Positions 1 through 64,000 of a stretch of DNA of 64,000 bases are shown one piece after another; the first letter of the stretch is position 1; each line of letters starts with the position of its first letter. Below the pieces are notes generated by a model. The model did no database searches and was not told the DNA's origin. It was given only the letters and a program-made list of their open reading frames with translations. The translations under genes and the position numbers were made by a program. Origin of the DNA: Streptomyces sp. NBC_00358 (lineage in GTDB: Bacteria > Actinomycetota > Actinomycetes > Streptomycetales > Streptomycetaceae); assembly GCF_036099295.1 (NCBI RefSeq), contig NZ_CP107976.1, positions 8,122,001-8,186,000 on the forward strand. Direction: 5' to 3'.

Positions 1-192
1 CAGCTCTACATCGCCTCCGGCATCTCCGGCGCCATCCAGCACCGCGCCGGCATGCAGACCTCGAAGACGATCGTGGCGATCAACAAGGACGCCGAGGCGC
101 CCATCTTCGACCTCGTCGACTACGGCGTCGTCGGCGACCTCTTCGACGTCGTCCCCCAGCTCACCGAGGAGATCAAGACCCGCAAGGGCTGA
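1..192 (+). CDS. etfA: Electron transfer flavoprotein alpha subunit, C-terminal part
   Basis: Only the last 63 codons are in the window; the 5' end lies to the left. The visible part carries the conserved FAD-binding tail of EtfA, with [13 protein letters not shown], then IVAINKD and [18 protein letters not shown] is a soluble heterodimer that carries electrons from acyl-CoA dehydrogenases to the respiratory chain. The alpha subunit holds the FAD. In actinomycetes etfB normally lies just upstream, but it cannot be seen here. The gene ends in TGA and is followed by a hairpin. Confidence 0.95.
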
Positions 193-210
193 TCCCCGCA
201 GTGCCCCGCG

Positions 211-246
211 AGGCCCCCGTGACCGGAACACCGGCCGCGGGGGCCT
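211..246. terminator. Hairpin between convergent genes
   Basis: AGGCCCCCG at 211-219 pairs with CGGGGGCCT at 238-246, and the short inner repeat ACCGG/CCGG can extend the pairing. It sits between the end of etfA and the end of the opposing endonuclease gene, so it could serve both as a rho-independent-like terminator. There is no long U tract, as is usual in Streptomyces. Confidence 0.6.
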
Positions 247-250
247 TCGT

Positions 251-1144
251 TCACCCCAGGGCCAGCGACGCCCGCACGGGCAGATGGTCGCTCGCGAACC
301 GGCCGTCGCGCGCGAACGTGTCGATCGACGCCCGGTGCACCTGGACTCCGCCCGTGGCGAGGATCCAGTCGATGCGGTCGCCGTCCGGTTCCAGCGGCGC
401 GTAGCCGTGGAAGGTCGCGTACAGCCCGCTGCGCGAGGCGGCCGTGTCCCAGGTGTCCGTGAGTCCGGCGTCCAGCAGGATGTCGTAGGCGGCGTTGCGG
501 TGCGCCGCCGCGTTGAAGTCCCCGGTCACCAGGCACGGCAGCGACGGGCCGAACTCCGCGATCCGCTCGGCGATGAGCTCGGCGGCCCGCGTCCGCGCGT
601 ACTGGCTCGCGTGGTCCAGGTGGGTGTTGAGGAGGTGGAACTCCCGCCCGCCGTCCGCCAGATCGCGAAAGCGCACCCAGGTGGCGATCCGGGGGAGCGC
701 GGCGCCCCAGGTGTTCGAGCCGGTCACCCGAGGGGTGTCGGAGAGCCAGAACGTGCCGTGCTCGACCGGGGCCAGCCGGCGCGTGTCGTAGAAGACCGCC
801 ACGTACTCGCCGCGGCTGCCGCCCTCCCGGCCGGTGCCGATCCACTCGAAGTGCGGCGCGAGATCGGACCCGACGTCGAGCAGTTGCCGGTGGAGACCCT
901 CCTGAGTGCCCATGACATGGGGCGGATCGCCCCGCAGCAGCTCGCGCATCACGGGACGGCGCACCGCCCAGATGTTGGGCTCCGCGGTGCTCGCGTAGCG
1001 CAGGTTGTAGGTCATGACGTCGAGGCGGGGGCGGCCGCTCCGGGTGGCGGAGGCCTGCGCCGTGGTGAGCAGGGGCATGGCCGCGGCGGCGGCCACCGCG
1101 GTTCTGGGTCCCGCGCGTCGGGTCACTCTGCTGGAGTCGGGCAC
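251..1144 (-). CDS. Exported endonuclease/exonuclease/phosphatase family protein
   Basis: 297 aa starting at GTG, with GAAGGAG a few bases upstream. The N-terminus has a twin-arginine-like stretch (TRRAGP) and then an alanine-rich hydrophobic segment, consistent with export. The rest has the DNase I-like fold signatures in order: DVMTYNLRYAS, GTQEG, NTHLDH, GDFNA and SDHLPV. These supply the Asn, Glu, Asp and His residues of the metal-dependent phosphodiesterase site. Members cleave nucleic acids, phospholipids or inositol phosphates, so the substrate cannot be told here. It is convergent with etfA and divergent from the aldolase gene. Confidence 0.85.
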   Translation of the reverse strand: MPDSSRVTRRAGPRTAVAAAAAMPLLTTAQASATRSGRPRLDVMTYNLRYASTAEPNIWAVRRPVMRELLRGDPPHVMGTQEGLHRQLLDVGSDLAPHFEWIGTGREGGSRGEYVAVFYDTRRLAPVEHGTFWLSDTPRVTGSNTWGAALPRIATWVRFRDLADGGREFHLLNTHLDHASQYARTRAAELIAERIAEFGPSLPCLVTGDFNAAAHRNAAYDILLDAGLTDTWDTAASRSGLYATFHGYAPLEPDGDRIDWILATGGVQVHRASIDTFARDGRFASDHLPVRASLALG

Positions 1145-1283
1145 GCGTGCTCCTTCGGTCGCGAGTCAGGATGGGGGTGCACGACACCGGAGGGGAAGAA
1201 GGAACCGGGAAAGTGTGCCCGAATCGGCCGAGGCGGGAGTGAACGCGGCACGGCCGACGAGTGTCCCGCGATCCAAGAGGGTG

Positions 1284-1346
1284 TTGACCCGCGGGAAGTC
1301 GGCCGGATAACTTCGCTCTACGGATTGTGGATTCCGTACTGCGGAA
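1284..1346 (+). promoter_or_regulatory. Promoter and inverted repeat upstream of the aldolase gene
   Basis: TTGACC at 1284-1289 and GATAAC at 1306-1311, spaced 16 bp, fit a vegetative-type promoter. Downstream of it the inverted repeat TTCCG-N5-CGGAA lies at 1332-1346, between the expected transcription start and the AGGAGG ribosome site. That form and position suit a repressor operator of the IclR or GntR type. No regulator for it is encoded next door. Confidence 0.5.
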
Positions 1347-1362
1347 AACAGGAGGGTGTGGG

Positions 1363-2667
1363 ATGGGTCAGGGTCAGCAGGAGAAGGTGGCGACGAGCCT
1401 CGCGGGTGCCGTCACCGAAGCGATCAGCGCCTCGCTCGCCCCCGTCGACGCCGAACTGGAGCGCCGCTATCCGGGAGACCCCGGCACCCGGCAACCCGTG
1501 CACACCGTGTACGTGCCCGGAGACGCGTTCGCCGCGGACACCATCCGCACCTGGGGCGACCGCGCCCTCGCCGCACTCGACGAACACGCCCCGGACGCCG
1601 CGTCCTTCGCCGCGGTTCTCGGCCTCACCGACGAGCTCGCCGGGCCCGTGTACGACCGTGTCCGGGACAAGCTGGAGCGCGAACCCGTCGAGGACCTGCG
1701 TGTCGACTTCGAAGACGGCTACGGCCCACGCCCCGACGCCGAGGAGGACGCGACGGCCGCCCGTGCCGCCCGGCTGATCGCCGGGGCGTACGCGGACGGC
1801 ACCGCCGCCCCGTACATGGGCATCCGCATGAAGTGCATGGAGGCACCCGTCCGCGACCGGGGCATCCGCACCCTCGACATCTTCCTGACGGGTCTGCTGG
1901 AGGCGGGCGGCCTGCCCGACGGCCTCGTCCTCACCCTGCCCAAGGTGACGTACCCGGAACAGGTCACCGCCATGGTCCGGCTGGTCGAGGAGTTCGAGAA
2001 GGCGCGCGGCCTGGAGCCCGGCCGGATCGGCTTCGAGATCCAGATCGAGACCAGCCAGTCGATCCTCGCCACGGACGGCACCGCGACCGTCGCCCGCATG
2101 ATCCAGGCCGCGGAGGGCCGCGCCACCGGACTGCACTACGGCACGTTCGACTACAGCGCCTGCCTCGGCGTCTCGGCGGCCCATCAGGCGAGCGACCACC
2201 CGGCCGCCGACCACGCCAAGGCGATCATGCAGGTCGCCGCCGCGGGCACCGGCGTACGCCTTTCCGACGGCTCCACCAACGTCCTGCCCGTCGGCCCCAC
2301 CCAACAGGTCCACGACGCCTGGCGCCTGCACTACGGCCTCACCCGCCGCGCCCTGGCCCGCGCCTACTACCAGGGCTGGGACATGCACCCCGGCCACCTC
2401 CCGACCCGTTACGCGGCCGTCTTCGCCTTCTACCGCGAGGGCTTCGAACAGGCCGCCGCCCGCCTCGCCCGCTACGCCGGCCACACCTCCGGCGACGTCA
2501 TGGACGAACCGGCCACCGCCAAGGCCCTCAGCGGCTACCTGCTGCGCGGCCTGGACTGCGGCGCCCTGGACATCCCGGAGGTGGCCCGGACGACGGGTCT
2601 GACCCGCCCCGAACTGGAGGCCTTCGCGGTCCCGCGCCGGGGGGATCTGACGGTTTCGGGCCACTGA
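1363..2667 (+). CDS. HpcH/HpaI-type aldolase (DUF6986 family)
   Basis: 434 aa from ATG 1363, chosen over GTG 1327 because AGGAGG lies 7 bp before it. The protein has the TIM-barrel signatures of HpcH/citrate lyase beta-like enzymes: DLRVDFEDGYG (acidic metal site), KVTYPEQV, and FEIQIETSQS with the metal-binding Glu. TGLHYGTFDYSA and GWDMHPGH follow. Members cleave or form C-C bonds in short oxo-acids with a divalent metal. The family is widespread in Streptomyces, but its substrate is not settled, and the neighbours do not reveal a pathway. Confidence 0.8.
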   Translation: MGQGQQEKVATSLAGAVTEAISASLAPVDAELERRYPGDPGTRQPVHTVYVPGDAFAADTIRTWGDRALAALDEHAPDAASFAAVLGLTDELAGPVYDRVRDKLEREPVEDLRVDFEDGYGPRPDAEEDATAARAARLIAGAYADGTAAPYMGIRMKCMEAPVRDRGIRTLDIFLTGLLEAGGLPDGLVLTLPKVTYPEQVTAMVRLVEEFEKARGLEPGRIGFEIQIETSQSILATDGTATVARMIQAAEGRATGLHYGTFDYSACLGVSAAHQASDHPAADHAKAIMQVAAAGTGVRLSDGSTNVLPVGPTQQVHDAWRLHYGLTRRALARAYYQGWDMHPGHLPTRYAAVFAFYREGFEQAAARLARYAGHTSGDVMDEPATAKALSGYLLRGLDCGALDIPEVARTTGLTRPELEAFAVPRRGDLTVSGH

Positions 2668-2790
2668 GGAGCGAAGGTGCGGCGGTGCGCGGTCGCGTTC
2701 GAGGCGACCGCCCGCCGGACCGGGTGCGCAGGAGGCTCGCCGGACATACGCCAGGGCGGCTCCGGACGTGTCCGCGGAGCCTCGGTGAGG

Positions 2791-2816
2791 ACCGGCGCCC
2801 CGGGCGGGGCGCCGGT
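2791..2816. terminator. Strong hairpin between convergent genes
   Basis: ACCGGCGCCCC (2791-2801) pairs perfectly with GGGGCGCCGGT (2806-2816) around a 4-nt loop. It lies between the ends of the aldolase gene (+) and the LacI gene (-), so it likely terminates both. Confidence 0.75.
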
Positions 2817-2827
2817 GCGGCCGGGGC

Positions 2828-3910
2828 TCAGTGCGACGGCGGCAGTTCCCCCGAGCCACGGGTGATCAGCCGGGTCGGGAGTTCGATGCGTTCCGGGGCG
2901 ATGAGATTCCCGTCGAGCTGGCGGAAGAGGCGCTCGGCGGCGGTACGTCCGAGGGCCGCGGCGTCCTGCGCGACGACGGTGACACCGGGCTCCAGGAGGT
3001 CGGCGAGCTCGATGTCGTCGAAGCCTACGAGCGCGACGGGGCGTCCGCGCTCGGCGATGACACGGACGACGGTGACGGTGACACGGTTGTTGCCGGCGAA
3101 GACCGCGGTGACGGGCGAGGGGCCGGAGAGCATGTTCTCGGCCGCCTTGCGCACCCGCTGCGGATCGGTGACGCCCAGGGACATCCAGTCGTCCTCGACC
3201 GGTATCCCGGCGTCCTCCATGGCGGCCCGGTAGCCGCGCAGCCGCTCGGCGGCGGTGTGGATGCGCGGCATGTCGCCGATGAAACCGATCCGGCGGTGGC
3301 CGTGGGCGATGAGGTGGGCGACACCGTCCCGGGCGCCGCCGAAGCTGTCCGACAGGACGACGTCGGCATCGATCCTCCCGGCCGGGCGGTCCACGAAGAC
3401 CGTGGCGACTCCGGCCTTGATCTCCGGCTCCAGATAACGATGGTCGTCGCCGGCCGGGATCACCACCAGGCCGTCCACCCGGCGCGCGCACAGGGCGAGG
3501 ACCAGCTCCTGCTCGCGGTCCGGGTCCTCCGCGCTGGAACCGTTGATCAGCAGCGCCCCGTGCGCGCGGGCCACCTCCTCGACCGCACGGCTCAGCGGCC
3601 CGTAGAACGGGTCCGCCAGATCCTCCAGCACCAGCCCGATGCTCGCGGTACGGCCCTTGCGCAGTACCCGGGCGCTGTCGTTGCGGCGGAAGCCCAGCGC
3701 CTCGATGGCCTCCTGGACGCGCCGCTCGGTGTCGGGGGTCACCCCGGGCTCGGCGTTGACCACACGGGAGACCGTCTTCAGACCTACTCCCGCCCGCGCC
3801 GCCACGTCCTTCATGGTCGGACGGTTTCCGTAGCGGGTCTCGGATCGGCGGGCGGTCTCGGCCACGATGTGCTGTCCTGTCCTGTCGTCCACGGGGATGC
3901 GTAGGTCCAT
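2828..3910 (-). CDS. LacI-family transcriptional regulator
   Basis: 360 aa from ATG 3910. An upstream ATG (3940) falls inside the predicted -10 box, so it is unlikely, and ATG 3814 is also possible. The N-terminal helix-turn-helix is TMKDVAARAGVGLKTVSRVVN. It is followed by the hinge and a periplasmic-binding-protein-like sugar sensor (VFVDRPAGRIDADVV, GHRRIGFIGD, ALVGFDDIELADLL). It is divergent from a ROK kinase, with a perfect LacI-type palindrome between them. It probably represses itself and the kinase until a sugar binds. The inducer is unknown. Confidence 0.92.
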   Translation of the reverse strand: MDLRIPVDDRTGQHIVAETARRSETRYGNRPTMKDVAARAGVGLKTVSRVVNAEPGVTPDTERRVQEAIEALGFRRNDSARVLRKGRTASIGLVLEDLADPFYGPLSRAVEEVARAHGALLINGSSAEDPDREQELVLALCARRVDGLVVIPAGDDHRYLEPEIKAGVATVFVDRPAGRIDADVVLSDSFGGARDGVAHLIAHGHRRIGFIGDMPRIHTAAERLRGYRAAMEDAGIPVEDDWMSLGVTDPQRVRKAAENMLSGPSPVTAVFAGNNRVTVTVVRVIAERGRPVALVGFDDIELADLLEPGVTVVAQDAAALGRTAAERLFRQLDGNLIAPERIELPTRLITRGSGELPPSH

Positions 3911-3935
3911 GGGGTTGTATGAGGATGTGGCGACG

Positions 3936-3960
3936 AGCATAGAGCCTGGACAACGTTGTC
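3936..3960 (-). promoter_or_regulatory. LacI-type operator and promoter
   Basis: GACAACGTTGTC at 3949-3960 is a perfect 12-bp palindrome with the central CG typical of LacI/GalR operators. On the minus strand TATGCT (3941-3936) is a good -10 box directly downstream. A repressor bound here would block transcription of the lacI-like gene and could also act on the divergent ROK gene. Confidence 0.7.
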
Positions 3961-4131
3961 AGATGCGGGAGACACTGTCCACCGCAATCTCCGGCCTGCG
4001 CCTTCCCCAGGGCGCACGGTCCCCGTGGTCCGTCGGCGCCCCCCGCGCGGCGTACGACAGGGCCCGATCCTGCCCAAGTTCCCGGCCGGGGACCCGGGAC
4101 CCGCGGCGCGGCGGGCCCGTCACGACACCCC

Positions 4132-5103
4132 ATGGGAGACCTGACTCTGATGCACACCGACCTCGTGGCCGCGCTCGACATCGGCGGCACCAAGATCGCC
4201 GGAGCGCTGGTGGACGGCCACGGCCGGATCCTCCTCCGCGCGCAGCGCGCGACGCCCGCGCGGGAGGACGGCGACACCGTGATGCGTGCCGTCGAGGAGG
4301 TCATCGGCGAGCTGACGGTCTCCCCGCTGTGGAGCAGGGCCGGGGCCCTCGGTATCGGCAGTGCGGGCCCGGTGGACGCCTCCGCCGGCACGGTGAGCCC
4401 GGTGAACGTACCCGGCTGGCGCGGCTACCCGCTCGTCGAGCGGGCCGCCGAGGCCGCCGGCGGACTGCCGGTCGAGCTGATCGGTGACGGTGTGGCCATC
4501 ACGGCGGCCGAGCACTGGCAGGGCGCTGCCCGGGGACACGACAACGCGCTCTGCATGGTGGTGTCCACCGGCGTGGGCGGCGGGCTGGTCCTGAACGGAC
4601 AGCTCCATGCCGGTCCCACCGGCAACGCGGGCCACATCGGGCACATCAGTGTCGACCTGGACGGCGATCCCTGCCCCTGCGGCTCCCGGGGCTGCGTGGA
4701 GCGCATCGCCAGCGGTCCGAACATCGCCCGCCGCGCCCTGGAGGGCGGCTGGCGGCCCGGCCCCGACGGCGACACCTCGGCCGCCGCGGTGGCCGCTGCG
4801 GCCCGCGCGGGCGACCCGGTCGCCGTGGCCTCCTTCGAACGGGCCGCGCAGGCTCTCGCGGCGGGCATCGCGGCGACCGCGACGCTCGTCGAGATCGACA
4901 TCGCCGTGATCGGCGGGGGAGTGGCGAAGGCGGGCGACGTGCTGTTCGCACCGCTGCGCCGGGCCCTGGCGGACTACGCGACGCTGTCCTTCGTCCAGCG
5001 GCTCGCGGTGGCGCCCGCGCTCATGGGCACGGACGCCGGACTGGTCGGCGCGGCCGCGGCCGCCCTCACCCGAAAGGCCCACGCCTCCGCGGCCGGCGTC
5101 TGA
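4132..5103 (+). CDS. ROK-family sugar kinase
   Basis: 323 aa. ATG 4150, with GGGAG about 10 bp before it, is an equally good start. The protein opens with the ATP phosphate-binding motif ALDIGGTKIAGALVD, has a second glycine-rich segment VSTGVGGGLV, then GNAGHIGHISVD, and the ROK zinc motif CPCGSRGCVE. There is no N-terminal DNA-binding domain, so it is an enzyme, probably a glucokinase or a kinase for an amino sugar such as N-acetylmannosamine. The divergent LacI regulator supports a sugar role. Confidence 0.88.
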   Translation: MGDLTLMHTDLVAALDIGGTKIAGALVDGHGRILLRAQRATPAREDGDTVMRAVEEVIGELTVSPLWSRAGALGIGSAGPVDASAGTVSPVNVPGWRGYPLVERAAEAAGGLPVELIGDGVAITAAEHWQGAARGHDNALCMVVSTGVGGGLVLNGQLHAGPTGNAGHIGHISVDLDGDPCPCGSRGCVERIASGPNIARRALEGGWRPGPDGDTSAAAVAAAARAGDPVAVASFERAAQALAAGIAATATLVEIDIAVIGGGVAKAGDVLFAPLRRALADYATLSFVQRLAVAPALMGTDAGLVGAAAAALTRKAHASAAGV

Positions 5104-5575
5104 TCGGCCGGTCCCGGCCCGGGGCGGGCAGGTGCCCCCTGCCGGGAGGTCCGGGGCAATCCGGAAGTGCCCGGCCCGTGGCCCGCTCGAACGGTCGGTG
5201 TCGGGCGGGGCCCGGTCGGGCAGGTGGTGCTGGTCTCCTGGACGGGCCGAATGAGCTGGGGCGCGATGTCGGGATCGGTGTGCGGGGTGGGTCCTGCGAC
5301 GGGTCGGACCCTGTGTGCCGCATGGGGCGGGTGGTGCGTATGAACCCGTGTATCGGGTGGGGCCAGTGGGGGGCTCGGGACCGGTGCGCCGGGTCGGGTC
5401 CGTGGCGGTCGGACGAAGGCGGCGGGTCGGATGAAGGTGGCTGGTCGGGCGAAGACGCCGGGTCGAACGAAGGCGGCGGGTCGGATGAAGGTGGCTGGTC
5501 GGGCGAAGGCGACGGGTCGGACGAAGGTGGCTGGTCCACCCGTGACTCCGTCCGCACTCCGTAGTTGATCCGGGC
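5104..5575. other. Non-coding gap containing tandem repeats
   Basis: No convincing gene is present. A 128-codon open frame on the plus strand (5178-5564) only reflects the 18-bp repeats and has no recognisable start region. Most of the gap is GT/GC-rich simple sequence leading into the repeat block. Confidence 0.6.
5409..5534. repeat. 18-bp tandem repeat, seven copies
   Basis: Seven consecutive 18-bp units start at 5409, 5427, 5445, 5463, 5481, 5499 and 5517. The consensus is TCGGAYGAAGGYGGCKGG. The 54-bp block 5427-5480 is repeated almost exactly as 5481-5534, which indicates stepwise duplication. The array sits just upstream of the small secreted-protein gene. Confidence 0.85.
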
Positions 5576-5773
5576 ATGAAGAAGCGCAGCATGCTCGCCA
5601 TCGCCTCCCTCGCCACCGGGTTCGTCGTCGCGGCGATCACCCCGTCCCATGCCCTGAGCGAGGACTCCCTGAAGGATCTGAACGCCCACGACACGCTCAG
5701 CTCGGTCGACCACGCCGTCGGCAGCGACAACCTGGCACTCGACGAGAGCGCCCTCGGCGGCCAGAACGGCTGA
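5576..5773 (+). CDS. Small secreted protein of unknown function
   Basis: 65 aa. It has a clear Sec signal: MKKRSM, then the hydrophobic stretch LAIASLATGFVVAAI, then a likely cleavage after SHA (residues 25-27). The mature part is a short acidic peptide of about 38 residues with SEDSLKDLNAHD and many Ser, Asp and Leu residues. It has no cysteine. No ribosome site of standard strength is visible. The function is unknown; it could be a cell-wall or extracellular peptide. Confidence 0.65.
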   Translation: MKKRSMLAIASLATGFVVAAITPSHALSEDSLKDLNAHDTLSSVDHAVGSDNLALDESALGGQNG

Positions 5774-5906
5774 AGGATCGTCGCGCGGTGCCGGTGTACC
5801 CACCACGGAGTCCCGGCGCCGCCTTGTCGGCGCCCTCATCAGCGGCTGGTTTCCATGGCAGGGTGGAGCGGGCAAGCCTCAGGGGGCCAACAGAAGAGGG
5901 GGAATC

Positions 5907-5996
5907 GTGATCGTCTGGATCAACGGTTCAACCTGGAAAGTCGCTGGTCAGCGGCTTTCCTGCTGGAACGCCCTCCAGGAACCTAGCTTTACTTAG
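5907..5996 (+). pseudogene. Truncated 5' end of a P-loop kinase gene
   Basis: GTG 5907 has AGAGGGGGAA just upstream and opens with MIVWING, the start of a small Streptomyces family of P-loop kinases that normally continues with GAFGAGKT. Here the match ends after Gly (5927). The frame runs on with unrelated residues to a stop at 5994, so the Walker A loop is missing. The intact AAA-Nudix gene at 26028 starts with the same sequence (19 of 21 bases). The simplest reading is that the accessory island, or a deletion beside it, removed the rest of this gene. Confidence 0.65.
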
Positions 5997-6131
5997 CTCT
6001 GGTGGGCAAGATCGTTCTCCCATTCGTCTCCCACGGAGGCACGGAGCGAGCCACGGCGCTGGCTGTGCTGCCCCGGGACGTTGGTGGCACGCGTGCTGGG
6101 TGCTTGGACAGGCGAGGGCCTTCTGGGGTCG

Positions 6132-6663
6132 GTGTGGATTGCGACATCTACACCCGACCGCAGGAGGCACTCGTCTCCCACCGTAATGCCCCGCTGACGC
6201 AGACCGGCAGGTTGCGTCTGGCACGCTGTGTCGTCGAGGGCGGCCGGCCGTTGCGGCGGGCCGCAGAACGTTTCCAGGTCAGCCGCACCACCGCCGCCCG
6301 CTGGGCGAATCGGTACCGACGGCACGGCGAGGCGGCATGCAGGAACGCTCCAGCCGCCCTCACGCCAGCACCGCCGGGCGTCTGCCGCGGACAAGCAGCA
6401 GGTCGTGCGGCTGCGACGCGAGCACCGGATCGGCCCGGTGAAGCTGGTGGCTCGGTGCGGCGTCGCCGCGTCCGCGGCCCACCGCATCCTCGTCTGGCAC
6501 CACCTGCCCGCCCTGGCAGCCTGCGACCGGGCCACCGGCGAGCCGGTCCGCCGCTACGAACGCAGCCGACCCGGCAAGCTGGTCCACCTCGACGTCAAGA
6601 AGCTCGGCCGCATCCCCGACGGCGGCGGCCACAAAGTTGTGGGCCGGGCCCAGGGCGCCGCAA
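6132..6663 (+). pseudogene. IS481-family transposase remnant, frameshifted
   Basis: The first part, from about 6173, reads SHRNAPLTQTGRLRLARCVV, then LRRAAERFQVSRTTAARWANRY, the helix-turn-helix head of IS481 transposases. Near 6360 the reading frame shifts. The second part reads VVRLRREHRIGPVKLVARC, then PGKLVHLDVKKLGRIPDGGG, which is the start of the DDE catalytic domain. Similarity stops near 6660, so the second Asp and the Glu are absent. No ATG or GTG precedes the first part. TGTGGATTGCGACATC at about 6132 may be the left terminal repeat. Confidence 0.85.
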
Positions 6664-7005
6664 CAGGACCGGCACTGGATACGCCCCCTGCGCGGTCGAG
6701 CGGCGCCTGGCCCAGTTCTGAAGCGTCGGCCGCTCGGCCTCCGACAGCACGACAGGTTCCAGCCGGGTATCGCCCATGCCCACAGCACAGTGTGAAAGCG
6801 CGACCTGCCGCAGCCGAACACTGCAATCTGAAACCGAAGACGCCTCCCGTGGCGACCACGACTTTGCTGCGCAATTCGGCCGGACAGCAGAAACCGACTG
6901 GGGAGGCCGCACCGATCACCGAGTTGTCGCAGGTCGCACTCCACTCTGCGGAGACGTCCCGGAATTGCGCAACAGAGTCGCAGATGTAGGCAAGGATGAC
7001 CGGGT
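6664..7005. other. Gap without a recognisable gene
   Basis: No coding frame with family signatures is seen. GCGACCTG (about 6801) and CAGGTCGC (about 6930) form scattered inverted half-sites, and GCAATTC/GAATTGC (about 6870 and 6962) do so as well. The stretch may therefore be decayed insertion-sequence ends. Confidence 0.4.
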
Positions 7006-8571
7006 ATGACCCTCCATAAAGAGGAACGCCCTGATGCGGCGGACGACGGCCCCGAGATCAAGCCCTGGCATGGGTCGGAGCTGCTTCAGGACCTCCACGC
7101 GCTCCGGGCGCTCCCCAATCCGCAGCGGCGTGGTTACAAACTGGAAGAACTGCTGGAACGCATGTTTCGGCAAGCCCACTTCCACGCCACTCGCAATCCG
7201 AGGATGGCCGGCCCCCGGCAGACCGATTTGGCGGTCGTCTCCCACAATCACCGCTACCTCGTCGAAGCGAAGTGGAAAAATTACCCCGCCGGAACGAACG
7301 ACATCGACGCGGTCCGCAGCCGCCTGCGCGATCACGACGGCACTGTCGTGGGCCTACTGTTCACGATGGCCGGGATCACTGAGCCGGCAGACAAGAGGAT
7401 CACCGATCTTCGCAGGGACGGCCTGGTCCTCGTTTTCGACGAGGTGGACATCCTTCTTGCGTTGCGGGACCCGCAGGAGTTGGACCGCCTTCTTCGCCTG
7501 AAGCACGATGAACTCGTTGTCCGCGGGCGTGTCCATCGCGGCGAAAAGGAGCGTGAGGCCGAGAAAGCCGCCCGCAGTTCGGGCCAGAAGGCAGGGAAGC
7601 TGCCTACAAGCCGCTACAGGCTGCTCAACGGCAGCGGGGACACGGTGCCATGGTTCTACGGAGCAGGAGGGTTCAGCCCCGGGGTCTTCTGCCTCGACCT
7701 GCCCGATGTCGACTGGGTGCCGGCTGCGGGAAGCGGCGTGTGCCTGGATATGCCAGTCACCGCATGGGGCCAGCCTGGCCTCCTCCGCCTCCTTGACGCG
7801 CTGAACGAACTGGGGTGGATGGGAGAGCGGAGTCAGTGGAGCATCCAGCAGCATGGTCGGAACTGGCATGGCTGTGGCGCCGATGGCTTTGCCGAGGCCC
7901 TCAGGAACTGGGAAGAACGGACCAGTGAGCTTGAGGATCCCCACCACAGCGAGGAGTTCGTCTACTTTGAAGTTTGTGACGGCGGTTTCTACACCGTGTC
8001 AGGCAGCATCTCCGCAGAAGAAACGCGCCACGTCATGCGCTGCAATGTCTCCTTCCAGCTCATCGGAATACCGCTGGACCCTGGCTCGCTGCAGCAGCTC
8101 TACCGGCAGTGCGACGTCCCCAGCCGCGGCTACTTCCGTCCGCTGGTCGAACGGTCAGTCACCCGAGATCGATTCGACGGCCGCATCCCGCTGCAAGTGC
8201 TGGGGTACATCATCGAGCCCGCCGATCAACGCTGGGACGAGGAAGACTGGGTCGTCGGCCTCCTGGCGGCGAATCCCTTCTACGGTACTGACCTCCAGCC
8301 GCCCGACGATCTGGCAAGCGACCTGGACCGCACAGGCGTGATCGTATGCAACCTGCGCTCGTACCATCCCCTCAGCAAGCCGCAGGAGCGCTACGAACTG
8401 TGGTCGTACGAGCGGGCTAGGACCTCAGACGCCCACGCGCTGCGCATTGTCGCCGAGTGGTGGGAGTCCGAGGACAACGACGAGCAGCGACCGGCTGTCG
8501 GGCGGGCCAGAGCCGGGTACTTCACCGACCAGGTTCGGGAAGTTTCGGTTCAGGGGCCTTTGCTGGCATAG
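7006..8571 (+). CDS. Mrr-like restriction endonuclease with unknown C-terminal region
   Basis: 521 aa. Residues 40-125 form a Mrr-type PD-(D/E)xK nuclease core: GYKLEELLERMF with Glu near residue 48, then RQTDLAVV (Asp74), then YLVEAKWK (Glu87, Lys89), and the beta strand VVGLLFTM. Such domains cleave DNA and act as restriction enzymes, often on modified DNA. Residues 125-200 are charged and helical. The remaining 320 residues contain many Trp and aromatic residues (WFYGAGGFSPGVF, WSIQQHGRNWHGCG) and match no family I know. No methyltransferase or helicase lies beside it. It sits among IS elements, as mobile defence genes often do. Confidence 0.75.
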   Translation: MTLHKEERPDAADDGPEIKPWHGSELLQDLHALRALPNPQRRGYKLEELLERMFRQAHFHATRNPRMAGPRQTDLAVVSHNHRYLVEAKWKNYPAGTNDIDAVRSRLRDHDGTVVGLLFTMAGITEPADKRITDLRRDGLVLVFDEVDILLALRDPQELDRLLRLKHDELVVRGRVHRGEKEREAEKAARSSGQKAGKLPTSRYRLLNGSGDTVPWFYGAGGFSPGVFCLDLPDVDWVPAAGSGVCLDMPVTAWGQPGLLRLLDALNELGWMGERSQWSIQQHGRNWHGCGADGFAEALRNWEERTSELEDPHHSEEFVYFEVCDGGFYTVSGSISAEETRHVMRCNVSFQLIGIPLDPGSLQQLYRQCDVPSRGYFRPLVERSVTRDRFDGRIPLQVLGYIIEPADQRWDEEDWVVGLLAANPFYGTDLQPPDDLASDLDRTGVIVCNLRSYHPLSKPQERYELWSYERARTSDAHALRIVAEWWESEDNDEQRPAVGRARAGYFTDQVREVSVQGPLLA

Positions 8572-8634
8572 GCGGAACAGTCCGGACGCGTCGGGCGTGG
8601 CCGTGAACAGAGTGGGTACGGGCGGCCGGGACCG

Positions 8635-9215
8635 TCATCCGGTCCAGCCCATCTCGTACACCTCGATGCCGTCCCGGTACGCCGTGTACGCCACCCATGT
8701 GCGCCGCCCCTGCTGCACCACACCGTCCCAGTTGTCGGGCGCTGGCCACGACCCCCGCCACGCCAAGGCGGTCGCCCCCGCCATCGCCTGAAGAACCGCC
8801 TGTGCCGCACCGCTGCGCATTGACGGAAGCCGCGGCGGGTGCCGCGTTCGCGTTCGTCGTTGCCGGTTTTGACCTTGCCACTGATCTCGAACTGGCCGTT
8901 CTTGACGAGGTCGGGGAGGGGTTCGGCGGGGACGATGGCGACGTTCTCGTACGCGGTGTGGATGAGGTCGCGATAGCTGCGGCGGACGTTGTACTCGGGA
9001 TCCGACAGCCACTTGATCAGGGTGTCGGGCCGGACGTCGAGGCCGGCGCTCTCCAGGGCCTCGTAGCCGCGGTGGGTTCCGGTGAGCTGGCTGAGCTGGG
9101 CGTGCCAGTGCTTGGCGTGGTAGGTGGACAGCCGGTGGCGTGGGGTGACCTGGGCGCGCAGGAGGTCGTTGAGTGCGGCGCCGAGGGAGTTGCCGCGGCC
9201 TGTGGGTCCGGCCAT
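8635..9215 (-). pseudogene. Unknown protein, frameshifted (second gene of a pair)
   Basis: The first frame starts at ATG 9215 and reads MAGPTGRGNSLGAALNDLLRA through YEALESAGLDVRPDTLIKWL to VKTGNDERERGT. Near 8820 it continues naturally only in a second frame, LQAMAGATALAWRGSWPAPD to YEMGWTG, which ends at 8635. Read together it would be a protein of about 190 aa. The middle (GLDVRPDTLIKWLSDPEYNVRRSYRDLI) looks helical and could bind DNA, but no family was recognised. Its ATG overlaps the stop of the upstream gene (ATGA). A 61-aa product from ATG 8820 is possible instead. Confidence 0.5.
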
Positions 9216-9688
9216 CAGTCGTCACCTTCGGGGATGAACTCGCCGGCCTGGAGGAACTTGGCCTTCACTTCGCCGAACCCGGTCCCAATCCGGTACGTGT
9301 CGGGCGGGGTCTCGTCGGGGGTCCAGAAAATCGCGGCGTCGGCCTTGCGCAGGGCGATGAGGGTGTGGCCCTCCTGGACGGCTTTGAAGGCCATGGTCCA
9401 GTGGCGGACGGAGGCTTCGGCGACCATGCTCATGTGCCGGTCCGGCCGCCAGAAGGACGAGCGCTGTTCCTCCCGCTTGGGCCACAGCAGGAGCAAGGCG
9501 ATGGCCACGCGCGTCTTGTAGTTCGCGTACGACTCCCCGCCGACCTGGACGAGGTCGGCGCGGGTCTCGCGGACCGGGGCATGGAAGCCACGCTGATCGT
9601 GCTGTGGTGGCGCCGTCGTGCCTCGATCTCTGATCTGACCTGCTCGGATCTCCGAGACCGGGGCGACGTGAAGTGTCGGGGAGGTCAT
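9215..9688 (-). CDS. Unknown protein (first gene of a pair)
   Basis: 157 aa. The first 40 residues are low-complexity and the true start may be internal. From VGGESYANYKTRVAIALLLL onward the protein looks real: WPKREEQRSSFWRPDRHMSM, VRHWTMAFKAVQEGHTLIAL, AIFWTPDETPPDTYRIGTGF. The LLLLWP stretch is hydrophobic but too short to be a sure membrane helix. It is translationally coupled to the next gene by an ATGA overlap, so the two products probably act together. I do not recognise the family. Confidence 0.45.
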   Translation of the reverse strand: MTSPTLHVAPVSEIRAGQIRDRGTTAPPQHDQRGFHAPVRETRADLVQVGGESYANYKTRVAIALLLLWPKREEQRSSFWRPDRHMSMVAEASVRHWTMAFKAVQEGHTLIALRKADAAIFWTPDETPPDTYRIGTGFGEVKAKFLQAGEFIPEGDD

Positions 9689-9701
9689 GGGATGACGGCT
9701 T

Positions 9702-9725
9702 GATGGTGCAGTGGGCTACACCATC
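9702..9725 (+). promoter_or_regulatory. Palindrome shared with the MMPL promoter region
   Basis: GATGGTG (9702-9708) and CACCATC (9719-9725) flank the 10-nt spacer CAGTGGGCTA. A nearly identical element, with the spacer AAGCGGGCTA in the same orientation relative to the gene, lies upstream of the MMPL gene at 17674-17707. It is 91 bp before the start of the membrane protein/dehydrogenase operon and is a good operator candidate. Confidence 0.55.
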
Positions 9726-9815
9726 GATCGGGGAGTGCGGGCCCTGGGTGCGCGACGTTGGTCCCGGAATTATTGGTGGTGCCAGCTTTCCGAACCACCG
9801 AATGCGGAGTCGATG

Positions 9816-10022
9816 ATGAAGAAGTTCCTCCTGGCCAAGCCGACCCTCTGGTTTCTCTTCCTCTTCAACCTGGTGGTCGCCATGATCGTCCCCTTCACCG
9901 TCGACGGGACTCAGGGAATCACCGCCGCCATCGGAATGGGGCTGGTCTCGGTGAAGGCCGGATTCGGCCTGCTCTGGCAGAAGCGCCGGAGCGAGCGGGT
10001 CTCGCGGGCCGCCTGCGCCTGA
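9816..10022 (+). CDS. Small two-helix membrane protein
   Basis: 68 aa from ATG 9816, with CGGAG about 6 bp upstream; ATG 9813 is too close to that site. It has two hydrophobic segments, LWFLFLFNLVVAMIVPF and GITAAIGMGLVSVKAGFGLL, and a positively charged tail (QKRRSERVSR). It lies 50 bp upstream of the dehydrogenase on the same strand and probably shares its transcript. No function can be assigned. Confidence 0.6.
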   Translation: MKKFLLAKPTLWFLFLFNLVVAMIVPFTVDGTQGITAAIGMGLVSVKAGFGLLWQKRRSERVSRAACA

Positions 10023-10071
10023 ACCGAGTAGTTCAAAGAGCCGGAACAGACCAAGAAGGAAATAAGGAATC

Positions 10072-11079
10072 ATGAAGGCTGCTGTCTACAACGGACAGAT
10101 GGACATCGACGTCATCGAGCTGCCCACCCCCGAGTGCGGCCCCACCGACGTACTCCTGCGCAACCTCTACGCCAGTGTGTGCGGCTCCGACATCTCCGTC
10201 TACCACTTCGGGCCGCGTGCCCATCGCATTACTCCCGGCAGCGAGTTCGGCCATGAAATGATCTCGGAGGTCGCGGCCAAGGGAGCCGACGTCACGGGTC
10301 TCGAAGTCGGCGACCGTGTCTACCCCTATCCGATCCTCGCGGCCGGCGACTCGTCGAGGGCTGGCACGCTTGGTGGCTTCTCCGAGTACATACTCGTCCC
10401 CGACTGCGAGGTCGGAAAGCAGGTCTACCCCCTGCCCGACTCCATCCCGACCAAGACCGCCGTGCTCGTCGAGCCCTTCACGGTGGCCACTCATGCCGCT
10501 CGCCGAGCCGCCCCGAAGGAAGGTGAGACTGCCATCGTTTTCGGTGCCGGCACCATCGGTATCGGCGCGGCCATCGCCCTGAAGCACCTCGGCTGCGGCG
10601 CCGTGATGGTCGTCGACCTGTCGGACTTCCGTCTGGGCAAGGCAGCAGAACTCGGCTTCGCCACTTGCAACTCCGGCAGGGAAGACCTCAAGGCCAGGGC
10701 CATTGAGGTATTCGGCGAGGCCCGGGCGCTGAAGGGCACCACTGCCGACGTCGATATCTACGTAGAAGCCACCGGCGTGGACGCGCTCGTCGGCACTTAC
10801 CAGGACCTCGGCAAGATCCACAGCCGCATGGTCGTGGTCGGTGTCCACGCCAACCCCGTTCCCGTCAATCTCTCCACGCTCGCCTACGCCCACCAGTCCC
10901 TCGTCGGCTCCGGCGGCTACACGCCCGACGACGTCAGCACCGTCCTGCACATCATGGAAAGTGGTGCGTTCGACATCGAATCGATCATCACCCATGAATT
11001 CCAGCAGCAGCGGATCGTCGATGCCATCACCACCGCCAGCGACACCCACAACGCCCTGAACGTCGTCATCAAGTACTGA
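10072..11079 (+). CDS. Zinc-type alcohol dehydrogenase, L-idonate 5-dehydrogenase-like
   Basis: 335 aa with an AAGGAAATAAGG ribosome site. This is a medium-chain dehydrogenase: the catalytic zinc ligands are Cys in SVCGSDISVYHFG, His-Glu in EFGHEM and Glu in VEPFTV. The NAD(P)-binding glycine motif is VFGAGTIGIGAA. The usual structural-zinc lobe with four cysteines is absent; its place is taken by PILAAGDSSRAGTLGGFSEY. L-idonate, sorbitol and threonine dehydrogenases are the nearest groups, and L-idonate is only a guess. It is preceded by a small membrane protein and an operator-like palindrome. Confidence 0.8.
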   Translation: MKAAVYNGQMDIDVIELPTPECGPTDVLLRNLYASVCGSDISVYHFGPRAHRITPGSEFGHEMISEVAAKGADVTGLEVGDRVYPYPILAAGDSSRAGTLGGFSEYILVPDCEVGKQVYPLPDSIPTKTAVLVEPFTVATHAARRAAPKEGETAIVFGAGTIGIGAAIALKHLGCGAVMVVDLSDFRLGKAAELGFATCNSGREDLKARAIEVFGEARALKGTTADVDIYVEATGVDALVGTYQDLGKIHSRMVVVGVHANPVPVNLSTLAYAHQSLVGSGGYTPDDVSTVLHIMESGAFDIESIITHEFQQQRIVDAITTASDTHNALNVVIKY

Positions 11080-11210
11080 CTCCGATCCGCTCGGCTCGCC
11101 AGACCGCCGCCAGCGAGGGTGTGCAACCCGCCGAGCTCGGCGGCCGGAGAGAACCTCGCCTGGTGGGTGTCAGCGGGACACCCGCGGGGCGAGGCGGCCC
11201 CCTTCGACTA

Positions 11211-12245
11211 ACGACCTCGTGCACGGTTGGCTGCGGCGCGTCGAGGTATGTGGTGTTGTCGGTGTTCACGTTCGAGGGGCTTGGCCGAGGGTGGAGGTCT
11301 GCTGGTGTGAGAGCGGACCGGCGACAGCTTGGACGATGTCACTCATGTGTTCGCGTCGGCCAAGGTGGCGGGCGAGAGCCCGCCAGTTCTTCAGGTGTGC
11401 AATGCCGTGCTCGACGCGGATGCGCCGGGAGGAGTGCGCCTTGCGTTGCTGTTCGTGCCGCTCCTCGTACCAGGCGGGAGCGTTCTTTTTGAACTTGCGA
11501 TGGGGCGGCGTCACCACGCGTCCGCCCGTCTGCGCTCCCATGCCCTGATAGCCGGCGTCCGCGAGGATCTCCATGAAAGATCCGTCGGCCAGGAGTTGGG
11601 CCAGTCCCAGCTGTCGGGCCTGGGTGATGTCGGCGCAGCTGCCGGGCTGAACCGGGCTGCAGAACAGCACGCGCCCCTGGGCGTCCGTGAAGACCATGGA
11701 CTTCACCGCGTTCTGCTTGGTCTTGCCAGAGACGAATTTGTCCCGGTCCTTGCGGCCTCGGCCGGGCGTCGCACCCGGATCTCCGTGCCGTCGATGATCC
11801 CGGTCCGACCGTCGGCGCCCAGCTACTCGACGACCTCGGCGAGGGAACGCAGCCGGACGTCCGGCGCGACGGTGCAGCCCCGCTGCGCGAGCAGGGGCCG
11901 CACCTCGCCGATGGCGCGCGTGATGGTGGAGCGGTCCACGCCGAACCAGCAGACCAGCACGTCATGAGTGGTGCCATGACGCAGACTCACCAAGGTGGCC
12001 AGCAGTCGGTCGACGAAGACGAACCTGTGCTTCGCCCCGGCTCCTACAGCTCGTCGCCGCGGCCGTGCCTGATGCTGTTCGTGCCACAACGGCCCTACCT
12101 CAGCGACGAGTTCAGCGATCACTATCGACGACAACCCGGTGATCCGGTACTCCGCCACGATCAACTCACATGCCCCAGCCCCCATCATGCTCAGTTCAAC
12201 GAGCTACCTGGGCGCCGAGCCACGGCCAACCGTGCACGAGGTCGT
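11211..12245 (-). mobile_element. IS5-family insertion sequence, inactivated
   Basis: A perfect 21-bp terminal inverted repeat runs from ACGACCTCGTGCACGG (11211 onward) to its complement ending at 12245. The element is flanked by TA on both sides, the 2-bp target duplication of the IS427-type IS5 group. Length is 1,035 bp. Its transposase gene is broken (next entry), so the copy can move only if an intact relative supplies transposase. Confidence 0.88.
11266..12188 (-). pseudogene. IS5-family transposase, with stop codon and frameshift
   Basis: The N-terminal part (12188-11823) has a helix-turn-helix: VLVCWFGVDRSTITRAIGEV. It ends at an in-frame TAG. Reading through gives LGADGRTGIIDGTEIRVRRP with the first catalytic Asp. 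A single-base frameshift near 11750 then leads into the last part (to 11266), with LADAGYQGMGAQ (second Asp) and RRIRVEHGIAHLKNW (Glu). The gene is otherwise full length, so the two lesions are recent. Confidence 0.88.
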
Positions 12246-12248
12246 TAG

Positions 12249-12791
12249 CCTCCAGGCGACCACCCTGCAAAGCGGCCCAGAGGTGCCGGGGACTGGGGAC
12301 GTGTTTGTAAGCACGTGTTTGGCGACTCACGTGCTTACAGACACCGCGTAGGAGTTGGGATCTGAGCCGGACACAGCGACAATCTCGCTGCCGCCTCTCC
12401 AGCAAGTCGCGAAGGGAGCCCTGCGACAGGTGACGGGCAGGCCGCAGGCCCCGCTGAAGCGCCTGTGTGCTGGCGCCGCACGGGTAGTCCTGCTCCCACC
12501 AGCCCTTGCGACGGTGGCGGGATCTTGTCACAGCTACCGACAGCCGTGTTGCGGGAATGCACCGATCACAAGCGTGCGCACGGGACCGTGAGGAACGACG
12601 TGGTCCAGCGCCCCCCCCGAACGTCGGGCCGCGCCGCGCCGGCCTGCTCCCGCTGCCCGGGAGGCCGGATCGAAGGTGCCGACTGTCTGCCGCTCTGGTG
12701 GGACCACAGGGGCAGACGGGGAGCTTGCTACACCCCAATGGGGGAGACCTCTACACCGTGCACGGGCTCTGGTTCGCCTAGCGTTGGCAGC
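12249..12791. other. Gap between IS5 and the sensor kinase gene
   Basis: No gene is supported. The open frame that extends the kinase upstream to 12465 has no sensible start and is rich in Arg, Pro and Cys. A 17-bp stem-loop (12301-12344) is the one clear structure. Confidence 0.5.
12301..12344. repeat. Long inverted repeat, possible terminator
   Basis: The 17 bases at 12301-12317 pair with 12328-12344 with one mismatch around a 10-nt loop (TTTGGCGACT). The arms include TGTAAGCACGTG. The GC content is lower than its surroundings. It could be a terminator, an old mobile-element end, or an operator for the kinase gene 450 bp downstream. Confidence 0.6.
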
Positions 12792-13946
12792 ATGTGGAAA
12801 GCGACGCGGCAGGCCGCTCGGGCTACCGGCTACCTGGCCGTGGCCGCGGCGATGGCCTTCGGCCTCTATCTTTTCGTGACTGTGCTGGTGATTACGGCCG
12901 TCGCCACGATCGTGGTGGTCGGGGCGTGGATGCTGCCCGAGACGGTGGTCCTGATCAGGCGGATCGCCGGGGCGAAGCGGAAACAGGTGGCAGCCTGGAC
13001 GGGCCGGCAGATCCCGGAGGCTTACACGCCACTGACCGGCACCGTGCGCGCGCGTTTCAGCGCTGCGGTCCGCGACCCCAGCACGCATGCCGACCTGCGC
13101 TGGCTGGGCGCCCAGTACCTCTACAGCCTGCTCGTCTTCCTGACGGTGCCACTGTGGGTGCTCGGTCTGCTCATCGACGGCGTGTGGTGCGGGGTGCTGC
13201 GTCAACGGGCGATCGTCCTGCCGCTGATCACAGGCCTCGCCGATCTCGATGCCCGTTGGTCCACTGCTCTGCTCACCGCGTCGTCGAAGGCCCAGCTGGC
13301 AGTACGGGTGGAGGAGCTGACCCAGACGCGGGCGGGTGCCATCGCTGCGCACGGCGCAGAGCTGCGGCGCATTGAACGAGATCTCCACGACGGCACTCAG
13401 GCCCAGCTGGTGTCCCTTTCGATGCGGATCGGGCTGGCCAAACGGGCCTACGCCACCGACCCCGCGGCAGGCCGCCGGCTACTTGAGGACGCGCAGGATC
13501 TGGCTGAGGAGGCGCTGAGCCAGTTGCGGCACGTTGTGCGTGGCATCCACCCCCCGATCCTGACGGATCGGGGCCTGGTGGGCGCCGTGCGGGCGCTGGC
13601 CGCAGGCAGCGGCCTCGACGTGACCGTGGAAGTGGACGGCTTGGAGGACCCGGGCACCCGGGCCCCCGCTGCGGTGGAGGCGGCGGCGTACTTCGTCGTG
13701 GCCGAGGCCCTCACCAACGCCGCCAAGTACAGTGGAGCCCCGAACGCCTGGGTCCACTTGGAGCGTCTGCGCACTGGACTGCGGGTCGTCATCCGGGACG
13801 AGGGCCTCGGCGGCGCTGACGAGAACGGCGGCACTGGATTGCTCGGCATACGCCGACGTGTCGCAGCGCTCGACGGCGCAGTAACCGTGACCAGCCCAGT
13901 CGGGGGACCGACCACCATTGCAGTGGAGTTGCCTTGCGTGTGGTGA
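12792..13946 (+). CDS. NarL-type sensor histidine kinase
   Basis: 384 aa from ATG 12792. It has membrane segments near residues 12-47 (YLAVAAAMAFGLYLFVTVLV) and 111-133 (SLLVFLTVPLWVLGLLIDGV), then a HisKA_3 dimerisation domain with the phosphoacceptor in RIERDLHDGTQAQLV (His199). The ATPase domain contains VVAEALTNAAKYS and GTGLLGIRRRVAALDG. It has no large extracellular sensor. It overlaps the response regulator gene by 13 bp, so the two are co-translated. The convergent MMPL exporter gene is the likely target. Confidence 0.92.
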   Translation: MWKATRQAARATGYLAVAAAMAFGLYLFVTVLVITAVATIVVVGAWMLPETVVLIRRIAGAKRKQVAAWTGRQIPEAYTPLTGTVRARFSAAVRDPSTHADLRWLGAQYLYSLLVFLTVPLWVLGLLIDGVWCGVLRQRAIVLPLITGLADLDARWSTALLTASSKAQLAVRVEELTQTRAGAIAAHGAELRRIERDLHDGTQAQLVSLSMRIGLAKRAYATDPAAGRRLLEDAQDLAEEALSQLRHVVRGIHPPILTDRGLVGAVRALAAGSGLDVTVEVDGLEDPGTRAPAAVEAAAYFVVAEALTNAAKYSGAPNAWVHLERLRTGLRVVIRDEGLGGADENGGTGLLGIRRRVAALDGAVTVTSPVGGPTTIAVELPCVW

Positions 13947-14584
13947 TTGCCGAAGACAATGCCCTGCTCAGAGAAGGCATCGTGCTGCTGCTCAGATCAG
14001 CCGGCCATGATGTGGTCGCCGTGGCCAGCAGCGGGCCTGAAGTCCTTCCCGCACTGCTCGAACAGCGTCCGGACGTCGCCGTACTCGATGTCCGGATGCC
14101 GCCGGACTTCCGCGACGAAGGACTGCGCGCTGCACGTGAGGCACGCGAGCAGATTCCAGGCCTGCCCGTGCTCGTGCTGTCGCAGTACGTCGAGGAGTCC
14201 TATGCGTCCGAGCTGCTCGGCGGGGGAGCCGGCGGCGTTGGCTACCTGCTGAAGGACAGAGTGGGCCGAGTCGATGAGTTCCTCGATGCCCTGGAGCGAG
14301 TTGCCGCCGGCGGCACCGCACTCGACCCCGAGGTCGTCACCGAGTTGATGACCCGACGTCACGACACGCCGGTGGACACGCTCACCCCACGAGAGCGCGA
14401 AGTGCTCAAACTGATGGCCGAGGGCCACGACAACAGCACCATCGCTCAGATGCTGGTCGTCACCGAGCGCTCGGTCAGCAAGCACATCGGCAACGTCTTC
14501 TTGAAACTCGGCCTGCCACCCAGTGACAGTGGGCATCGCCGAGTCCTCGCCGTGCTTGCCTACCTGAACGCCCCCCAGGCTTAA
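13934..14584 (+). CDS. NarL/LuxR-type response regulator
   Basis: 216 aa, TTG start inside the 3' end of the kinase gene with GGAG before it. The receiver has acidic AEDN (residues 6-9), the phosphorylated Asp52 in VLDVRMPP and Lys in YLLKDR. The LuxR helix-turn-helix is LTPREREVLKLMAEG and STIAQMLVVTERSVSKHIGN. It pairs with the kinase just upstream. Confidence 0.93.
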   Translation: MRVVIAEDNALLREGIVLLLRSAGHDVVAVASSGPEVLPALLEQRPDVAVLDVRMPPDFRDEGLRAAREAREQIPGLPVLVLSQYVEESYASELLGGGAGGVGYLLKDRVGRVDEFLDALERVAAGGTALDPEVVTELMTRRHDTPVDTLTPREREVLKLMAEGHDNSTIAQMLVVTERSVSKHIGNVFLKLGLPPSDSGHRRVLAVLAYLNAPQA

Positions 14585-15124
14585 GGACCTGTCCGGGGGC
14601 GATCCGCGTCCCGCTGAGGCGACTCGGTGGAGAGACCTGATGAGCGTGGCGGATGCGCCGCGCGGAGCCGGCCCGTCCTTGCCCTTGATCATCAGGCGAC
14701 TATGCCACAAAGGACGAGGCGGCCAGCCGAATGGACAGGCTGCTCGCCGGAGCCCTGGCATGCCCGTCCGGTCACGTCCCGACTTGATCTTCCGACTGCT
14801 CGGCGGGACCTTTCGGTCGGCGGCCCGTCGATCAGTCCCTGGCTGTGGGATCGAGACTCAGCGTCGAAGCTGGACAGCAGAGGTTGCGATGGTTGCGCGC
14901 CAGCGAAGACATGGCTGCGCTGCGCTGCTCGTGCAGGGCGAGCCCCAACGTGTGATCACACGCCCCACCGACCGTCGGCCCGCCCCGGTCGCATATTTTG
15001 CAGCGATCAACCTGCAGGCCGCTGCCGGACCGCTCAGACGGGCGAGAAAGCGTCCCTCTCCGACGAGGTGTAGCGGGCCGCAATCTCGTTTGTTGCCGGT
15101 GGCCTGTGTGGCCGCGCTGTACAG

Positions 15125-15170
15125 CTCCGGCCCGGCGGCGAGTCGGGGGAACTCGGCCGCCGGGCCGGAG
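15125..15170. terminator. Long hairpin
   Basis: The 15 bases at 15125-15139 pair perfectly with 15156-15170. An inner GAGT/ACTC pairing closes a short loop, with one bulged base. It is placed to stop transcription from the response regulator side, and possibly from the MMPL side too. Confidence 0.7.
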
Positions 15171-15243
15171 GAGCGCCGATTCCTCGTCCCCACGGGAGTC
15201 GGCGCATTCGGGACGCGGCCCGCGAATTGCGGCCCAGTCTGTG

Positions 15244-15272
15244 GCGTGGCTGCCTCACGGAAGCAGCCACGC
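15244..15272 (-). terminator. Hairpin after the MMPL gene
   Basis: GCGTGGCTGC (15244-15253) pairs with GCAGCCACGC (15263-15272) around a 9-nt loop, 22 bp beyond the stop codon of the MMPL gene. Confidence 0.65.
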
Positions 15273-15294
15273 GTTGGACCGGCTCGTCGTGGGA

Positions 15295-17517
15295 TCAGCG
15301 CATCGGAACAGGCTGCAGAGCAGACTCGTCGATCGGATCCGGGTCGGCGGGTGCCGGCACCTTGTGGCTGAGCTTCTCGCCTTCCACGTCGATGTTCGGC
15401 AGGAGCCGGTTCAGCCAGCGTGGCAGGTACCAGGCCTTGTTACCGAGGAGGGCGAGGACGGCCGGCACGATCGCCATGCGGACGATGAAGGCATCGAAAA
15501 GGACGGCGATGGCCAGTCCGAAGCCGATCATCTTGATCATTGATCCGTCGGCTCCGATGAAGCCGGAGAACACCGCCATCATGATCAGCGCGGCCGCTAT
15601 GACGACCCGGGCGCTGTGCTTGAACCCGCTGACCACTGCCTGCTGGGGCTGGTCGCCGTGGACGTAGGCCTCTCTGATCCGAGAGACGAGGAAGACCTCG
15701 TAGTCCATCGCCAGGCCGAAGACGATGCCCACCAGGAAGATGGGCATCATGCTCATGATCGGGCCGGTCGACTCGATTCCGAGCAGGCTGGCTCCGTGCC
15801 CTTGCTGGAACACGGCTACCACGGCGCCCAGAGCGGCGAGTACCGAGAGCAGGAAGCCAGCCGCTGCCTTCAGCGGAACCAGGAGGGAGCGGAAGACCAC
15901 CAGCAGCAGGACGATCGCCAGGCCTACCACGACCACCAGGTAGGGGATCAGCGAGGCCTGGACCTTCTCGGCAACGTCGATGTTCAGTGCGGTTTTGCCG
16001 GTGACCTCGAAGGTTGCATCGGCCTTTGACTCGATGCCGGCCCTCTCATCGCGGATGGTCTTGACGAGGTCCTGGGTCTTCGCGTTCGTGGGGCTGGTGG
16101 CAGGCGTGGCGGAGAACACTGCGGTGTTCCCGACCGCGTTGAACCGAGGCGCCGAAACGGAGACGACTCCGTCGGTGTCGGCAATGTCCTGGGCGATCGT
16201 CGCCACTGCGGCCTTGGGGTTCTCGGTGCTCTTGGCGTCCACCACGATCGTGAGGGGGCCGTTGAAGCCCGGCCCGAACCCCTTGGCGAGGTCGTCGTAG
16301 GCGCGTCGCTCGGTGGTCGAGGTCGACTTGGCCTCATCGCCTGGCATGCCGAGCTGGAGATTCAGGGCGGGAGCGGCGATCGCGCCCAAGCCAACGACAC
16401 CCAGGAGGAGAACGGGCAGCGGGTGACGCATGACGAGACTCGCCCAACGAGAGCCGGCGTTGTGTTCCTTTTTGCGCAGGCTGCGCTTACGGCCCGTTCT
16501 GATGCCGCGCGAGAGCACCGCGTTCGGCCAGAACCCGAGGAAGGCCGGAACCAGCGTCACGGAGATGAGGACCGCGATGACAACCGCACCAGCGGCGGCG
16601 AGGCCCATCTTGGTGAGCACCGGGATTCCCACGACGGACAGTCCCGCGAGAGCAATCACAACGGTCAGGCCGGCGAAGACGACTGCCGATCCGGCTGTCC
16701 CGGCGGCAAGACCGGCGGCCTCGCGCGGTTCATGGCCTTTGCCACGCTCCTCGCGGTAGCGGGAGACGACGAACAGGGCGTAGTCGATACCGCAGGCCAG
16801 GCCGAGCATGGTGGCCAGTGTTCCGGTGGTGTTCGACAGGTTGAACGTATCGGCCAAGACCTTGATCGTGGTCATGCTGATGCCGATGCCCAAGATCGCT
16901 GTAAGCAGCGGGAGCCCGGCTGCCGCCAGCGATCCGAAGGTGATCAGCAGCACGACGGCGGCGATGGCGATACCGATCGCCTCGGACGCTCCGCCAGCAG
17001 CCGGCTGGGTCGCCAGCGCATCCCCGCCAACCTCGACGGTCAGGCCCTTGTCCCGTATTTCGTCGAGAGAGCGCTCCAGATGATTCTTGCTGGCATCGGT
17101 GAGATTGGCTGCCGTCACCTTGAAGGTGACCGTCGCATACGCCGTGGAGGCGTCCTTGCTGACGGCCTTCGCTTCGAAGGGATCAACGCTGCTGGCTGCC
17201 TGGGAGCCGCGACCGGCCCCATCAAACAGCTGCTCGACAGCCGCCTTGTTCTGCGAGGCAGTGATCTTCTGGCCGTGGGGCGCGACGAATACAATCCTGG
17301 CACTCGCCCCGTCGGCGGCAGATCCGGGGAAGCGCTGGTCCAGCAGGTCGAAGGCCTTCTGAGATTCGATACCCGGCATCGTGAAGCCCTCGTCAGCGGC
17401 CGGTGCCGCCTTCGTCGAGGCGAAACCAGCTAGGCCCAGGATGGCCACCCACAACAGGGTGACAAACCAGCGCCACCGAAAGGCCATGCGGCCGAGGTGA
17501 TAGAGAAGCGTTGCCAT
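15295..17517 (-). CDS. MMPL/RND-family membrane exporter
   Basis: 740 aa from ATG 17517, with GGAGG upstream; the frame is open to 17631 but that part looks non-coding. It begins MATLLYHLGRMAFRWRWFVT, the usual N-terminus of Streptomyces MMPL proteins. It has two repeats of one helix, a periplasmic domain and five helices; each repeat holds a membrane Asp-Tyr motif (GIDYALFVVSRYREE; AMDYEVFLVSRIREA). Members export lipids or small hydrophobic compounds using the proton gradient. It is convergent with the two-component system and has an operator-like palindrome upstream. Confidence 0.93.
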   Translation of the reverse strand: MATLLYHLGRMAFRWRWFVTLLWVAILGLAGFASTKAAPAADEGFTMPGIESQKAFDLLDQRFPGSAADGASARIVFVAPHGQKITASQNKAAVEQLFDGAGRGSQAASSVDPFEAKAVSKDASTAYATVTFKVTAANLTDASKNHLERSLDEIRDKGLTVEVGGDALATQPAAGGASEAIGIAIAAVVLLITFGSLAAAGLPLLTAILGIGISMTTIKVLADTFNLSNTTGTLATMLGLACGIDYALFVVSRYREERGKGHEPREAAGLAAGTAGSAVVFAGLTVVIALAGLSVVGIPVLTKMGLAAAGAVVIAVLISVTLVPAFLGFWPNAVLSRGIRTGRKRSLRKKEHNAGSRWASLVMRHPLPVLLLGVVGLGAIAAPALNLQLGMPGDEAKSTSTTERRAYDDLAKGFGPGFNGPLTIVVDAKSTENPKAAVATIAQDIADTDGVVSVSAPRFNAVGNTAVFSATPATSPTNAKTQDLVKTIRDERAGIESKADATFEVTGKTALNIDVAEKVQASLIPYLVVVVGLAIVLLLVVFRSLLVPLKAAAGFLLSVLAALGAVVAVFQQGHGASLLGIESTGPIMSMMPIFLVGIVFGLAMDYEVFLVSRIREAYVHGDQPQQAVVSGFKHSARVVIAAALIMMAVFSGFIGADGSMIKMIGFGLAIAVLFDAFIVRMAIVPAVLALLGNKAWYLPRWLNRLLPNIDVEGEKLSHKVPAPADPDPIDESALQPVPMR

Positions 17518-17673
17518 AACGAGGAGAGCCTCCACAGCAGCGGAACAAGATAAAAGTGCCAAGAACCGTCGCGCTGCGTGACTCTCCTCATTTTCCGGGG
17601 AGGTCCGCAGCCCGGGGAACTCGTGCTTCAACCCTTTCGTGAGCTGCTCATGGACACGAGGGAGTGCTCTCCC

Positions 17674-17707
17674 GAATTGATGGTGTAGCCCGCTTCACCA
17701 TCAATTC
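17674..17707 (-). promoter_or_regulatory. 12-bp arm palindrome upstream of the MMPL gene
   Basis: GAATTGATGGTG (17674-17685) and CACCATCAATTC (17696-17707) are perfect arms around a 10-nt spacer. On the strand of the MMPL gene the core reads GATGGTG-AAGCGGGCTA-CACCATC, and it shares 22 of 24 bases with the element at 9702-9725. It is 157 bp upstream of the MMPL start. It is a candidate operator for an unlinked or neighbouring regulator. Confidence 0.6.
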
Positions 17708-17800
17708 ACCATGCGGAAGAACGACGTCGGCTTACGTCCGTGGGCAACGTTCCGTAACCGCTGGCTGACCGGCAGTCCAGGCGTATGCGCGCGGCGGACG

Positions 17801-18883
17801 TCAGATGCTTCTGCGCTCATCCCTGCACAAAGTCAGCACGGTGGTGTCGTCCTGCTGCCGGTGGCCGGTGAACTCCTGGAGCTGCTCCCACAGGCGTCGT
17901 CCGAGGTCGTCGGCAGGGGTGCTGCGCAGCTGCGTCAAGTGCTCCCGCAGCGGGAAGAAGGTGCCGTCACGGGACCGGCCCTCGTCCAGGCCGTCGCTGA
18001 AGAGCACGAGCTGCTGGCCGTGGTCCAGAGGGAAGCGGGTGGTGGTGCGCGGGCCGCTGAGAGATCCGAGGCCGAGCGGGACATCGGCCGGGCCAGCGTC
18101 GACGCGCCGGACGCCTTCAGCGCCAACCAGGTACGGCAGAGGGTGGCCACAGTTGACCATGCTCATGTTCCGGTCAGGACCAAGGCTCAGGACCACGGCG
18201 GTGACGAAACGCTCGGACTCCCCTGTCTGGATGGCGTAGCTGTTCTGGAGCTCGACCGCCTGTTCCATGGCTTCGGCGACGTCGACCAAGGAAGCCTCTG
18301 TGTGGGCGGCCTCGCGGAAGGCGGTGACCACAGCGACCGCAGCCCCCAGGGCGCCGAGTCCCTTGCCTTGAACATCCGCGATCATCACGCGTACCCCGTG
18401 CGCGCTATCCACCATGTCGTAGACATCGCCGCCGGTCATGACGTCGTCGCCGAGAGCCTTGTGCACCCCTGCCAGGACCGTGTCGCCGACATGTATGGGC
18501 AGAGAACGCAGAAGGTGCCTCTGCATCGCGTCCGCCGCCTTCTGCAGACGGACCGCGGTTTCGACGTGGCGCAGTCTCCAGCCGCACAGGTACACAGAGA
18601 AGGCCCCGAACCCGATGGACAAGGCGGCCAGTGCCAGGGAGGCGGCCAGGCCTGCGGAGGGCTCAACGATGACGGTGCAGATCGTCACGAAAGCGGTCCA
18701 TAGCGAGATCCACATGGTCTGCCGCACCGTGCATACGCCCGCTGCCGCCGCCGGCAGGAAGACCAGGAATCCCGCGAACTCGGGCGCGTACCCCAGGGTC
18801 GGCCCGATGCACATCACCAGGACGGTCAGTAGCACTGTCCAGATCAAAGGCGCTCGGCCGCCCAGCGTTACGGAGTCGGCCAT
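17801..18883 (-). CDS. Membrane-bound SpoIIE-type protein phosphatase
   Basis: 360 aa. Four hydrophobic segments fill residues 10-105 (LIWTVLLTVLVMCIG, FAGFLVFLPAAAAGVC and two more). They are followed by a PP2C/SpoIIE phosphatase: GGDVYDMVD, VRVMIADVQGKGLGALG (metal-binding Asp and Gly), NCGHPLPYLV, LVLFSDGLDEGRS and HRQQDDTTVLTL. Such enzymes dephosphorylate anti-sigma-factor antagonists in Streptomyces. It reads in the same direction as the MMPL gene, 280 bp upstream of it, and has no PAS or GAF sensor. Confidence 0.92.
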   Translation of the reverse strand: MADSVTLGGRAPLIWTVLLTVLVMCIGPTLGYAPEFAGFLVFLPAAAAGVCTVRQTMWISLWTAFVTICTVIVEPSAGLAASLALAALSIGFGAFSVYLCGWRLRHVETAVRLQKAADAMQRHLLRSLPIHVGDTVLAGVHKALGDDVMTGGDVYDMVDSAHGVRVMIADVQGKGLGALGAAVAVVTAFREAAHTEASLVDVAEAMEQAVELQNSYAIQTGESERFVTAVVLSLGPDRNMSMVNCGHPLPYLVGAEGVRRVDAGPADVPLGLGSLSGPRTTTRFPLDHGQQLVLFSDGLDEGRSRDGTFFPLREHLTQLRSTPADDLGRRLWEQLQEFTGHRQQDDTTVLTLCRDERRSI

Positions 18884-19210
18884 GATCGGGTGTCTCCCTG
18901 CTGGTCGGACTTACGCTGCGGGTTCGAGAAGGGTGCCGACGGGCGTCCGCCGGCACTCCACTGGACCCATAGTGGTCACGAGGATGCTCTCCGTCGCGGT
19001 GACAGCCGGATCGGCGTGCTCACGTCCGTGAGACGCGGGCGCAGTACCGCAGCCTGCACGCCCTGCCGCGCCCCATTCATGGCTGAGCCCCTGGACGTGC
19101 CGCGTTCAAGAATGCCCCAGGCCAGTCTGCGCGGCGGTGGACCTGGCTACACCTTGTACACGGGAGGCGGCACCCGTGTACGGCAGGCTGTCGGGCCCCA
19201 TTCTGGTCAA
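18884..19210. other. Gap upstream of the phosphatase gene
   Basis: This probably carries the promoters of the divergent phosphatase gene and the interrupted ORF at 19211. No gene or clear palindrome was found. Confidence 0.4.
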
Positions 19211-19659
19211 ATGAGTCGTTCCTGCCGAGTCGGAGAGAGAGCCGCTGATGCGGCCTCCGCCGTCCTTCCTGCACCCACCACGTGGCTGGGCAAGTCTGTG
19301 GTGTGTCTGGTCCTGGCGGTCGGTTCTGCGCTCGGCATGGCCGGACATCTGTGCAGCGGGTCGCTCGGCACCGTAGTGGCCTGGGCCGGGGCAGCGCTTT
19401 CCGTGACGGCAGGCGCGCAGGTTTCCCGCCTGCCGAGGATCAAGGCGCTGACATCCAAGCGGACCGTCCTGTGGGGCACGCCGCAGGCCAACCTCGCTAT
19501 GGCAACCCTCAACGGGCTCTCTCCCCACGGTGTGCCGGCGACGGCCACCGCTACCCTGACCGCCTTCGGAGCCGCCCGCGGTCTGCTGGCTGATCGCACA
19601 CCCAGCAGAGCGGAACGACGCTTCCGGCAAGCCCTCACCCGTGCGAGGGGTGCGATTAG
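19211..19659 (+). pseudogene. Membrane-protein ORF interrupted by IS701-like element
   Basis: From ATG 19211 the frame reads MSRSCRVGERAADAAS, then the hydrophobic segments LGKSVVCLVLAVGSALGMAG and LGTVVAWAGAALSVTAGAQV, then RLPRIKALTSKRTVLWGTPQ. At 19659 the IS701-like element begins. Removing the element and one TTAG copy joins the frame to 21247-21316 and gives a stop 24 codons later. The ancestral product was thus a protein of about 170 aa with two membrane helices. Its function is unknown. Confidence 0.5.
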
Positions 19660-19799
19660 TACTCCAGCAGGATTTCGCTGTCTGACCTGGTCTTTCGCCG
19701 GGTGGCGGGAGTGTAGCGGGACTTCGGTCGTGCGGGGGCGGTCTCACGGAGACCGCCCCTCGATCGTGCGACAACGCCGCAGGTAGTGACAGCGGCGGG
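19660..19799. repeat. Left terminal inverted repeat of the IS701-like element (140 bp)
   Basis: It matches the complement of 21103-21242 with three mismatches. It contains a hairpin at 19735-19759 (GGGGCGGTCTC, loop ACG, GAGACCGCCCC), which probably blocks transcription entering from outside. Confidence 0.92.
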
Positions 19800-19865
19800 C
19801 GACTGCTTGGCGTCGGCGGCGCCAGTTCGACCAGCTCAGCGCGTGGTGTCGTCCGCGGTGTCCGC

Positions 19866-21134
19866 TCAGGTGCGGGGGTCGGGCACGACAAGCTGCCAGG
19901 AGTCGCCGAACCTCCGCCACTGTGAGCCCGACGGCCCCGGTTGTCTCACCTGTTCCGCCCCCTTTTCCCAGGGCTGGTATGCCGTGGCGGACAGGAAGGC
20001 GTGCGCCAGCATGGCCAAAGTGATGTGCCGATACCAGCCCACGTAGCGGCGGACTTCGTACTGGTCCAGGCCACATTCGTTCTTCGCGGCCTGGAAGCAC
20101 TCCTCGATCGCCCAGCGTGTGCCGGCGACCCGCACCAGCTCCTGGACGGTGACCTGAAGCGGTGCGTAGGCGAGGTAGTAGGCGATCTCGTCGGGCTTGC
20201 TGATGCTGCGCCGGGCCAGTGCCCATCGCATTCGATGGGGGACCTCGCCCTGATAGTCGAACTCGGCGACGGCCGGCAGCCGTACTGCTGCCCAGTGGTA
20301 GACGCGGGGCCCCTTCGCGCCGTTGCCGCATGAGATCTTCTCCCACGCCTCGTCCGGGGCCTGCGCGAACAGACCCTCGATCCGTGAACAGCCCACGCTG
20401 AACTGCGACTTGGGCACAGCCAGCACGTAGCCGACACCCGACTGTTCCAGCAGCCGACGGAATCGGTTGTCCTGACCGTAGGCGGAATCCGCGGTGACCC
20501 ACGCGATGGGCAGCGGTGAGGCGAGGGCCCGCAGCACCATATGCCGGGCCAGTTCGCCCTTGGTGGCGAACTCCCGCTCGTCGGGGACCCTTGCGGTGCG
20601 GCAGCGTTCCCGGTCCTCGGTCCACGACTTCGGGAGGTAGAGCTCACGGTCGACCAGAGCCCGGCCACGGGCCGAGGCGTAGGCGCCGAAGACGCCGATC
20701 TGACAGTTCTCGGTGCGGCCGGCGGTTCCGGAGTACTGGCGCTGGACCCCGGCGGAGGTACTGCCCTTCTTGATGAACCCGGTGTCGTCGATGATCAGCA
20801 CGCCGTCGTTCTCGCCGAGCTTGTCGGCGACGTATTCCTGCAGGTCGTCGCGAATGTCATCGGGCTCCCACTTCGCTCCGGCGAGGAGGTGCTGCAGGCC
20901 GTCGGGCGTGCGGTGGCCAGCCTGCTCGGCCAACTGCCAGCTGTTCTTGCGGGCCACCGGGGCGAGCAGCCCACGTACGTAGTCGCGCATGCGGCGACGA
21001 AGCTCGACTCGGCCGAAGCGGTGCCCGATAGTCAGGAAGAGATCGTCCAGTTCGAGGTCCCACTGCGCGGCGGCATACTCGGTGATCACCCTCGGAGGCT
21101 GCCCCGCCGCTGTCACTACCTGCAGCGTTGTCAC
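19866..21134 (-). CDS. IS701-family transposase
   Basis: 422 aa, uninterrupted. The DDE residues are placed as in IS701: Asp116 in GVLIIDDTGFIKKG, Asp216 in WVTADSAYG and Glu344 in TRWAIEECFQAAKNECGLDQ. The following YEVRRYVGWYRHITLAMLAHAFL is the typical C-terminal segment. The start codon and first ten or so codons lie inside the right terminal repeat (21103-21242), so the same sequence serves as IS end and coding region. Confidence 0.95.
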   Translation of the reverse strand: MTTLQVVTAAGQPPRVITEYAAAQWDLELDDLFLTIGHRFGRVELRRRMRDYVRGLLAPVARKNSWQLAEQAGHRTPDGLQHLLAGAKWEPDDIRDDLQEYVADKLGENDGVLIIDDTGFIKKGSTSAGVQRQYSGTAGRTENCQIGVFGAYASARGRALVDRELYLPKSWTEDRERCRTARVPDEREFATKGELARHMVLRALASPLPIAWVTADSAYGQDNRFRRLLEQSGVGYVLAVPKSQFSVGCSRIEGLFAQAPDEAWEKISCGNGAKGPRVYHWAAVRLPAVAEFDYQGEVPHRMRWALARRSISKPDEIAYYLAYAPLQVTVQELVRVAGTRWAIEECFQAAKNECGLDQYEVRRYVGWYRHITLAMLAHAFLSATAYQPWEKGAEQVRQPGPSGSQWRRFGDSWQLVVPDPRT

Positions 21135-21242
21135 ATGATCGAGGGGCGGTCTCCGTGAGACCGCCCCCGCACGACCGAAGTCCCGCTACACTCCCGCCAC
21201 CCGGCGAAAGACCAGGTCAGACAGCGAAATCCTGCTGGAGTA
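21103..21242. repeat. Right terminal inverted repeat of the IS701-like element (140 bp)
   Basis: It is the complement of 19660-19799 with three substitutions, all at the inner end. It carries the same internal hairpin, placed just before the transposase start. Confidence 0.92.
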
Positions 21243-21326
21243 TTAGGAGCTGTCCGGCCGATCATGCGATTGCGCTGAGTCGGGGGTCTGGGGCCTGGCC
21301 GAACGCTTCGTCGTAGGCTGCGGCTC

Positions 21327-21845
21327 ATGAGCCTGTGGGACGGCTTGTCGGACAGCGAACGACAGCAGTGGATCTTCGATCCGTTCGTAAGCGTGGGTCC
21401 ACTGCGGTTTGGAATGACTTCCGACGAGGCGTTCGCTGCACTCGGCGGCGTCCCTGCGGCCGCGCGCCGGCATTACCCTCGCTGGGACGTCGTGTGCCAC
21501 ACCTACTCCGAAGTGGGTCTGAAACTCTACTTCGCGGCTGAGGGTTTGCGTGGAGTCTCGATCGATGCGCGTCGGGGACCGCAAGTCCATGCGGACGAGA
21601 CGGCCTTGGTCGGCCAGGTTCCCTCCGAGCTGGAACAGTGGCTGTTCGATCGTGCGGAAAGCCGGGAACCGTTCACGGAACTCTTCTATCTGCCAGGCGC
21701 GGAGCCCGGATCGCTGACTCTTGGGGTGGCGCTCTGCGTGCAGCGAGCCGGCGATCTTTTGCTCACGCGCCCCGTCTTCTTGGCCGCCGATGTTATGGAT
21801 GACGTCTATCACCAGTTGCCGAGGGAAGCCTGGGCCATCTTCTGA
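21327..21845 (+). CDS. Hypothetical soluble protein
   Basis: 172 aa from ATG 21327. The frame looks genuine: MSLWDGLSDSERQQWIFDPF, then VGPLRFGMTSDEAFAALGG, VGLKLYFAAEGLRGVSIDAR, and a Leu-rich end. The PLRFGMT segment occurs in several small actinomycete proteins of unknown function. There is no signal peptide or membrane helix. It may be an immunity-like or standalone protein, but nothing here proves that. It lies 80 bp after the IS701-like element and before IS5 debris. Confidence 0.6.
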   Translation: MSLWDGLSDSERQQWIFDPFVSVGPLRFGMTSDEAFAALGGVPAAARRHYPRWDVVCHTYSEVGLKLYFAAEGLRGVSIDARRGPQVHADETALVGQVPSELEQWLFDRAESREPFTELFYLPGAEPGSLTLGVALCVQRAGDLLLTRPVFLAADVMDDVYHQLPREAWAIF

Positions 21846-21884
21846 TCCTGGACGGCTGGGCACGAACACCCGTCCGCCCGGCGA

Positions 21885-21967
21885 TCAGGCACGGAGCCAG
21901 ATGATCAGGCTTGCGGCAGTGACGGTACCGAGGAACACGTAGCCGCGTTTGTCATAGCGGGTAGGTG
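21885..21967 (-). pseudogene. C-terminal fragment of an IS5-type transposase
   Basis: The minus strand reads RYDKRGYVFLGTVTAASLII followed by WLRA and a stop. This is the usual C-terminus of a Streptomyces IS5-family transposase. Everything before it is gone. The 170 bp between it and the next IS (to 22139) has no clear coding content. Confidence 0.75.
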
Positions 21968-22139
21968 CGCCACGAGGCGCCATGGAATCGAGTGAAGTGA
22001 GAGACCTTCACCACCGGGTTGTCGTAGCAATCCGGTTGAAGCTGGGGGCAGTTCGGTTCGGGGGATGCCGAGCCGAGCGGTAAGCAACCCCGACAACGCC
22101 GGGACGGGTTGGTACTGCCAGACGATCCGGGTCCGGCTA

Positions 22140-23079
22140 GAGGGCGTCTGAAAAGCTTGTCAGCGGGCTGGTCTTGCGAGGCGGCGCACGAGGAGCATGG
22201 CCATGGAGAGGTAGATGGCGTTCTCCGAGCAGACACGCAGGTATTCGTAGTCCTTTGACAGGCGGCGGCACCGTCCCAGCCAGGCGAATGTCCGCTCTAC
22301 TACCCAACGCCGCGGCACCACCGCGAAGGTGGGCAATGCCGGAGGCGGCTCTTGCACCCGAGCCCAGGTTGAGCGGAACCCGCCATCGCGGCGCTGCACC
22401 ACCTCCACGGTGATGCCGGTGGCTTCCCGGGCCCAGGTGCGGAACTCGGCGCCGCGGTAGCCCTGGTCCGCCCACACGTGCCGCAGACGCGGAAAGGCAT
22501 CGGCAGCCCGGGAGAACAGGACCGCGGCGCCATCGCGGTCGCCGATGCTGGCCGGGCTCACGCAGGTGACCAGGACAGTGCCCCGAGTGTCAACGAGCAA
22601 GTGGCGCTTGACGCCGCTGACCTTCTTGCCGCCGTCGTACCCGTGCAGGCCACCGCGTTCACTGGCCCGCACGCTCTGGCTGTCCACGATGGCGGCGCTG
22701 GGAGTGGGATCACGGCCGAGCTGCACCCGCTCGCGTTCGCGCAGCGACGTCAACATCCGCTCCCACACGCCTTCTTGCTGCCATCGCCGCCAGTAGTGGT
22801 AGACGGTCTGCCACGCTGGCAGGTCATGCGGCAGCAGTCTCCAGGCGCAGCCGGCCCGCAGCCAGTACGCCAGCGCGTTGAGGATCTCCCGCCGCGTGTG
22901 TTTCGCCGGCCGGCCACCGGGCCTGACCGCCGGAACCAGCGGACGCAGGATCTCCCACTCCGGATCAGAAAGATCCGTCGAGTAACGGGTACGCAGCCCG
23001 CACACTCTAGCCCCCGAAAGTGCGACGCCACCCCGCTACCAGGCAACTTGCCCCGCTGACAGGCTTTTCAGACGCCCTC
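22140..23079 (-). mobile_element. IS5-family insertion sequence, intact
   Basis: The element is 940 bp. The ends, GAGGGCGTCTGAAAAGC at 22140 and its complement at 23079, form a 28-bp inverted repeat with one mismatch. TA lies on both sides (22138-22139 and 23080-23081). It is a different IS5 subtype from the broken copy at 11211. Insertion was at the stop codon of the fic gene, which remains TAG. Confidence 0.92.
22160..23005 (-). CDS. IS5-family transposase
   Basis: 281 aa, intact. The N-terminal domain is typical (DLSDPEWEILRPLVP; GRPAKHTRREILNALAYWLR). The DDE residues are Asp108 in AIVDSQSVRASE, Asp180 in HVWADQGYRG and Glu237 in RRWVVERTFAWLGRCRRLSK. It ends close to the left repeat. 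Confidence 0.95.
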   Translation of the reverse strand: MCGLRTRYSTDLSDPEWEILRPLVPAVRPGGRPAKHTRREILNALAYWLRAGCAWRLLPHDLPAWQTVYHYWRRWQQEGVWERMLTSLRERERVQLGRDPTPSAAIVDSQSVRASERGGLHGYDGGKKVSGVKRHLLVDTRGTVLVTCVSPASIGDRDGAAVLFSRAADAFPRLRHVWADQGYRGAEFRTWAREATGITVEVVQRRDGGFRSTWARVQEPPPALPTFAVVPRRWVVERTFAWLGRCRRLSKDYEYLRVCSENAIYLSMAMLLVRRLARPAR

Positions 23080-24221
23080 TATGCGGTGGCGTAGGGGTTG
23101 ATGATGCGGTGCGGTCGGCGTGAGGTCGCCATGACGTTCTGCGGGAAGCGGGGGCCGGCGACGTAGTGGCGGCCCTTCGTCTGCCCGATCGCGGTGAGGA
23201 CGTCGGCCTTCGTGAGGGCCTGCAGGTCCCGGGTTGCCTGCTGGGTGTTGATCGCTTCCTGCCGCTCGTAGCGCGAGCGGCGTACCCGGCCCACCATCGC
23301 GACCTCGTGGAGGGCGGTCACTTGCCGCTCGCTGATCCCGTTGGTGTCGGCGTACTCCATCAGCTCGATCCAGACCTGGTTCGAGCGGTCGACCCGGTGC
23401 TGCACCCGCTGCGCCTGTTCGTGGTAGGCGCGCAGGTTGAACTTGATCCAGGGCAGGGTGTCGCGTTCGGGCGAGTACACAGGGCCACCGACCTCGCGGA
23501 GCACCTTGTAGTACTCCCAGGTGTTGCCGGGCATCCCGAGCCATTCCTCGATCGAGGAGAACTCAGGTGCGAGAACGCCGCCGCGGGCAATCAGCAGGTT
23601 CTGCAGGGAACGGGACATACGGCCGTTCCCGTCGGACCACGGATGGATCTTCACCAGGTTCAGGTGCGCCATCGCCGCCCGGATCAGGACGTGCGCTTCG
23701 GTGTCGCCGTCATTAAGCCAGTCCACCAGCTCGGCCATCAGGCCGGGCACGAGATCCTGGTCGGGTCCGTCGTAGTCGGTGGCGAGCTCGTCACCGGGCG
23801 CGGTGATCCGGATCGGGGTCTTACGCCATTGCCCGGCGGTGCGCAGCGGGTGGTGGTGGCCCTGGAGCATCCAGTGCAACGCGTTGAGGAGTTCCTTGCT
23901 GTACCGGAAGTCGGCGACGTCGTGGAGGGACTGGATGTACGTCATCGCCTGCTGGTAGGCAAGGGTCTCCGCCTTGTTCTCCTCGCTGGCGTCGACCTCA
24001 CGCTCCCCGTCCATCAGGTCGGCGACGTCCTTCGCGTCAACCTGATAGCCCTCGATCGTGTTCGACGCCGCGATCGCGCTCGCGGTCAACGCCTTACGCA
24101 GATCCTGAGCCCACTTCATCGGCGCCTGCTGCACCGCGTCACGCAGGCGCTCGCGCAGGCCGTCCACCTCGTGCAGAACCTTGAGGTCCGCGGCGTCGAG
24201 CGCGGGAGTCTTATACAGCAT
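23079..24221 (-). CDS. Class II Fic-domain AMP transferase
   Basis: 380 aa. The Fic active site is HPWSDGNGRMSR (193-204), matching HxFxDGNGRxxR with Trp for Phe. The N-terminal inhibitory motif S53NTIEG58 fits (S/T)xxxE(G/N) and marks a class II, self-inhibited enzyme. After the core a winged helix is likely (QVTALHEVAMVGRVRRSRYE; ATRDLQALTKADVL). Such proteins transfer AMP to target proteins. The stop codon TAG straddles the junction with the IS5 element. A palindrome just upstream of the ATG may be an autoregulatory site. Confidence 0.93.
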   Translation of the reverse strand: MLYKTPALDAADLKVLHEVDGLRERLRDAVQQAPMKWAQDLRKALTASAIAASNTIEGYQVDAKDVADLMDGEREVDASEENKAETLAYQQAMTYIQSLHDVADFRYSKELLNALHWMLQGHHHPLRTAGQWRKTPIRITAPGDELATDYDGPDQDLVPGLMAELVDWLNDGDTEAHVLIRAAMAHLNLVKIHPWSDGNGRMSRSLQNLLIARGGVLAPEFSSIEEWLGMPGNTWEYYKVLREVGGPVYSPERDTLPWIKFNLRAYHEQAQRVQHRVDRSNQVWIELMEYADTNGISERQVTALHEVAMVGRVRRSRYERQEAINTQQATRDLQALTKADVLTAIGQTKGRHYVAGPRFPQNVMATSRRPHRIINPYATA

Positions 24222-24226
24222 GACTC

Positions 24227-24249
24227 AATGATACCAGCCACCTATCATT
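24227..24249 (-). promoter_or_regulatory. Palindrome at the fic promoter
   Basis: AATGATA (24227-24233) and TATCATT (24243-24249) are perfect 7-bp arms around 9 bp. On the fic strand the arm next to the gene reads TATCATT and lies 6 bp before the ATG, so it may double as a -10 box of a nearly leaderless transcript. It is AT-rich in a GC-rich setting. Confidence 0.5.
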
Positions 24250-24312
24250 CCGGTAGGAGTCGAGAGCGCTGACCACGCCAACCTGCAGAGACGCAGGCAG
24301 GTTCGTCTGCCG

Positions 24313-24525
24313 TACAAGCCACCGATCACCGCTACCGCGTTGCGGGCGGTGACTCAGAAGTTCGGCATCGGCTCCGCCGAGACGCTGCGCAACTGGTTCA
24401 GGCGGGACGAGATCGATTCCGGGCAGCGTCCGGGGACGACCACGGAAGAGTCCGCGGCGATGAAGACGCTGAAGAAGGAGACCGCCGAGCTGAAGCGGGC
24501 CAACGAGATCCTGAGGGCTGCGGCC
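24313..24525 (+). pseudogene. IS3-family OrfA fragment
   Basis: The frame reads LRAVTQKFGIGSAETLRNWF, then RPGTTTEESAAMKTLKKETA and ELKRANEILRAAA. This is the helix-turn-helix and leucine-zipper end of an IS3 OrfA protein. The N-terminus is missing. The C-terminus and all of OrfB are lost where the IS30 element begins at 24526. Confidence 0.82.
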
Positions 24526-25717
24526 TTAGATTCAACCGGTCAAGGCAACGCTCTCGGCTGGTGTGCGGAATCCCAGGCGCTTGCGCGGACAGATATTGAG
24601 CTTCGCCGCGATGGCGTCAAGATCGTCCTGGCTGAACGTCGACAGGTTCGTGCCTTTGGGCAGGTACTGCCGGAGCAGCTTGTTGGTGTTCTCGTTGGTG
24701 CCACGTTGCCAGGGGCTGCGAAGAACCCGTCGACACCGGTGTCGGCGGTGAGCCGTTTGTGAGCTGCCAGTTCCATGCCGCGATCCCAGGTCAGCGTGCT
24801 GCGTAGTCGGGGATCCATGCGTTCGTAGGTCTCGGTCAGAGCGGGAACGACCACGATGGTGTGGCGGCTGGCGAGTTTCACGACCGTGAGGAACCGCGAC
24901 TTCCGGTCGACCAGCGTGGCGATCTGGCTGTTGTTCGAGCCGATCACCAGATCGCCTTCCAGGTGCCCGGACTTGCTGCGGTCCTCCGCCGCCTGGGGCC
25001 GCTCCTCGATCGGTCGGGCATCGGTGATCTGTGAGCGCTACTGCCCTTTCACTGTGTGGTGCTTGTTCTTCCGGATCGGGCGGCCGGTTCGCAGGCGCTT
25101 GCACAGCTCGCGGGGGATCACCTTCCATCGGGTGGCGTAGACCGATCGGTAGATCGTCTCGTGGCTGATCTCCATCGCCGGGTCGTCACCGTGATGCAGA
25201 CGCAGGTGGCCGACGATCTGTTCCGGCGACCACTCCTCCTTCGGAGGGGTCAGCACCGTCTGCCTCAGTGCGGGCCTGCGGGCGAGCAGGCACTGCTTCG
25301 GGTGCTGGGCGCGGTCAAGTGCCCGTTCCTGCGCGGCGATCGCCCGGTAGACATCGCGTCCGCCGTTGTTGCTGACTTCACGGCTGATCGTCGACACCGC
25401 ACGCCCCAGGAGGCCGGCGATGGCCCGGTAGGACTCTCCGGCACACAGCCCGCGCGAGATCTCCTCCCGCTCGCCCACGGTCAAGCTTCCGACGCGCGCT
25501 TTGCGGGGTCCGGGAGCGATCCCTCCGTGATGCTTGAGGACAGTGAACACCGAGCCGGGCGGCTTACCGATCTGCCTCGAGATGACGCTGGTCGACTCCC
25601 CGGCTCTCCACCGCCGCCACAAATCGGCCTTCATCTCGTCCGGCATGCCCGGCCGACCCATTCTCGCCACGTAAACCGTCCTCAACCAGAACTGTGGCTC
25701 TGACCGGTTGAATCTAA
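24526..25717 (-). mobile_element. IS30-family insertion sequence, decayed
   Basis: TTAGATTCAACCGGTCA at 24526-24542 and its exact complement at 25701-25717 bound a 1,192-bp element. The left flank is IS3 OrfA. The right flank is a different gene remnant, so the two flanks do not rejoin; a deletion or rearrangement has followed insertion. The transposase gene is broken. Confidence 0.85.
24532..25661 (-). pseudogene. IS30-family transposase, with stop codon and frameshift
   Basis: It starts at ATG 25661 (MGRPGMPDEMKADLWRRW). The N-terminal helix-turn-helix is SYRAIAGLLGRAVSTISREV, and the segment [16 protein letters not shown] is typical. A TAG stop interrupts it near 25036 after HHTVKGQ. Downstream, [14 protein letters not shown] and [14 protein letters not shown] continue the catalytic domain. 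Near 24730 the frame shifts into [20 protein letters not shown], with the final Glu, and ends at 24532. Confidence 0.88.
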
Positions 25718-25821
25718 GTCTCCAGGGCTTTGAATCAGTCCTGAGGCTACCCACGGCCTTCCAGACCTACCTCGACTCCCGCAACCTCAGCTGGGAATGC
25801 TGGTGGCGACAAGGCAAGTAA
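25718..25821 (+). pseudogene. C-terminal remnant of an unknown gene
   Basis: Directly after the IS30 end the plus strand reads SLQGFESVLRLPTAFQTYLD, then SRNLSWECWWRQGK and a TAA stop. The Trp-rich tail looks like real coding sequence cut off by the IS. The family is not recognised. Confidence 0.35.
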
Positions 25822-25872
25822 GCCGACGGTTGAAGATTCCCGACAGAGTCGCTCAGTGAGGTAACGGTCACG

Positions 25873-26031
25873 ATGGAGGAGCGGATTGTGGTGTACCTCC
25901 AGCGGGTGTGGGAGAAGGAAGTAGTGGGCGCGGGCCTGTGGACTCCTTCTTTTCCCGCGCCGCTCTCAGATGACCTTGCGAAAGCGGCTCCGCCGCTGTT
26001 CAGCGGCCTTGAAGTCTTGGAGTACGAATGA
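25873..26031 (+). CDS. Small ORF coupled to the AAA-Nudix gene
   Basis: 52 aa: MEERIVVYLQRVWEKEVVGA, then a Pro-rich segment and a Leu-rich end. Its TGA overlaps the ATG of the next gene (ATGA at 26028-26031), which suggests translational coupling. No ribosome site of full strength precedes it. It could be a real small partner or only a chance frame next to the island edge. Confidence 0.4.
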   Translation: MEERIVVYLQRVWEKEVVGAGLWTPSFPAPLSDDLAKAAPPLFSGLEVLEYE

Positions 26032-27065
26032 TCCTCTGGATCAACGGTGCGTTCGGTGCGGGGAAGACCACCACCGCACGGGAACTGATCGAGCTGATCC
26101 CGAACAGCACGCTCTTCGACCCCGAGGTCGTCGGAGGCACACTCACGCAGTTGCTCCCGGCGAAACACCTCGCCGAGGTCGGCGACTTCCAGGATCTGCC
26201 GATCTGGCGCCGGCTCGTGGTCGACACCGCGGCGGCCCTGCTCGCCGAGCTCGGCGGCGTCCTCGTCGTCCCCATGACGCTGCTGCGCCAGGAGTACCGC
26301 GACGAGATCTTCGGCGGCCTCGCCGCACGCCGGATTCCGGTCCGCCATGTGCTCCTCGCCCCGGCGGAAACGATCCTGCGGGAGCGAATAGCCGGGCGCG
26401 AGGTGCCCCCGGAGCTGTCCGACGGCGAGATGCGCGTGCGTCAGTGGTCCTACGACCACATCGAGCCCTACAGGGCCGCGCTCGCCTGGCTCACCGCCGA
26501 CGCCCACCCCGTGGACACCAGCGCGCTCAGCCCGTACGACACCGCCCTGCGCGTCGCCGAAGCCGTACGCACCGGGGAGGCGCCCGTGTGCGCCATCGTG
26601 CAGACGCCGGAACCCACCGCCGAGACGGTCGCCGCCGGAGTGCTCCTCTTCGACGAGGACGACCGTGTCCTGCTCGTCGACCCGACGTACAAGGCCGGCT
26701 GGGAGTTCCCCGGCGGGGTCGTCGAGGCCGGCGAGGCCCCGGCCCGCGCCGGTATGCGCGAGGTCACCGAGGAAACCGGCATCACGCTCGACGAGGTGCC
26801 CACGCTCCTCGTCATCGACTGGGAGTCACCCGCGCCGCCGGGATACGGCGGTCTGCGGCTCCTGTTCGACGGCGGGCGTCTCGACGAACAGGCCGTCCGG
26901 GGGCTCCTGCTCCCCGGACCGGAACTGCGCGGCTGGCGCTTCGTCACCGAGCAGGAGGCGGCCGATCTGCTGCCGCCCGTGCGCTACGAACGGCTCCGCT
27001 GGGCCCTGCGTGCCCGCGAACGCGGCTCGGCGCTCTACCTGGAGGCCGGAATCCCGCTCGGCTGA
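26028..27065 (+). CDS. P-loop kinase fused to a Nudix hydrolase
   Basis: 345 aa. Residues 1-180 form a small P-loop kinase with the Walker A loop GAFGAGKTT (7-15). Residues 198-330 are a Nudix domain with a perfect Nudix box, GGVVEAGEAPARAGMREVTE and ETGI (about 229-252), which binds Mg2+ and cleaves nucleoside diphosphate-linked compounds. The fusion suggests nucleotide or metabolite processing in two steps, but the substrate is unknown. The first 21 bases match the truncated start at 5907. Confidence 0.85.
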   Translation: MILWINGAFGAGKTTTARELIELIPNSTLFDPEVVGGTLTQLLPAKHLAEVGDFQDLPIWRRLVVDTAAALLAELGGVLVVPMTLLRQEYRDEIFGGLAARRIPVRHVLLAPAETILRERIAGREVPPELSDGEMRVRQWSYDHIEPYRAALAWLTADAHPVDTSALSPYDTALRVAEAVRTGEAPVCAIVQTPEPTAETVAAGVLLFDEDDRVLLVDPTYKAGWEFPGGVVEAGEAPARAGMREVTEETGITLDEVPTLLVIDWESPAPPGYGGLRLLFDGGRLDEQAVRGLLLPGPELRGWRFVTEQEAADLLPPVRYERLRWALRARERGSALYLEAGIPLG

Positions 27066-27250
27066 CGCCCGGGGTTCTCCGTCCGGCCTGGGCGCCTCGG
27101 CCCGCACCATGGGCGCGTACTGACTGCCGGTCGGTCCTGAGGCAGCCGGCGGCGCCGCGCGTGGCCCCCGCGTCCGGGCCGATCGCCGCGACGGCAGTCC
27201 GGCGCGGCGCAGAACGACCGGACGGTGACGGCAGGGCCCGTGTCTGACAT
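27066..27250. other. Short gap after the AAA-Nudix gene
   Basis: No gene was found here. The sequence leads into the repeat block that begins at 27251. Confidence 0.4.
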
Positions 27251-27600
27251 CTGGACCAGCAACAGCATGGTGCTGGACCAGCAACGGCATGGTGCTGGAC
27301 CAGCAACGGCGTGGCCCTACGCCTGGGGTGGCACCGGAACAGACAGGTCACTGGAACAGACAGGCCACTGGAGCAGACGAGGCGCCGGAACAGACGGGGC
27401 AGCGCCGGAACAGACGGGGCGCCGGAACAGAGCAGGACAGGGCCTACGGTCTCGCGCTGGACTGGAGAGAGCAGGGGCCTACGGCCTGGCGTGACGCTGG
27501 ACCGGCGAGAGCAGGGGCCTCGGCCTGGCGCGGTGCTGGACCGGGCATGGCGGGCCTGCGGCCTGGCGTGGTGCTGGACCGGGCATGGCAAGGGGCCCAC
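27251..27600. repeat. Mosaic of three short tandem repeat families
   Basis: Three 22-bp copies start at 27251, 27273 and 27295 (CTGGACCAGCAACRGCATGG). Next, from about 27330 to 27440, come several copies of a unit containing CCGGAACAGACGGGGC. Then, to 27590, come imperfect copies of about 40 bp containing GGCCTACGGCCTGGCG and GTGCTGGACCGGGCATGG. No gene is supported; the open frames follow the repeats. Confidence 0.8.
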
Positions 27601-27624
27601 TCGTGACGACGTGGGCCCCTTGCC
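27587..27624. terminator. 14-bp stem hairpin
   Basis: GGCAAGGGGCCCAC (27587-27600) pairs perfectly with GTGGGCCCCTTGCC (27611-27624) around a 10-nt loop. It lies 15 bp beyond the stop of the M20 peptidase gene and should terminate it. It may also stop transcripts from the AAA-Nudix side. Confidence 0.85.
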
Positions 27625-27638
27625 GTGGGCGCGGACGA

Positions 27639-28994
27639 TCAGTTCGCCGCGTAGTTCCGCAGGAAGAGCGCCTCCGCGACCGACAGACGCTCCAGCTCGT
27701 CCGGCGAGACGCTCTCGTTCACCGCGTGGATCTGCGCCTCCGGCTCGCTCAGGCCGATGAGCAGGATCTCCGTCCGCGGGTACAGGGAGGCCAGCGTGTT
27801 GCACAGCGGGATCGAGCCGCCCATGCCCGCCGACTGCATCTCCTGGCCCGGGTAGGCGACCGCCATGGCCTCGGCCATCGAGGCGTACGCGGGGCTGGAC
27901 GTGTCGGCGCGGAACGCCTGGCCCTGCCCGATCCGCTCGGTGCTCACCCGCGCGCCCCACGGCGTGTGCGCCTCGATGTGCGCCTCCAGCAGCTCGGTCG
28001 CCTCGACCGCGTCGACGCCCGGCGGCACCCGCAGGCTGACCAGCGCACGGGCACCGGCCTGCACCGACGGCGTCGCGCCGACGACCGGCGGGCAGTCGAT
28101 CCCGAGGACGGTGACGGCCGGACGCGCCCAGACCCGGTCGGCGACGTCGCCGGAACCGATGAGCTCCACCCCGTCGAGCACCTTGGCGTCCTCACGGAAC
28201 GCCTGCTCCTCGTACTGCAGGCCGTCCCACGCGGCGTCGCCGGCCAGGCCGTCGACGGTCGTCGAACCGTCCTTCGCGCGCAGCGAGTCCAGTACGCGGA
28301 TCAGCGCCGCCAGCGCGTCGGGCGCCGCACCGCCGAACTGCCCGGAGTGCAGGTTCCCTTCGAGGGTGTCCACCTGCACCCGGACGAGGGTCATGCCGCG
28401 CAGGGTCGCGGTGACGGTCGGCAGACCCGCCCGGAAGTTGCCGGCGTCGCCGATGACGATCGTGTCGGCGGTCAGCAACTCAGGGTGCTGCTCGGCGTAC
28501 CGCTCCAGACCGCCGGTGCCCTGCTCCTCCGAGCCCTCGACGATGACCTTGACGTGCACCGGAACGCCGCCGTTCGCCTTCAGGGCACGCAGCGCCAGCA
28601 GATGCATCACGACGCCGCCCTTGCAGTCGGCGCTGCCCCGCCCGTACCAGCGGCCGTCGCGCTCCACCAGCTCGAACGGAGGCGTCGTCCAGGCCGCTTC
28701 GTCCAGCGGCGGCTGCACGTCGTAGTGCGCGTACAGCAGGACCGTCTTCGCGCCCTCGGGTCCCGGCAGGAAGCCGTACACCGACTGCGTACCGTCCGGG
28801 GTGTCGAGCAGTGCCACGTCCTGGAAGCCCTCGGAGCGCAGCGCGTCGGCGATCCAGTTCGCGGCGCCCTCGCTCTCGCTCCTCGGATACTGGTCGAAAT
28901 CCGCCACCGACTTGAAGGCCACCAGCTCGGTGAGCTCCGCCTTCGCGCGGGGCATGAGCGAGGCGACGGTCTCGGCGACCGGATTCGACGACAT
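27639..28994 (-). CDS. M20-family metallopeptidase (dipeptidase)
   Basis: 451 aa from ATG 28994 with AAGGAG upstream. Zinc-site motifs follow the order of the family: LLYAHYDVQPP (His, Asp), YGRGSADCKGG (bridging Asp), VEGSEEQGTGG (catalytic Glu-Glu), DTIVIGDAGN and EAQIHAVNESVSPDEL (last His). Length and motifs fit the cytosolic dipeptidase/carnosinase-like branch that hydrolyses di- and tripeptides. It is a single-gene unit with its own terminator and is divergent from the flavoprotein gene. Confidence 0.94.
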   Translation of the reverse strand: MSSNPVAETVASLMPRAKAELTELVAFKSVADFDQYPRSESEGAANWIADALRSEGFQDVALLDTPDGTQSVYGFLPGPEGAKTVLLYAHYDVQPPLDEAAWTTPPFELVERDGRWYGRGSADCKGGVVMHLLALRALKANGGVPVHVKVIVEGSEEQGTGGLERYAEQHPELLTADTIVIGDAGNFRAGLPTVTATLRGMTLVRVQVDTLEGNLHSGQFGGAAPDALAALIRVLDSLRAKDGSTTVDGLAGDAAWDGLQYEEQAFREDAKVLDGVELIGSGDVADRVWARPAVTVLGIDCPPVVGATPSVQAGARALVSLRVPPGVDAVEATELLEAHIEAHTPWGARVSTERIGQGQAFRADTSSPAYASMAEAMAVAYPGQEMQSAGMGGSIPLCNTLASLYPRTEILLIGLSEPEAQIHAVNESVSPDELERLSVAEALFLRNYAAN

Positions 28995-29170
28995 GGGCAC
29001 GCTCCTTGTGGGTGCGACGTTGTACTTCTGTGTACAGGTGATCGGGTGATGCGTACTGGTGTGCAGGACGCATCCGTTGCCGATCCTCCCACAGCAACCT
29101 GCGGCGATGCCCGCCGTAGGATGCGGGGGACAGGTGCGGCAGACGGCTGGACTGGGAGCAGTAGACCAAC

Positions 29171-30487
29171 GTGAGCAGCGAGAACTCTTCGGCGGACGAC
29201 GAGCGGCGTACGGCGGACGACGAACAGCGGGTATGGGACGTCGTAGTCGTCGGTGGGGGACCAGCGGGTGCCTCGGCCGCCTATGCGGCAGCGGTCGCGG
29301 GACGCAGCGTCCTGCTGTTGGAGAAGGCCGAACTGCCCCGCTACAAAACATGCGGCGGCGGAATCATCGGCCCGTCGCGCGATGCCCTGCCCCCCGGCTT
29401 CGAACTTCCGTTCAGAGACCGGGTGCACGCGGTCACCTTCTCCATGGACGGCAAGTTCGCCCGCACCCGGCGGTCCCGGAACATGCTGTTCGGGCTGATC
29501 AACCGTCCGGAGTTCGACCAGCAGCTCGTCGAGTTCGCCCAGAAGGCGGGAGCCGAGCTGCGTACGGGTGCCATGGTGTCCCGCGTCGAGCAGCACGGGT
29601 CGGCGGTGCCGGACCGGCGTACCGTCGCGGTCGTCCTTCAGGGCGGCGAGACCGTGCTGGCGCGGGCGGTGGTCGGTGCCGACGGCAGCGCGAGCCGGAT
29701 AGGAGCACACGTCGGCGTGAAGCTCGACCAGGTCGATCTCGGCCTGGAGGCCGAGATCCCGGTTCCGGAGACGGTCGCCGAGGACTGGCGGGGGCGTGTC
29801 CTGATCGACTGGGGCCCCATGCCCGGCAGTTACGGGTGGGTCTTCCCGAAGGGGGACACACTGACCGTCGGGGTGATCTCCGCGCGCGGTGAAGGCGCCG
29901 CCACCAAGCGGTACTTGGAGGACTTCATCGCCCGGCTCGGCCTCGCCGGCTTCGAACCGGCCATCTCGTCGGGCCACTTGACGCGCTGCCGCGCCGAGGA
30001 CTCGCCGCTGTCGCGCGGCCGGGTGCTCGTCTGCGGTGACGCGGCGGGACTGCTCGAACCCTGGACCCGGGAGGGCATCTCGTTCGCGCTGCGCTCCGGG
30101 CGGCTCGCGGGTGAGTGGGCGGTCCGGATCGCCGAGGCGCACGACGCCGTGGACGCCCGACGCCAGGCCCTGAACTACGCCTTCGCGATCAAGGCGGGGC
30201 TCGGCGTCGAGATGAGTGTCGGCAAGCGCCTGCTCGCGGCCTTCGAGCGTCGTCCCGGGCTGTTCCACGCGGGGCTCACCGGCCTCCGCCCGGTGTGGAA
30301 GGCGTTCGCCGGCATCACCCGCGGCTCCACGACGCTCGGCGAGATCATCCGGTCCCGTCCGATGGTCGGACGCGCCCTGACCACACTCGACCGCCGTCCG
30401 CAGGAGGCCCACGAGGCACAGGCGGCGCAAGGCGCGCCGACGGCGGAGGGGCCGGAGGGGGCCCAGGCGGGGGAGGGGGAGCGCTAG
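29171..30487 (+). CDS. Geranylgeranyl reductase-type FAD oxidoreductase
   Basis: 438 aa, GTG start. The FAD dinucleotide fold is WDVVVVGGGPAGASAAYAAA (about residues 22-41), followed by the Cys motif YKTCGGGIIG and the second FAD contact RVLVCGDAAGLLEPWTREGI. These are the landmarks of the geranylgeranyl reductase family, which saturates isoprenoid chains of quinones or lipids using reduced FAD. The last 30 residues are a low-complexity Ala/Glu/Gly tail. In Streptomyces the family is often near respiratory genes, but none is seen here. Confidence 0.9.
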   Translation: MSSENSSADDERRTADDEQRVWDVVVVGGGPAGASAAYAAAVAGRSVLLLEKAELPRYKTCGGGIIGPSRDALPPGFELPFRDRVHAVTFSMDGKFARTRRSRNMLFGLINRPEFDQQLVEFAQKAGAELRTGAMVSRVEQHGSAVPDRRTVAVVLQGGETVLARAVVGADGSASRIGAHVGVKLDQVDLGLEAEIPVPETVAEDWRGRVLIDWGPMPGSYGWVFPKGDTLTVGVISARGEGAATKRYLEDFIARLGLAGFEPAISSGHLTRCRAEDSPLSRGRVLVCGDAAGLLEPWTREGISFALRSGRLAGEWAVRIAEAHDAVDARRQALNYAFAIKAGLGVEMSVGKRLLAAFERRPGLFHAGLTGLRPVWKAFAGITRGSTTLGEIIRSRPMVGRALTTLDRRPQEAHEAQAAQGAPTAEGPEGAQAGEGER

Positions 30488-30645
30488 CGGATTCGGCCGC
30501 CGTCGGACGCAATCGGTCGCAGGCCAACGGGCCGCAGGCCGCTGGCGGCCGAGGGCTTCATGCAGCTCAAGGCCTCACTCGAGCCATGATCGTCCCTGGT
30601 CCACGGCGTTCCCCGATCCCGCCGTTCCCGGTCCATGGCCACGTT

Positions 30646-30697
30646 CGCTCGCCGGTCGTGCGCGCACCGTCGGTCGTGCGCGCACGACCGGCGAGCG
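30646..30697. terminator. 21-bp perfect inverted repeat
   Basis: The 21 bases at 30646-30666 are exactly complementary to 30677-30697 around a 10-nt loop (CCGTCGGTCG). It is placed between convergent genes. The stem is much longer than most terminators of this genome. Confidence 0.75.
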
Positions 30698-30730
30698 TCG
30701 GGGCGGAGGAGCGGTGGACCGGGTTGCCCG

Positions 30731-31180
30731 TCAGCTCGTGACCGTGATCCGGAAGACGGGGTGGTCGGGGGCGATGCGCCGCAGCTCCTCGTCGGACGAG
30801 TCGGGTCCGACGCCGCCGAAGAACACGCCGACCTCGGCCTTCCAGCGCTTGAGGTAGGCGCGCAGCAACGAGACCTTGTCGTCGTCGGCCACCTCCACGG
30901 CGGTGAAGGTGTCGACCTTCTTGCCGAGGCGCAGCTCGCCCCCGCCGGCCGCCCGCATGTTGTGCGTCCACTGGACATGGCCGCGCGGGGCGACGAGGTA
31001 CTGCTCACCGTCCACCGTGAGCAGGTTGACCGGAGTCGTCCGCCACTCGCCGCTCTTGCGGCCCCGGACGGCCAGGACCCGCGAACCCCAGACGCTGAGG
31101 CCGCGCCTGGTGATCCAGGCCACGGCACGGTTGAAGACGTTGACGGTGAACCAGCCGGGCTTCTGGACGTGTGTGGACAC
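30731..31180 (-). CDS. Deazaflavin (F420)-dependent nitroreductase-family protein
   Basis: 149 aa. It shows the DDN/FDR fold pattern: GWFTVNVFNRAVAWITRRGL, VLAVRGRKSGEWRTTPVNLL, YLVAPRGHVQWTHNMRAAGG and FGGVGPDSSDEELRRIAPDH. These split-barrel proteins bind F420 or related flavins and reduce or oxidise a range of small molecules; the real substrate is usually unknown. It is divergent from the TetR gene, and the operator array between them suggests tight control by that regulator. Confidence 0.88.
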   Translation of the reverse strand: MSTHVQKPGWFTVNVFNRAVAWITRRGLSVWGSRVLAVRGRKSGEWRTTPVNLLTVDGEQYLVAPRGHVQWTHNMRAAGGGELRLGKKVDTFTAVEVADDDKVSLLRAYLKRWKAEVGVFFGGVGPDSSDEELRRIAPDHPVFRITVTS

Positions 31181-31204
31181 GGGGACCCCTTGAGGCGTGT
31201 GATG

Positions 31205-31384
31205 AGAGCGCCGCTCTGTTTTGTGAGCACTGCTCTCGCTTGAGAAGAGTCTGCACCGGATCGGTGATCCAATGCAAGAGCGGTGCTCTCGTTTTTGTGC
31301 GCCGCTCTCTTTTTGGTGCGCCGATCAATGAAGTGAGCATAGATCTCCTTCCGGATCACTGCTCTCCTTTGTGTGCAGTGCTCT
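31205..31384. promoter_or_regulatory. Array of about ten palindromic operators on a 19-bp pitch
   Basis: Sites of the form N5-N3-N5 with consensus NGWGC-NNN-GCTCT occur at 31205, 31224, 31258, 31277, 31296, 31315, 31334, 31353 and 31372. A weaker one is at 31243. Best copies are AGAGCGCCGCTCT (31205), AGAGCGGTGCTCT (31277) and GGATCGGTGATCC (31258). The last seven are exactly 19 bp apart. The array fills the divergent promoter region between the deazaflavin reductase and the TetR gene, so TetR binding in tandem is the natural explanation. Confidence 0.75.
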
Positions 31385-31407
31385 GGAAACGTGGGACACT
31401 GCTCGGT

Positions 31408-32202
31408 ATGAACACCGCGCGAGGGGCACGTGCCCGAGCCAGGATCGAGGTCACGGCGGCCATCAAGGACGAGGCGCGCAGACAACTCGCCGCGGAGGGC
31501 GCCGCCAAACTCTCGCTGCGTGCCGTGGCCCGCGAGCTCGGGATGGTCTCCTCCGCGCTCTACCGGTACTTCCCCAGCCGGGACGACCTGCTGACCGCGC
31601 TCATCATCGACGCCTACGACTCCCTCGGCGAGGCGGCCGAGTCCGCGCACGCGGAGGTCGCCGCCGCAGGTCCCCGGGAGCGCTGGATCACCGTGTGCGC
31701 GGCGGCGCGGAACTGGGCGCTGGAGCATCCGCACGAGTACGCGCTCATCTACGGTTCCCCCGTCCCCGGGTACGTCGCGCCGCAGGAGACGGTTCCGGCG
31801 GCCTCCCGGGTGGGCCTGCTCCTGATCGGCGTCGTCCGGGACGCGTACCGGGGCAAGGGGGTGGCCCGCACGCCGCTGCCCGCCGAGCTGAGGACCGAGG
31901 CGCAGCGGATGTCCGCCGATCTCGCGCCCGATCTGCCGCCCGAGGTGATCGTGGCGCTGGTGGCCTCGTGGGCGCAGCTCTACGGGTTGATCGGGTTCGA
32001 GCTGTTCGGGCAGTTCAACCGGGTCGTGGAGGACCGTGAGCCGTTCTTCCGCCATGCCGTGGGGCGGCTCGCGCACGACGTGGGACTCGTGTATCCGGAG
32101 CAGAGCGCGACCGCCGATGAACCGCCTTCGGCCCGGCCGCATCCGGCTGAGCCGCATCCGGATCCGGCTCAGCCGCATCCGGCCGGGCCGACTTCGTCCT
32201 AG
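31408..32202 (+). CDS. TetR-family regulator
   Basis: 264 aa from ATG 31408. The helix-turn-helix is LSLRAVARELGMVSSALYRYF. The ligand domain has WITVCAAARNWALEHPHEYA and YGLIGFELFGQFNRVVED, as in the WHG-type TetR subgroup. The C-terminus has a short His-Pro repeat (HPAEPHPDPAQPHPAGP) from tandem DNA repeats. It faces the deazaflavin reductase gene across the operator array and probably represses both. The effector is unknown. Confidence 0.92.
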   Translation: MNTARGARARARIEVTAAIKDEARRQLAAEGAAKLSLRAVARELGMVSSALYRYFPSRDDLLTALIIDAYDSLGEAAESAHAEVAAAGPRERWITVCAAARNWALEHPHEYALIYGSPVPGYVAPQETVPAASRVGLLLIGVVRDAYRGKGVARTPLPAELRTEAQRMSADLAPDLPPEVIVALVASWAQLYGLIGFELFGQFNRVVEDREPFFRHAVGRLAHDVGLVYPEQSATADEPPSARPHPAEPHPDPAQPHPAGPTSS

Positions 32203-32391
32203 GCCCGGTGGCGACTGCGTCCTGTGGTCCATGCCGTCGTCGGCGTTGTCCTCTGTACGCAGCGCCGACCTCAGCCTCGCGTTCGGCGCCGTACCGCGTG
32301 CCGTACCCCGTGTCGTACTCCGCGGGGAGTACGGGTGATCACCTCGCCCGGCGGACGCCCGCGCCGGGGTCGGCCGTCTAGCGTGACGGTC

Positions 32392-33627
32392 ATGGAAGAG
32401 CAGCACACGCCCGCGGCGCCGACGTGGGGCGGTCCACCGCGATGGCGGCACGGGCCGCCCGGATGGAGCCGTTGGAACGACGAGGAGCGCCGCGCGCGAT
32501 GGCCGTGGCGTTCCACGGTGCTGCTGACCGCCTTCGTGCTGGTCGGCTCCAACTTCGCCGCCCACGCCCAGCACGGCGACCGGCTCGCCCTGGACTTCTT
32601 CTCGCGGGCGCTCCTTCTGGTGGGCGCCGGTCTGCTGCTCTGGCGGCAGCGGTATCCCGTGTTCGTCGCGTTCGGCACGGCCGCGGTCGCCCTGGTCTAC
32701 GTGGCCGCGGGGTATCCGTACGGGCCGGTCTTCCTTCCCGTCGCGGTGGGCTGCTTCAGCGCCGTGGTCGCCGGGCATCGCAAGGCCGCCTGGACTGCCA
32801 TCGGCCTGCTGTGGGCGGGGCATCTCCTGGTCTCCCACTGGCTGTACCACCGGCTGCCTCCGGCGGGCGACGTTCCCCCTTCCTGGACGCAGGAGATCGG
32901 CATCGCCACCTGGGTCGTGGCGGTGGTGGCACTGTCGGAGCTGTTGCGCGCGCGTCGTGAGCAGTGGAGCCGCGACAGGGCCGAGCGCGCGCAGGCCGCC
33001 CGGCGTCGCGCCGACGAGGAGCGGCTGAGGATCGCCCGCGAACTGCACGACGTGCTGGCTCACAGCATCTCGGTGATCAACGTCCAGGCGGGCGTCGGAC
33101 TCGCGCTGCTGGACTCGGACCCCGAGCAGGCGCGCACGGCGCTCACCACCATCAGAGCGGCGAGCAAGGAGGCGCTCGGAGAGGTCCGCCAGGTGCTCGA
33201 CACCCTGCGCGCGCCGGGCGAGGCACCGCGGACACCAGCGCCCGGGCTGGACCGGCTGCCCGAACTGGTCGAGCAGGCGGCGAGTGCCGGACTGACGGTC
33301 GAGATCGAGGGCGAGGTCCCGGAACCGGCACCCGGCACCGACCTCGCCGCGTTCCGCATCATCCAGGAGGCGCTCACGAATGTCGTACGGCATTCGGGGT
33401 CGCGCCACGCGCGCGTGCGGCTCGATCGCGCGGAGGGCGCCCTGCGGCTGCGGATCGACGACGACGGGCCGGCCACCGGCGCGGACGCGGGCGGGAGCGG
33501 CAACGGGCTGGCCGGCATGCGGGAGCGGGCGGCGGCGCTGGGTGGCACGATCGAGGCGGGGCCGCGCGACGACGGAGGGTTCCGGGTGCTGGCCGTGCTG
33601 CCGTGGAAGGTCAGGGAGGACCGGTGA
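32392..33627 (+). CDS. NarL-type sensor histidine kinase
   Basis: 411 aa from ATG 32392. After a charged N-terminus there are membrane segments at about 41-58, 70-84, 90-108, 112-127, 133-150 and 168-184. HisKA_3 follows with RLRIARELHDVLAHSISVIN (His219), then the ATPase domain: FRIIQEALTNVVRHSG, LRIDDDGPA and GNGLAGMRERAAALGG. Such DesK-like kinases often sense membrane state. It overlaps its response regulator by 4 bp (GTGA). Confidence 0.93.
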   Translation: MEEQHTPAAPTWGGPPRWRHGPPGWSRWNDEERRARWPWRSTVLLTAFVLVGSNFAAHAQHGDRLALDFFSRALLLVGAGLLLWRQRYPVFVAFGTAAVALVYVAAGYPYGPVFLPVAVGCFSAVVAGHRKAAWTAIGLLWAGHLLVSHWLYHRLPPAGDVPPSWTQEIGIATWVVAVVALSELLRARREQWSRDRAERAQAARRRADEERLRIARELHDVLAHSISVINVQAGVGLALLDSDPEQARTALTTIRAASKEALGEVRQVLDTLRAPGEAPRTPAPGLDRLPELVEQAASAGLTVEIEGEVPEPAPGTDLAAFRIIQEALTNVVRHSGSRHARVRLDRAEGALRLRIDDDGPATGADAGGSGNGLAGMRERAAALGGTIEAGPRDDGGFRVLAVLPWKVREDR

Positions 33628-34289
33628 TCCGTGTACTGCTCGCCGACGACCAGGCGCTGGTCAGGGCAGGCTTCAAGGCGCTGCTCGCCGCGCAGCCCGA
33701 CATCGAGGTGGCCGGAGAGGCCGCCGACGGTGCGGAGGCGCTGCGCGCCGTCCGTGAACTGCGCCCCGATGTCGTCCTGATGGACATCAGGATGCCCGTG
33801 CTGGACGGCCTCGCCGCCACCCGCCGCATCACGGGCGATCCGGATCTCGGGGACGTCAAGGTGGTCATGCTCACCACCTTCGAACTCGACGAGTACGTCT
33901 TCGAGGCCATCCGTTCCGGTGCTTCCGGTTTTCTGGTCAAGGACACCGAGCCCGATGAACTGCTGCGTGCGGTAAGGGCGGTGGTCGAGGGTGACGCACT
34001 GCTCTCGCCCGGGGTGACTCGGCGGCTGATCTCCGAGTTCGCGGCCCGTTCCAAGGAGCCCGAGTCCGCCGCGTCCCTCGTCGAACTCACCGAGCGGGAA
34101 AGGGAGGTGATGGCGCTGGTCGGCATCGGCCTGTCGAACGACGAGATCGCCCGCCGTCTCGTTGTCAGCCCGCTCACCGCCAAGACCCATGTCAGCCGGA
34201 CGATGGTGAAGCTCGGGGCTCGCGACCGGGCCCAACTGGTCGTGCTCGCCTATGAGTCGGGGCTGGTGCGACCGGGCTGGCTGGGCTGA
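33624..34289 (+). CDS. NarL/LuxR-type response regulator
   Basis: 221 aa. The GTG at 33624 overlaps the kinase stop. The receiver has ADDQ (7-10), Asp54 in VVLMDIRMPVLDG and Lys in GFLVKDTEPDELL. The LuxR helix-turn-helix is LTEREREVMALVGIG and EIARRLVVSPLTAKTHVSRT. Its 3' end overlaps the opposing small membrane-protein gene by 40 bp. Confidence 0.94.
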   Translation: MIRVLLADDQALVRAGFKALLAAQPDIEVAGEAADGAEALRAVRELRPDVVLMDIRMPVLDGLAATRRITGDPDLGDVKVVMLTTFELDEYVFEAIRSGASGFLVKDTEPDELLRAVRAVVEGDALLSPGVTRRLISEFAARSKEPESAASLVELTEREREVMALVGIGLSNDEIARRLVVSPLTAKTHVSRTMVKLGARDRAQLVVLAYESGLVRPGWLG

Positions 34290-34585
34290 GGCGCGGGAGC
34301 GTGGTGGTGGAAGCGGAACAGTACGGTGGCCACCCGCAGCGCGAAGAGGGCGGTGGCCAGAGTGGTGCCCGAGGCGACGAGCGCGCGTACGAACCCCGGC
34401 GAGAGGTCCAGGAACAGGGCGGGCCCGGTGACGACCCCGAAGGCGACCGCCGCGACGAACGCCGCGCTGGCCAGGGCGTATCCGATCTCGACGGTGACCG
34501 CGTCCCGCTGCGCCTGGGTGCGGCTCGGGTACGTTCCCGGCCCGGAGTCGCGGCGATTGTCCATGTCTTGACCGTCGTTGCTCAT
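34250..34585 (-). CDS. DUF6332-like small membrane protein
   Basis: 111 aa from ATG 34585 (ATG 34564 also possible). A hydrophilic start (MSNDGQDMDNRRDSGPGTYP) precedes RTQAQRDAVTVEIGYALASA and two membrane helices: AFVAAVAFGVVTGPALFL and ALVASGTTLATALFALRVAT. This pattern matches a small actinomycete family of unknown function. It is convergent with the response regulator. Confidence 0.7.
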   Translation of the reverse strand: MSNDGQDMDNRRDSGPGTYPSRTQAQRDAVTVEIGYALASAAFVAAVAFGVVTGPALFLDLSPGFVRALVASGTTLATALFALRVATVLFRFHHHAPAPQPSQPGRTSPDS

Positions 34586-34770
34586 CGTTCGAGTCAACAG
34601 GCCCGCGCCCGGCGGGGCAAGCACCCCACCGGGTGCGCGCGTCCGCTGACCCGCTTACCGCGGCTCGGCGTGGATGCCGAGCCGCGGAGGTCGGCTGTGG
34701 GGGCGCGCACCGGTCCTTCGGCCGTCCCGTTCACGGGCGGACCGGATGACCGGGATTGCGGATGCGTGCA

Positions 34771-35556
34771 TCAGCTCCAGGTGATGCCGGACTTCTCCCG
34801 CCACAGGGCGGCGAGCGAGGCGTCGCCGGTCACGCTCGGGAACGGTACGCGGTTCCACAGCGCGAGGTAGAGCGGTGCGGCCGGCCCCGCCAACTCGCAG
34901 TCCACATCGACGTCCGCGTCCGTGTCCACGGCGTCGGTGTCCTTGTCCGCGTGCCCCCGCTCTGCGCGTTCGCTGAGCGGCGGTCCGGACGACAGGCGTA
35001 CGGTCCACACGGTGTCCGGGCGGTCGGTGGCGCGGACGCGCAGCACGCGAGGCTCCTCGGTGCGTACCTTGCTCTTCTCCCGCCGGTGGAAACCGAGCAG
35101 CAACTCGTCGATCCCGTCGACCGCGAAGTCCGGCGGGACTTCGGCCGGCTCCCGGCCGAGCGCCGACTGGGCGTCCACCCGGTGCACGGTGGTCTCGTGC
35201 GCCTGGCGGCGTGCCCAGAAGGCGAGTGGCGAGGGCGCCGGCATGAAGCTCCAGCACCGCACGTCGGGCGAGGCGCCGGCCAGGGTGTCCACGAGCCCCC
35301 GGTGCCCCTCGCGGAACCAGGCCAGCAGTTCCTCACCGTCCAGATCCGGCAGTCCGGCGTCGGGGTGGTACGAGGTGTGGCCCTCGGCGACGAACGCGGT
35401 GGCCCAACGGTGGACCATGCCGGTGTGCCGCACCAGGTCCCTGACCTGCCAGCCGGCGCAGGTCGTCACCTTGGCGTCGACACCCGCCTCCCCGGCGGCC
35501 GCGGCCAGCAACCGGCCCTCACGGTCCAGGGTTTCGACGAACTCCCGAATCTCCAT
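34771..35556 (-). CDS. Maleylpyruvate isomerase-family (mycothiol-dependent) protein
   Basis: 261 aa. The N-terminal DinB-like/MDMPI metal-binding domain reads TCAGWQVRDLVRHTGMVHRW (first His), then AWFREGHRGLVDTLAGA and ARRQAHETTVHRVDAQ (metal-binding HxxxH-type residues). The C-terminal part is a sterol carrier-like MDMPI_C domain. Members use mycothiol or another thiol as cofactor; most are uncharacterised. Start ATG 35556 has only a weak ribosome site. Confidence 0.85.
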   Translation of the reverse strand: MEIREFVETLDREGRLLAAAAGEAGVDAKVTTCAGWQVRDLVRHTGMVHRWATAFVAEGHTSYHPDAGLPDLDGEELLAWFREGHRGLVDTLAGASPDVRCWSFMPAPSPLAFWARRQAHETTVHRVDAQSALGREPAEVPPDFAVDGIDELLLGFHRREKSKVRTEEPRVLRVRATDRPDTVWTVRLSSGPPLSERAERGHADKDTDAVDTDADVDVDCELAGPAAPLYLALWNRVPFPSVTGDASLAALWREKSGITWS

Positions 35557-35594
35557 ACCGTGAGTGTGCCCGATGCCCACCCACTGCTGGTCCC

Positions 35595-36797
35595 TCAGCC
35601 GACGGCGGCCCGGCGCGTAGCGAATCCGATCAGCGCGGCCGCGGCCGCCAGCACCGCCACGCTGGTGAGGGCCGTAGGCAGGGAGTACGCGTCGGCCATG
35701 AACCCGATCGCGGGCGGCCCGAGCAGCAGGCCGCCGTATCCGAGCGTGGAGGCGACGGCGACCCCGCCGGCTCCGGCCAGCGCGCCGGCCCGGTCGACAG
35801 CGACGGGGAAGATGTTGGCGAGGCCCAGTCCGGTGACGGCGAATCCGAGCAGCGCCGCCCAAATGGAGGGGGCGAGGGAGCCGAGCAGCATGCCGAGCGC
35901 GGCCGTCGTACCGCCCGCGACCAACGTGCTTGTCCGGCCCAGCCGTTCGAGCAGCGTCGTCCCGCTCAGCCGGCCGATCGTCATGGCGAGGGCGAAGCAC
36001 GAGTATCCGGCCGCGGCGATCCCCGGGTGCGCGTCCAGGTCCTGCTCCAGATGGAGCGCGCCCCAGTCCGCGAGTGCTCCCTCGCCGTACGCCGTGCACA
36101 GGGCGATCAGCCCGAAGACGACCACCAGGCCCCGGGTACGGCCGTCGGAACGCGACCGCGCCGCGCCGCCGTCACTCCGTGGGTGATCCGGTGACACGGG
36201 GGCGTCCTGACGGAGCAGTGAGCGTCCCGCGACGCCCGTCACGAGCAGGCCGATGACGGCGATCCCGAGCAGATGGCGGGTCGGCGACACCTGTCCGGCG
36301 ACCAGCCCGCCGAGCCCTGCCCCCAGCATGCCGCCCAGACTGAACGCCGCGTGGAAGCTGGGCATCACGGGGCGCCGCAGCGCGGCCACGAGATCGACGG
36401 CCGCGCTGTTCATGCCGACGTTCAGGCCGCCGTACGCGGCGCCGAAGATCAGCAGAACGAGGCCCAGGGCCGTCACGGAGTGGGTGAGCGGCGGCAGGAC
36501 GATGCTCAGGGACAGCAGCACGGCGCAGACCACGGTGACCGGGTGGCTGCCGAACCGTCGGCACAGCCGTCCCGTCAGCATCATGGTGATCACCGCGCCG
36601 GCGGAGACGCCGAGGAGAGCGAGCCCGAGGGTGCCCGCGGAGGCGCCTGTCCGGTGCTTGATATCGGGGATCCGGACGACCCAGCCGGCGAAGACGAAGC
36701 CGTCCAGGGCGAAGAAGGCGGTGAGGGTGATGCGGAGTCGAATGAGGGAGCGGTCCGGCACGACGCTGTGCGGGCTGGTTTTGTTTATTAGCGGCAC
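35595..36797 (-). CDS. MFS transporter
   Basis: 400 aa with about twelve membrane helices. The cytoplasmic loop between helices 2 and 3 has GRLCRRFGSHPVTVV, like the MFS GxxxDRxGRR signature. A charged central loop (SPDHPRSDGGAARSRSDGRT) separates the halves. The overall pattern (FFALDGFVFAGWVVRIPDIK at the N-terminus, YGGLNVGMNSAAVDL) resembles the YbjJ/FucP-like branch. Substrate unknown. Confidence 0.87.
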   Translation of the reverse strand: MPLINKTSPHSVVPDRSLIRLRITLTAFFALDGFVFAGWVVRIPDIKHRTGASAGTLGLALLGVSAGAVITMMLTGRLCRRFGSHPVTVVCAVLLSLSIVLPPLTHSVTALGLVLLIFGAAYGGLNVGMNSAAVDLVAALRRPVMPSFHAAFSLGGMLGAGLGGLVAGQVSPTRHLLGIAVIGLLVTGVAGRSLLRQDAPVSPDHPRSDGGAARSRSDGRTRGLVVVFGLIALCTAYGEGALADWGALHLEQDLDAHPGIAAAGYSCFALAMTIGRLSGTTLLERLGRTSTLVAGGTTAALGMLLGSLAPSIWAALLGFAVTGLGLANIFPVAVDRAGALAGAGGVAVASTLGYGGLLLGPPAIGFMADAYSLPTALTSVAVLAAAAALIGFATRRAAVG

Positions 36798-37141
36798 AAA
36801 ATCACGTTAGACGGATGCCCAGCTCGGAGCAAGGGAGCCGATGGGCACACCTGGGCCGGTGGGGCCATCTTGGCCGGCGGGCACACCGACCCGCGGGCCC
36901 ACAGCCACACGTACCCGTGGACTCGCGCACGCAGACCGGCGCACCTGCGGAATCGTTCCCCCGCGAAATCGCTCCCCCGCGGACCCACGGACCCGCGGAC
37001 CCGCGCACCAACCGACCCGCGGCCCTAGATGCCTACGCGCCCGCGCATCCGTGAACCCGCCGGCGCGATACGGCGCGGGCGCACACCGCCGTCCGCGCGT
37101 GCCTCGACCGGCCCGCGCGGGCTCGTCGGCGGTCCTGCTCG
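36798..37141. other. Non-coding gap with short CGGACCC-type repeats
   Basis: The plus strand is Pro/Thr/Arg-codon rich and contains tandem 8-9 bp repeats (CGGACCCRC) near 36979-37005. No gene is supported. The region just before 36850 should hold the promoter of the MFS gene. Confidence 0.45.
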
Positions 37142-37178
37142 GCGGTTCGCCGTCCCGACAGCCCGGACGGCGAACCGC
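37142..37178 (-). terminator. Hairpin after the GAPDH gene
   Basis: GCGGTTCGCCGTCC (37142-37155) pairs perfectly with GGACGGCGAACCGC (37165-37178) around a 9-nt loop, 15 bp beyond the stop of the GAPDH gene. Confidence 0.8.
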
Positions 37179-37192
37179 GCTTCGTTCCCCGC

Positions 37193-38638
37193 TCAGACCG
37201 CCGGAGCCGGGAAGGTCGGGTACTCCACCCCGGAGACGTGCTGGACGACGCGGATGACCTGGCAGGAGTAGCCGAACTCGTTGTCGTACCAGAGGTAGAG
37301 GATCGCGTTGTCGTCCTCGACCTTCGTCGCGCCGGCGTCGACGATCGAGGCGTGGCGCGAGCCGATGAAGTCGCTGGAGACCGCGTCGGGGGCGCTGATG
37401 AAGTCGATCTGGCGCTTGAGCGGCGAGGTCAGCGAGACGTTGCGGAGGTAGTCGAGGACCTCCTCGCGGGTGGTCGCACGGCCCAGGCGCAGGCTGAGGA
37501 TCGCGATCGAGACGTCCGGCACCGGCACGCGGATCGAGCTTCCGGTGATGGGCGCCTTCAGGTCGGGCAGCGCCTTGGCCACCGCGGAGGCGGCACCCGT
37601 CTCGGTGATGACCATGTTGAGCGGCGCGGAGCGGCCCCGGCGGTCCGAGCTGTGGTAATTGTCCAGCAGGTTCTGGTCGTTGGTGAACGAGTGGACGGTC
37701 TCCACGTGACCGCGCAGGACGCCGTACTCCTCCGCCATCGCCTTCAGCGGGGGCACGATCGCGTTGGTGGTGCAGGAGGCGCAGGACAGGATCCGCTCGT
37801 CCGGCTTGATCATGTCGTGGTTGACGCCGTGCACGATGTTGGGGACGTCGCCCTTGCCGGGCGCCGTCAGGACGACCTTGTCGATTCCGGGCCGCAGGTG
37901 GTTCGAGAGACCCTCGCGATCACGCCACTTGCCGGTGTTGTCGACGAGGATGGCGTCCTTGATGCCGTACGTCGTGTAGTCGACCTCGGACGGGTCGTTG
38001 GCGTAGATGACCTTGATCTCGTTGCCGTTGGCGATGATCGTGCTGTTCGCCTCGTCGACGGTGATCGTGCCCTGGAACTGGCCGTGGATCGAGTCGCGGC
38101 GCAGCAGCGAGGCGCGCTTGACGATGTCCTGGTCGCCGCCCTGGCGTACGACGATGGCGCGCAGCCGCAGACCGTTGCCGGAGCCGGTCTTCTCGATGAG
38201 CAGGCGGGCGAGGAGGCGGCCGATGCGGCCGAAGCCGTAGAGGACGACGTCACGCCCCTCGCGGCGCTCGATCTTGTTCTCGCCGGTGGCGCCGGCGACC
38301 GCCTCGGCGGTGAACTCCTCGACGGACAGGCCGCGGTCGTCGGCCCGGTACGTCGCGGCGAGCATGCCGATGTCGATCTGGGACGGCCCGAGATCGAGCG
38401 TGGTGAGCGTCCGCAGGAACGGCAGGGTGTCGGTGACCGAGAGCTCCTCCCCGGCGATCTGCCGGGCGAAGCGGTGGGTCTTGAGGATGCTCACCACCGA
38501 CTTGTTCACCAGGGAGCGGCTGTGCAGGAGGATCGTGACGTCCTGCTCCCGGTGCAGCCTCCCGATGATCGGGATCATCGACTCCGCGATCTCTTCGCGG
38601 GTCTTCCAGTTGGTGAACGCGTCGTCGTTGACAGTCAC
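37193..38638 (-). CDS. gap: Glyceraldehyde-3-phosphate dehydrogenase, long form
   Basis: 481 aa, about 140 longer than classical GAPDH. The first 125 residues are an extra helical domain. The Rossmann start VVLYGFGRIGRLLARLLIEK follows. The active-site Cys is in SCASCTTNAIVPPL, then HVETVHSFTNDQN and the C-terminal WYDNEFGYSCQVIRV. This long form occurs in many actinomycetes beside the normal glycolytic enzyme. It interconverts glyceraldehyde-3-phosphate and 1,3-bisphosphoglycerate; an anabolic role is possible. It is a single-gene unit with its own terminator. Confidence 0.93.
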   Translation of the reverse strand: MTVNDDAFTNWKTREEIAESMIPIIGRLHREQDVTILLHSRSLVNKSVVSILKTHRFARQIAGEELSVTDTLPFLRTLTTLDLGPSQIDIGMLAATYRADDRGLSVEEFTAEAVAGATGENKIERREGRDVVLYGFGRIGRLLARLLIEKTGSGNGLRLRAIVVRQGGDQDIVKRASLLRRDSIHGQFQGTITVDEANSTIIANGNEIKVIYANDPSEVDYTTYGIKDAILVDNTGKWRDREGLSNHLRPGIDKVVLTAPGKGDVPNIVHGVNHDMIKPDERILSCASCTTNAIVPPLKAMAEEYGVLRGHVETVHSFTNDQNLLDNYHSSDRRGRSAPLNMVITETGAASAVAKALPDLKAPITGSSIRVPVPDVSIAILSLRLGRATTREEVLDYLRNVSLTSPLKRQIDFISAPDAVSSDFIGSRHASIVDAGATKVEDDNAILYLWYDNEFGYSCQVIRVVQHVSGVEYPTFPAPAV

Positions 38639-39038
38639 AGAATCATCTTTCGAGCTAGGTGGCGCTCATATGCTAACCGGAGCGTCTTTTCGATCGTTCA
38701 CGTGGTGTCCACTTGATGTGGAAGGCGGCGTCCGCCGGGGTGTCACAGGGCATCGGAAGGGATGGGGCCGCACCGGAGCCAGGGCCTCCGCGGGGCCGGC
38801 CGGACGGCTGGGGGACGTCGTTCACCAGTACGGCAAAGGTTCCGGCATCCGTCCTGGACCTTTTCGTTGCCGTAGACACCCTTGACAGCGTGCGTACTGT
38901 TTCGCGACGTTTGAGCCCTTGCCCATTCGTTCGGATCTCGGTGCTCGACCGGGAGGCGAGTCCGCGTGCCGTACGGATCGGCAGAAATCAGAAAAGTGGC
39001 AGGACGCGGACAGCGCGTCATGGGGGGAGCTGTCGCCC
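38639..39038. other. Intergenic region between divergent genes
   Basis: This holds the promoter region of the GAPDH gene and of the acetyltransferase gene. TTGACAGCGTGCGTACTG (38882) contains a perfect -35-like hexamer. Open frames on both strands (for example 38673-38879, minus) have no recognisable motif, so none is called. Confidence 0.4.
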
Positions 39039-39131
39039 ATGCGATCCATCAGCAAAGATCCACACGCCCGACTGGCCAGTGCTGTGACCGGTACATCCCT
39101 CGCAGCGCCTGCGGAAGGGCGGTTGATCTGA
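39039..39131 (+). CDS. Possible 30-residue leader ORF
   Basis: ATG 39039 has GGGGGGAG about 10-15 bp upstream. It reads MRSISKDPHARLASAVTGTS, then ten more residues, and ends in TGA 1 bp before the GTG of the acetyltransferase gene. The tight spacing could couple translation. The call rests only on position and a good ribosome site; it may be chance. Confidence 0.3.
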   Translation: MRSISKDPHARLASAVTGTSLAAPAEGRLI

Positions 39132-39132
39132 G

Positions 39133-40248
39133 GTGGAGATCACGATCCACAGACTCGACGGCCTCGGCGCCCCGCTGCGCGAGGCCTGGCACGGGGCGAT
39201 GGACGCATCGCCCGAATACGCGAATCCGTTCCTGTCGCCGGAGTTCGCGACGGGGGTCGGCAGGTTTCGAGGCGGTGCGCAGGTCGCGGTCCTGCGTGAC
39301 GGCGGGGAGCCCGTCGGGTTCCTGCCGTTCGAACGCAACGTCCTCGGCGTCGGCAGAGCCATCGGCCTCGGACTCTCCGACTGTCAGGCACTGGTCCACA
39401 GGCCCGGGGTCTCCTGGGACGCTCAGGAGGTGTTGCGCGCCTGCGGGCTGTCCATCTTCGAGTTCGATCATCTCGTCGAGGAACAGAAGCCGTTCAGCAG
39501 ATACGTTACTGGGACCTTCGCCTCCCCGGTCGTGGACCTGAAACCGGGGGACAGCGACTACCCGGGGTGGCTGCGCAGCGCCTACCCGGGGCAGGCCAAG
39601 ACGACCCTGAAGAAGGAACGCCGCCTCGGGCGGGACGTGGGCGAGGTGCGGTTCGTCTTCGACGAGCGCGATCCCCGGATGCTGCGCACCCTCATGCAGT
39701 GGAAGTCCGCCCAGTACCGCAGGACAGGGCGCATGGACCGGTTCGCGCGCCCCTGGATCGTCGGTCTGGTGGACCACCTGTTCGATGTCCGCGAGGAGCA
39801 CTTCACCGGCGTACTGTCCGTGCTCTACGCCGGGGACCGGCCGGTGGCCGCCCACTTCGGACCGCGCTCGCGCACGGTGCTCGCGGCCTGGTTCACCGCC
39901 TACGACCCCGAGTTCCACCGGTACTCGCCCGGTCTGATGATGCACCTGCGGACCGCCGAGGCGGCCGGCCGCAACGGTGTGAGCCTGCTGGATCTGGGGC
40001 GCGGCGACAAGGAGTACAAGGACTGGCTCAAGACACGTGAGCTGCGGGTGGCCGAGGGGTTCGCGGCCCGCCCCCATCCGGTGGCGGCGGCACACCGGCT
40101 GTGGCGCCGACCCGTGCGCGGTCTGCGCAACACCGTCCTCGCCCATCCCGCGCTGCGCGATCCGGCCGACCGGCTGCTCAGGACGGTCGGCACGCTGCGC
40201 GCGTCGGGCCGCGCGGAATCCGGCGGAGCGGGGCCGCGCGCCCGCTGA
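39133..40248 (+). CDS. CelD/FemAB-like GNAT acetyltransferase
   Basis: 371 aa, GTG start. The pattern is that of the BcsL/CelD acetyltransferase_6 family: an N-terminal GNAT half (VAVLRDGGEPVGFLPFERNV) and a C-terminal half with KTTLKKERRLGRDVGEVRF, FTGVLSVLYAGDRPVAAHFG, LAAWFTAYDPEFHRYSPGLM and LLDLGRGDKEYKDWLKT. Such enzymes acylate sugars or amines, often in polysaccharide synthesis. No polysaccharide genes are adjacent. Confidence 0.87.
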   Translation: MEITIHRLDGLGAPLREAWHGAMDASPEYANPFLSPEFATGVGRFRGGAQVAVLRDGGEPVGFLPFERNVLGVGRAIGLGLSDCQALVHRPGVSWDAQEVLRACGLSIFEFDHLVEEQKPFSRYVTGTFASPVVDLKPGDSDYPGWLRSAYPGQAKTTLKKERRLGRDVGEVRFVFDERDPRMLRTLMQWKSAQYRRTGRMDRFARPWIVGLVDHLFDVREEHFTGVLSVLYAGDRPVAAHFGPRSRTVLAAWFTAYDPEFHRYSPGLMMHLRTAEAAGRNGVSLLDLGRGDKEYKDWLKTRELRVAEGFAARPHPVAAAHRLWRRPVRGLRNTVLAHPALRDPADRLLRTVGTLRASGRAESGGAGPRAR

Positions 40249-40422
40249 CCCTGTCGCACGGCACACCCGGGGAGTCTCCGCTGCCGCACGGGTCGGCGCG
40301 GAGACCCCCGGGCATGCCGGAGCCGACCCGTGCCGCTGCGCGGTACGGCACCGCCTCCCCGTGCGGCCTGGGGGACCCGTGCGACGTGTGGGCGGGCACG
40401 CCGCGGAAACCGGGCGCCGCCG

Positions 40423-41202
40423 TCATACGGCGATGACGTCGATCCCCGCTTCCTCGAACCGTGCGATCGTCTCGGGTCCCGCCGCCGCGTCCGTCACGAG
40501 CGTGCCCACCGACTCGGCCCCGCAGATACGGGCGAACGCGCGGTGCCCCAGCTTGCTGGAGTCGGCGGCGACGATCACGCGCTCGGCCCGCTCGCACAGG
40601 AGGCGGTTGATCGCGGCCTCCGCCTCGTCGTGGGCGGCGGCGCCGTGCGCGGCGTCGAAGGCGACCACGCCGAGCACCGCGACGTCCAGGGTGATCTGCC
40701 CGAGCACGCCGTCCGCGAGCGGTCCGATCAGCTCGTAGGACTGCGGCCGGGCCACCCCACCGGTCACCACGATCTTGAACTGGGGGCGCACGGCGAGCTC
40801 GTTCGCGATGTTCAGCGCGTTCGTGACGACCGTCAGCGCGGGGGAGCCCGACGACAGGTCCGGGCGTACGGCCAGCGCGCGGGCCACCTCGGTCGTCGTG
40901 GTGCCGCCCGTCAGGCCCACCGCTTCGCCGGGTGCGATGAGGTCGGCCACCGCTCTGGCGATGCGCTGCTTCTCCGAGGCGTGCCGGGCGGTCTTGTAGC
41001 GCAGGGGCAGTTCGTAGGAGACGCCGTGCACCACCGCGCCGCCCCGGGTGCGCACGAGCATCTGCTGCTCGGCCAGCTGGTCGAAGTCGCGCCGGATCGT
41101 CGCCGCCGAGACCTCCAGCCGGGTCGCGGCCTCCTCGACGTCCAGGCGGCCCTGCTCCACGAGGAGTTCCAGCAGCGCCTTCCACCGGGCGTCGCGCGAC
41201 AT
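40423..41202 (-). CDS. agaR: DeoR-family regulator (AgaR-like)
   Basis: 259 aa from ATG 41202 with GGAGG 6-7 bp upstream. The N-terminal winged helix is LLVEQGRLDVEEAATRLEVS and AATIRRDFDQLAEQQMLVRT. The C-terminal sugar-phosphate sensor has GLTGGTTTTEVARAL and VIVAADSSKLGHRAFARI. It is divergent from a SIS-domain isomerase and an aldolase gene, the same set as the aga/kba genes for N-acetylgalactosamine or galactosamine. It probably represses them until a sugar phosphate binds. The symbol is by analogy. Confidence 0.88.
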   Translation of the reverse strand: MSRDARWKALLELLVEQGRLDVEEAATRLEVSAATIRRDFDQLAEQQMLVRTRGGAVVHGVSYELPLRYKTARHASEKQRIARAVADLIAPGEAVGLTGGTTTTEVARALAVRPDLSSGSPALTVVTNALNIANELAVRPQFKIVVTGGVARPQSYELIGPLADGVLGQITLDVAVLGVVAFDAAHGAAAHDEAEAAINRLLCERAERVIVAADSSKLGHRAFARICGAESVGTLVTDAAAGPETIARFEEAGIDVIAV

Positions 41203-41262
41203 CCGCACCCTCCATTCCTCGATCTTCCGCGACCTTAACGCACTCCAGACCCCCTCGAATGC

Positions 41263-41290
41263 TTGATTGTGCTCGAAACCTCGCTATATC
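41263..41290 (+). promoter_or_regulatory. Promoter of the SIS-aldolase operon
   Basis: TTGATT (41263-41268) and TATATC (41285-41290) are separated by 16 bp. GCTCGAA and related half-sites lie between and around them, as expected for a DeoR operator, but the exact site is uncertain. The predicted start is about 30 bp before ATG 41325. Confidence 0.6.
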
Positions 41291-41324
41291 TTGCAGGAAC
41301 AAGCATCAGTGGGAGGGGTACGGC

Positions 41325-42209
41325 ATGACGTATGTCGAGGACGAACTGAGCAGCCAGCCCGAATGCTGGAGCCGCGCCGCCGAACAGGCACCGGCGCACC
41401 GGGCCGCGCTGCCCGCGGCGGGGGAGCGCGTCGCGATCGTGGGGTGCGGCACCTCGTACTTCATGGCGCAGGCCGCCGCCGCCCTGCGTGAACAGTCCGG
41501 ACAGGGCGAGACGGACGCCTTCGCCGCCTCGGAGTTCCCCGTGGGCCGCTCGTACGACCGGGTGGTCGCCCTGACCCGTTCCGGGACGACCACCGAAGTC
41601 CTCGAACTCCTCGAACGCCTCCGGGGACACACCCGCACGACCGCCGTCACCGCCGATCCGCACACGCCCGTGATGGAGTCCGCGGACGACGTCGTCGTGC
41701 TCGACTTCGCCGACGAGCGGTCCGTGGTGCAGACCCGGTTCGCCACCACGGCGCTCACGCTGTTCCGCGCCCATCTCGGTCTGCACAGCGAGGCCGTCGT
41801 CGCCGACGCGCGCACCGCGCTCGACGTGCCGCTGCCCGAAGGGCTCGTCGGCTGCGGGCAGTTCACCTTCCTCGGCCGCGGATGGACCGTCGGCCTCGCC
41901 AACGAGGCCGCCCTCAAGATGCGGGAGGCCTCCCTCGCCTGGACCGAGGCCTACCCGGCGATGGAGTACCGGCACGGGCCCATCAGCGTCACCACCGACG
42001 GCACCGCCACCTGGATGCTCGGCGAGGCGCCCGAAGGGCTGGCCGAACAGGTGCGGGGGACCGGCGGGTTGTGGGTGGACGGCGGCGGCCTCGACCCGCT
42101 CGCCGGACTCGTCCGCGCCCAGCGCCTCGCCGTCGCCGTCGCCGCGGCGCGCGGCCTGGACCCCGACCGGCCGCGCCACCTCACCCGTTCGGTGATCCTC
42201 AGCCACTGA
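41325..42209 (+). CDS. agaS: SIS-domain sugar isomerase/deaminase (AgaS-like)
   Basis: 294 aa from ATG 41325 with GGGAGGGG upstream. Two SIS domains: VAIVGCGTSYFMAQAAAALR, RVVALTRSGTTTEVLELLER, then FTFLGRGWTVGLANEAALKM, EAYPAMEYRHGPISV and a C-terminal helix. AgaS-type proteins isomerise and deaminate galactosamine-6-phosphate to tagatose-6-phosphate. The next gene, an aldolase, fits the following steps. Confidence 0.85.
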   Translation: MTYVEDELSSQPECWSRAAEQAPAHRAALPAAGERVAIVGCGTSYFMAQAAAALREQSGQGETDAFAASEFPVGRSYDRVVALTRSGTTTEVLELLERLRGHTRTTAVTADPHTPVMESADDVVVLDFADERSVVQTRFATTALTLFRAHLGLHSEAVVADARTALDVPLPEGLVGCGQFTFLGRGWTVGLANEAALKMREASLAWTEAYPAMEYRHGPISVTTDGTATWMLGEAPEGLAEQVRGTGGLWVDGGGLDPLAGLVRAQRLAVAVAAARGLDPDRPRHLTRSVILSH

Positions 42210-42242
42210 ACAGGCTCGACCACCCACGGAGTAGGAGGAGTT

Positions 42243-43094
42243 GTGCCCCTCGCAGCAACCGGTGAGCTGGTCGGCAGGGCCGCCGAGGAACGGACCGCCG
42301 TCGCCGCCTTCAACGTCATCACCTTGGAGCACGTCGAGGCCGTCATAGCCGGCGCGGAGTCCGCGGGCGCGCCCGTCGTGCTCCAAGTCAGCGAGAACGT
42401 GGTCAAGTTCCGCTACGGCCGACTGCTCCCGCTGGCCAGTGCGGCGACCGCCGCCGCCGAACGGGCCTCGGTGCCCGTCGCGTTGCATCTCGACCATGTG
42501 CAGAGCGACGAGCTGCTGCGGCAGGCACCCGGTGCCGGGTTCAGCTCCGTCATGTACGACGCCTCGCGGCTGCCGTACGAGGAGAACCTCGCCGCGACCC
42601 GGGCCGCCGCCGACTGGGCACACGCCCAAGGCCTGTGGATCGAGGCCGAGTTGGGTGAGATCGGTGGCAAGAACGGTGAACAGCCGCGGGACGCGCACGC
42701 GCCCGGTGCCCGTACCGACCCCATGGAGGCGCGCGCCTTCGTGGCCGACTCCGGCGTGGACGCGCTGGCCGTGGCGATCGGCAGCTCGCACGCCATGACC
42801 ACCCGGACCGCCGCTCTCGACCACGACCTGCTCAAGCGGCTGGCCGCCGCGCTGGGTGTCCCCCTCGTCCTGCACGGCTCCTCCGGGGTCCCCGACGGGG
42901 AGCTCCGGGCGGCCGTCGGAGGCGGCATCGCCAAGGTCAACGTCGGCACCGCCCTGAACATCGCGATGACCGGTGCCATAAGGGAGTTCCTCGCCGCCAG
43001 CCCCGACGCCGTGGACTCGCGGAAGTACCTCGGCGTGGGACGGGAGGCGATGGCGCGGACGGTGGCGGGGTTCATCGGTGTGCTGCGCGGCTGA
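42243..43094 (+). CDS. Class II fructose/tagatose bisphosphate aldolase
   Basis: 283 aa, GTG start after GTAGGAGGAGTT. Landmarks: VAAFNVITLEHVEAVIAGAE, LHLDHVQ (catalytic Asp84, zinc His85), WIEAELGEIGGKNGE, IGSSHAMTT (zinc His), LVLHGSSGVPD (zinc His) and IAKVNVGTALNIA. It cleaves a ketose-1,6-bisphosphate to dihydroxyacetone phosphate and glyceraldehyde-3-phosphate. Next to AgaS it is most likely a tagatose-bisphosphate aldolase (kbaY/gatY-like). A hairpin ends the operon. A matching phosphofructokinase is not in the window. Confidence 0.9.
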   Translation: MPLAATGELVGRAAEERTAVAAFNVITLEHVEAVIAGAESAGAPVVLQVSENVVKFRYGRLLPLASAATAAAERASVPVALHLDHVQSDELLRQAPGAGFSSVMYDASRLPYEENLAATRAAADWAHAQGLWIEAELGEIGGKNGEQPRDAHAPGARTDPMEARAFVADSGVDALAVAIGSSHAMTTRTAALDHDLLKRLAAALGVPLVLHGSSGVPDGELRAAVGGGIAKVNVGTALNIAMTGAIREFLAASPDAVDSRKYLGVGREAMARTVAGFIGVLRG

Positions 43095-43149
43095 GCGTCG
43101 CCCACATGCGGCTACAGCCCGATATGCCGCCCAAAGCGCCCACTCGGCC

Positions 43150-43183
43150 TGTGCCGGGAGCGGTCCTGGCCGCTCCCGGCACA
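43150..43183 (+). terminator. Hairpin after the aldolase gene
   Basis: TGTGCCGGGAGCGG (43150-43163) pairs perfectly with CCGCTCCCGGCACA (43170-43183) around a 6-nt loop, 55 bp past the stop of the aldolase gene. Confidence 0.85.
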
Positions 43184-43542
43184 TGTGCTTTTGCACCGAC
43201 GGCAGTTCGAGTGGGTGACAAGGTGGCTAGGGTGAACAAGTATGAGAAGGCCGAAAGGGCACGGCAGGCTCGCGGGTGAAGTATCGGCCCGGAGGCCACT
43301 CGGGCAGGCGTCCGTATGCCCCATGAACACGGGGAGCAGGGGTTTGCGGTGTTTTCGGCGCACAGCCGGCGCGGGACCGAGCGCAGGACGGAGAAGGCCT
43401 TGAGCGGTCAACTTCTGGCTGGTATTCGCGTGTCGGCGCGCGACGACGGCGTGTGCGCCACGGTGAACCGTGCGACGGCCACCGCCCGTCCGCGCCCCGC
43501 CGCGCGTCGAGGGGTCCGCAGACCCATGCCTTTGGGCCCGAT
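43184..43542. other. Gap upstream of the membrane protein gene
   Basis: This is the presumed promoter region of the membrane protein gene. A 76-codon frame at 43316-43546 ends by overlapping the GTG start, but it has no known motif and an Arg-rich composition typical of chance frames. It is not called as a gene. Confidence 0.4.
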
Positions 43543-44775
43543 GTGAACGGTCTGATCTACTACGTGGCCGCGGCCGTCCTCTGGATGGGACTCGCCGCCC
43601 AGTTGCCCGATCTGTTCCGCCACTGGAGGGACCCGCTCAAGCGGTCGTTCTGCGCCGTCATCCTGCTGTCGGGACTCTGCTTCGTGCTCGGCGCGCCCCC
43701 CACCGTCGCCCTGGTCAACAGGGTCACGGGCATACCGAACGTGGCGGCGCCGCTGACCTACGGCGCGGTGACCGCCTTCGGCGCGGCCTCCCTCATCCTC
43801 ATCGTGCACTGGCGGGGCAGCGACCCTGTCCGGGTACGGCGTACGGCCCGGGCCTGGCTGTTCAGCTACCTGGGCGTGATCGTCGCCGAGGGCGTCCTGT
43901 TCTCGCTGGGCGACACCCCCGTCGAGCGCCGTGCCGACTTCGACACCTACTACGCCTCGACGCCGTTCATCCGCGAGATGATCGTGCTGTACCTGATGGC
44001 GCACATGGTGGCCGCGGTGACGACGACCCTGCTGTGCTGGCACTGGACACGGAAGGTCAAGCGCTGGACCCGTGGCTCCCTGGCCCTGCTCGTGGTGGGC
44101 TGGCTGTTCACCAGCGCCTACAGCATCGTCAAGTCCGTCGCGCTGACCGCTCATTGGCTCGGACACCGCTGGGACGGTCTCAGCACCAGCGTCGCCCCGC
44201 TCGTGGCCGTCGGTTCCTGTCTGGCCTCGGCCGGCTACATCCTTCCGCTCCTCGGTCCGCGCATCGACTCGGCCGTCACCTTCGTACGCCTGCGGCCCCT
44301 GTTCTTCCTGCTGGCGGGGCCGACCAGCCGTCGGCGCTGCGTCAGGGCGCTGTCGTGGCGGACGATCAGCGACGTCGAACTGCAGCTCACCACGCGGGAG
44401 ACAGCCATCCGCGACGGCCTCAAGCGGCTCGCCGGGCAACTCGACGACCAGGTCCGTCGCCACGCCTACCGGGAGGCGCTGGCCGCGGGGTCGAGCGCGG
44501 CGGACGCCGAGGTGATCGGGATGGCCGCGATGGTCGCCGTGGCCGCACTCGCCGAGGCTCCGACCCCCGGCGCGGAGACCGGTACCATCGGCATCACCGT
44601 CGGTGACGTCGATGTGGTGGTCTCCGTCAGCGCACGCCTGCGACGGCCGGCCGACGCCTCGCGGCCGCTGGACACCGGCCAGCCGTCCTTGCTGAGCCTG
44701 TCCAAGGCGGTGCGCACCCCCATCGTCGACGCCGCGGTCCAGTCACGGAGAACCGCGGTGCGACAGCTCTCCTGA
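43543..44775 (+). CDS. Integral membrane protein (MAB_1171c-type)
   Basis: 410 aa from GTG 43543. The first 240 residues hold about seven membrane helices: LIYYVAAAVLWMGLAAQLPD, FCAVILLSGLCFVLGAPPTV, YGAVTAFGAASLILIVHW and so on. A cytosolic domain with RTISDVELQLTTRETAIRDG and a final Ser/Thr/Arg stretch follows. It matches a Streptomyces family annotated as putative transporter or regulator and often paired with an XRE regulator and ImmA-type protease; neither is here. An opposing FAD monooxygenase gene follows. Confidence 0.7.
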   Translation: MNGLIYYVAAAVLWMGLAAQLPDLFRHWRDPLKRSFCAVILLSGLCFVLGAPPTVALVNRVTGIPNVAAPLTYGAVTAFGAASLILIVHWRGSDPVRVRRTARAWLFSYLGVIVAEGVLFSLGDTPVERRADFDTYYASTPFIREMIVLYLMAHMVAAVTTTLLCWHWTRKVKRWTRGSLALLVVGWLFTSAYSIVKSVALTAHWLGHRWDGLSTSVAPLVAVGSCLASAGYILPLLGPRIDSAVTFVRLRPLFFLLAGPTSRRRCVRALSWRTISDVELQLTTRETAIRDGLKRLAGQLDDQVRRHAYREALAAGSSAADAEVIGMAAMVAVAALAEAPTPGAETGTIGITVGDVDVVVSVSARLRRPADASRPLDTGQPSLLSLSKAVRTPIVDAAVQSRRTAVRQLS

Positions 44776-44787
44776 ACGCGGTCGCCG

Positions 44788-46185
44788 TCACACGGGAACG
44801 GGGCCCACGGAGTCGAGGAAGGCGCTCTCCCCGGGGGTCAGCGGCGGCCCGGCCAGCGGCTCCAGGACAGGGCCCTTCACGGTGGCGAGAAGCAGCTTGG
44901 GATGCACGAGACGGCTCGCGTCCTCCTGGAGCGTGATGACCGCGCACATGGCCGCGGACACGGAGTACGAGGTGGTGGCGACGCGCGCCATCCGGCCCAT
45001 GTAGCGGCTGAGGAGCCGGTCGGCGAGCGTCGGAGCCTTGCCGACGACCTCCGGGAACCACTGGTCCTGGGAGGTGCTCATCGTGTAAGCGGCCGTGACG
45101 GACTTCGCGGCCGCGCGCTGGACGCCGCGGGCGAATCCCGGAGCGGTGACGTCCGCCTCCCGCAGCCGTCGGCTCAGCGCCAGGGCACCGAGGGCCGCGA
45201 CGGACATGCCCTGGCCGTAGACGGGGTTGTAGGTGGCGACGGCGTCACCGAGCACCACCACGCCCTCGGGCAGGGCCGCCTTCTCGAACCCGCGGCGCCT
45301 GTTGCGGGTGCTGCGGGTGAGGAACACCTCGCTGAGCGGCTCGGCACCGGAGACGAGCTGCCCGACGAGGGGGTGGCGCAGACCGAGGGCGAAGTCGGTG
45401 AACTCCTCGGGATCGGCGGTGGGTTCGCCGCCGCGGGTGCCCGCGAGGCTGACCAGCCAGCGGCCGCCCTCGATCGGCACCAGGTTCGCGGAACGCCCCG
45501 GCCGGGAGTCGGCGGGGTTCGCCTCGACCTGGGTCAGCGGGAAGTCCTCCGCGCCCTTCGGAACGCGGAAGACCCTACTGGCGTAGACGAGGCCCGAGTC
45601 GACCTCGTCGGTCGGTATCCCGGACACGCCGAGCGCTTCGAGCCAGTTCTCGACGCGTGAGCCCCGGCCGCTCGCGTCGACGACCAGATCGGCGCTCAGG
45701 TCCTCCTCGGCGCCGTCGGCGAGGACGCGTACACCGGTGACGCGCTGGGCGGTTCCGAGCAGGGACAGCGCCTCGGCACGGCGGACCGTGACCCGGGCGG
45801 TCTCCAGGACCGCCTCGCGCACGATCGAGTCGAGCAGGTCGCGGCTGCAGCAGGTGAGCAGCAGTTCGTCGGCCACCGTCGGCCAGCGTCGGTACCAGCC
45901 CTGCGCGCCGAAGCCCAGAATGCCGGTCATGGGCTGCTCGTGAGCTCCCGACGCGAGCAGCCGCCGACGCACGTCGGCCTCCGGAAGCAGCTCCTGGATG
46001 GCGTCGCGTCCGCTGGGCAGCAGGATGTGAGCGTGCCGTGCCTGCGGAACACGCCGGCGCGGATGCGGCCCGTCGGGCAGTTCGTCCCGCTCCAGGACGA
46101 TCACGTCGTCCACCGACCGGGACAGGGCCGCGGCGGCGAGCATGCCGGCCACGCTCCCACCGATCACGACAGCACGGCGCGACAT
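44788..46185 (-). CDS. FAD-dependent monooxygenase/oxidoreductase
   Basis: 465 aa from ATG 46185 with GGGGGAAAC before it. The FAD fold starts with RRAVVIGGSVAGMLAAAALS. LERDELPDGP is the ribose-binding Glu, and VVLGDAVATYNPVYGQGMSV is the second FAD motif. The C-terminal 100 residues include a hydrophobic stretch. Such enzymes hydroxylate small aromatic or polyketide substrates. It is divergent from no clear partner; the membrane-protein gene ends against it. Confidence 0.88.
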   Translation of the reverse strand: MSRRAVVIGGSVAGMLAAAALSRSVDDVIVLERDELPDGPHPRRRVPQARHAHILLPSGRDAIQELLPEADVRRRLLASGAHEQPMTGILGFGAQGWYRRWPTVADELLLTCCSRDLLDSIVREAVLETARVTVRRAEALSLLGTAQRVTGVRVLADGAEEDLSADLVVDASGRGSRVENWLEALGVSGIPTDEVDSGLVYASRVFRVPKGAEDFPLTQVEANPADSRPGRSANLVPIEGGRWLVSLAGTRGGEPTADPEEFTDFALGLRHPLVGQLVSGAEPLSEVFLTRSTRNRRRGFEKAALPEGVVVLGDAVATYNPVYGQGMSVAALGALALSRRLREADVTAPGFARGVQRAAAKSVTAAYTMSTSQDQWFPEVVGKAPTLADRLLSRYMGRMARVATTSYSVSAAMCAVITLQEDASRLVHPKLLLATVKGPVLEPLAGPPLTPGESAFLDSVGPVPV

Positions 46186-46339
46186 GTTTCCCCCAGTTGT
46201 CATTGGCGAGCGCGCCCACTCTACGTTCGTGCACGTGTGCGCATAAGGGAGATCAAGAAGTGCGCCGAATCTGTCATTTGGTGACGCGTCGAGGGTCCTC
46301 CCGCTCCACGCCGGCACCCGACCCGCCCGCCGCCCGGTG

Positions 46340-47494
46340 CTACCGGTCGGCGTCCTTCTTCACGGCCCGCAGAACGACGAACTTGGCGTCGCCCGCGATC
46401 AGTTCGCTGTTGCCGAACAGCCGGCGCAGCTTCAGGTGGTAGCCGAGATGACGATTGCCGATCACCCACAGCTCGCCGCCCGGCCGCAGCGCGCGCCGCG
46501 CGTCCGAGAACATCCGCCAGGCGGTCGTGTCCGTCGTCGCCTGGTGGGAGTGGAACGGGGGATTGTTCAGGACGAGGTCGACGCTCCCGGAGGGGACGCC
46601 GTCCAGCCCGTCGGCCACCCGGAACTCGGCGCTTCCCCCGGCGTTCGCCCGGAAGGTCGCCTCCGCCGAGGCCACCGCCTGGTAGGACTCGTCGGCGAAC
46701 AGCACCTCGGCGTCGGGATTGGCCAGCGCCATCGCCGTACCGACCACGCCGTTGCCGCAGCCCAGGTCCACGATCCGCTCGACTCCCCGGCTGCGCGGCA
46801 GATGCCCCAGGAAGAAGCGGGTGCCGATGTCGAGGCGGTCGGCGCAGAAGACGCCCGCGTGGTTGACGACCGTGCGGCCGGAGACCGCGCCGACGTCGTC
46901 GGGGAGCACGTAACTGTACGGCCAGGGGTTGGCCTTGCGGGCGATCCCCTGGAGCGGGGTGCAGAAGATCAGCCGGGCCTTCCTGTCGGCCAGCGAGGTG
47001 CGGGTCGGACCGAGGATCCGCTCGAAGAGGTGCAGCGTCGAGGTGTGGATCTCCTTGACCATCCCGGTGCCGATGACGACCGTTCCCTCGTGCACGCCGG
47101 GCGCCAGCCGGTGCAGTTGGTCCTCCAGGAGCGCGAGGCTCTTCGGCACCCGCACCAGCAGCACGTCGATCCGCTCGGGAGGCGGGTCCTGGGTGGTGAG
47201 GAGCCGCACCGCGGACTCGTCGGCACCGGCCCGCGCCAGATTCGCCCGGGTCGCCTCCTGCGCCAGGAGGGAGTCGGTGATCTGGGTCGGCCGCCGCTCC
47301 GACAACGCCGTCGTGAGCGCACCCCACCGGTCGCCGACGATCACGACCGAACCCGTCAGCGGGGTGCCGCTCTCCGCGAGATGCCCCAGCAGATAGGTGT
47401 CGGCGGCGTCCCAGGCGCGCAGTCGCTCGCGAGGGTCCTCAGGGAAGCGGGCGAGCTCGTAGTCGCCCCAGGGTGTCGTCATCCGGTCGTTCAT
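46340..47494 (-). CDS. 23S rRNA guanine methyltransferase, RlmG/RsmC type
   Basis: 384 aa. The duplicated methyltransferase architecture is clear: a degenerate N-terminal half and a C-terminal half with SAM-binding IVDLGCGNGVVGTAMALA and the catalytic NPPFH motif (DLVLNNPPFHSHQATT). It most likely makes m2G in rRNA. Start ATG 47494 follows a modest ribosome site. It is divergent from the AlkB-like gene. Confidence 0.85.
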   Translation of the reverse strand: MNDRMTTPWGDYELARFPEDPRERLRAWDAADTYLLGHLAESGTPLTGSVVIVGDRWGALTTALSERRPTQITDSLLAQEATRANLARAGADESAVRLLTTQDPPPERIDVLLVRVPKSLALLEDQLHRLAPGVHEGTVVIGTGMVKEIHTSTLHLFERILGPTRTSLADRKARLIFCTPLQGIARKANPWPYSYVLPDDVGAVSGRTVVNHAGVFCADRLDIGTRFFLGHLPRSRGVERIVDLGCGNGVVGTAMALANPDAEVLFADESYQAVASAEATFRANAGGSAEFRVADGLDGVPSGSVDLVLNNPPFHSHQATTDTTAWRMFSDARRALRPGGELWVIGNRHLGYHLKLRRLFGNSELIAGDAKFVVLRAVKKDADR

Positions 47495-47547
47495 CGTGGG
47501 TCAAGGCTAAGCGACCGGGAGCGCCCGGAGTGCGCGAGGATGAGGGC

Positions 47548-48231
47548 ATGTCGATGGACGCGGAGCTGTTCCCTCGCGACCGGACCGAGATCGCGCCCGG
47601 CGCCGTGCACCTCCCGGACTGGCTGGACGGAGAACACCAGCGACTGCTCCTGGAGGCCTGCCGCGGCTGGGCGCGCCCGCCGGCGGGCCTGCGCACGGTA
47701 CGCACCCCCGGCGGCGGCACGATGACCTCCCGGCAGGTCTGTCTGGGCTGGCACTGGTACCCGTACGGCTACGCGCGCACGGTGGTCGACGGCGACGGCT
47801 CGCCGGTGAAGCCCTTCCCCGGCCGGCTCGGCGAGCTGGCCCGCGAGGCGGTCGCCGACACCCTCGGCGCCGACGCTCTGGACGCGGACGGGGCCACGCC
47901 GTACGACATCGCGCTGATCAACTTCTACGACGCCGAAGCCCGCATGGGCATGCACCGCGACAGCGACGAATCGTCCGACGCCCCGGTCGTGTCGCTGAGC
48001 CTGGGCGACACCTGCGTCTTCCGGTTCGGCAACACGGAGTCGCGGACGCGCCCCTACACCGACGTCGAGCTGCGCAGCGGCGATCTCTTCGTGTTCGGCG
48101 GCGCGTCACGGCTCGCGTATCACGGAGTACCGAGGGTGTACGCGGGGACCGCGCCGCCGGAGTTGGGACTGATCGGACGGCTGAACGTCACGCTCCGGGC
48201 CGCCGGCTTCCCGCCCGGGCCCACGCGGTAG
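47548..48231 (+). CDS. alkB: AlkB-like 2-oxoglutarate/Fe(II) dioxygenase
   Basis: 227 aa from ATG 47548 with GAGGATGAGG upstream. The iron-binding triad is in NFYDAEARMGMHRDSDE (His and Asp) and RLAYHGVPRV (second His). RLNVTLRAA supplies the Arg for 2-oxoglutarate. It should repair alkylated DNA or RNA bases by oxidative demethylation. Confidence 0.92.
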   Translation: MSMDAELFPRDRTEIAPGAVHLPDWLDGEHQRLLLEACRGWARPPAGLRTVRTPGGGTMTSRQVCLGWHWYPYGYARTVVDGDGSPVKPFPGRLGELAREAVADTLGADALDADGATPYDIALINFYDAEARMGMHRDSDESSDAPVVSLSLGDTCVFRFGNTESRTRPYTDVELRSGDLFVFGGASRLAYHGVPRVYAGTAPPELGLIGRLNVTLRAAGFPPGPTR

Positions 48232-48445
48232 CGGCCGACGGCCGCGCTGACGAGACCGGGGCGGCCGGTCCCCCGGGCCGCCCGGCCGGCGTGCGCTCCG
48301 AGGTGGCCGCCCGGCACCGTGGTCGGCAGTGGCTCATCGACGGCGGCCGATCGACGCACAGCCGCCGTGCGCCCGGGTGGGCCCGCGCGGCGGCTGCCAT
48401 GACCGGCCGGACCCCGCGCGAGCGGATCATGGGAGACTCGCCCTC

Positions 48446-49684
48446 ATGAACGGCAAGGCGGGCTCCCGGACGGCGGGGGATGGCAACACGCGGACGCGGC
48501 TCGACCGGGGGCGCGGGGCACTCGGACCGGCGCTGGAACTCGTGCACACCGGGCGGGCGCCGACGCGGGCCGTGCTCACCGCCGAGTTGGGCGTCACCCG
48601 GGCGACCGCGGGCGCGGTGGCCGCGGAGCTGGAGGCGCTGGGGCTGATCCGGGTCGACGCCCGGCCCGGCGCCGCCGCCGGTTCGCAGGGGCGGCCCTCG
48701 CACCGGCTGGAGGTCGCCGAGGACGGGCCTGTCGCGCTGGCCGCGCAGGTGCACGCCGACGGGTTCCGCGCCGCGCTGGTCGGTCTCGGCGGCCGGATCG
48801 TCGCGACCGCGCCCGGCTGCGAGACCGTCGACGCCGATCCGGCGAAAGTGCTCGGCTCGGTCGTCGACGCCGGCGCCGAACTGCTCCGCGAGACCGGACG
48901 CCGCTGTGTGGGCGCCGGGCTCGCCGTACCCTCCGCCGTCGCCGAACCCGAGGGGCTCGCCCTCAACCCGCTGCACCTGGCCTGGCCCGCGGGCGCCCCG
49001 GTCCGGCAGATCTTCGCCGAGCGGGTACGCGCCGCCGGTATCGACGGTCCGGCGTTCGCCGCCAACGACGTCAACCTCGCCGCCCTCGCCGAACACCGGC
49101 ACGGAGCGGGCCGGGGCGCCCGCGACCTGCTCTGCGTGGCCACGGGACACCGTGGCGTCGGCGGCGCCCTGGTGCTCGACGGGCGCCTGCACACGGGCAG
49201 TTCGGGGCTCGCCCTCGAAGTCGGCCACCTCACCGTCAACCCCGAGGGCCGCCCCTGCCACTGCGGCAGCCGTGGCTGCCTCGACGTCGAGGCCGACCCG
49301 CTGGCCTTCCTCACCGCGGCCGGCCGGGCCCCGGGCCCCGAGGTGTCCCTGCTCCAGCAGTCCAACGAACTGATCCGCGACGAGTACGCCGACCCGGCCG
49401 TCCGCACGGCCATCGAGGCGCTGATCGACCGCCTCGGCCTCGGCCTCGCGGGTCTCGTCAACATCCTCAATCCGGACCGGATCATCCTCGGCGGGCTGCA
49501 CCGCGCCCTGCTGGACGCCGACCCGGACCGGCTGCGCGCCGTCGTCGCCGACCGCAGCCTGTGGGGGCAGAGCGGCGGGGTACCGATCCTCGCCTGCACC
49601 CTGGACCACAACAGCCTTGTCGGAGCAGCCGAGTTGGCATGGCAGCCGGTACTGGACGACCCGCTGACGGCGCTGCCCGGCTGA
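48446..49684 (+). CDS. ROK-family transcriptional repressor
   Basis: 412 aa from ATG 48446. Unlike the kinase at 4132, it has an N-terminal winged helix (LELVHTGRAPTRAVLTAELG; VTRATAGAVAAELEALGLIR). A ROK sugar-binding domain follows with CVATGHRGVGGALVL, LEVGHLTVNPEGRPCHCGSR and GCLDVEA, including the zinc motif. The weakly conserved phosphate site suggests a pure regulator. It probably controls a sugar pathway elsewhere. Confidence 0.9.
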   Translation: MNGKAGSRTAGDGNTRTRLDRGRGALGPALELVHTGRAPTRAVLTAELGVTRATAGAVAAELEALGLIRVDARPGAAAGSQGRPSHRLEVAEDGPVALAAQVHADGFRAALVGLGGRIVATAPGCETVDADPAKVLGSVVDAGAELLRETGRRCVGAGLAVPSAVAEPEGLALNPLHLAWPAGAPVRQIFAERVRAAGIDGPAFAANDVNLAALAEHRHGAGRGARDLLCVATGHRGVGGALVLDGRLHTGSSGLALEVGHLTVNPEGRPCHCGSRGCLDVEADPLAFLTAAGRAPGPEVSLLQQSNELIRDEYADPAVRTAIEALIDRLGLGLAGLVNILNPDRIILGGLHRALLDADPDRLRAVVADRSLWGQSGGVPILACTLDHNSLVGAAELAWQPVLDDPLTALPG

Positions 49685-49710
49685 CCCTGGGCCGCTGCTC
49701 GGCCGAGCCT

Positions 49711-50631
49711 TCAGGGGCGCCAGGAGACGGCGAAGGCCTGCCCGGCGTTCTCGGTGAGCATCCGGTCCACCCGGTCCTTGCCCAGGGCGAGTTCGAGTCT
49801 CGGGCGGACGCGCCGCAGCAGATACGGCATCCCCGGGCCGCCGTTGACCGAGCGTGCCGCCGCGGTCGTCGTGTCGCCGCCGAGCAGCAGCCGGTGGCCG
49901 AAACCGGCGTCGGCGAGGGCGCGTACGGCGTCGGGCATGCGCCAGTCGGTGCCGTGGTTGGCGCGGGAGGGGCCGTCGAAGGCGAGGTAGGCGCCCGACT
50001 CGGCGGCCTCGCGCTGCACCACGGGGTCCGGGGAACGGTTGAGGTGCCCCAGGATCACCCGGTGCGGCGGAACGCCCAACTCGCCGCACAGCAGGTCGAG
50101 TACGTCGAGGGCGCCGGTGCCCAGTTCCAGGTGCACGGCGATCGGCGCACCGGTCGCGTGGTGCGCCTCCGCGGCGGCCGTCATCGTCCAGCGGGCATGC
50201 GCGTCCAGGGCGTGGAAGCCGCCCGCGACCTTGATCAGTCCGGCCCGGACCCCGGTCGTCCCGATGCCCGTCGTGAGCTCGGAGACCAGGACGTCGGCCA
50301 GCCCTCCGCGCAGCTCGCTCAGCAACTCCGGTGTGTAGTGCGCCGCTTGGTGCAGTCCGGTCGCCGATACGACATGGACCCCGGCGTCGCGGGAGATCAG
50401 CGGCAGATCCGCGGCCCGCCTGCCCAGACCGTAAGGCGTCCACTGCACCACGCTGCCGCCGCCCTGAGCGCGGAACGCGGCCAGTTCGGCCCGCGCGGCG
50501 GACGCGTCGCACAGTTCCTGGCCCGGGAGTCGCGGGCTGCCGAAGAACAGGTGGTCGTGCGCGTCGCACACCCCGAGGTGTTCGGGGAGCACGTCGCCCA
50601 GGACCGTACGGACCGTGGCCACCGGGCTCAC
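49711..50631 (-). CDS. Phosphotriesterase-family metalloenzyme
   Basis: 306 aa, GTG start overlapping the upstream stop (GTGA at 50628-50631). The TIM-barrel metal ligands are visible: CDAHDHLFF (HxH), AGLIKVAGGF (bridging Lys), AIAVHLELGTGALDVLD and ILGHLNRSPD (His residues) and LLLGGDTTTAAA (Asp). Members hydrolyse lactones or phosphotriesters. It is second in an operon after DUF4865 and TetR genes. Confidence 0.88.
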   Translation of the reverse strand: MSPVATVRTVLGDVLPEHLGVCDAHDHLFFGSPRLPGQELCDASAARAELAAFRAQGGGSVVQWTPYGLGRRAADLPLISRDAGVHVVSATGLHQAAHYTPELLSELRGGLADVLVSELTTGIGTTGVRAGLIKVAGGFHALDAHARWTMTAAAEAHHATGAPIAVHLELGTGALDVLDLLCGELGVPPHRVILGHLNRSPDPVVQREAAESGAYLAFDGPSRANHGTDWRMPDAVRALADAGFGHRLLLGGDTTTAAARSVNGGPGMPYLLRRVRPRLELALGKDRVDRMLTENAGQAFAVSWRP

Positions 50632-51212
50632 CACTGCCGGCCCCGCGGCAGCGAATCGCGCTCGGGCTCGGACACGTGGAGCACCTGGAAGACGTCGCCC
50701 GGCGCCTTGGGGGAGCCGTGTTCCCAGAGCGAGAAGTGCACGACCTCCCAGTGCCGCGGGTCGACGGCGGCACCCGCGCAGACTGCCCCGTCCAGCGCGG
50801 CCAGCCGCCCGGCCTCGCGCGCCGCCTCCTCCATCGCCTCGGACATCTCCACGCCCTCCGCGACGGCCTGGCGCCGGCGGACCGCGACCACGGCCGGTGA
50901 TCCCGAGGCACCGCCCTCCTCGTAGGCGAGACCGGTCCAGTGCCGCACCACCGGACGCCCGAAGTCGTTCACCAGTCCCTGGAACGCCCCGCCCCAGAGG
51001 AAGGAGTTCATGCCCTCGGCCGTGTTCCACAGGTAGAACGGCGCGTACTGGTTGACCGGGGAACCGTCCACCCCGCGCTCGCGCATCAGATACGCCTTGA
51101 TCCCGAGGCCGTTCCACGCGTCGAGCCGGTGACCGACGCGGGCGACCCGGTCCCGGACGACGGTCATGTCGTAGTCGGCGGGAAGCGTGATCTCGTACTG
51201 CAGGGCGTGCAT
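50628..51212 (-). CDS. DUF4865-family protein
   Basis: 194 aa. The sequence reads MHALQYEITLPADYDMTVVR, DAWNGLGIKAYLMRERGVDG, NQYAPFYLWNTAEGMNSFLW and HWEVVHFSLWEHGSP. I recognise this as the DUF4865 family, common in Streptomyces next to TetR regulators; it is likely a dimeric alpha/beta-barrel-like protein. The stop overlaps the start of the phosphotriesterase gene. Confidence 0.85.
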   Translation of the reverse strand: MHALQYEITLPADYDMTVVRDRVARVGHRLDAWNGLGIKAYLMRERGVDGSPVNQYAPFYLWNTAEGMNSFLWGGAFQGLVNDFGRPVVRHWTGLAYEEGGASGSPAVVAVRRRQAVAEGVEMSEAMEEAAREAGRLAALDGAVCAGAAVDPRHWEVVHFSLWEHGSPKAPGDVFQVLHVSEPERDSLPRGRQW

Positions 51213-51279
51213 GGGAAGGTCCTTCCTGGAGTTCGCGGGGGAGGGCTGACGGCGGTCCTCGGGTTTCGGCGCGGCCGTG

Positions 51280-51840
51280 TCAGCGGGCGGGTGCCAGCAG
51301 GGCGAGCAGTCCCCGGACTCCCGCGTCGAAGGCGGCCGGTGAACCGGAGGCGCGTGCCAGTACGTAGCCGCCCTGGACGGTGGCGAGGATCGTCGCGGCG
51401 ATCTCCTCGCAGTCGAGCGCGGGCGCGAACTGCCCCTGCTCCCTGCCCTCTTCGACGATGGCGGCCAGCCGCCCGCGCAGCCATTCCAGCGTCTCGTCGA
51501 CCGGTGCGCGCAGTTCGTCGTCCGCGATCACGTCCGGGTCCATCGTGAGCCGCCCGATCGGGCAGCCGCGCAGGACGTCGCGCTCGCGGCGCAGATAGGC
51601 CTCGATCCGCTCGTACGGCGACCCCGGCGAGCCGAGCACAGCCTCCGCGGCGGCCCGCATCTCCTCGGCGGTCCGGCGGATCGCGGCGAGCGCCAGACCC
51701 GGCTTGCCCGCGAAGTGGTGGTACATGCTGCCCTGCCCCGCGTCCGCCCGCTCCAGGATCGCCTTGGGGCTGGTGCCCACGTAGCCGCGCTCCCAGAGCA
51801 GCTCGCGGGTGGACTCGATCAGGCGGTCCGGAGTGCTCAT
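51280..51840 (-). CDS. TetR-family regulator
   Basis: 186 aa. The helix-turn-helix is TSPKAILERADAGQGSMYHHF. The C-terminal domain has RDVLRGCPIGRLTMDPDVIA and IVEEGREQGQFAPALDCEEI, like the LfrR/YxaF-type group. It heads the TetR-DUF4865-phosphotriesterase group and has a near-palindrome just upstream of its start, so it is probably autoregulated. Confidence 0.9.
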   Translation of the reverse strand: MSTPDRLIESTRELLWERGYVGTSPKAILERADAGQGSMYHHFAGKPGLALAAIRRTAEEMRAAAEAVLGSPGSPYERIEAYLRRERDVLRGCPIGRLTMDPDVIADDELRAPVDETLEWLRGRLAAIVEEGREQGQFAPALDCEEIAATILATVQGGYVLARASGSPAAFDAGVRGLLALLAPAR

Positions 51841-51848
51841 GAATCCAC

Positions 51849-51868
51849 TGTACATACCAGTAGGTACA
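51849..51868 (-). promoter_or_regulatory. TetR operator candidate
   Basis: TGTACATACCAGTAGGTACA is an imperfect 20-bp palindrome with outer TGTAC and GTACA arms. It begins 9 bp before the TetR start codon. The TAC/GTA-rich form and position are typical of autoregulated TetR genes. Confidence 0.65.
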
Positions 51869-52058
51869 GAGGTCGACGGTCCTGCCGTCACAAGCGCGGG
51901 CGCCGGGGGAGCAGCCCGGGGTGCCCGGCGTACTCCCCCGGGGGTACGCGTACGGCCGCTGGCCGGACGACGACTCGGACCCCCTCCTGGGGCGAGTCTC
52001 GAAGCATCACCAAGAGATCCTGCGGAGACGCGTGGTTCCACCGAGGAGATGACTCGAG

Positions 52059-52367
52059 ATGCAGACCCTGGCGAACTGGGACGGCGGCCCCGGCCCGTGG
52101 ATCCTGTTCTTCCCGCTGATCTGGGCGGCCGTCGTGATCGGCGTCGTGACCGTGCTGCGCCGCACCGCCTGGCGCGGACGCCGTGGTGGCCCGTGGCGTG
52201 CGACGGGCGGCTTCGGCCCCGGCGGCTCCCTGCCGGCCGGCGACTCGCCGATCGCCGTGCTCGGCCGCCGCTTCGCCTCCGGGGAGATCGACGAGGACGA
52301 GTACTGGCGCCGCCTCTCCGTCCTCGACGAGCAGTTCGGGCGCCCGGGCAAGGGCGGTCCGGCATGA
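52059..52367 (+). CDS. SHOCT-domain membrane protein
   Basis: 102 aa. One membrane helix (PWILFFPLIWAAVVIGVVTV) is followed by basic residues and a C-terminal SHOCT motif (IAVLGRRFASGEIDEDEYWR). Its stop overlaps the ABC ATPase start (ATGA), so it belongs to the transporter operon and may help the assembly or stability of the transporter. Confidence 0.88.
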   Translation: MQTLANWDGGPGPWILFFPLIWAAVVIGVVTVLRRTAWRGRRGGPWRATGGFGPGGSLPAGDSPIAVLGRRFASGEIDEDEYWRRLSVLDEQFGRPGKGGPA

Positions 52368-53146
52368 CGCCCAAGACGCCCGCCACGACGACACCCATGA
52401 CCACCCCCCGGGACGCGGCCCGTGTCGCCGGGGCCGTGAAGGTGTACGGCGGCGGCGACACCGCCGTGCGGGCCCTGGACGGGGTGAGCGTCGGCTTCCC
52501 GGCCGGCCGCTTCACCGCGATCATGGGGCCCTCCGGTTCCGGCAAGTCCACCCTCATGCACTGCGCGGCCGGCCTGGACACGCTCACCTCGGGAGCCGCG
52601 TACATCGGCGACACCGAACTCGGCACCCTGGACGACCGCCGCCTGACCCTGCTGCGCCGCGACCGGATCGGCTTCGTCTTCCAGGCGTTCAACCTGATTC
52701 CGACGCTCACCGTCGCCGAGAACATCGCCCTGCCCATGGACCTGGCCGGAACCAAGGGCTCCCGCGACTGGATCGACGCCCTCGTCGACGTCGTCGGTCT
52801 GCGCGACCGGCTCCACCACCGGCCCGCCGAACTGTCCGGCGGGCAGCAGCAACGCGTCGCCGTGGCAAGGGCGTTCGCCGGACAGCCCGACGTCGTCTTC
52901 GCCGACGAACCCACCGGCAACCTCGACTCCCGCTCCGGTGGAGAGGTCCTGGACCTGCTCGGCCGTGCGGTGCGCCGGATGGACCGAACCGTCGTCATGG
53001 TCACCCACGACCCGGTCGCCGCCGCCCACGCCGACGAGGTCGTCTTCCTCGCCGACGGACGCCTCGTGGACCGGATGGAGAACCCGACGGCCGACAAGGT
53101 CCTCGACCGCATGAAAGCCTTCGACGGCAAGGGGGCACCGGTATGA
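52364..53146 (+). CDS. ABC transporter ATP-binding protein (MacB/LolD type)
   Basis: 260 aa. Walker A GPSGSGKST (55-63), Q-loop FVFQAFNLIPTLT, signature LSGGQQQRVAVARAF, Walker B DVVFADEPTGNLDS and switch His VTHD are all present. It pairs with the following FtsX-type permease through an ATGA overlap. The complex likely acts in export or mechanotransmission at the membrane. Confidence 0.95.
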   Translation: MTPKTPATTTPMTTPRDAARVAGAVKVYGGGDTAVRALDGVSVGFPAGRFTAIMGPSGSGKSTLMHCAAGLDTLTSGAAYIGDTELGTLDDRRLTLLRRDRIGFVFQAFNLIPTLTVAENIALPMDLAGTKGSRDWIDALVDVVGLRDRLHHRPAELSGGQQQRVAVARAFAGQPDVVFADEPTGNLDSRSGGEVLDLLGRAVRRMDRTVVMVTHDPVAAAHADEVVFLADGRLVDRMENPTADKVLDRMKAFDGKGAPV

Positions 53147-55704
53147 ACGCCGCCCTGCGCCTCAGCGCCTCGTCGCTGCGCTCCCACAAACGCCGCTTCG
53201 CGGGCACCTTCTTCGCCGTGCTCCTCGGCGTCGCCTTCCTGGCCGGCACCCTCGTCATGGGCGACACCCTGCGCGCCGGGTTCGACACGATGTTCGGCAA
53301 CGCGGCCGAGGGCACCGACGCCGTCGTCCGCAGCGCCGACACCATCACCACGCCGGGGCAGAGCCAGGGCACGCGCGCGCCCGTCGGCACCGATCTGGTG
53401 AGGACGATCGAGCGGACCCCCGGCGTCGCGGCCGCCGCGCCGGACATCCAGGGCGCGGGCCAGCTCATCGGCTCCGACGGCAAGCCCATCGGCGGCCAGG
53501 GCCCTCCCACCCTCGCGGGCAACTGGATCGAGGACCCGAAGCTCAACGCGTACCGGCTCGCCGAAGGCCGCGCCCCGGCGAAGTCCGGCGAGGTCGTCGT
53601 CAACAGGGGCACCGCCGAGAAGGGCCACCTGAAGATCGGCGACACGACGGTCCTGCGCACGCCCGACCCATTCCGGGTGACGATCGTGGGCCTCGCGACC
53701 TTCGGCGGCGCGGACGGCATGGCCCAGGTGACCTTCACCGGCATGACCCAGGCCGACGCGGAGAAACACCTCACCGCGAAGCCCGGCGAGGCCGCGAGCA
53801 TCCGCGTGCGCGCGGGCCCGGGGGTCGGTCAGGACGAGCTCGTCTCCGACCTGACTCCCGTACTCCCCAAGGGAGTCGAGGCCATCACCGGACAGGAGTC
53901 CGCGCGGGAGAACACCGACATGGTCTCCAGCCAGTTCCTGGACGTCTTCACCACGCTCCTGCTCGTCTTCTCCGGCATCGCGCTCCTCGTCGCGACCTTC
54001 TCCATCCACAACACCTTCGCGATCGTGGTCGCCCAACGCACCCGTGAGAACGCGCTGTTGCGCGCCCTGGGCGCCTCGCGCCGGCAGGTCACCGTGTCGA
54101 CCCTGGCGGAGGCTGGCGTCGTCGCCGTGACCGCCTCGGCGGTGGGACTCGCCGGTGGCATCGGTATCGCAGCCGGACTCCAGGCACTGTTCCCGGCCAT
54201 CGGATTCCCTTTCCCCGAGGGCGATTTGGTGATCAGCGCTCTGTCCATGCTGCTGCCGCTCGGCGTCGGCATCGTGGTCTGTCTCGGCTCCGCCCTGCTG
54301 CCCGCCGCACGCGCCGGACGCACGGCACCGCTCGCCGCCCTGCGGGAGACCGCCGTCGACGAGTCCGGTGCCTCGCGCGGCCGAGCGGTGGCCGGCGGTG
54401 GACTGGCGGCCCTGGCACTGGCCCTCACCCTGACCGGAGTCCTGCTGACTCCGTCGCTGTGGCTCGCCGGACTCGGCGCCGTGCTGGCCCTCGCCGCCTT
54501 CGTGGTCCTCGGCCCGGTCGCGTCCACGACCGCCGTACGGGTCCTCGGCGCGCCGCTCGGCAGGCTGCGCGGCGTCACCGGCGGACTCGCCCGGCGCAAC
54601 GCGCTGCGCAGCCCCAAGCGGACCGCCGCGACCGCGGGCGCGCTGATGGTCGGCGTCGCCGTCGTCTCGCTGTTCACGGTCTTCGGAGCCTCGCTCAAGA
54701 CCACCATGGACCGCACGGTCTCCCACTCCTTCGCGGGTGACGTCGCCGTCAGCACCCCGTCGTTCGGCGCGGGCGGCAGCGGGCTCAGCCCGAAGCTGGC
54801 CCCGGCCATCGCGCGGCAGCCGACGGTCGCGTACGCCGTCGGGCTGGGCAGGGGCGTCGCCGAAGTCAACGGCAAGGGACGAGCGTTGACGGTCACGGAC
54901 CCCGCCGCACTCGGCAAGGTCCTCGACCTCGGCGACGTACAGGGATCGCTGAGCGGTCTCGGCGCCGACGGCATCGCCGTCACCCGCAAGGAGGCCGACA
55001 GAGAGCATCTGGTGCCCGGCGGCACGGCCCGCCTCACCTTCACCGACGGGCAGCGGCTGGACTTCACCGTCCGCGCCGTCTACGGCCGGTCGGAACTCGC
55101 GGGCGACTACGTCATCACCCGCGCCGCCTGGGCCCCGCACCGCACCCAGGACGCCGACACGCTCGTCGCCGTCTCCTTCAAGGACGGCGTGAGCACGGCG
55201 GAGGGCAAAGCCGCGGTGAAGAAGGTCGCCGAGCGGTACGGCGGTCCCGAGGTGCAGACCCGGGACGAGTACGCGCAGTCCTCGGCGGGCGGCATCGACA
55301 TGATGCTGACCCTGGTCTACGCCCTGCTCGCCCTCGCGGTGCTCATCGCCCTGCTCGGTATCGCCAACACCCTGACGCTCGCGGTCCACGAGCGCACGCG
55401 GGAACTCGGACTGCTGCGGGCCGTCGGGCAGACCCGGGCACAGTTGCGTGCCATGGTCCGCTGGGAGTCGGTCCTCGTCGCCGCCTTCGGCACGGCGGGC
55501 GGGCTCGCCCTGGGTGCCTTCCTCGGCTGGGTGCTCGTCGAGGCCTCCGACGGCGTGTCGGACAGCGCCTTCGCCTTCGCGGTCCCGCCGCTGCGGCTCA
55601 TGGTGGTGGCGCTGGTGGGTCTCGCTGCCGGAGCCGTCGCGGGACTGCGTCCGGCACGACGGGCGGCACGCCTGGACGTGCTGCGGGCCATCGCCGCGGA
55701 GTGA
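53143..55704 (+). CDS. FtsX-type ABC permease
   Basis: 853 aa. One N-terminal membrane helix (FAGTFFAVLLGVAFLAGTLV), an extracellular MacB-like domain, three FtsX helices at about 270-395 (TLLLVFSGIALLVATFSIHN), a further pair near 420-450, a second extracellular domain and a second FtsX block (YALLALAVLIALLGIANTLT) to the end. This is the usual Streptomyces architecture. It ends the SHOCT-ATPase-permease operon. Confidence 0.94.
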   Translation: MNAALRLSASSLRSHKRRFAGTFFAVLLGVAFLAGTLVMGDTLRAGFDTMFGNAAEGTDAVVRSADTITTPGQSQGTRAPVGTDLVRTIERTPGVAAAAPDIQGAGQLIGSDGKPIGGQGPPTLAGNWIEDPKLNAYRLAEGRAPAKSGEVVVNRGTAEKGHLKIGDTTVLRTPDPFRVTIVGLATFGGADGMAQVTFTGMTQADAEKHLTAKPGEAASIRVRAGPGVGQDELVSDLTPVLPKGVEAITGQESARENTDMVSSQFLDVFTTLLLVFSGIALLVATFSIHNTFAIVVAQRTRENALLRALGASRRQVTVSTLAEAGVVAVTASAVGLAGGIGIAAGLQALFPAIGFPFPEGDLVISALSMLLPLGVGIVVCLGSALLPAARAGRTAPLAALRETAVDESGASRGRAVAGGGLAALALALTLTGVLLTPSLWLAGLGAVLALAAFVVLGPVASTTAVRVLGAPLGRLRGVTGGLARRNALRSPKRTAATAGALMVGVAVVSLFTVFGASLKTTMDRTVSHSFAGDVAVSTPSFGAGGSGLSPKLAPAIARQPTVAYAVGLGRGVAEVNGKGRALTVTDPAALGKVLDLGDVQGSLSGLGADGIAVTRKEADREHLVPGGTARLTFTDGQRLDFTVRAVYGRSELAGDYVITRAAWAPHRTQDADTLVAVSFKDGVSTAEGKAAVKKVAERYGGPEVQTRDEYAQSSAGGIDMMLTLVYALLALAVLIALLGIANTLTLAVHERTRELGLLRAVGQTRAQLRAMVRWESVLVAAFGTAGGLALGAFLGWVLVEASDGVSDSAFAFAVPPLRLMVVALVGLAAGAVAGLRPARRAARLDVLRAIAAE

Positions 55705-55764
55705 GCCCCCATGGTCGTACGACGCCCGCGAACGAGCGGCGTACGCGAGGGGGTCACCGCCCGG

Positions 55765-56280
55765 TCAGCCGGGAACGGCGGACCGGGCGGGAGCGTGTTC
55801 CGGCCGCAGCACGTCGACGGTGTGCCGAAGGGTGGCCTCGCCCGCGATCTCGTAGGGCGAACGAAGTGAGGCCGCCACCACGGGCGTCGACGCCGGAAGC
55901 GTGAACCACACGACCTTGCCCGACTCGCCGTCGGGCCGCACACCCCAGCTCTCGCTCACCGCCGCGACCATGGCGAGGCCGCGTCCGCAGGTGGAGCCGG
56001 GGTCGGCTTCCCGAATCACGGGAAGCCGCGGATCGTGGTCGTGCACCGAGACAGTGAGCCGGTCGAGCTGAAGCTCGATCTCCACGGTGCAGATCTTGTC
56101 CGGCTGGGCGTGCCGGTGGACATTGGTCAGCAACTCGGTGACTCCGAGTGCGGCCCGGTCTATCAAGGGGTCCAGATGCCAGTAGCGCAACTGCGCAGAG
56201 ACGATTCTGCGGACCTGGCCGATCCGCGACGGCAGGGCTTGGAGCTCCACCGTGCAATGCCTGCTTGGCTGGCTGATCAC
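55765..56280 (-). CDS. Anti-sigma-factor-type ATP-binding protein
   Basis: 171 aa from GTG 56280, with GGGGAG upstream. An earlier ATG (56424) would add a sequence starting MSHHYSGFTGDNATNQPAGH. The protein has the RsbW-like HATPase motifs: AALGVTELLTNVHRHA (N box) and GRGLAMVAAVSESWGV (G box). Such proteins bind sigma factors or antagonists under control of phosphatases. None is adjacent here. Confidence 0.85.
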   Translation of the reverse strand: MISQPSRHCTVELQALPSRIGQVRRIVSAQLRYWHLDPLIDRAALGVTELLTNVHRHAQPDKICTVEIELQLDRLTVSVHDHDPRLPVIREADPGSTCGRGLAMVAAVSESWGVRPDGESGKVVWFTLPASTPVVAASLRSPYEIAGEATLRHTVDVLRPEHAPARSAVPG

Positions 56281-56496
56281 GGCTGCGACTCCCCGAATTG
56301 AGGTCCGGAAGAAGACGGAGATCGGATCCAGCAGAGTGGCTGAGAGGAACGGCCGCCTGCTGCGGTGACCGGCGGGCTGGTTCGTAGCGTTATCGCCGGT
56401 AAACCCAGAGTAGTGATGTGACATCAGAGTGGCCCAAGGGGCACGGTCCCGCAACTCGCGGCGCCTCAGGACTCGTGGCGCGGGTGTGGGCGCGGC

Positions 56497-56820
56497 TCAG
56501 CCGCTGCGTCCCGCCGCCCTGCGGACCGCTTCGATGAAGCGGCGCGCCGAGGGCGGTCCCGGCCGGCCGGGCGCGGGATCGTGCTCGCCGAGCGTGAGGG
56601 AGTAGCGCGTGCCGTTGACGTCGGCCGACGCCCGGTCCTCGTGCGCGAACCACGGTTTCGACGCTCGCACCGCCTGCACCGGCGCGCTGTCGATCTCGCT
56701 GCCGTAGCTGGTGAGCAGTTCCAGCCTGCCGTCGCTGATCCGGACCTGTCCGGCCCGGGTGAGCGACCGCAGCCGCTTCCCGATCCGCACGCCCGTGGCC
56801 GTGAACTCCGGCTCCGCCAT
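56497..56820 (-). CDS. Small conserved protein, PH-like
   Basis: 107 aa: MAEPEFTATGVRIGKRLRSL, GQVRISDGRLELLTSYGSEI, VQAVRASKPWFAHEDRASAD and YSLTLGE. The beta-rich pattern suggests a small PH-like fold. It is found in Streptomyces but has no known function. It lies alone between the ATPase gene and the PLP enzyme gene. Confidence 0.65.
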   Translation of the reverse strand: MAEPEFTATGVRIGKRLRSLTRAGQVRISDGRLELLTSYGSEIDSAPVQAVRASKPWFAHEDRASADVNGTRYSLTLGEHDPAPGRPGPPSARRFIEAVRRAAGRSG

Positions 56821-57054
56821 GATGCCCCGCCCCCTTGTGCGCTCCGGCTGTGCCCTGTCGTGACCCAGTGTGCGTCCAGGTCGGGGGCGTTCGCCCCGTT
56901 CGGTGCAGTCTGCCCGCAGGTGGCGTCGAGCACCAGTGCGTATGACGAGGTGGTGGCGGCGACGGGAGCAAAGGCCGGGATGCGCCCCCTCGATCCGGAT
57001 CCACACCCTCCCCCCAGGGGCGCCTTTGAGCGGCCCAAAGGTGTGTTTATGCAG

Positions 57055-57083
57055 GTGAGAAGCGTACGGAAGGTGCTTATGAT
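57055..57083 (+). promoter_or_regulatory. Promoter of the PLP-enzyme gene
   Basis: GTGAGA (57055-57060) and TATGAT (57078-57083) are 17 bp apart. This is the only good promoter-like pair in the 317-bp gap 56821-57137, which otherwise shows nothing recognisable. Confidence 0.45.
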
Positions 57084-57137
57084 CGAGGAGTCCGACCGGT
57101 TGAAGCGGTGTCGGCACCATGCGTTAGGAGCCATCCC

Positions 57138-58262
57138 GTGAGCACTCCCCAGCAGACCCGGACGGGCGAGACCCTCGATGTCGACCGCAGTGACACGGAG
57201 TACCGGACCTGGCTCAAAGAAGCCGTCCGCAAGGTCCAGGCCGATGCCAACCGCTCGGCCGACACCCATCTGCTCCGCTTTCCGCTGCCCGAGCAGTGGG
57301 GCGTCGACCTCTACCTGAAGGACGAGTCGACCCACCCAACCGGCAGCCTCAAGCACCGCCTCGCCCGCTCCCTCTTCCTGTACGGCCTGTGCAACGGCTG
57401 GATTCGGCCGGGCCGCCCGGTGATCGAGGCGTCCAGCGGTTCGACGGCCGTTTCCGAGGCGTATTTCGCTGGGCTTGTCGGCGTTCCTTTCATCGCGGTC
57501 ATGCCCCGCACCACGAGTGCGGAGAAATGCCGGCTGATCGAATTCCACGGCGGGCAGTGCCACTTCGTGGACGATTCCCGCAAGATCTACGCGGAGTCGG
57601 CCGCCCTCGCGGTCGAGACCGGCGGCCACTACATGGACCAATTCACTTATGCGGAAAGGGCCACGGACTGGCGCGGGAACAACAACATCGCCGAATCCAT
57701 CTTCCGTCAGCTGGCGTTGGAGCGTTTTCCGGAGCCCGCGTGGATCGTCGCCACGGCCGGCACCGGCGGTACCTCGGCGACCCTCGCCCGCTACGTCCAC
57801 TACATGCAGGCGGACACCCGTATCTGTGTGGCCGACCCGGAGAACTCCTGCTTCTTCGAGGGCTGGACCGCCGGTGATCCGAACGTCACCTGCGACCGAG
57901 GCTCACGCATCGAGGGCATCGGCAGACCGCGCATGGAGCCGAGCTTCGTGCCCGGGGCCATCGACCGCATGATGAAGGTGCCGGACGCGGCGAGCGTCGC
58001 CGCCGTACGCGCCCTGGAGCAGGCCATCGGCCGCAAGGCGGGCGGCTCGACCGGCACCGGCCTGTGGAGCTCCCTGAAGATCGTCGCCGAGATGGTGGCC
58101 GAGGGGCGCAGAGGAAGCGTGGTGACGCTGCTGTGCGACCCCGGGGACCGTTATCTCGACAAGTACTACTCGGACGCGTGGCTGGCCGAACAGGGCCTGG
58201 ACATCGCGCCGTACACGGCGGCGATCAACTCCCTGCTGCGGACGGGCGTCTGGCCGGACTGA
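57138..58262 (+). CDS. Cds1-like PLP-dependent cysteine desulfhydrase
   Basis: 374 aa from GTG 57138 with AGGAG before it. The PLP Lys is K72 in [16 protein letters not shown], and the phosphate-binding loop is [31 protein letters not shown] binds the substrate. It belongs to the cysteine synthase fold, in the long subgroup that includes mycobacterial Cds1, which releases H2S and pyruvate from cysteine. Synthase activity cannot be excluded. Confidence 0.87.
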
Positions 58263-58311
58263 CCGGTGACGGCGGGACGGACTGCATGGCCGCGCTCTCC
58301 CAACCCCCGCC

Positions 58312-58356
58312 CCGGGGCGCCCGGTTGTACGGCGTCTCGGCCGCCGGGCGCCCCGG
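58312..58356. terminator. Hairpin between convergent genes
   Basis: CCGGGGCGCCCGG (58312-58324) pairs with CCGGGCGCCCCGG (58344-58356), a 13-bp stem with a 19-nt loop, between the PLP enzyme gene and the SRPBCC gene. Confidence 0.65.
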
Positions 58357-58366
58357 CGCCGGCGGC

Positions 58367-58846
58367 TCAGGCCGGTGCCGAGGCCAGCCTGAGGTCAAGT
58401 GCCGTGACCGCGCCGCGGAAGGCGCGGCCCAGGCCGCCCCGCCCCACGGTGAGAGCCGCCCGGAAGAAGGCCGTTCCGTCGGCCGCGAAGGTCCATTGCA
58501 CGCGCGTGCCGCTGCCCGCGGGCAGCAGCCGCCACTCCTCGACCAGGGCGCGCAGACCCGGCGCGTTCGTGGCGTCGGCCCGGTACGTGTACACCTCGGG
58601 AGCCTCGGCGACCAGGACGGTCTCCTCGAAGCGTGTCCCGCCGCGGAGCCGCACCTCGCGCCCCGCGCCGTCCGCCGTGGGCGTGGCGCGCGTGACCGCG
58701 GAGAACCACTCGCTCCACCCGGACACGTCCTCGGCGAGCGCGGAGAAGACCGCCTCGGGAGGCGCGGCCAGCTCACGAGCGAACACCAGGCGCAGCGGAG
58801 CGGTCTCGACGAAGTCGGGTCCCACCGGACGCAGACGACGTGCCAT
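58367..58846 (-). CDS. SRPBCC-family protein
   Basis: 159 aa. LRLVFARELAAPPEAVFSAL, DVSGWSEWFSAVTRATPTAD, RFEETVLVAEAPEVYTYRAD and GTRVQWTFAADGTAFFRAAL are typical of START-like proteins with a deep ligand pocket (polyketide cyclase/dehydrase group). Ligand unknown. Confidence 0.88.
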   Translation of the reverse strand: MARRLRPVGPDFVETAPLRLVFARELAAPPEAVFSALAEDVSGWSEWFSAVTRATPTADGAGREVRLRGGTRFEETVLVAEAPEVYTYRADATNAPGLRALVEEWRLLPAGSGTRVQWTFAADGTAFFRAALTVGRGGLGRAFRGAVTALDLRLASAPA

Positions 58847-59061
58847 GTGCGAACCCCCCTTGCCGGAACCGGGTCCCGGCTTCCGTGTGAGCGCGGAACG
58901 CCCCGGCCTGTCCGCGGCCGGTTCACGCGACCGACCCGCCCGGCCGGCTGCCGGAACCGGGCCCCCTCGACCGCGAGCGACGGTACGGGCGCACCCGCAC
59001 CACGGACGGCGCCGACGGCGTGACCGGCGGCGCGGGCAGCGTCACCCTAGCTGGCGGACCC

Positions 59062-59892
59062 TCAGATGTCTGTATCGTCCTCGGGTTCACCGGCCACGAC
59101 CAGGCGCCGCAGGTGCTCCGCGATCTCCGCGCGGGCCTCGGCGGGCATCCCGCCGTCGGTCACCAGCGTGTCGACCTGCTCCAGCGCGGCGAACGAACTG
59201 AGGCCCACCGTGCCCCACTTGGTGTGGTCCGCGATCACGATGACGCGTCGAGCGGACTGCACGAGCCGCCGGTTGGTCTCCGCCTCCGCGAGGTTGGGCG
59301 TCGACAGCCCCGCCTCGGCCGATATGCCGTGCACACCGAGGAAGAGGACGTCGAAGTGCAGTGCGGCGATGGCCTGATCGGCCACCGGCCCGACGAGGGA
59401 GTCGGACGGCGTGCGCACCCCGCCGGTGAGCACGACGGTCGCGGCGCCCTGACGCTGACCGGAGGTGCGCTGCGCCGAGTGGAACACATCAGCCACGCGT
59501 ACCGAGTTGGTGACCACGGTCAGGTCCGGGACGTCCACGAGTTGATGGGCCAGCGCGTACGTCGTCGTGCCGCCGGAGAGGGCGATCGCCGAGCCCGGCG
59601 CGACCAACTCGGCGGCGGCCCGCGCGATGTCCTCCTTGGCGGTGAGCTCCAGACCCGACTTGGCCTCGAAACCCGGTTCGTGCGTGCTCGCCTCGACCAC
59701 CGGCACCGCGCCGCCGTGCACCTTCTCGACGACACCCTGACGGGCCAGCGCGTCGAGGTCACGGCGGACCGTCATGTCGGAGACGCCGAGTCTTCGCGTC
59801 AGCTCGTTCACGCGGACGCCGCCGCGGCGGCGCACCTCGTCGAGGATCAGAGCGCGACGCTGCTCCGCGAGGAGGTTCTGATTCTCACTCAC
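59062..59892 (-). CDS. DeoR-family regulator
   Basis: 276 aa from GTG 59892. The winged helix is RVNELTRRLGVSDMTVRRDL followed by DALARQGVVEKVHGGA. The sensor domain has IALSGGTTTYALAHQLVD, FLGVHGISAEAGLSTPNLAE and RRVIVIADHTKWGTVGLSSF, which resembles regulators of sugar-phosphate or myo-inositol use. No target operon is adjacent. Confidence 0.9.
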   Translation of the reverse strand: MSENQNLLAEQRRALILDEVRRRGGVRVNELTRRLGVSDMTVRRDLDALARQGVVEKVHGGAVPVVEASTHEPGFEAKSGLELTAKEDIARAAAELVAPGSAIALSGGTTTYALAHQLVDVPDLTVVTNSVRVADVFHSAQRTSGQRQGAATVVLTGGVRTPSDSLVGPVADQAIAALHFDVLFLGVHGISAEAGLSTPNLAEAETNRRLVQSARRVIVIADHTKWGTVGLSSFAALEQVDTLVTDGGMPAEARAEIAEHLRRLVVAGEPEDDTDI

Positions 59893-60173
59893 GACCGCTC
59901 CGGTCCTTTCGTCGCTGACTGCCCGACACTCCGCCCGAACCCGCTCCCACGTGGACATTCTCCTTGTCCGAGGTCTGGAGGACGACCCATCCTCGCACGG
60001 GACACCGGCAGTCGCGCCACTGCCCGTACGCCCACGGCGTCCCTTCCGCGCCGCCACGTTCACACGTATCGGGGAGATTCCGTGCGTTCAGGTGTGCGCG
60101 CGCCCCGCAGCGCGAGACGCTTGTGCCTGCACATGACACAGGAGACACACGCGGCACGGGGGAAGTGCGGACA

Positions 60174-62573
60174 GTGGAACGTGCGCGGGAACACGCCGTC
60201 GACGGGGAGCCCGGCAGCCCCGCACAGCGGCCCGAACCGGCCGGGATCACCCTGGAACTCCTGGTGCACGGGGTCGGCGGCACCACGCCGGAGGAGATGC
60301 TGAACGATCCGCGGACGGTCCGGATCACCGGCGACACGACGGCTGCCGTCTTCCGGCGCGCCGACGACACCGACGCCGAGGAGCACCCCGGCGACCACCG
60401 GGACGGGCCGGTGCGCGAGGCCTACGTATGGTGCAACCTCACCTCCGGCAACGGCGCCCGCGCCCTGTGGCTCCTGCTGCTGCCCTTCATGGTGGTCAAC
60501 CTCGCGCACTGGATGCGTCCCGCCACGCACGGCCGAGGGCGGGCGGTGCGCCTCTACGGACTGCTCGTCCGCCTCGCCGGGCTCACCCTCACCGTGCTGC
60601 TGGTCGCCGCCGCCTGCGAGGTCGCCCTGGACCTGGCCGCCTGGCAGTGCGCCGGCACGCGCGCGTGCGTACGCAACCACTCCTGGCTCGGATTCCTCTC
60701 CCCGGACCGGCCGGACGCCGGCTGGTGGAGCCAGCCGGGCCGCCGCCTCGCCCTGGCCGCCCTGGTGCCCGCGGCGCTCACCACCCTCCTGTGGTACCTG
60801 TCGCACCGCACCTGGAGCGCCTACGAGTCGCAGCGGCCGATGGCCCGAGCCGCCGAACACGACGAGGAGAGCGACGGCACCGGACTCGGCCGCCCCGGCT
60901 TCTGGTACGGGCGCCGGCTGGTCGCCCGGCTGCGTGCCGCGCACACCGCCGCGGGCTTCCTGACCGTCGCGGCGGCCGTGGGCTCCTCGGCCGCCCGCCA
61001 CGACCGTGCGCCGGGCGGACCCGCCGTCCTGGACACCCTGGGCTGGCTCCTGAACGCAACGTGTGTGGCGGGCGGGGCCGTTGTGCTGTGGGTGGTCTGC
61101 CGTCGCGGACGCAGCGAGAACCGGATCGACCGAGGACGCGACCGGACGCTGGTACGCGGACTGCCACTGGGCTCGATCGCCCTGCTCGCCCTCACCCTGG
61201 TGTACGCCGGCTGGTCACGGCCCCACTGGCACGCGACGGGGCGCCTGCCCGGCGACCTCACGTTCGGCGGCCTCACCCTCGTTCAGGGCCTGCTCGTGAT
61301 CGCGCTCGGTGCGGTCGCCCGTGCCCTGTACCGCACGGACCCCCGGGTCAAGGGCTCCGGCCCGGCGGCGGGCGCCCCCCTGGACACCCGTACCGCGATG
61401 CGCGGGTTCGCGGGGCCCGCCGTCGCCATGCTCGCCTGCGCGCTCGGCGGTGTGATGTCCGGAGGCGTGTCCCAGCGGGTCGCCGACTGGCTCGACGGCA
61501 CCCGCCACTCGATCCCCGGCCCGCCCGTCCTGCTGACCTGGCAGGCCTCCGCGATCCCACCGCTGCTCGTCGTACTGCTCGCTCTCATCGGCGGGCTCGC
61601 CCGGGGCACCTGGCGGCTGCGCCGCGGCGAGTCGCTCGCCGTCGAGCGCGACTACCCGCACGAGGCCAGGGACTCAGCCCGCACCCGCCGGATCGCGGGC
61701 ACGCGCGCGATGGCCTCGCTCACCGACCGGGCGCCGCTGATGGTCGGTGTCGTCGCTTCCGTCACCCTGCTGCTCGGGGCCGGCACCCTGGCCGGGGCCC
61801 TCGCCACCGGGGACGCCCCGAGCGAGGCCGCGCGCGGGGCCGACGGCTTCGTCCACGGCGCGGCCGAGACCGCCCAGGCACTCGGCTCCTGGCTGATCGG
61901 CCTCGGCTTCATCGTGTTCGTCACCTGGGGCCGACGCGCCTACAAGGACCCGGCCGCCCGCCGCACCATCGGCATCCTCTGGGACGTCGGCACCTTCTGG
62001 CCGCGCGCCGCCCATCCCTTCGCGCCGCCCTGCTACGCCGAGCGCGCCGTGCCCGACCTCACCTGGCGCATGGCCACCTGGACCCGCGCGACCGGCGGAC
62101 GCCTCGTGCTCTCCGGACATTCCCAGGGCAGCGTGCTGGCCGCCGCGGCCGCCTGGCAGCTCAAGCCTTCGGTACGCAAGAAGGTCGCACTGCTCACCTA
62201 CGGCTCACCTCTGGAGCGCCTGTACGGACGCTGGTTCCCGGCCCACTTCGGCCCCGCCGCCCTGGCTTCGCTGCACCGGGAGGTCGCCTGCTGGCGCAAT
62301 CTCTACCGTCGCACCGACCCCATCGGCGGACCCGTCCGGCTGCCCGGCGACTGCGGCCCCGAGGTCGACCACGAGCCCTTGAAGGACCCGCTCGCCTACG
62401 GGCGCACCGAGCGGCAACCGCTGCCCGCGCCGGTGCTCGGCCACTCCGACTACCAGGCGGACCCGGTCTTCGCCGAGGAGCGGGAGCTGCTGCTGGCCCG
62501 GCTGCTGCCCGAGGTACCGGGCCAGCGTCCCGGCGGGGACGCTCAGGGCAGTTCCGGCAGGTCCTCCGAGTAG
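60174..62573 (+). CDS. Large membrane protein with alpha/beta-hydrolase motifs
   Basis: 799 aa from GTG 60174 (GTG 60165 is an alternative). Near the N-terminus LELLVHGVGGTTPEEML (about 28-44) looks like a lipase oxyanion-hole segment. About eight membrane helices follow between residues 90 and 590. The C-terminal 200 residues resume the hydrolase fold, with the nucleophile elbow LVLSGHSQGSVLAAAAAWQL (Ser about 650) and TYGSPLERLYGRWFP. The catalytic domain thus seems split by a membrane insert. Its 3' end overlaps the opposing gene by 31 bp. Confidence 0.7.
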   Translation: MERAREHAVDGEPGSPAQRPEPAGITLELLVHGVGGTTPEEMLNDPRTVRITGDTTAAVFRRADDTDAEEHPGDHRDGPVREAYVWCNLTSGNGARALWLLLLPFMVVNLAHWMRPATHGRGRAVRLYGLLVRLAGLTLTVLLVAAACEVALDLAAWQCAGTRACVRNHSWLGFLSPDRPDAGWWSQPGRRLALAALVPAALTTLLWYLSHRTWSAYESQRPMARAAEHDEESDGTGLGRPGFWYGRRLVARLRAAHTAAGFLTVAAAVGSSAARHDRAPGGPAVLDTLGWLLNATCVAGGAVVLWVVCRRGRSENRIDRGRDRTLVRGLPLGSIALLALTLVYAGWSRPHWHATGRLPGDLTFGGLTLVQGLLVIALGAVARALYRTDPRVKGSGPAAGAPLDTRTAMRGFAGPAVAMLACALGGVMSGGVSQRVADWLDGTRHSIPGPPVLLTWQASAIPPLLVVLLALIGGLARGTWRLRRGESLAVERDYPHEARDSARTRRIAGTRAMASLTDRAPLMVGVVASVTLLLGAGTLAGALATGDAPSEAARGADGFVHGAAETAQALGSWLIGLGFIVFVTWGRRAYKDPAARRTIGILWDVGTFWPRAAHPFAPPCYAERAVPDLTWRMATWTRATGGRLVLSGHSQGSVLAAAAAWQLKPSVRKKVALLTYGSPLERLYGRWFPAHFGPAALASLHREVACWRNLYRRTDPIGGPVRLPGDCGPEVDHEPLKDPLAYGRTERQPLPAPVLGHSDYQADPVFAEERELLLARLLPEVPGQRPGGDAQGSSGRSSE

Positions 62574-64000
62574 AGCAGGGTCAGGTCGTCCGTGGTCGGC
62601 TCCTCCAGCTTGGCGACCCGGCCCGCGTGCCGCTCCACCATCGCCTCGAACGTCTGCCGGGCAGTGCGGCCGTTGCCGAACGCGGGCCCCTTCGGAATCG
62701 CCGTGAAGTACTTCAGGAGCGCCACGGCCGCGCCCGGACCGAGCCGGTACTCGTGCTCCTCGGCCTGCTGCTCCACGATCCGCAGCAGTTCGCCGGGGAG
62801 GTAGTCGTTGAAGGTGATGGTCCGTGAGAAACGGGACGCCACACCGGGGTTGACCGACAGGAACCGCTCCATCTCGGCGGTGTACCCCGCGACGATCACC
62901 ACCACCGACTCCCGGTGGTCCTCCATCAGCTTCACCAGCGTGTCGATGGCCTCGCGGCCGAAGTCGCGGCCCGAGTCCTCCGGCGACAGCGCGTACGCTT
63001 CGTCGATGAACAGCACGCCACCGCGCGCCCGGTCGAACGCCTCCTGGGTGCGGATCGCGGTCGACCCGATGTGCTCGCCGACCAGGTCCACCCGGGACAC
63101 CTCGACCAGATGCCCCTTCTCCAGCACACCCAGCGAGGCCAGGATCTCGCCGTAGAGCCGGGCGACGGTCGTCTTGCCGGTACCGGGGGAGCCGGTGAAG
63201 ACGAGATGGCGCCTGGCGGACGCCGCCTTGAGGCCCGCCTGCTGCCGGCGCCGGCCCACCTCGATCATGTCGGTGAGGGCGCGCACCTCGCGCTTGACGT
63301 TGTCCAGGCCCACCAGAGTGTCGAGTTCACCGAGGACGATCTTCGATCCGCGGGCCGGCTCCGCGGGCTCCACGGCGGTGACGAGCGGTTCCCGCGCGGT
63401 GCTGCGCTGGCCGGGGATGGCCCCCAGCAGACTCGCGGACGAGGCCGCCGTCTCGACGGCCGACTCGTGCGCCGGGATGCGCAGTCCGGTGCTCTCGTCG
63501 CTCGCGCAGTCCTCCACGACGGGACCTCCGCCGGATGCCGAGCCGCCGTCGGCGAACTCGTAACCTCCGCGCGCGCACCGCTCCGTACGGCATTTGCGCA
63601 GGGTCGCACGGCAGCCGTCGATCACATGGAAGCCGTAGCCCCCGCTGTCCGCCACCCGGCAGTTCAGGAAGCTGCCGCGGCCGTCCGCCGACACGTAGAA
63701 GCCCGCCTCGGCGGGAGAGGTGACCGTGCAGCGCTCGATGGTCGGATCGGCGCCCTTGGTGACGATCACGCCGGTCTGTGTGCCGTCCACGACACAGCCG
63801 GACAGAGTGCCGCCGCTGCCGTGGTCGCGGAACCAGGCACCTGTCGCGGCGTCCCGGATACGGCAGTCGTCGAGCTGCGCGGTGGCACCGTCGCTCACCG
63901 ACACCGCCGTGTTGCGCACCTGCGAGATGTCGCAGTCGACCACGTCCGCGCGCGAACCCCGGTCGAGGACGAACAGCGCGTCCGGCACGTCGTGCACCCG
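62543..64000 (-). CDS. Beta-helix repeat and CbxX-type AAA ATPase, N-terminus outside window
   Basis: The visible part covers 485 codons; the gene continues past position 64000. The first 150 residues are parallel beta-helix repeats (DCDISQVRNTAVSVSDGATA, GCVVDGTQTGVIVTKGADPT). After a linker comes a CbxX/CfxQ AAA domain: VFTGSPGTGKTTVARLYGEI (Walker A), GGVLFIDEAYALSP (Walker B) and SRFSRTITFNDYLPGELLRI. The ATPase is like EccA of type VII secretion, which suggests a membrane or protein-remodelling role, but no other secretion gene is visible. Confidence 0.85.
   Translation of the reverse strand, partial: RVHDVPDALFVLDRGSRADVVDCDISQVRNTAVSVSDGATAQLDDCRIRDAATGAWFRDHGSGGTLSGCVVDGTQTGVIVTKGADPTIERCTVTSPAEAGFYVSADGRGSFLNCRVADSGGYGFHVIDGCRATLRKCRTERCARGGYEFADGGSASGGGPVVEDCASDESTGLRIPAHESAVETAASSASLLGAIPGQRSTAREPLVTAVEPAEPARGSKIVLGELDTLVGLDNVKREVRALTDMIEVGRRRQQAGLKAASARRHLVFTGSPGTGKTTVARLYGEILASLGVLEKGHLVEVSRVDLVGEHIGSTAIRTQEAFDRARGGVLFIDEAYALSPEDSGRDFGREAIDTLVKLMEDHRESVVVIVAGYTAEMERFLSVNPGVASRFSRTITFNDYLPGELLRIVEQQAEEHEYRLGPGAAVALLKYFTAIPKGPAFGNGRTARQTFEAMVERHAGRVAKLEEPTTDDLTLLYSEDLPELP

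Follow-up and report, generated by a model that had tools for sequence, protein, structure and literature searches.

The intergenic DNA between a TetR-family regulator gene and a divergent reductase gene carries a run of 13-bp operator-like sites at strict 19-bp spacing, which may overlap the predicted promoter elements of both genes and is kept beside the orthologues of the regulator in Streptomyces. We consider it probable that this TetR represses its own gene and the reductase through two strong sites, A and B, and extends from them over weaker in-phase sites by contacts between dimers. The array lies within positions 31181-31407 of the window, meaning the whole 64-kb stretch analysed (G000:C1:8122001-8186000), which comes from a genome of one 9.3-Mb contig. 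It is flanked by a minus-strand reductase gene and a plus-strand tetR gene. The features are listed below, the predicted operators without strand and with their scores under the motif model described later; the stack is the set of orthologous promoters aligned on B.

30731..31180, minus strand: deazaflavin (F420H2)-dependent reductase gene, divergent and the probable target (PF04075, 2.6e-11; TIGR00026, 1e-14)
31205..31217: operator left of A, AGAGCGCCGCTCT, 16.8 bits
31224..31236: strong core operator A, TGAGCACTGCTCT, 23.2 bits, the top score of the window
31243..31255: degenerate in-phase position A+19, -11.7 bits, overlapping the -10 of the leftward promoter
31248..31253, minus strand: probable reductase -10, CAGACT (conserved cAGTsTG at B-30..-24 in 165 orthologues)
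31258..31270: weak operator B-19, GGATCGGTGATCC, 4.6 bits, conserved in the stack and lying in the spacer of the leftward promoter
31272..31277, minus strand: probable reductase -35, TTGCAT (TTGCTT in the stack), with an 18-bp spacer
31277..31289: strong core operator B, AGAGCGGTGCTCT, 21.3 bits
31296..31308: in-phase unit B+19, TGTGCGCCGCTCT, 14.0 bits
31315..31327: weak in-phase unit B+38, GGTGCGCCGATCA, 5.9 bits
31334..31346: in-phase unit B+57, TGAGCATAGATCT, 8.0 bits
31353..31365: in-phase unit B+76, GGATCACTGCTCT, 15.3 bits
31372..31384: promoter-proximal unit B+95, TGTGCAGTGCTCT, 18.0 bits, 23 bp ahead of the tetR -10
31395..31400, plus strand: probable tetR -10, GACACT, 7 nt ahead of the ATG and 118 bp from B
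31408..32202, plus strand: TetR-family regulator gene, 264 aa (PF00440, 8.7e-12; PF13305 TetR_C_33, 2.1e-25)

A direct check of the letters bears out the positions in the original prediction: 13-mers sit at 31205, 31224, 31258, 31277, 31296, 31315, 31334, 31353 and 31372, and the last seven follow one another at exact 19-bp steps. The consensus proposed for them, NGWGC-NNN-GCTCT, holds literally at five of the nine (31205, 31224, 31277, 31296 and 31372), whereas the sites at 31258, 31315, 31334 and 31353 contain a GATC-type half-site. A further weak site suggested at 31243 has to be dropped, as the position falls well short of an operator score in this genome and covers the probable reductase -10; in some relatives, for example L009 and L028, the same position reads AGAGCAGTGTGCA. 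Palindromic operator-like sites do lie between a regulator and a divergent target, although several units are only half palindromic.

The regulator belongs to the TetR family and to its TetR_C_33 branch, with 45.1 bits for PF00440 (cut-off 24) and 89.8 bits for PF13305 (cut-off 26.8). The closest solved structures by sequence are 5d1r (Rv1816, 6.8e-36) and 2oi8 (SCO4313, 3.7e-30); a single-sequence AlphaFold model was poor (mean pLDDT 48.9) and was left unused. The N-terminal arm (window 31408-31460) is arginine-rich, reading GARARAR, with GAR[AE]RAR in four aligned Streptomyces orthologues; in SimR, an N-terminal extension reportedly contacts DNA, according to a title cited in PMC4150764. A reductase homologue is found in 131 of 135 loci (L001-L135, the window's own locus counted), the four without it being the distant homologues L026, L027, L029 and L030. 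The gene is divergent from tetR and upstream of it in all 80 named loci, which are the best 80 among the relatives listed (79 Streptomyces and one 'Actinobacteria bacterium').

To judge how far the array stands out, sites in the window were scored with a motif model built from the promoters of other species. The training excluded the window and nine close relatives, although its sites had been chosen by an earlier model that covered them. Under this model the 19-bp chain amounts to 87.2 bits against at most 19.8 in dinucleotide shuffles, none of 2000 reaching the array score. Alternative steps (15-18 and 20-22 bp) yield 23.2 bits, the value of one site, so no chain forms, and the best-scoring chain elsewhere in the 64 kb has 15.8 bits. 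At a threshold of 3 bits the array holds 9 sites and the rest of the window 29; at 5 bits the numbers are 8 and 18, and at 10 bits 6 and 6. Since the counts outside are similar or higher, it is the phased run that is special and not the individual site. Palindrome symmetry by itself, taken without the motif model, leaves the array unremarkable: the longest 19-step chain of near-palindromes has four members and lies elsewhere in the window, and chains at other step lengths equal those at 19. We rejected symmetry alone as a test of the array for this reason, and the significance of the array does not come from symmetry. Many units pair one good half with one poor half, and the array is a phased run of a motif, not a series of perfect palindromes. 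The window also holds degenerate 17-, 22- and 38-40-bp tandem repeats at 27251-27590, downstream of an ORF in which a NUDIX-like stretch was noted by eye, and, at 5407-5536, a tandem repeat of 18 bp that shows a higher order of 54 bp.

Of 392 genomes of the genus, 275 have an orthologue of the regulator (E<=1e-70, scoring six candidates in each genome). Upstream DNA was fetched for 215 loci, of which 193 are distinct, and removal of three mis-oriented and four distant ones left 186; these regions cover part of the 275 genomes, best matches first, so the sample leans to near relatives. The motif RAGAGC-RSY-GCTCTY lies next to tetR in 186 of 186, each with 2-13 sites of at least 5 bits under a model trained on these same promoters, whereas mononucleotide shuffles of 100 upstream regions yield roughly 0.05 such sites in 800 bp. 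The prospect that relatives might lack the repeats, raised with the original prediction, is not borne out in these genomes. At 5 bits, neighbouring sites are 19 bp apart in 367 of 707 pairs and 20 bp apart in 3, while 18 bp is not among the 25 commonest spacings; the classes that follow, 34-38 and 52-58 bp, correspond to skipped units or to the gap at the promoter. A relaxed model at 3 bits puts 582 of 859 spacings at 19 bp, 30 at 15, five at 20, one at 17 and none at 18. The window, with nine sites of at least 3 bits, is surpassed by 7 of the 186 orthologues, the maximum being 14.

The sites also keep register with promoter-like boxes. The anchor for B, GCA.GAGC...G[CA]TC, was located in 165 of the 186 orthologues, which share a core of site A, an AGTsTG block, GatcGgtG-mtCC, GCA and site B, where the anchor letters, including GCA and GAGC, are conserved by construction. 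Read on the minus strand, the AGTsTG block is a -10 (CASACT). This placement of the reductase -10 and -35 puts B-19 within the promoter spacer, B in touch with the -35 and A just downstream. On the other side, a tetR -10-like box, for which the match closest to a 7-nt distance from an in-frame start codon was taken, was obtained in 151 of the 165 orthologues and stands 7 nt from the start in 103 and 6 nt in 48, so that the tetR mRNA is probably leaderless. A and B are 53 bp apart, a value shared by 86 of 164 counted distances, the window's own among them. The distance from B to the tetR -10 is quantised across species, at 42, 61, 80, 99 and 118 bp: the class 42+19k is exact in 103 of 151 arrays and holds within 1 bp in 137, and 48 fall outside the exact class, 14 of them by more than 1 bp. 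In the exact class the last unit therefore stays 23 bp from the tetR -10; in 102 of these 103 in-register arrays it scores 5 bits or more. In the same arrays, 204 of 233 in-phase units score at least 5 bits, compared with 1 of 3728 off-phase positions.

In the mechanism we favour, this TetR, of the PF13305 type, would repress both tetR and the divergent F420H2-dependent reductase gene. The near-consensus sites A (31224) and B (31277) would be the ancestral core, with the reductase promoter covered or flanked by B-19, B and A. Units of 19 bp would have been added between B and the tetR start in whole steps with the register kept, and protein bound at the last unit of an in-register array would block polymerase. 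Dimers would most likely occupy A and B first and then spread onto the weaker in-phase units, where contacts between dimers 19 bp apart would line them up side by side in a coat, its length depending on the number of units. Such a coat may amount to the filament-like binding, with a graded or very tight response, that was originally envisaged. Release would come from a ligand, for which a fatty-acid-like molecule is no more than a guess by analogy with the relative Rv1816, which binds fatty acids and whose DNA binding is lowered by palmitic acid (PMC6463170).

Strong A and B sites, together with conserved weaker units in phase and a spacing kept despite linker drift, fit nucleation followed by cooperative extension, and the strict 19-bp spacing is consistent with cooperative assembly of several dimers in the manner of EthR. 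On B-DNA, a 19-bp step rotates each neighbour by about -69 degrees, so contacts would have to wind round the helix; because a 19-bp step does not complete whole helical turns, neighbours face different directions and contact is not guaranteed. Further points speak against our preferred mechanism: the in-phase position at 31243 is no operator here, slippage of a 19-bp unit could alone create 19-bp steps, the 48 arrays mentioned above depart from the exact 42+19k class, and similar sites occur in G022, a genome in which no TetR orthologue was detected.

The main rival is a set of independent operators multiplied by slippage, which we judge rather unlikely. Here each unit would bind its own dimer, extra units would add repression or titrate the repressor, and the 19-bp step would be a habit of duplication. 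Duplication itself is evident from whole-unit insertions and from three identical consecutive units in L005, and the tetR/tetA operators are presented as no more than a pair of binding sites for dimeric TetR (PMC3511530). Among close relatives with similar flanks, k is 1 in L066, 3 in L076 and 4 in L075, and arrays grow and shrink by entire blocks of 19 bp. Growth of the array does not seem to be merely recent duplication: the 6-nt linkers are of 123 kinds among 367, and the 93 adjacent linker pairs are identical at 2.24 of 6 positions, compared with 2.83 of 6 for random pairs from other species. Linkers have drifted in sequence and rarely changed in length, which we read as duplication followed by selection on spacing and motif. 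Independent sites would not need a constant linker length, and the conserved weak units would be expected to bind poorly alone; both points argue against independent operators.

More distant homologues suggest how the array began and which protein reads it. Each of the nine order-level homologues L263 and L265-L272 is preceded by the same palindrome in two copies, at a distance of exactly 53 bp, and the divergent gene of these homologues differs from the reductase by eye. In order-level relatives a -10-like box lies about 23-24 bp after B (read by eye, not counted), a position that would correspond to the form without an extra unit, and the minimal or ancestral form was probably two strong sites about 53 bp apart. 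In L264, L273, L026 and L030, GAAC...GTTC replaces GAGC...GCTC, with sites 48-53 bp apart. The helix-turn-helix ahead of [LV]YRY reads SS[AG] in 128 of 135 loci and PS[AG] in two (L026 and L030), five not being read; it is SSA in the nine order-level GAGC homologues and in L294 (the same gene as L275), and PSA in L264 and L273. The Ser/Pro difference goes with the GAGC and GAAC operators and ties the motif to this branch of TetR proteins; the four GAAC homologues may form a single clade, in which case the agreement of operator and protein may be one event. Upstream of L275 there is one good site, plus one partial site by eye. No such palindrome was seen in the 260 bp inspected upstream of any of eight further TetR_C_33-like homologues (L274, L276-L282), and this absence, along with the recurrence in 186 of 186 orthologues, the strict spacing, the promoter register and the helix-turn-helix agreement, backs the original reading of the sites as TetR operators.

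That a different regulator uses the sites, with the TetR gene a mere neighbour, is improbable given this agreement of operator letters with helix-turn-helix type and the position of the sites beside a tetR orthologue in every one of the 186 examined. The observation in its favour comes from G022 (L240, L257-L259), which keeps motif sites and an array in a coding region and has no TetR orthologue at E<=1e-70 (best 7e-34); another regulator and recent loss are both possible there.

The coding-region array lies in a gene of the GFO/IDH family. In the window's genome it consists of four sites spaced 19, 20 and 19 bp inside the CDS (G000:C1:6551131-6551201; L216:2001-2071). Orthologues of the gene are present in 78 of 121 genomes, and 56 were examined. 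At least three sites of at least 5 bits occur in 15 of the 56, namely in 13 of 37 with a TetR orthologue and in 2 of 19 without one (nothing at E<=1e-70 among the six candidates scored in each genome), the two being G022 and G103 (78% complete). GC3 of the element is 0.71-0.87 in the 15 arrayed orthologues and 0.84-1.0 in 24 site-free ones, against 0.91-0.97 for the rest of the gene over all 56. The arrayed element thus uses rare A/T-ending codons, and the array is present in some Streptomyces and absent in others. These features support selection on the DNA of the GFO/IDH array, which may or may not be a target of this TetR. More tentatively, TetR may polymerise from two nucleation sites with one dimer per 19 bp, evolution tuning the response through unit number, and the same coat may form in the GFO/IDH CDS, where synonymous codons would be bent to keep the array. 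If so, polymerised TetR on ordinary B-DNA would wind as a left-handed coat with about five dimers to the turn.

The exact sequence AGAGCRSYGCTCT occurs at eight places in the window's genome, and the reversed pattern at none. The array and the GFO/IDH element account for two each; the remaining four places are a pair 19 bp apart in L217, another such pair in an ORF of L219, and single sites in L218 and L220. Neither these nor the 17 exact-site places inspected in other genomes, where genes were viewed for few, allowed a regulon call. The L219 pair, inside an ORF that by eye resembles a polysaccharide deacetylase, is kept in three genomes (L219:1982-2013, L246:1504-1535 and L250:1574-1605). Dense GAGCGGTGCTC-like sites, mostly at 33-, 19- and 14-bp steps, are found at L255:1445-1610 (G064), possibly as a coding repeat.

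A neutral minisatellite, that is, a slippage-prone 19-bp repeat resembling an operator by chance, is very unlikely. Unit number is indeed labile: on a FastTree phylogeny of 101 proteins (39 of 98 inner branches unsupported) the unit class switches at least 38 times, a count that stands without a shuffled-label comparison. Against it, motif positions are kept while linkers vary, in-phase units score at least 5 bits at the frequency given above (204/233), and the two-site core is present in order-level relatives; apart from the L005 triple, units are not alike over their full length, linkers included. We give scarcely any credence to an RNA element of hairpins in mRNA leaders, since, although sites at and left of A would fall in the reductase leader from its inferred promoter, the tetR -10-like box 6-7 nt before the start would put the units right of B in neither leader, and several units are half-degenerate.

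Multi-operator repression by TetR proteins is already known. In the TetR/tetA system, two 15-bp palindromic operators lie in the intergenic DNA and both genes are repressed (PMC3511530). The present locus is alike in having a regulator and a divergent target with palindromic intergenic sites, and differs in its strict 19-bp phasing and in the number of sites, with nine predicted here at 3 bits or more and as many as 14 in relatives. The claim that the array goes beyond the usual one or two operators is right as to the number of units, which is unusual; more than two operators as such has precedent in SCO7222, ActR and EthR. For SCO7222/SCO7223 and ActR of Streptomyces coelicolor, likewise TetR-family and divergent, three operators or complexes are described by footprint and gel shift, although their three sites differ in sequence (PMC3511530); the text of that paper contains neither 'spacing' nor 'bp apart'. 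EthR of Mycobacterium tuberculosis binds cooperatively as a homo-octamer to a 55-bp operator (PMC9210681) within 75 bp of intergenic DNA (PMC3511530). Its operator sequence is different, and the portions of these sources consulted describe no array of variable length.

Two dimers per operator are described for the TetR-family proteins QacR, CgmR and CprB, cooperatively for QacR and CprB (PMC4150764). These differ in that both dimers sit on one 22-32 bp operator, and the CprB dimers do not interact (PMC4150764). SlmA differs in its role, which is in nucleoid occlusion (PMC4150764); it is not known to act on a promoter array. For Rv1816 and SCO4313 the literature covered shows no operator array. 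Within the literature search, which most subscription papers fell outside, there was no report of a phased, length-variable TetR array, and five common forms of the 13-mer matched only an unrelated prostate study. What appears to be unusual here, judging from the compared promoters, is the number of units, the strict phasing and the length that varies between species.

The orthologous promoters form a natural series in which the same regulator faces 2 to 14 predicted operators in fixed phase, and in which the relation of operator number to repression and to the shape of the response is directly measurable. Such a series would also show if lateral contacts let an ordinary TetR repressor coat DNA, and by what route operator arrays lengthen during evolution without losing their register with a promoter.
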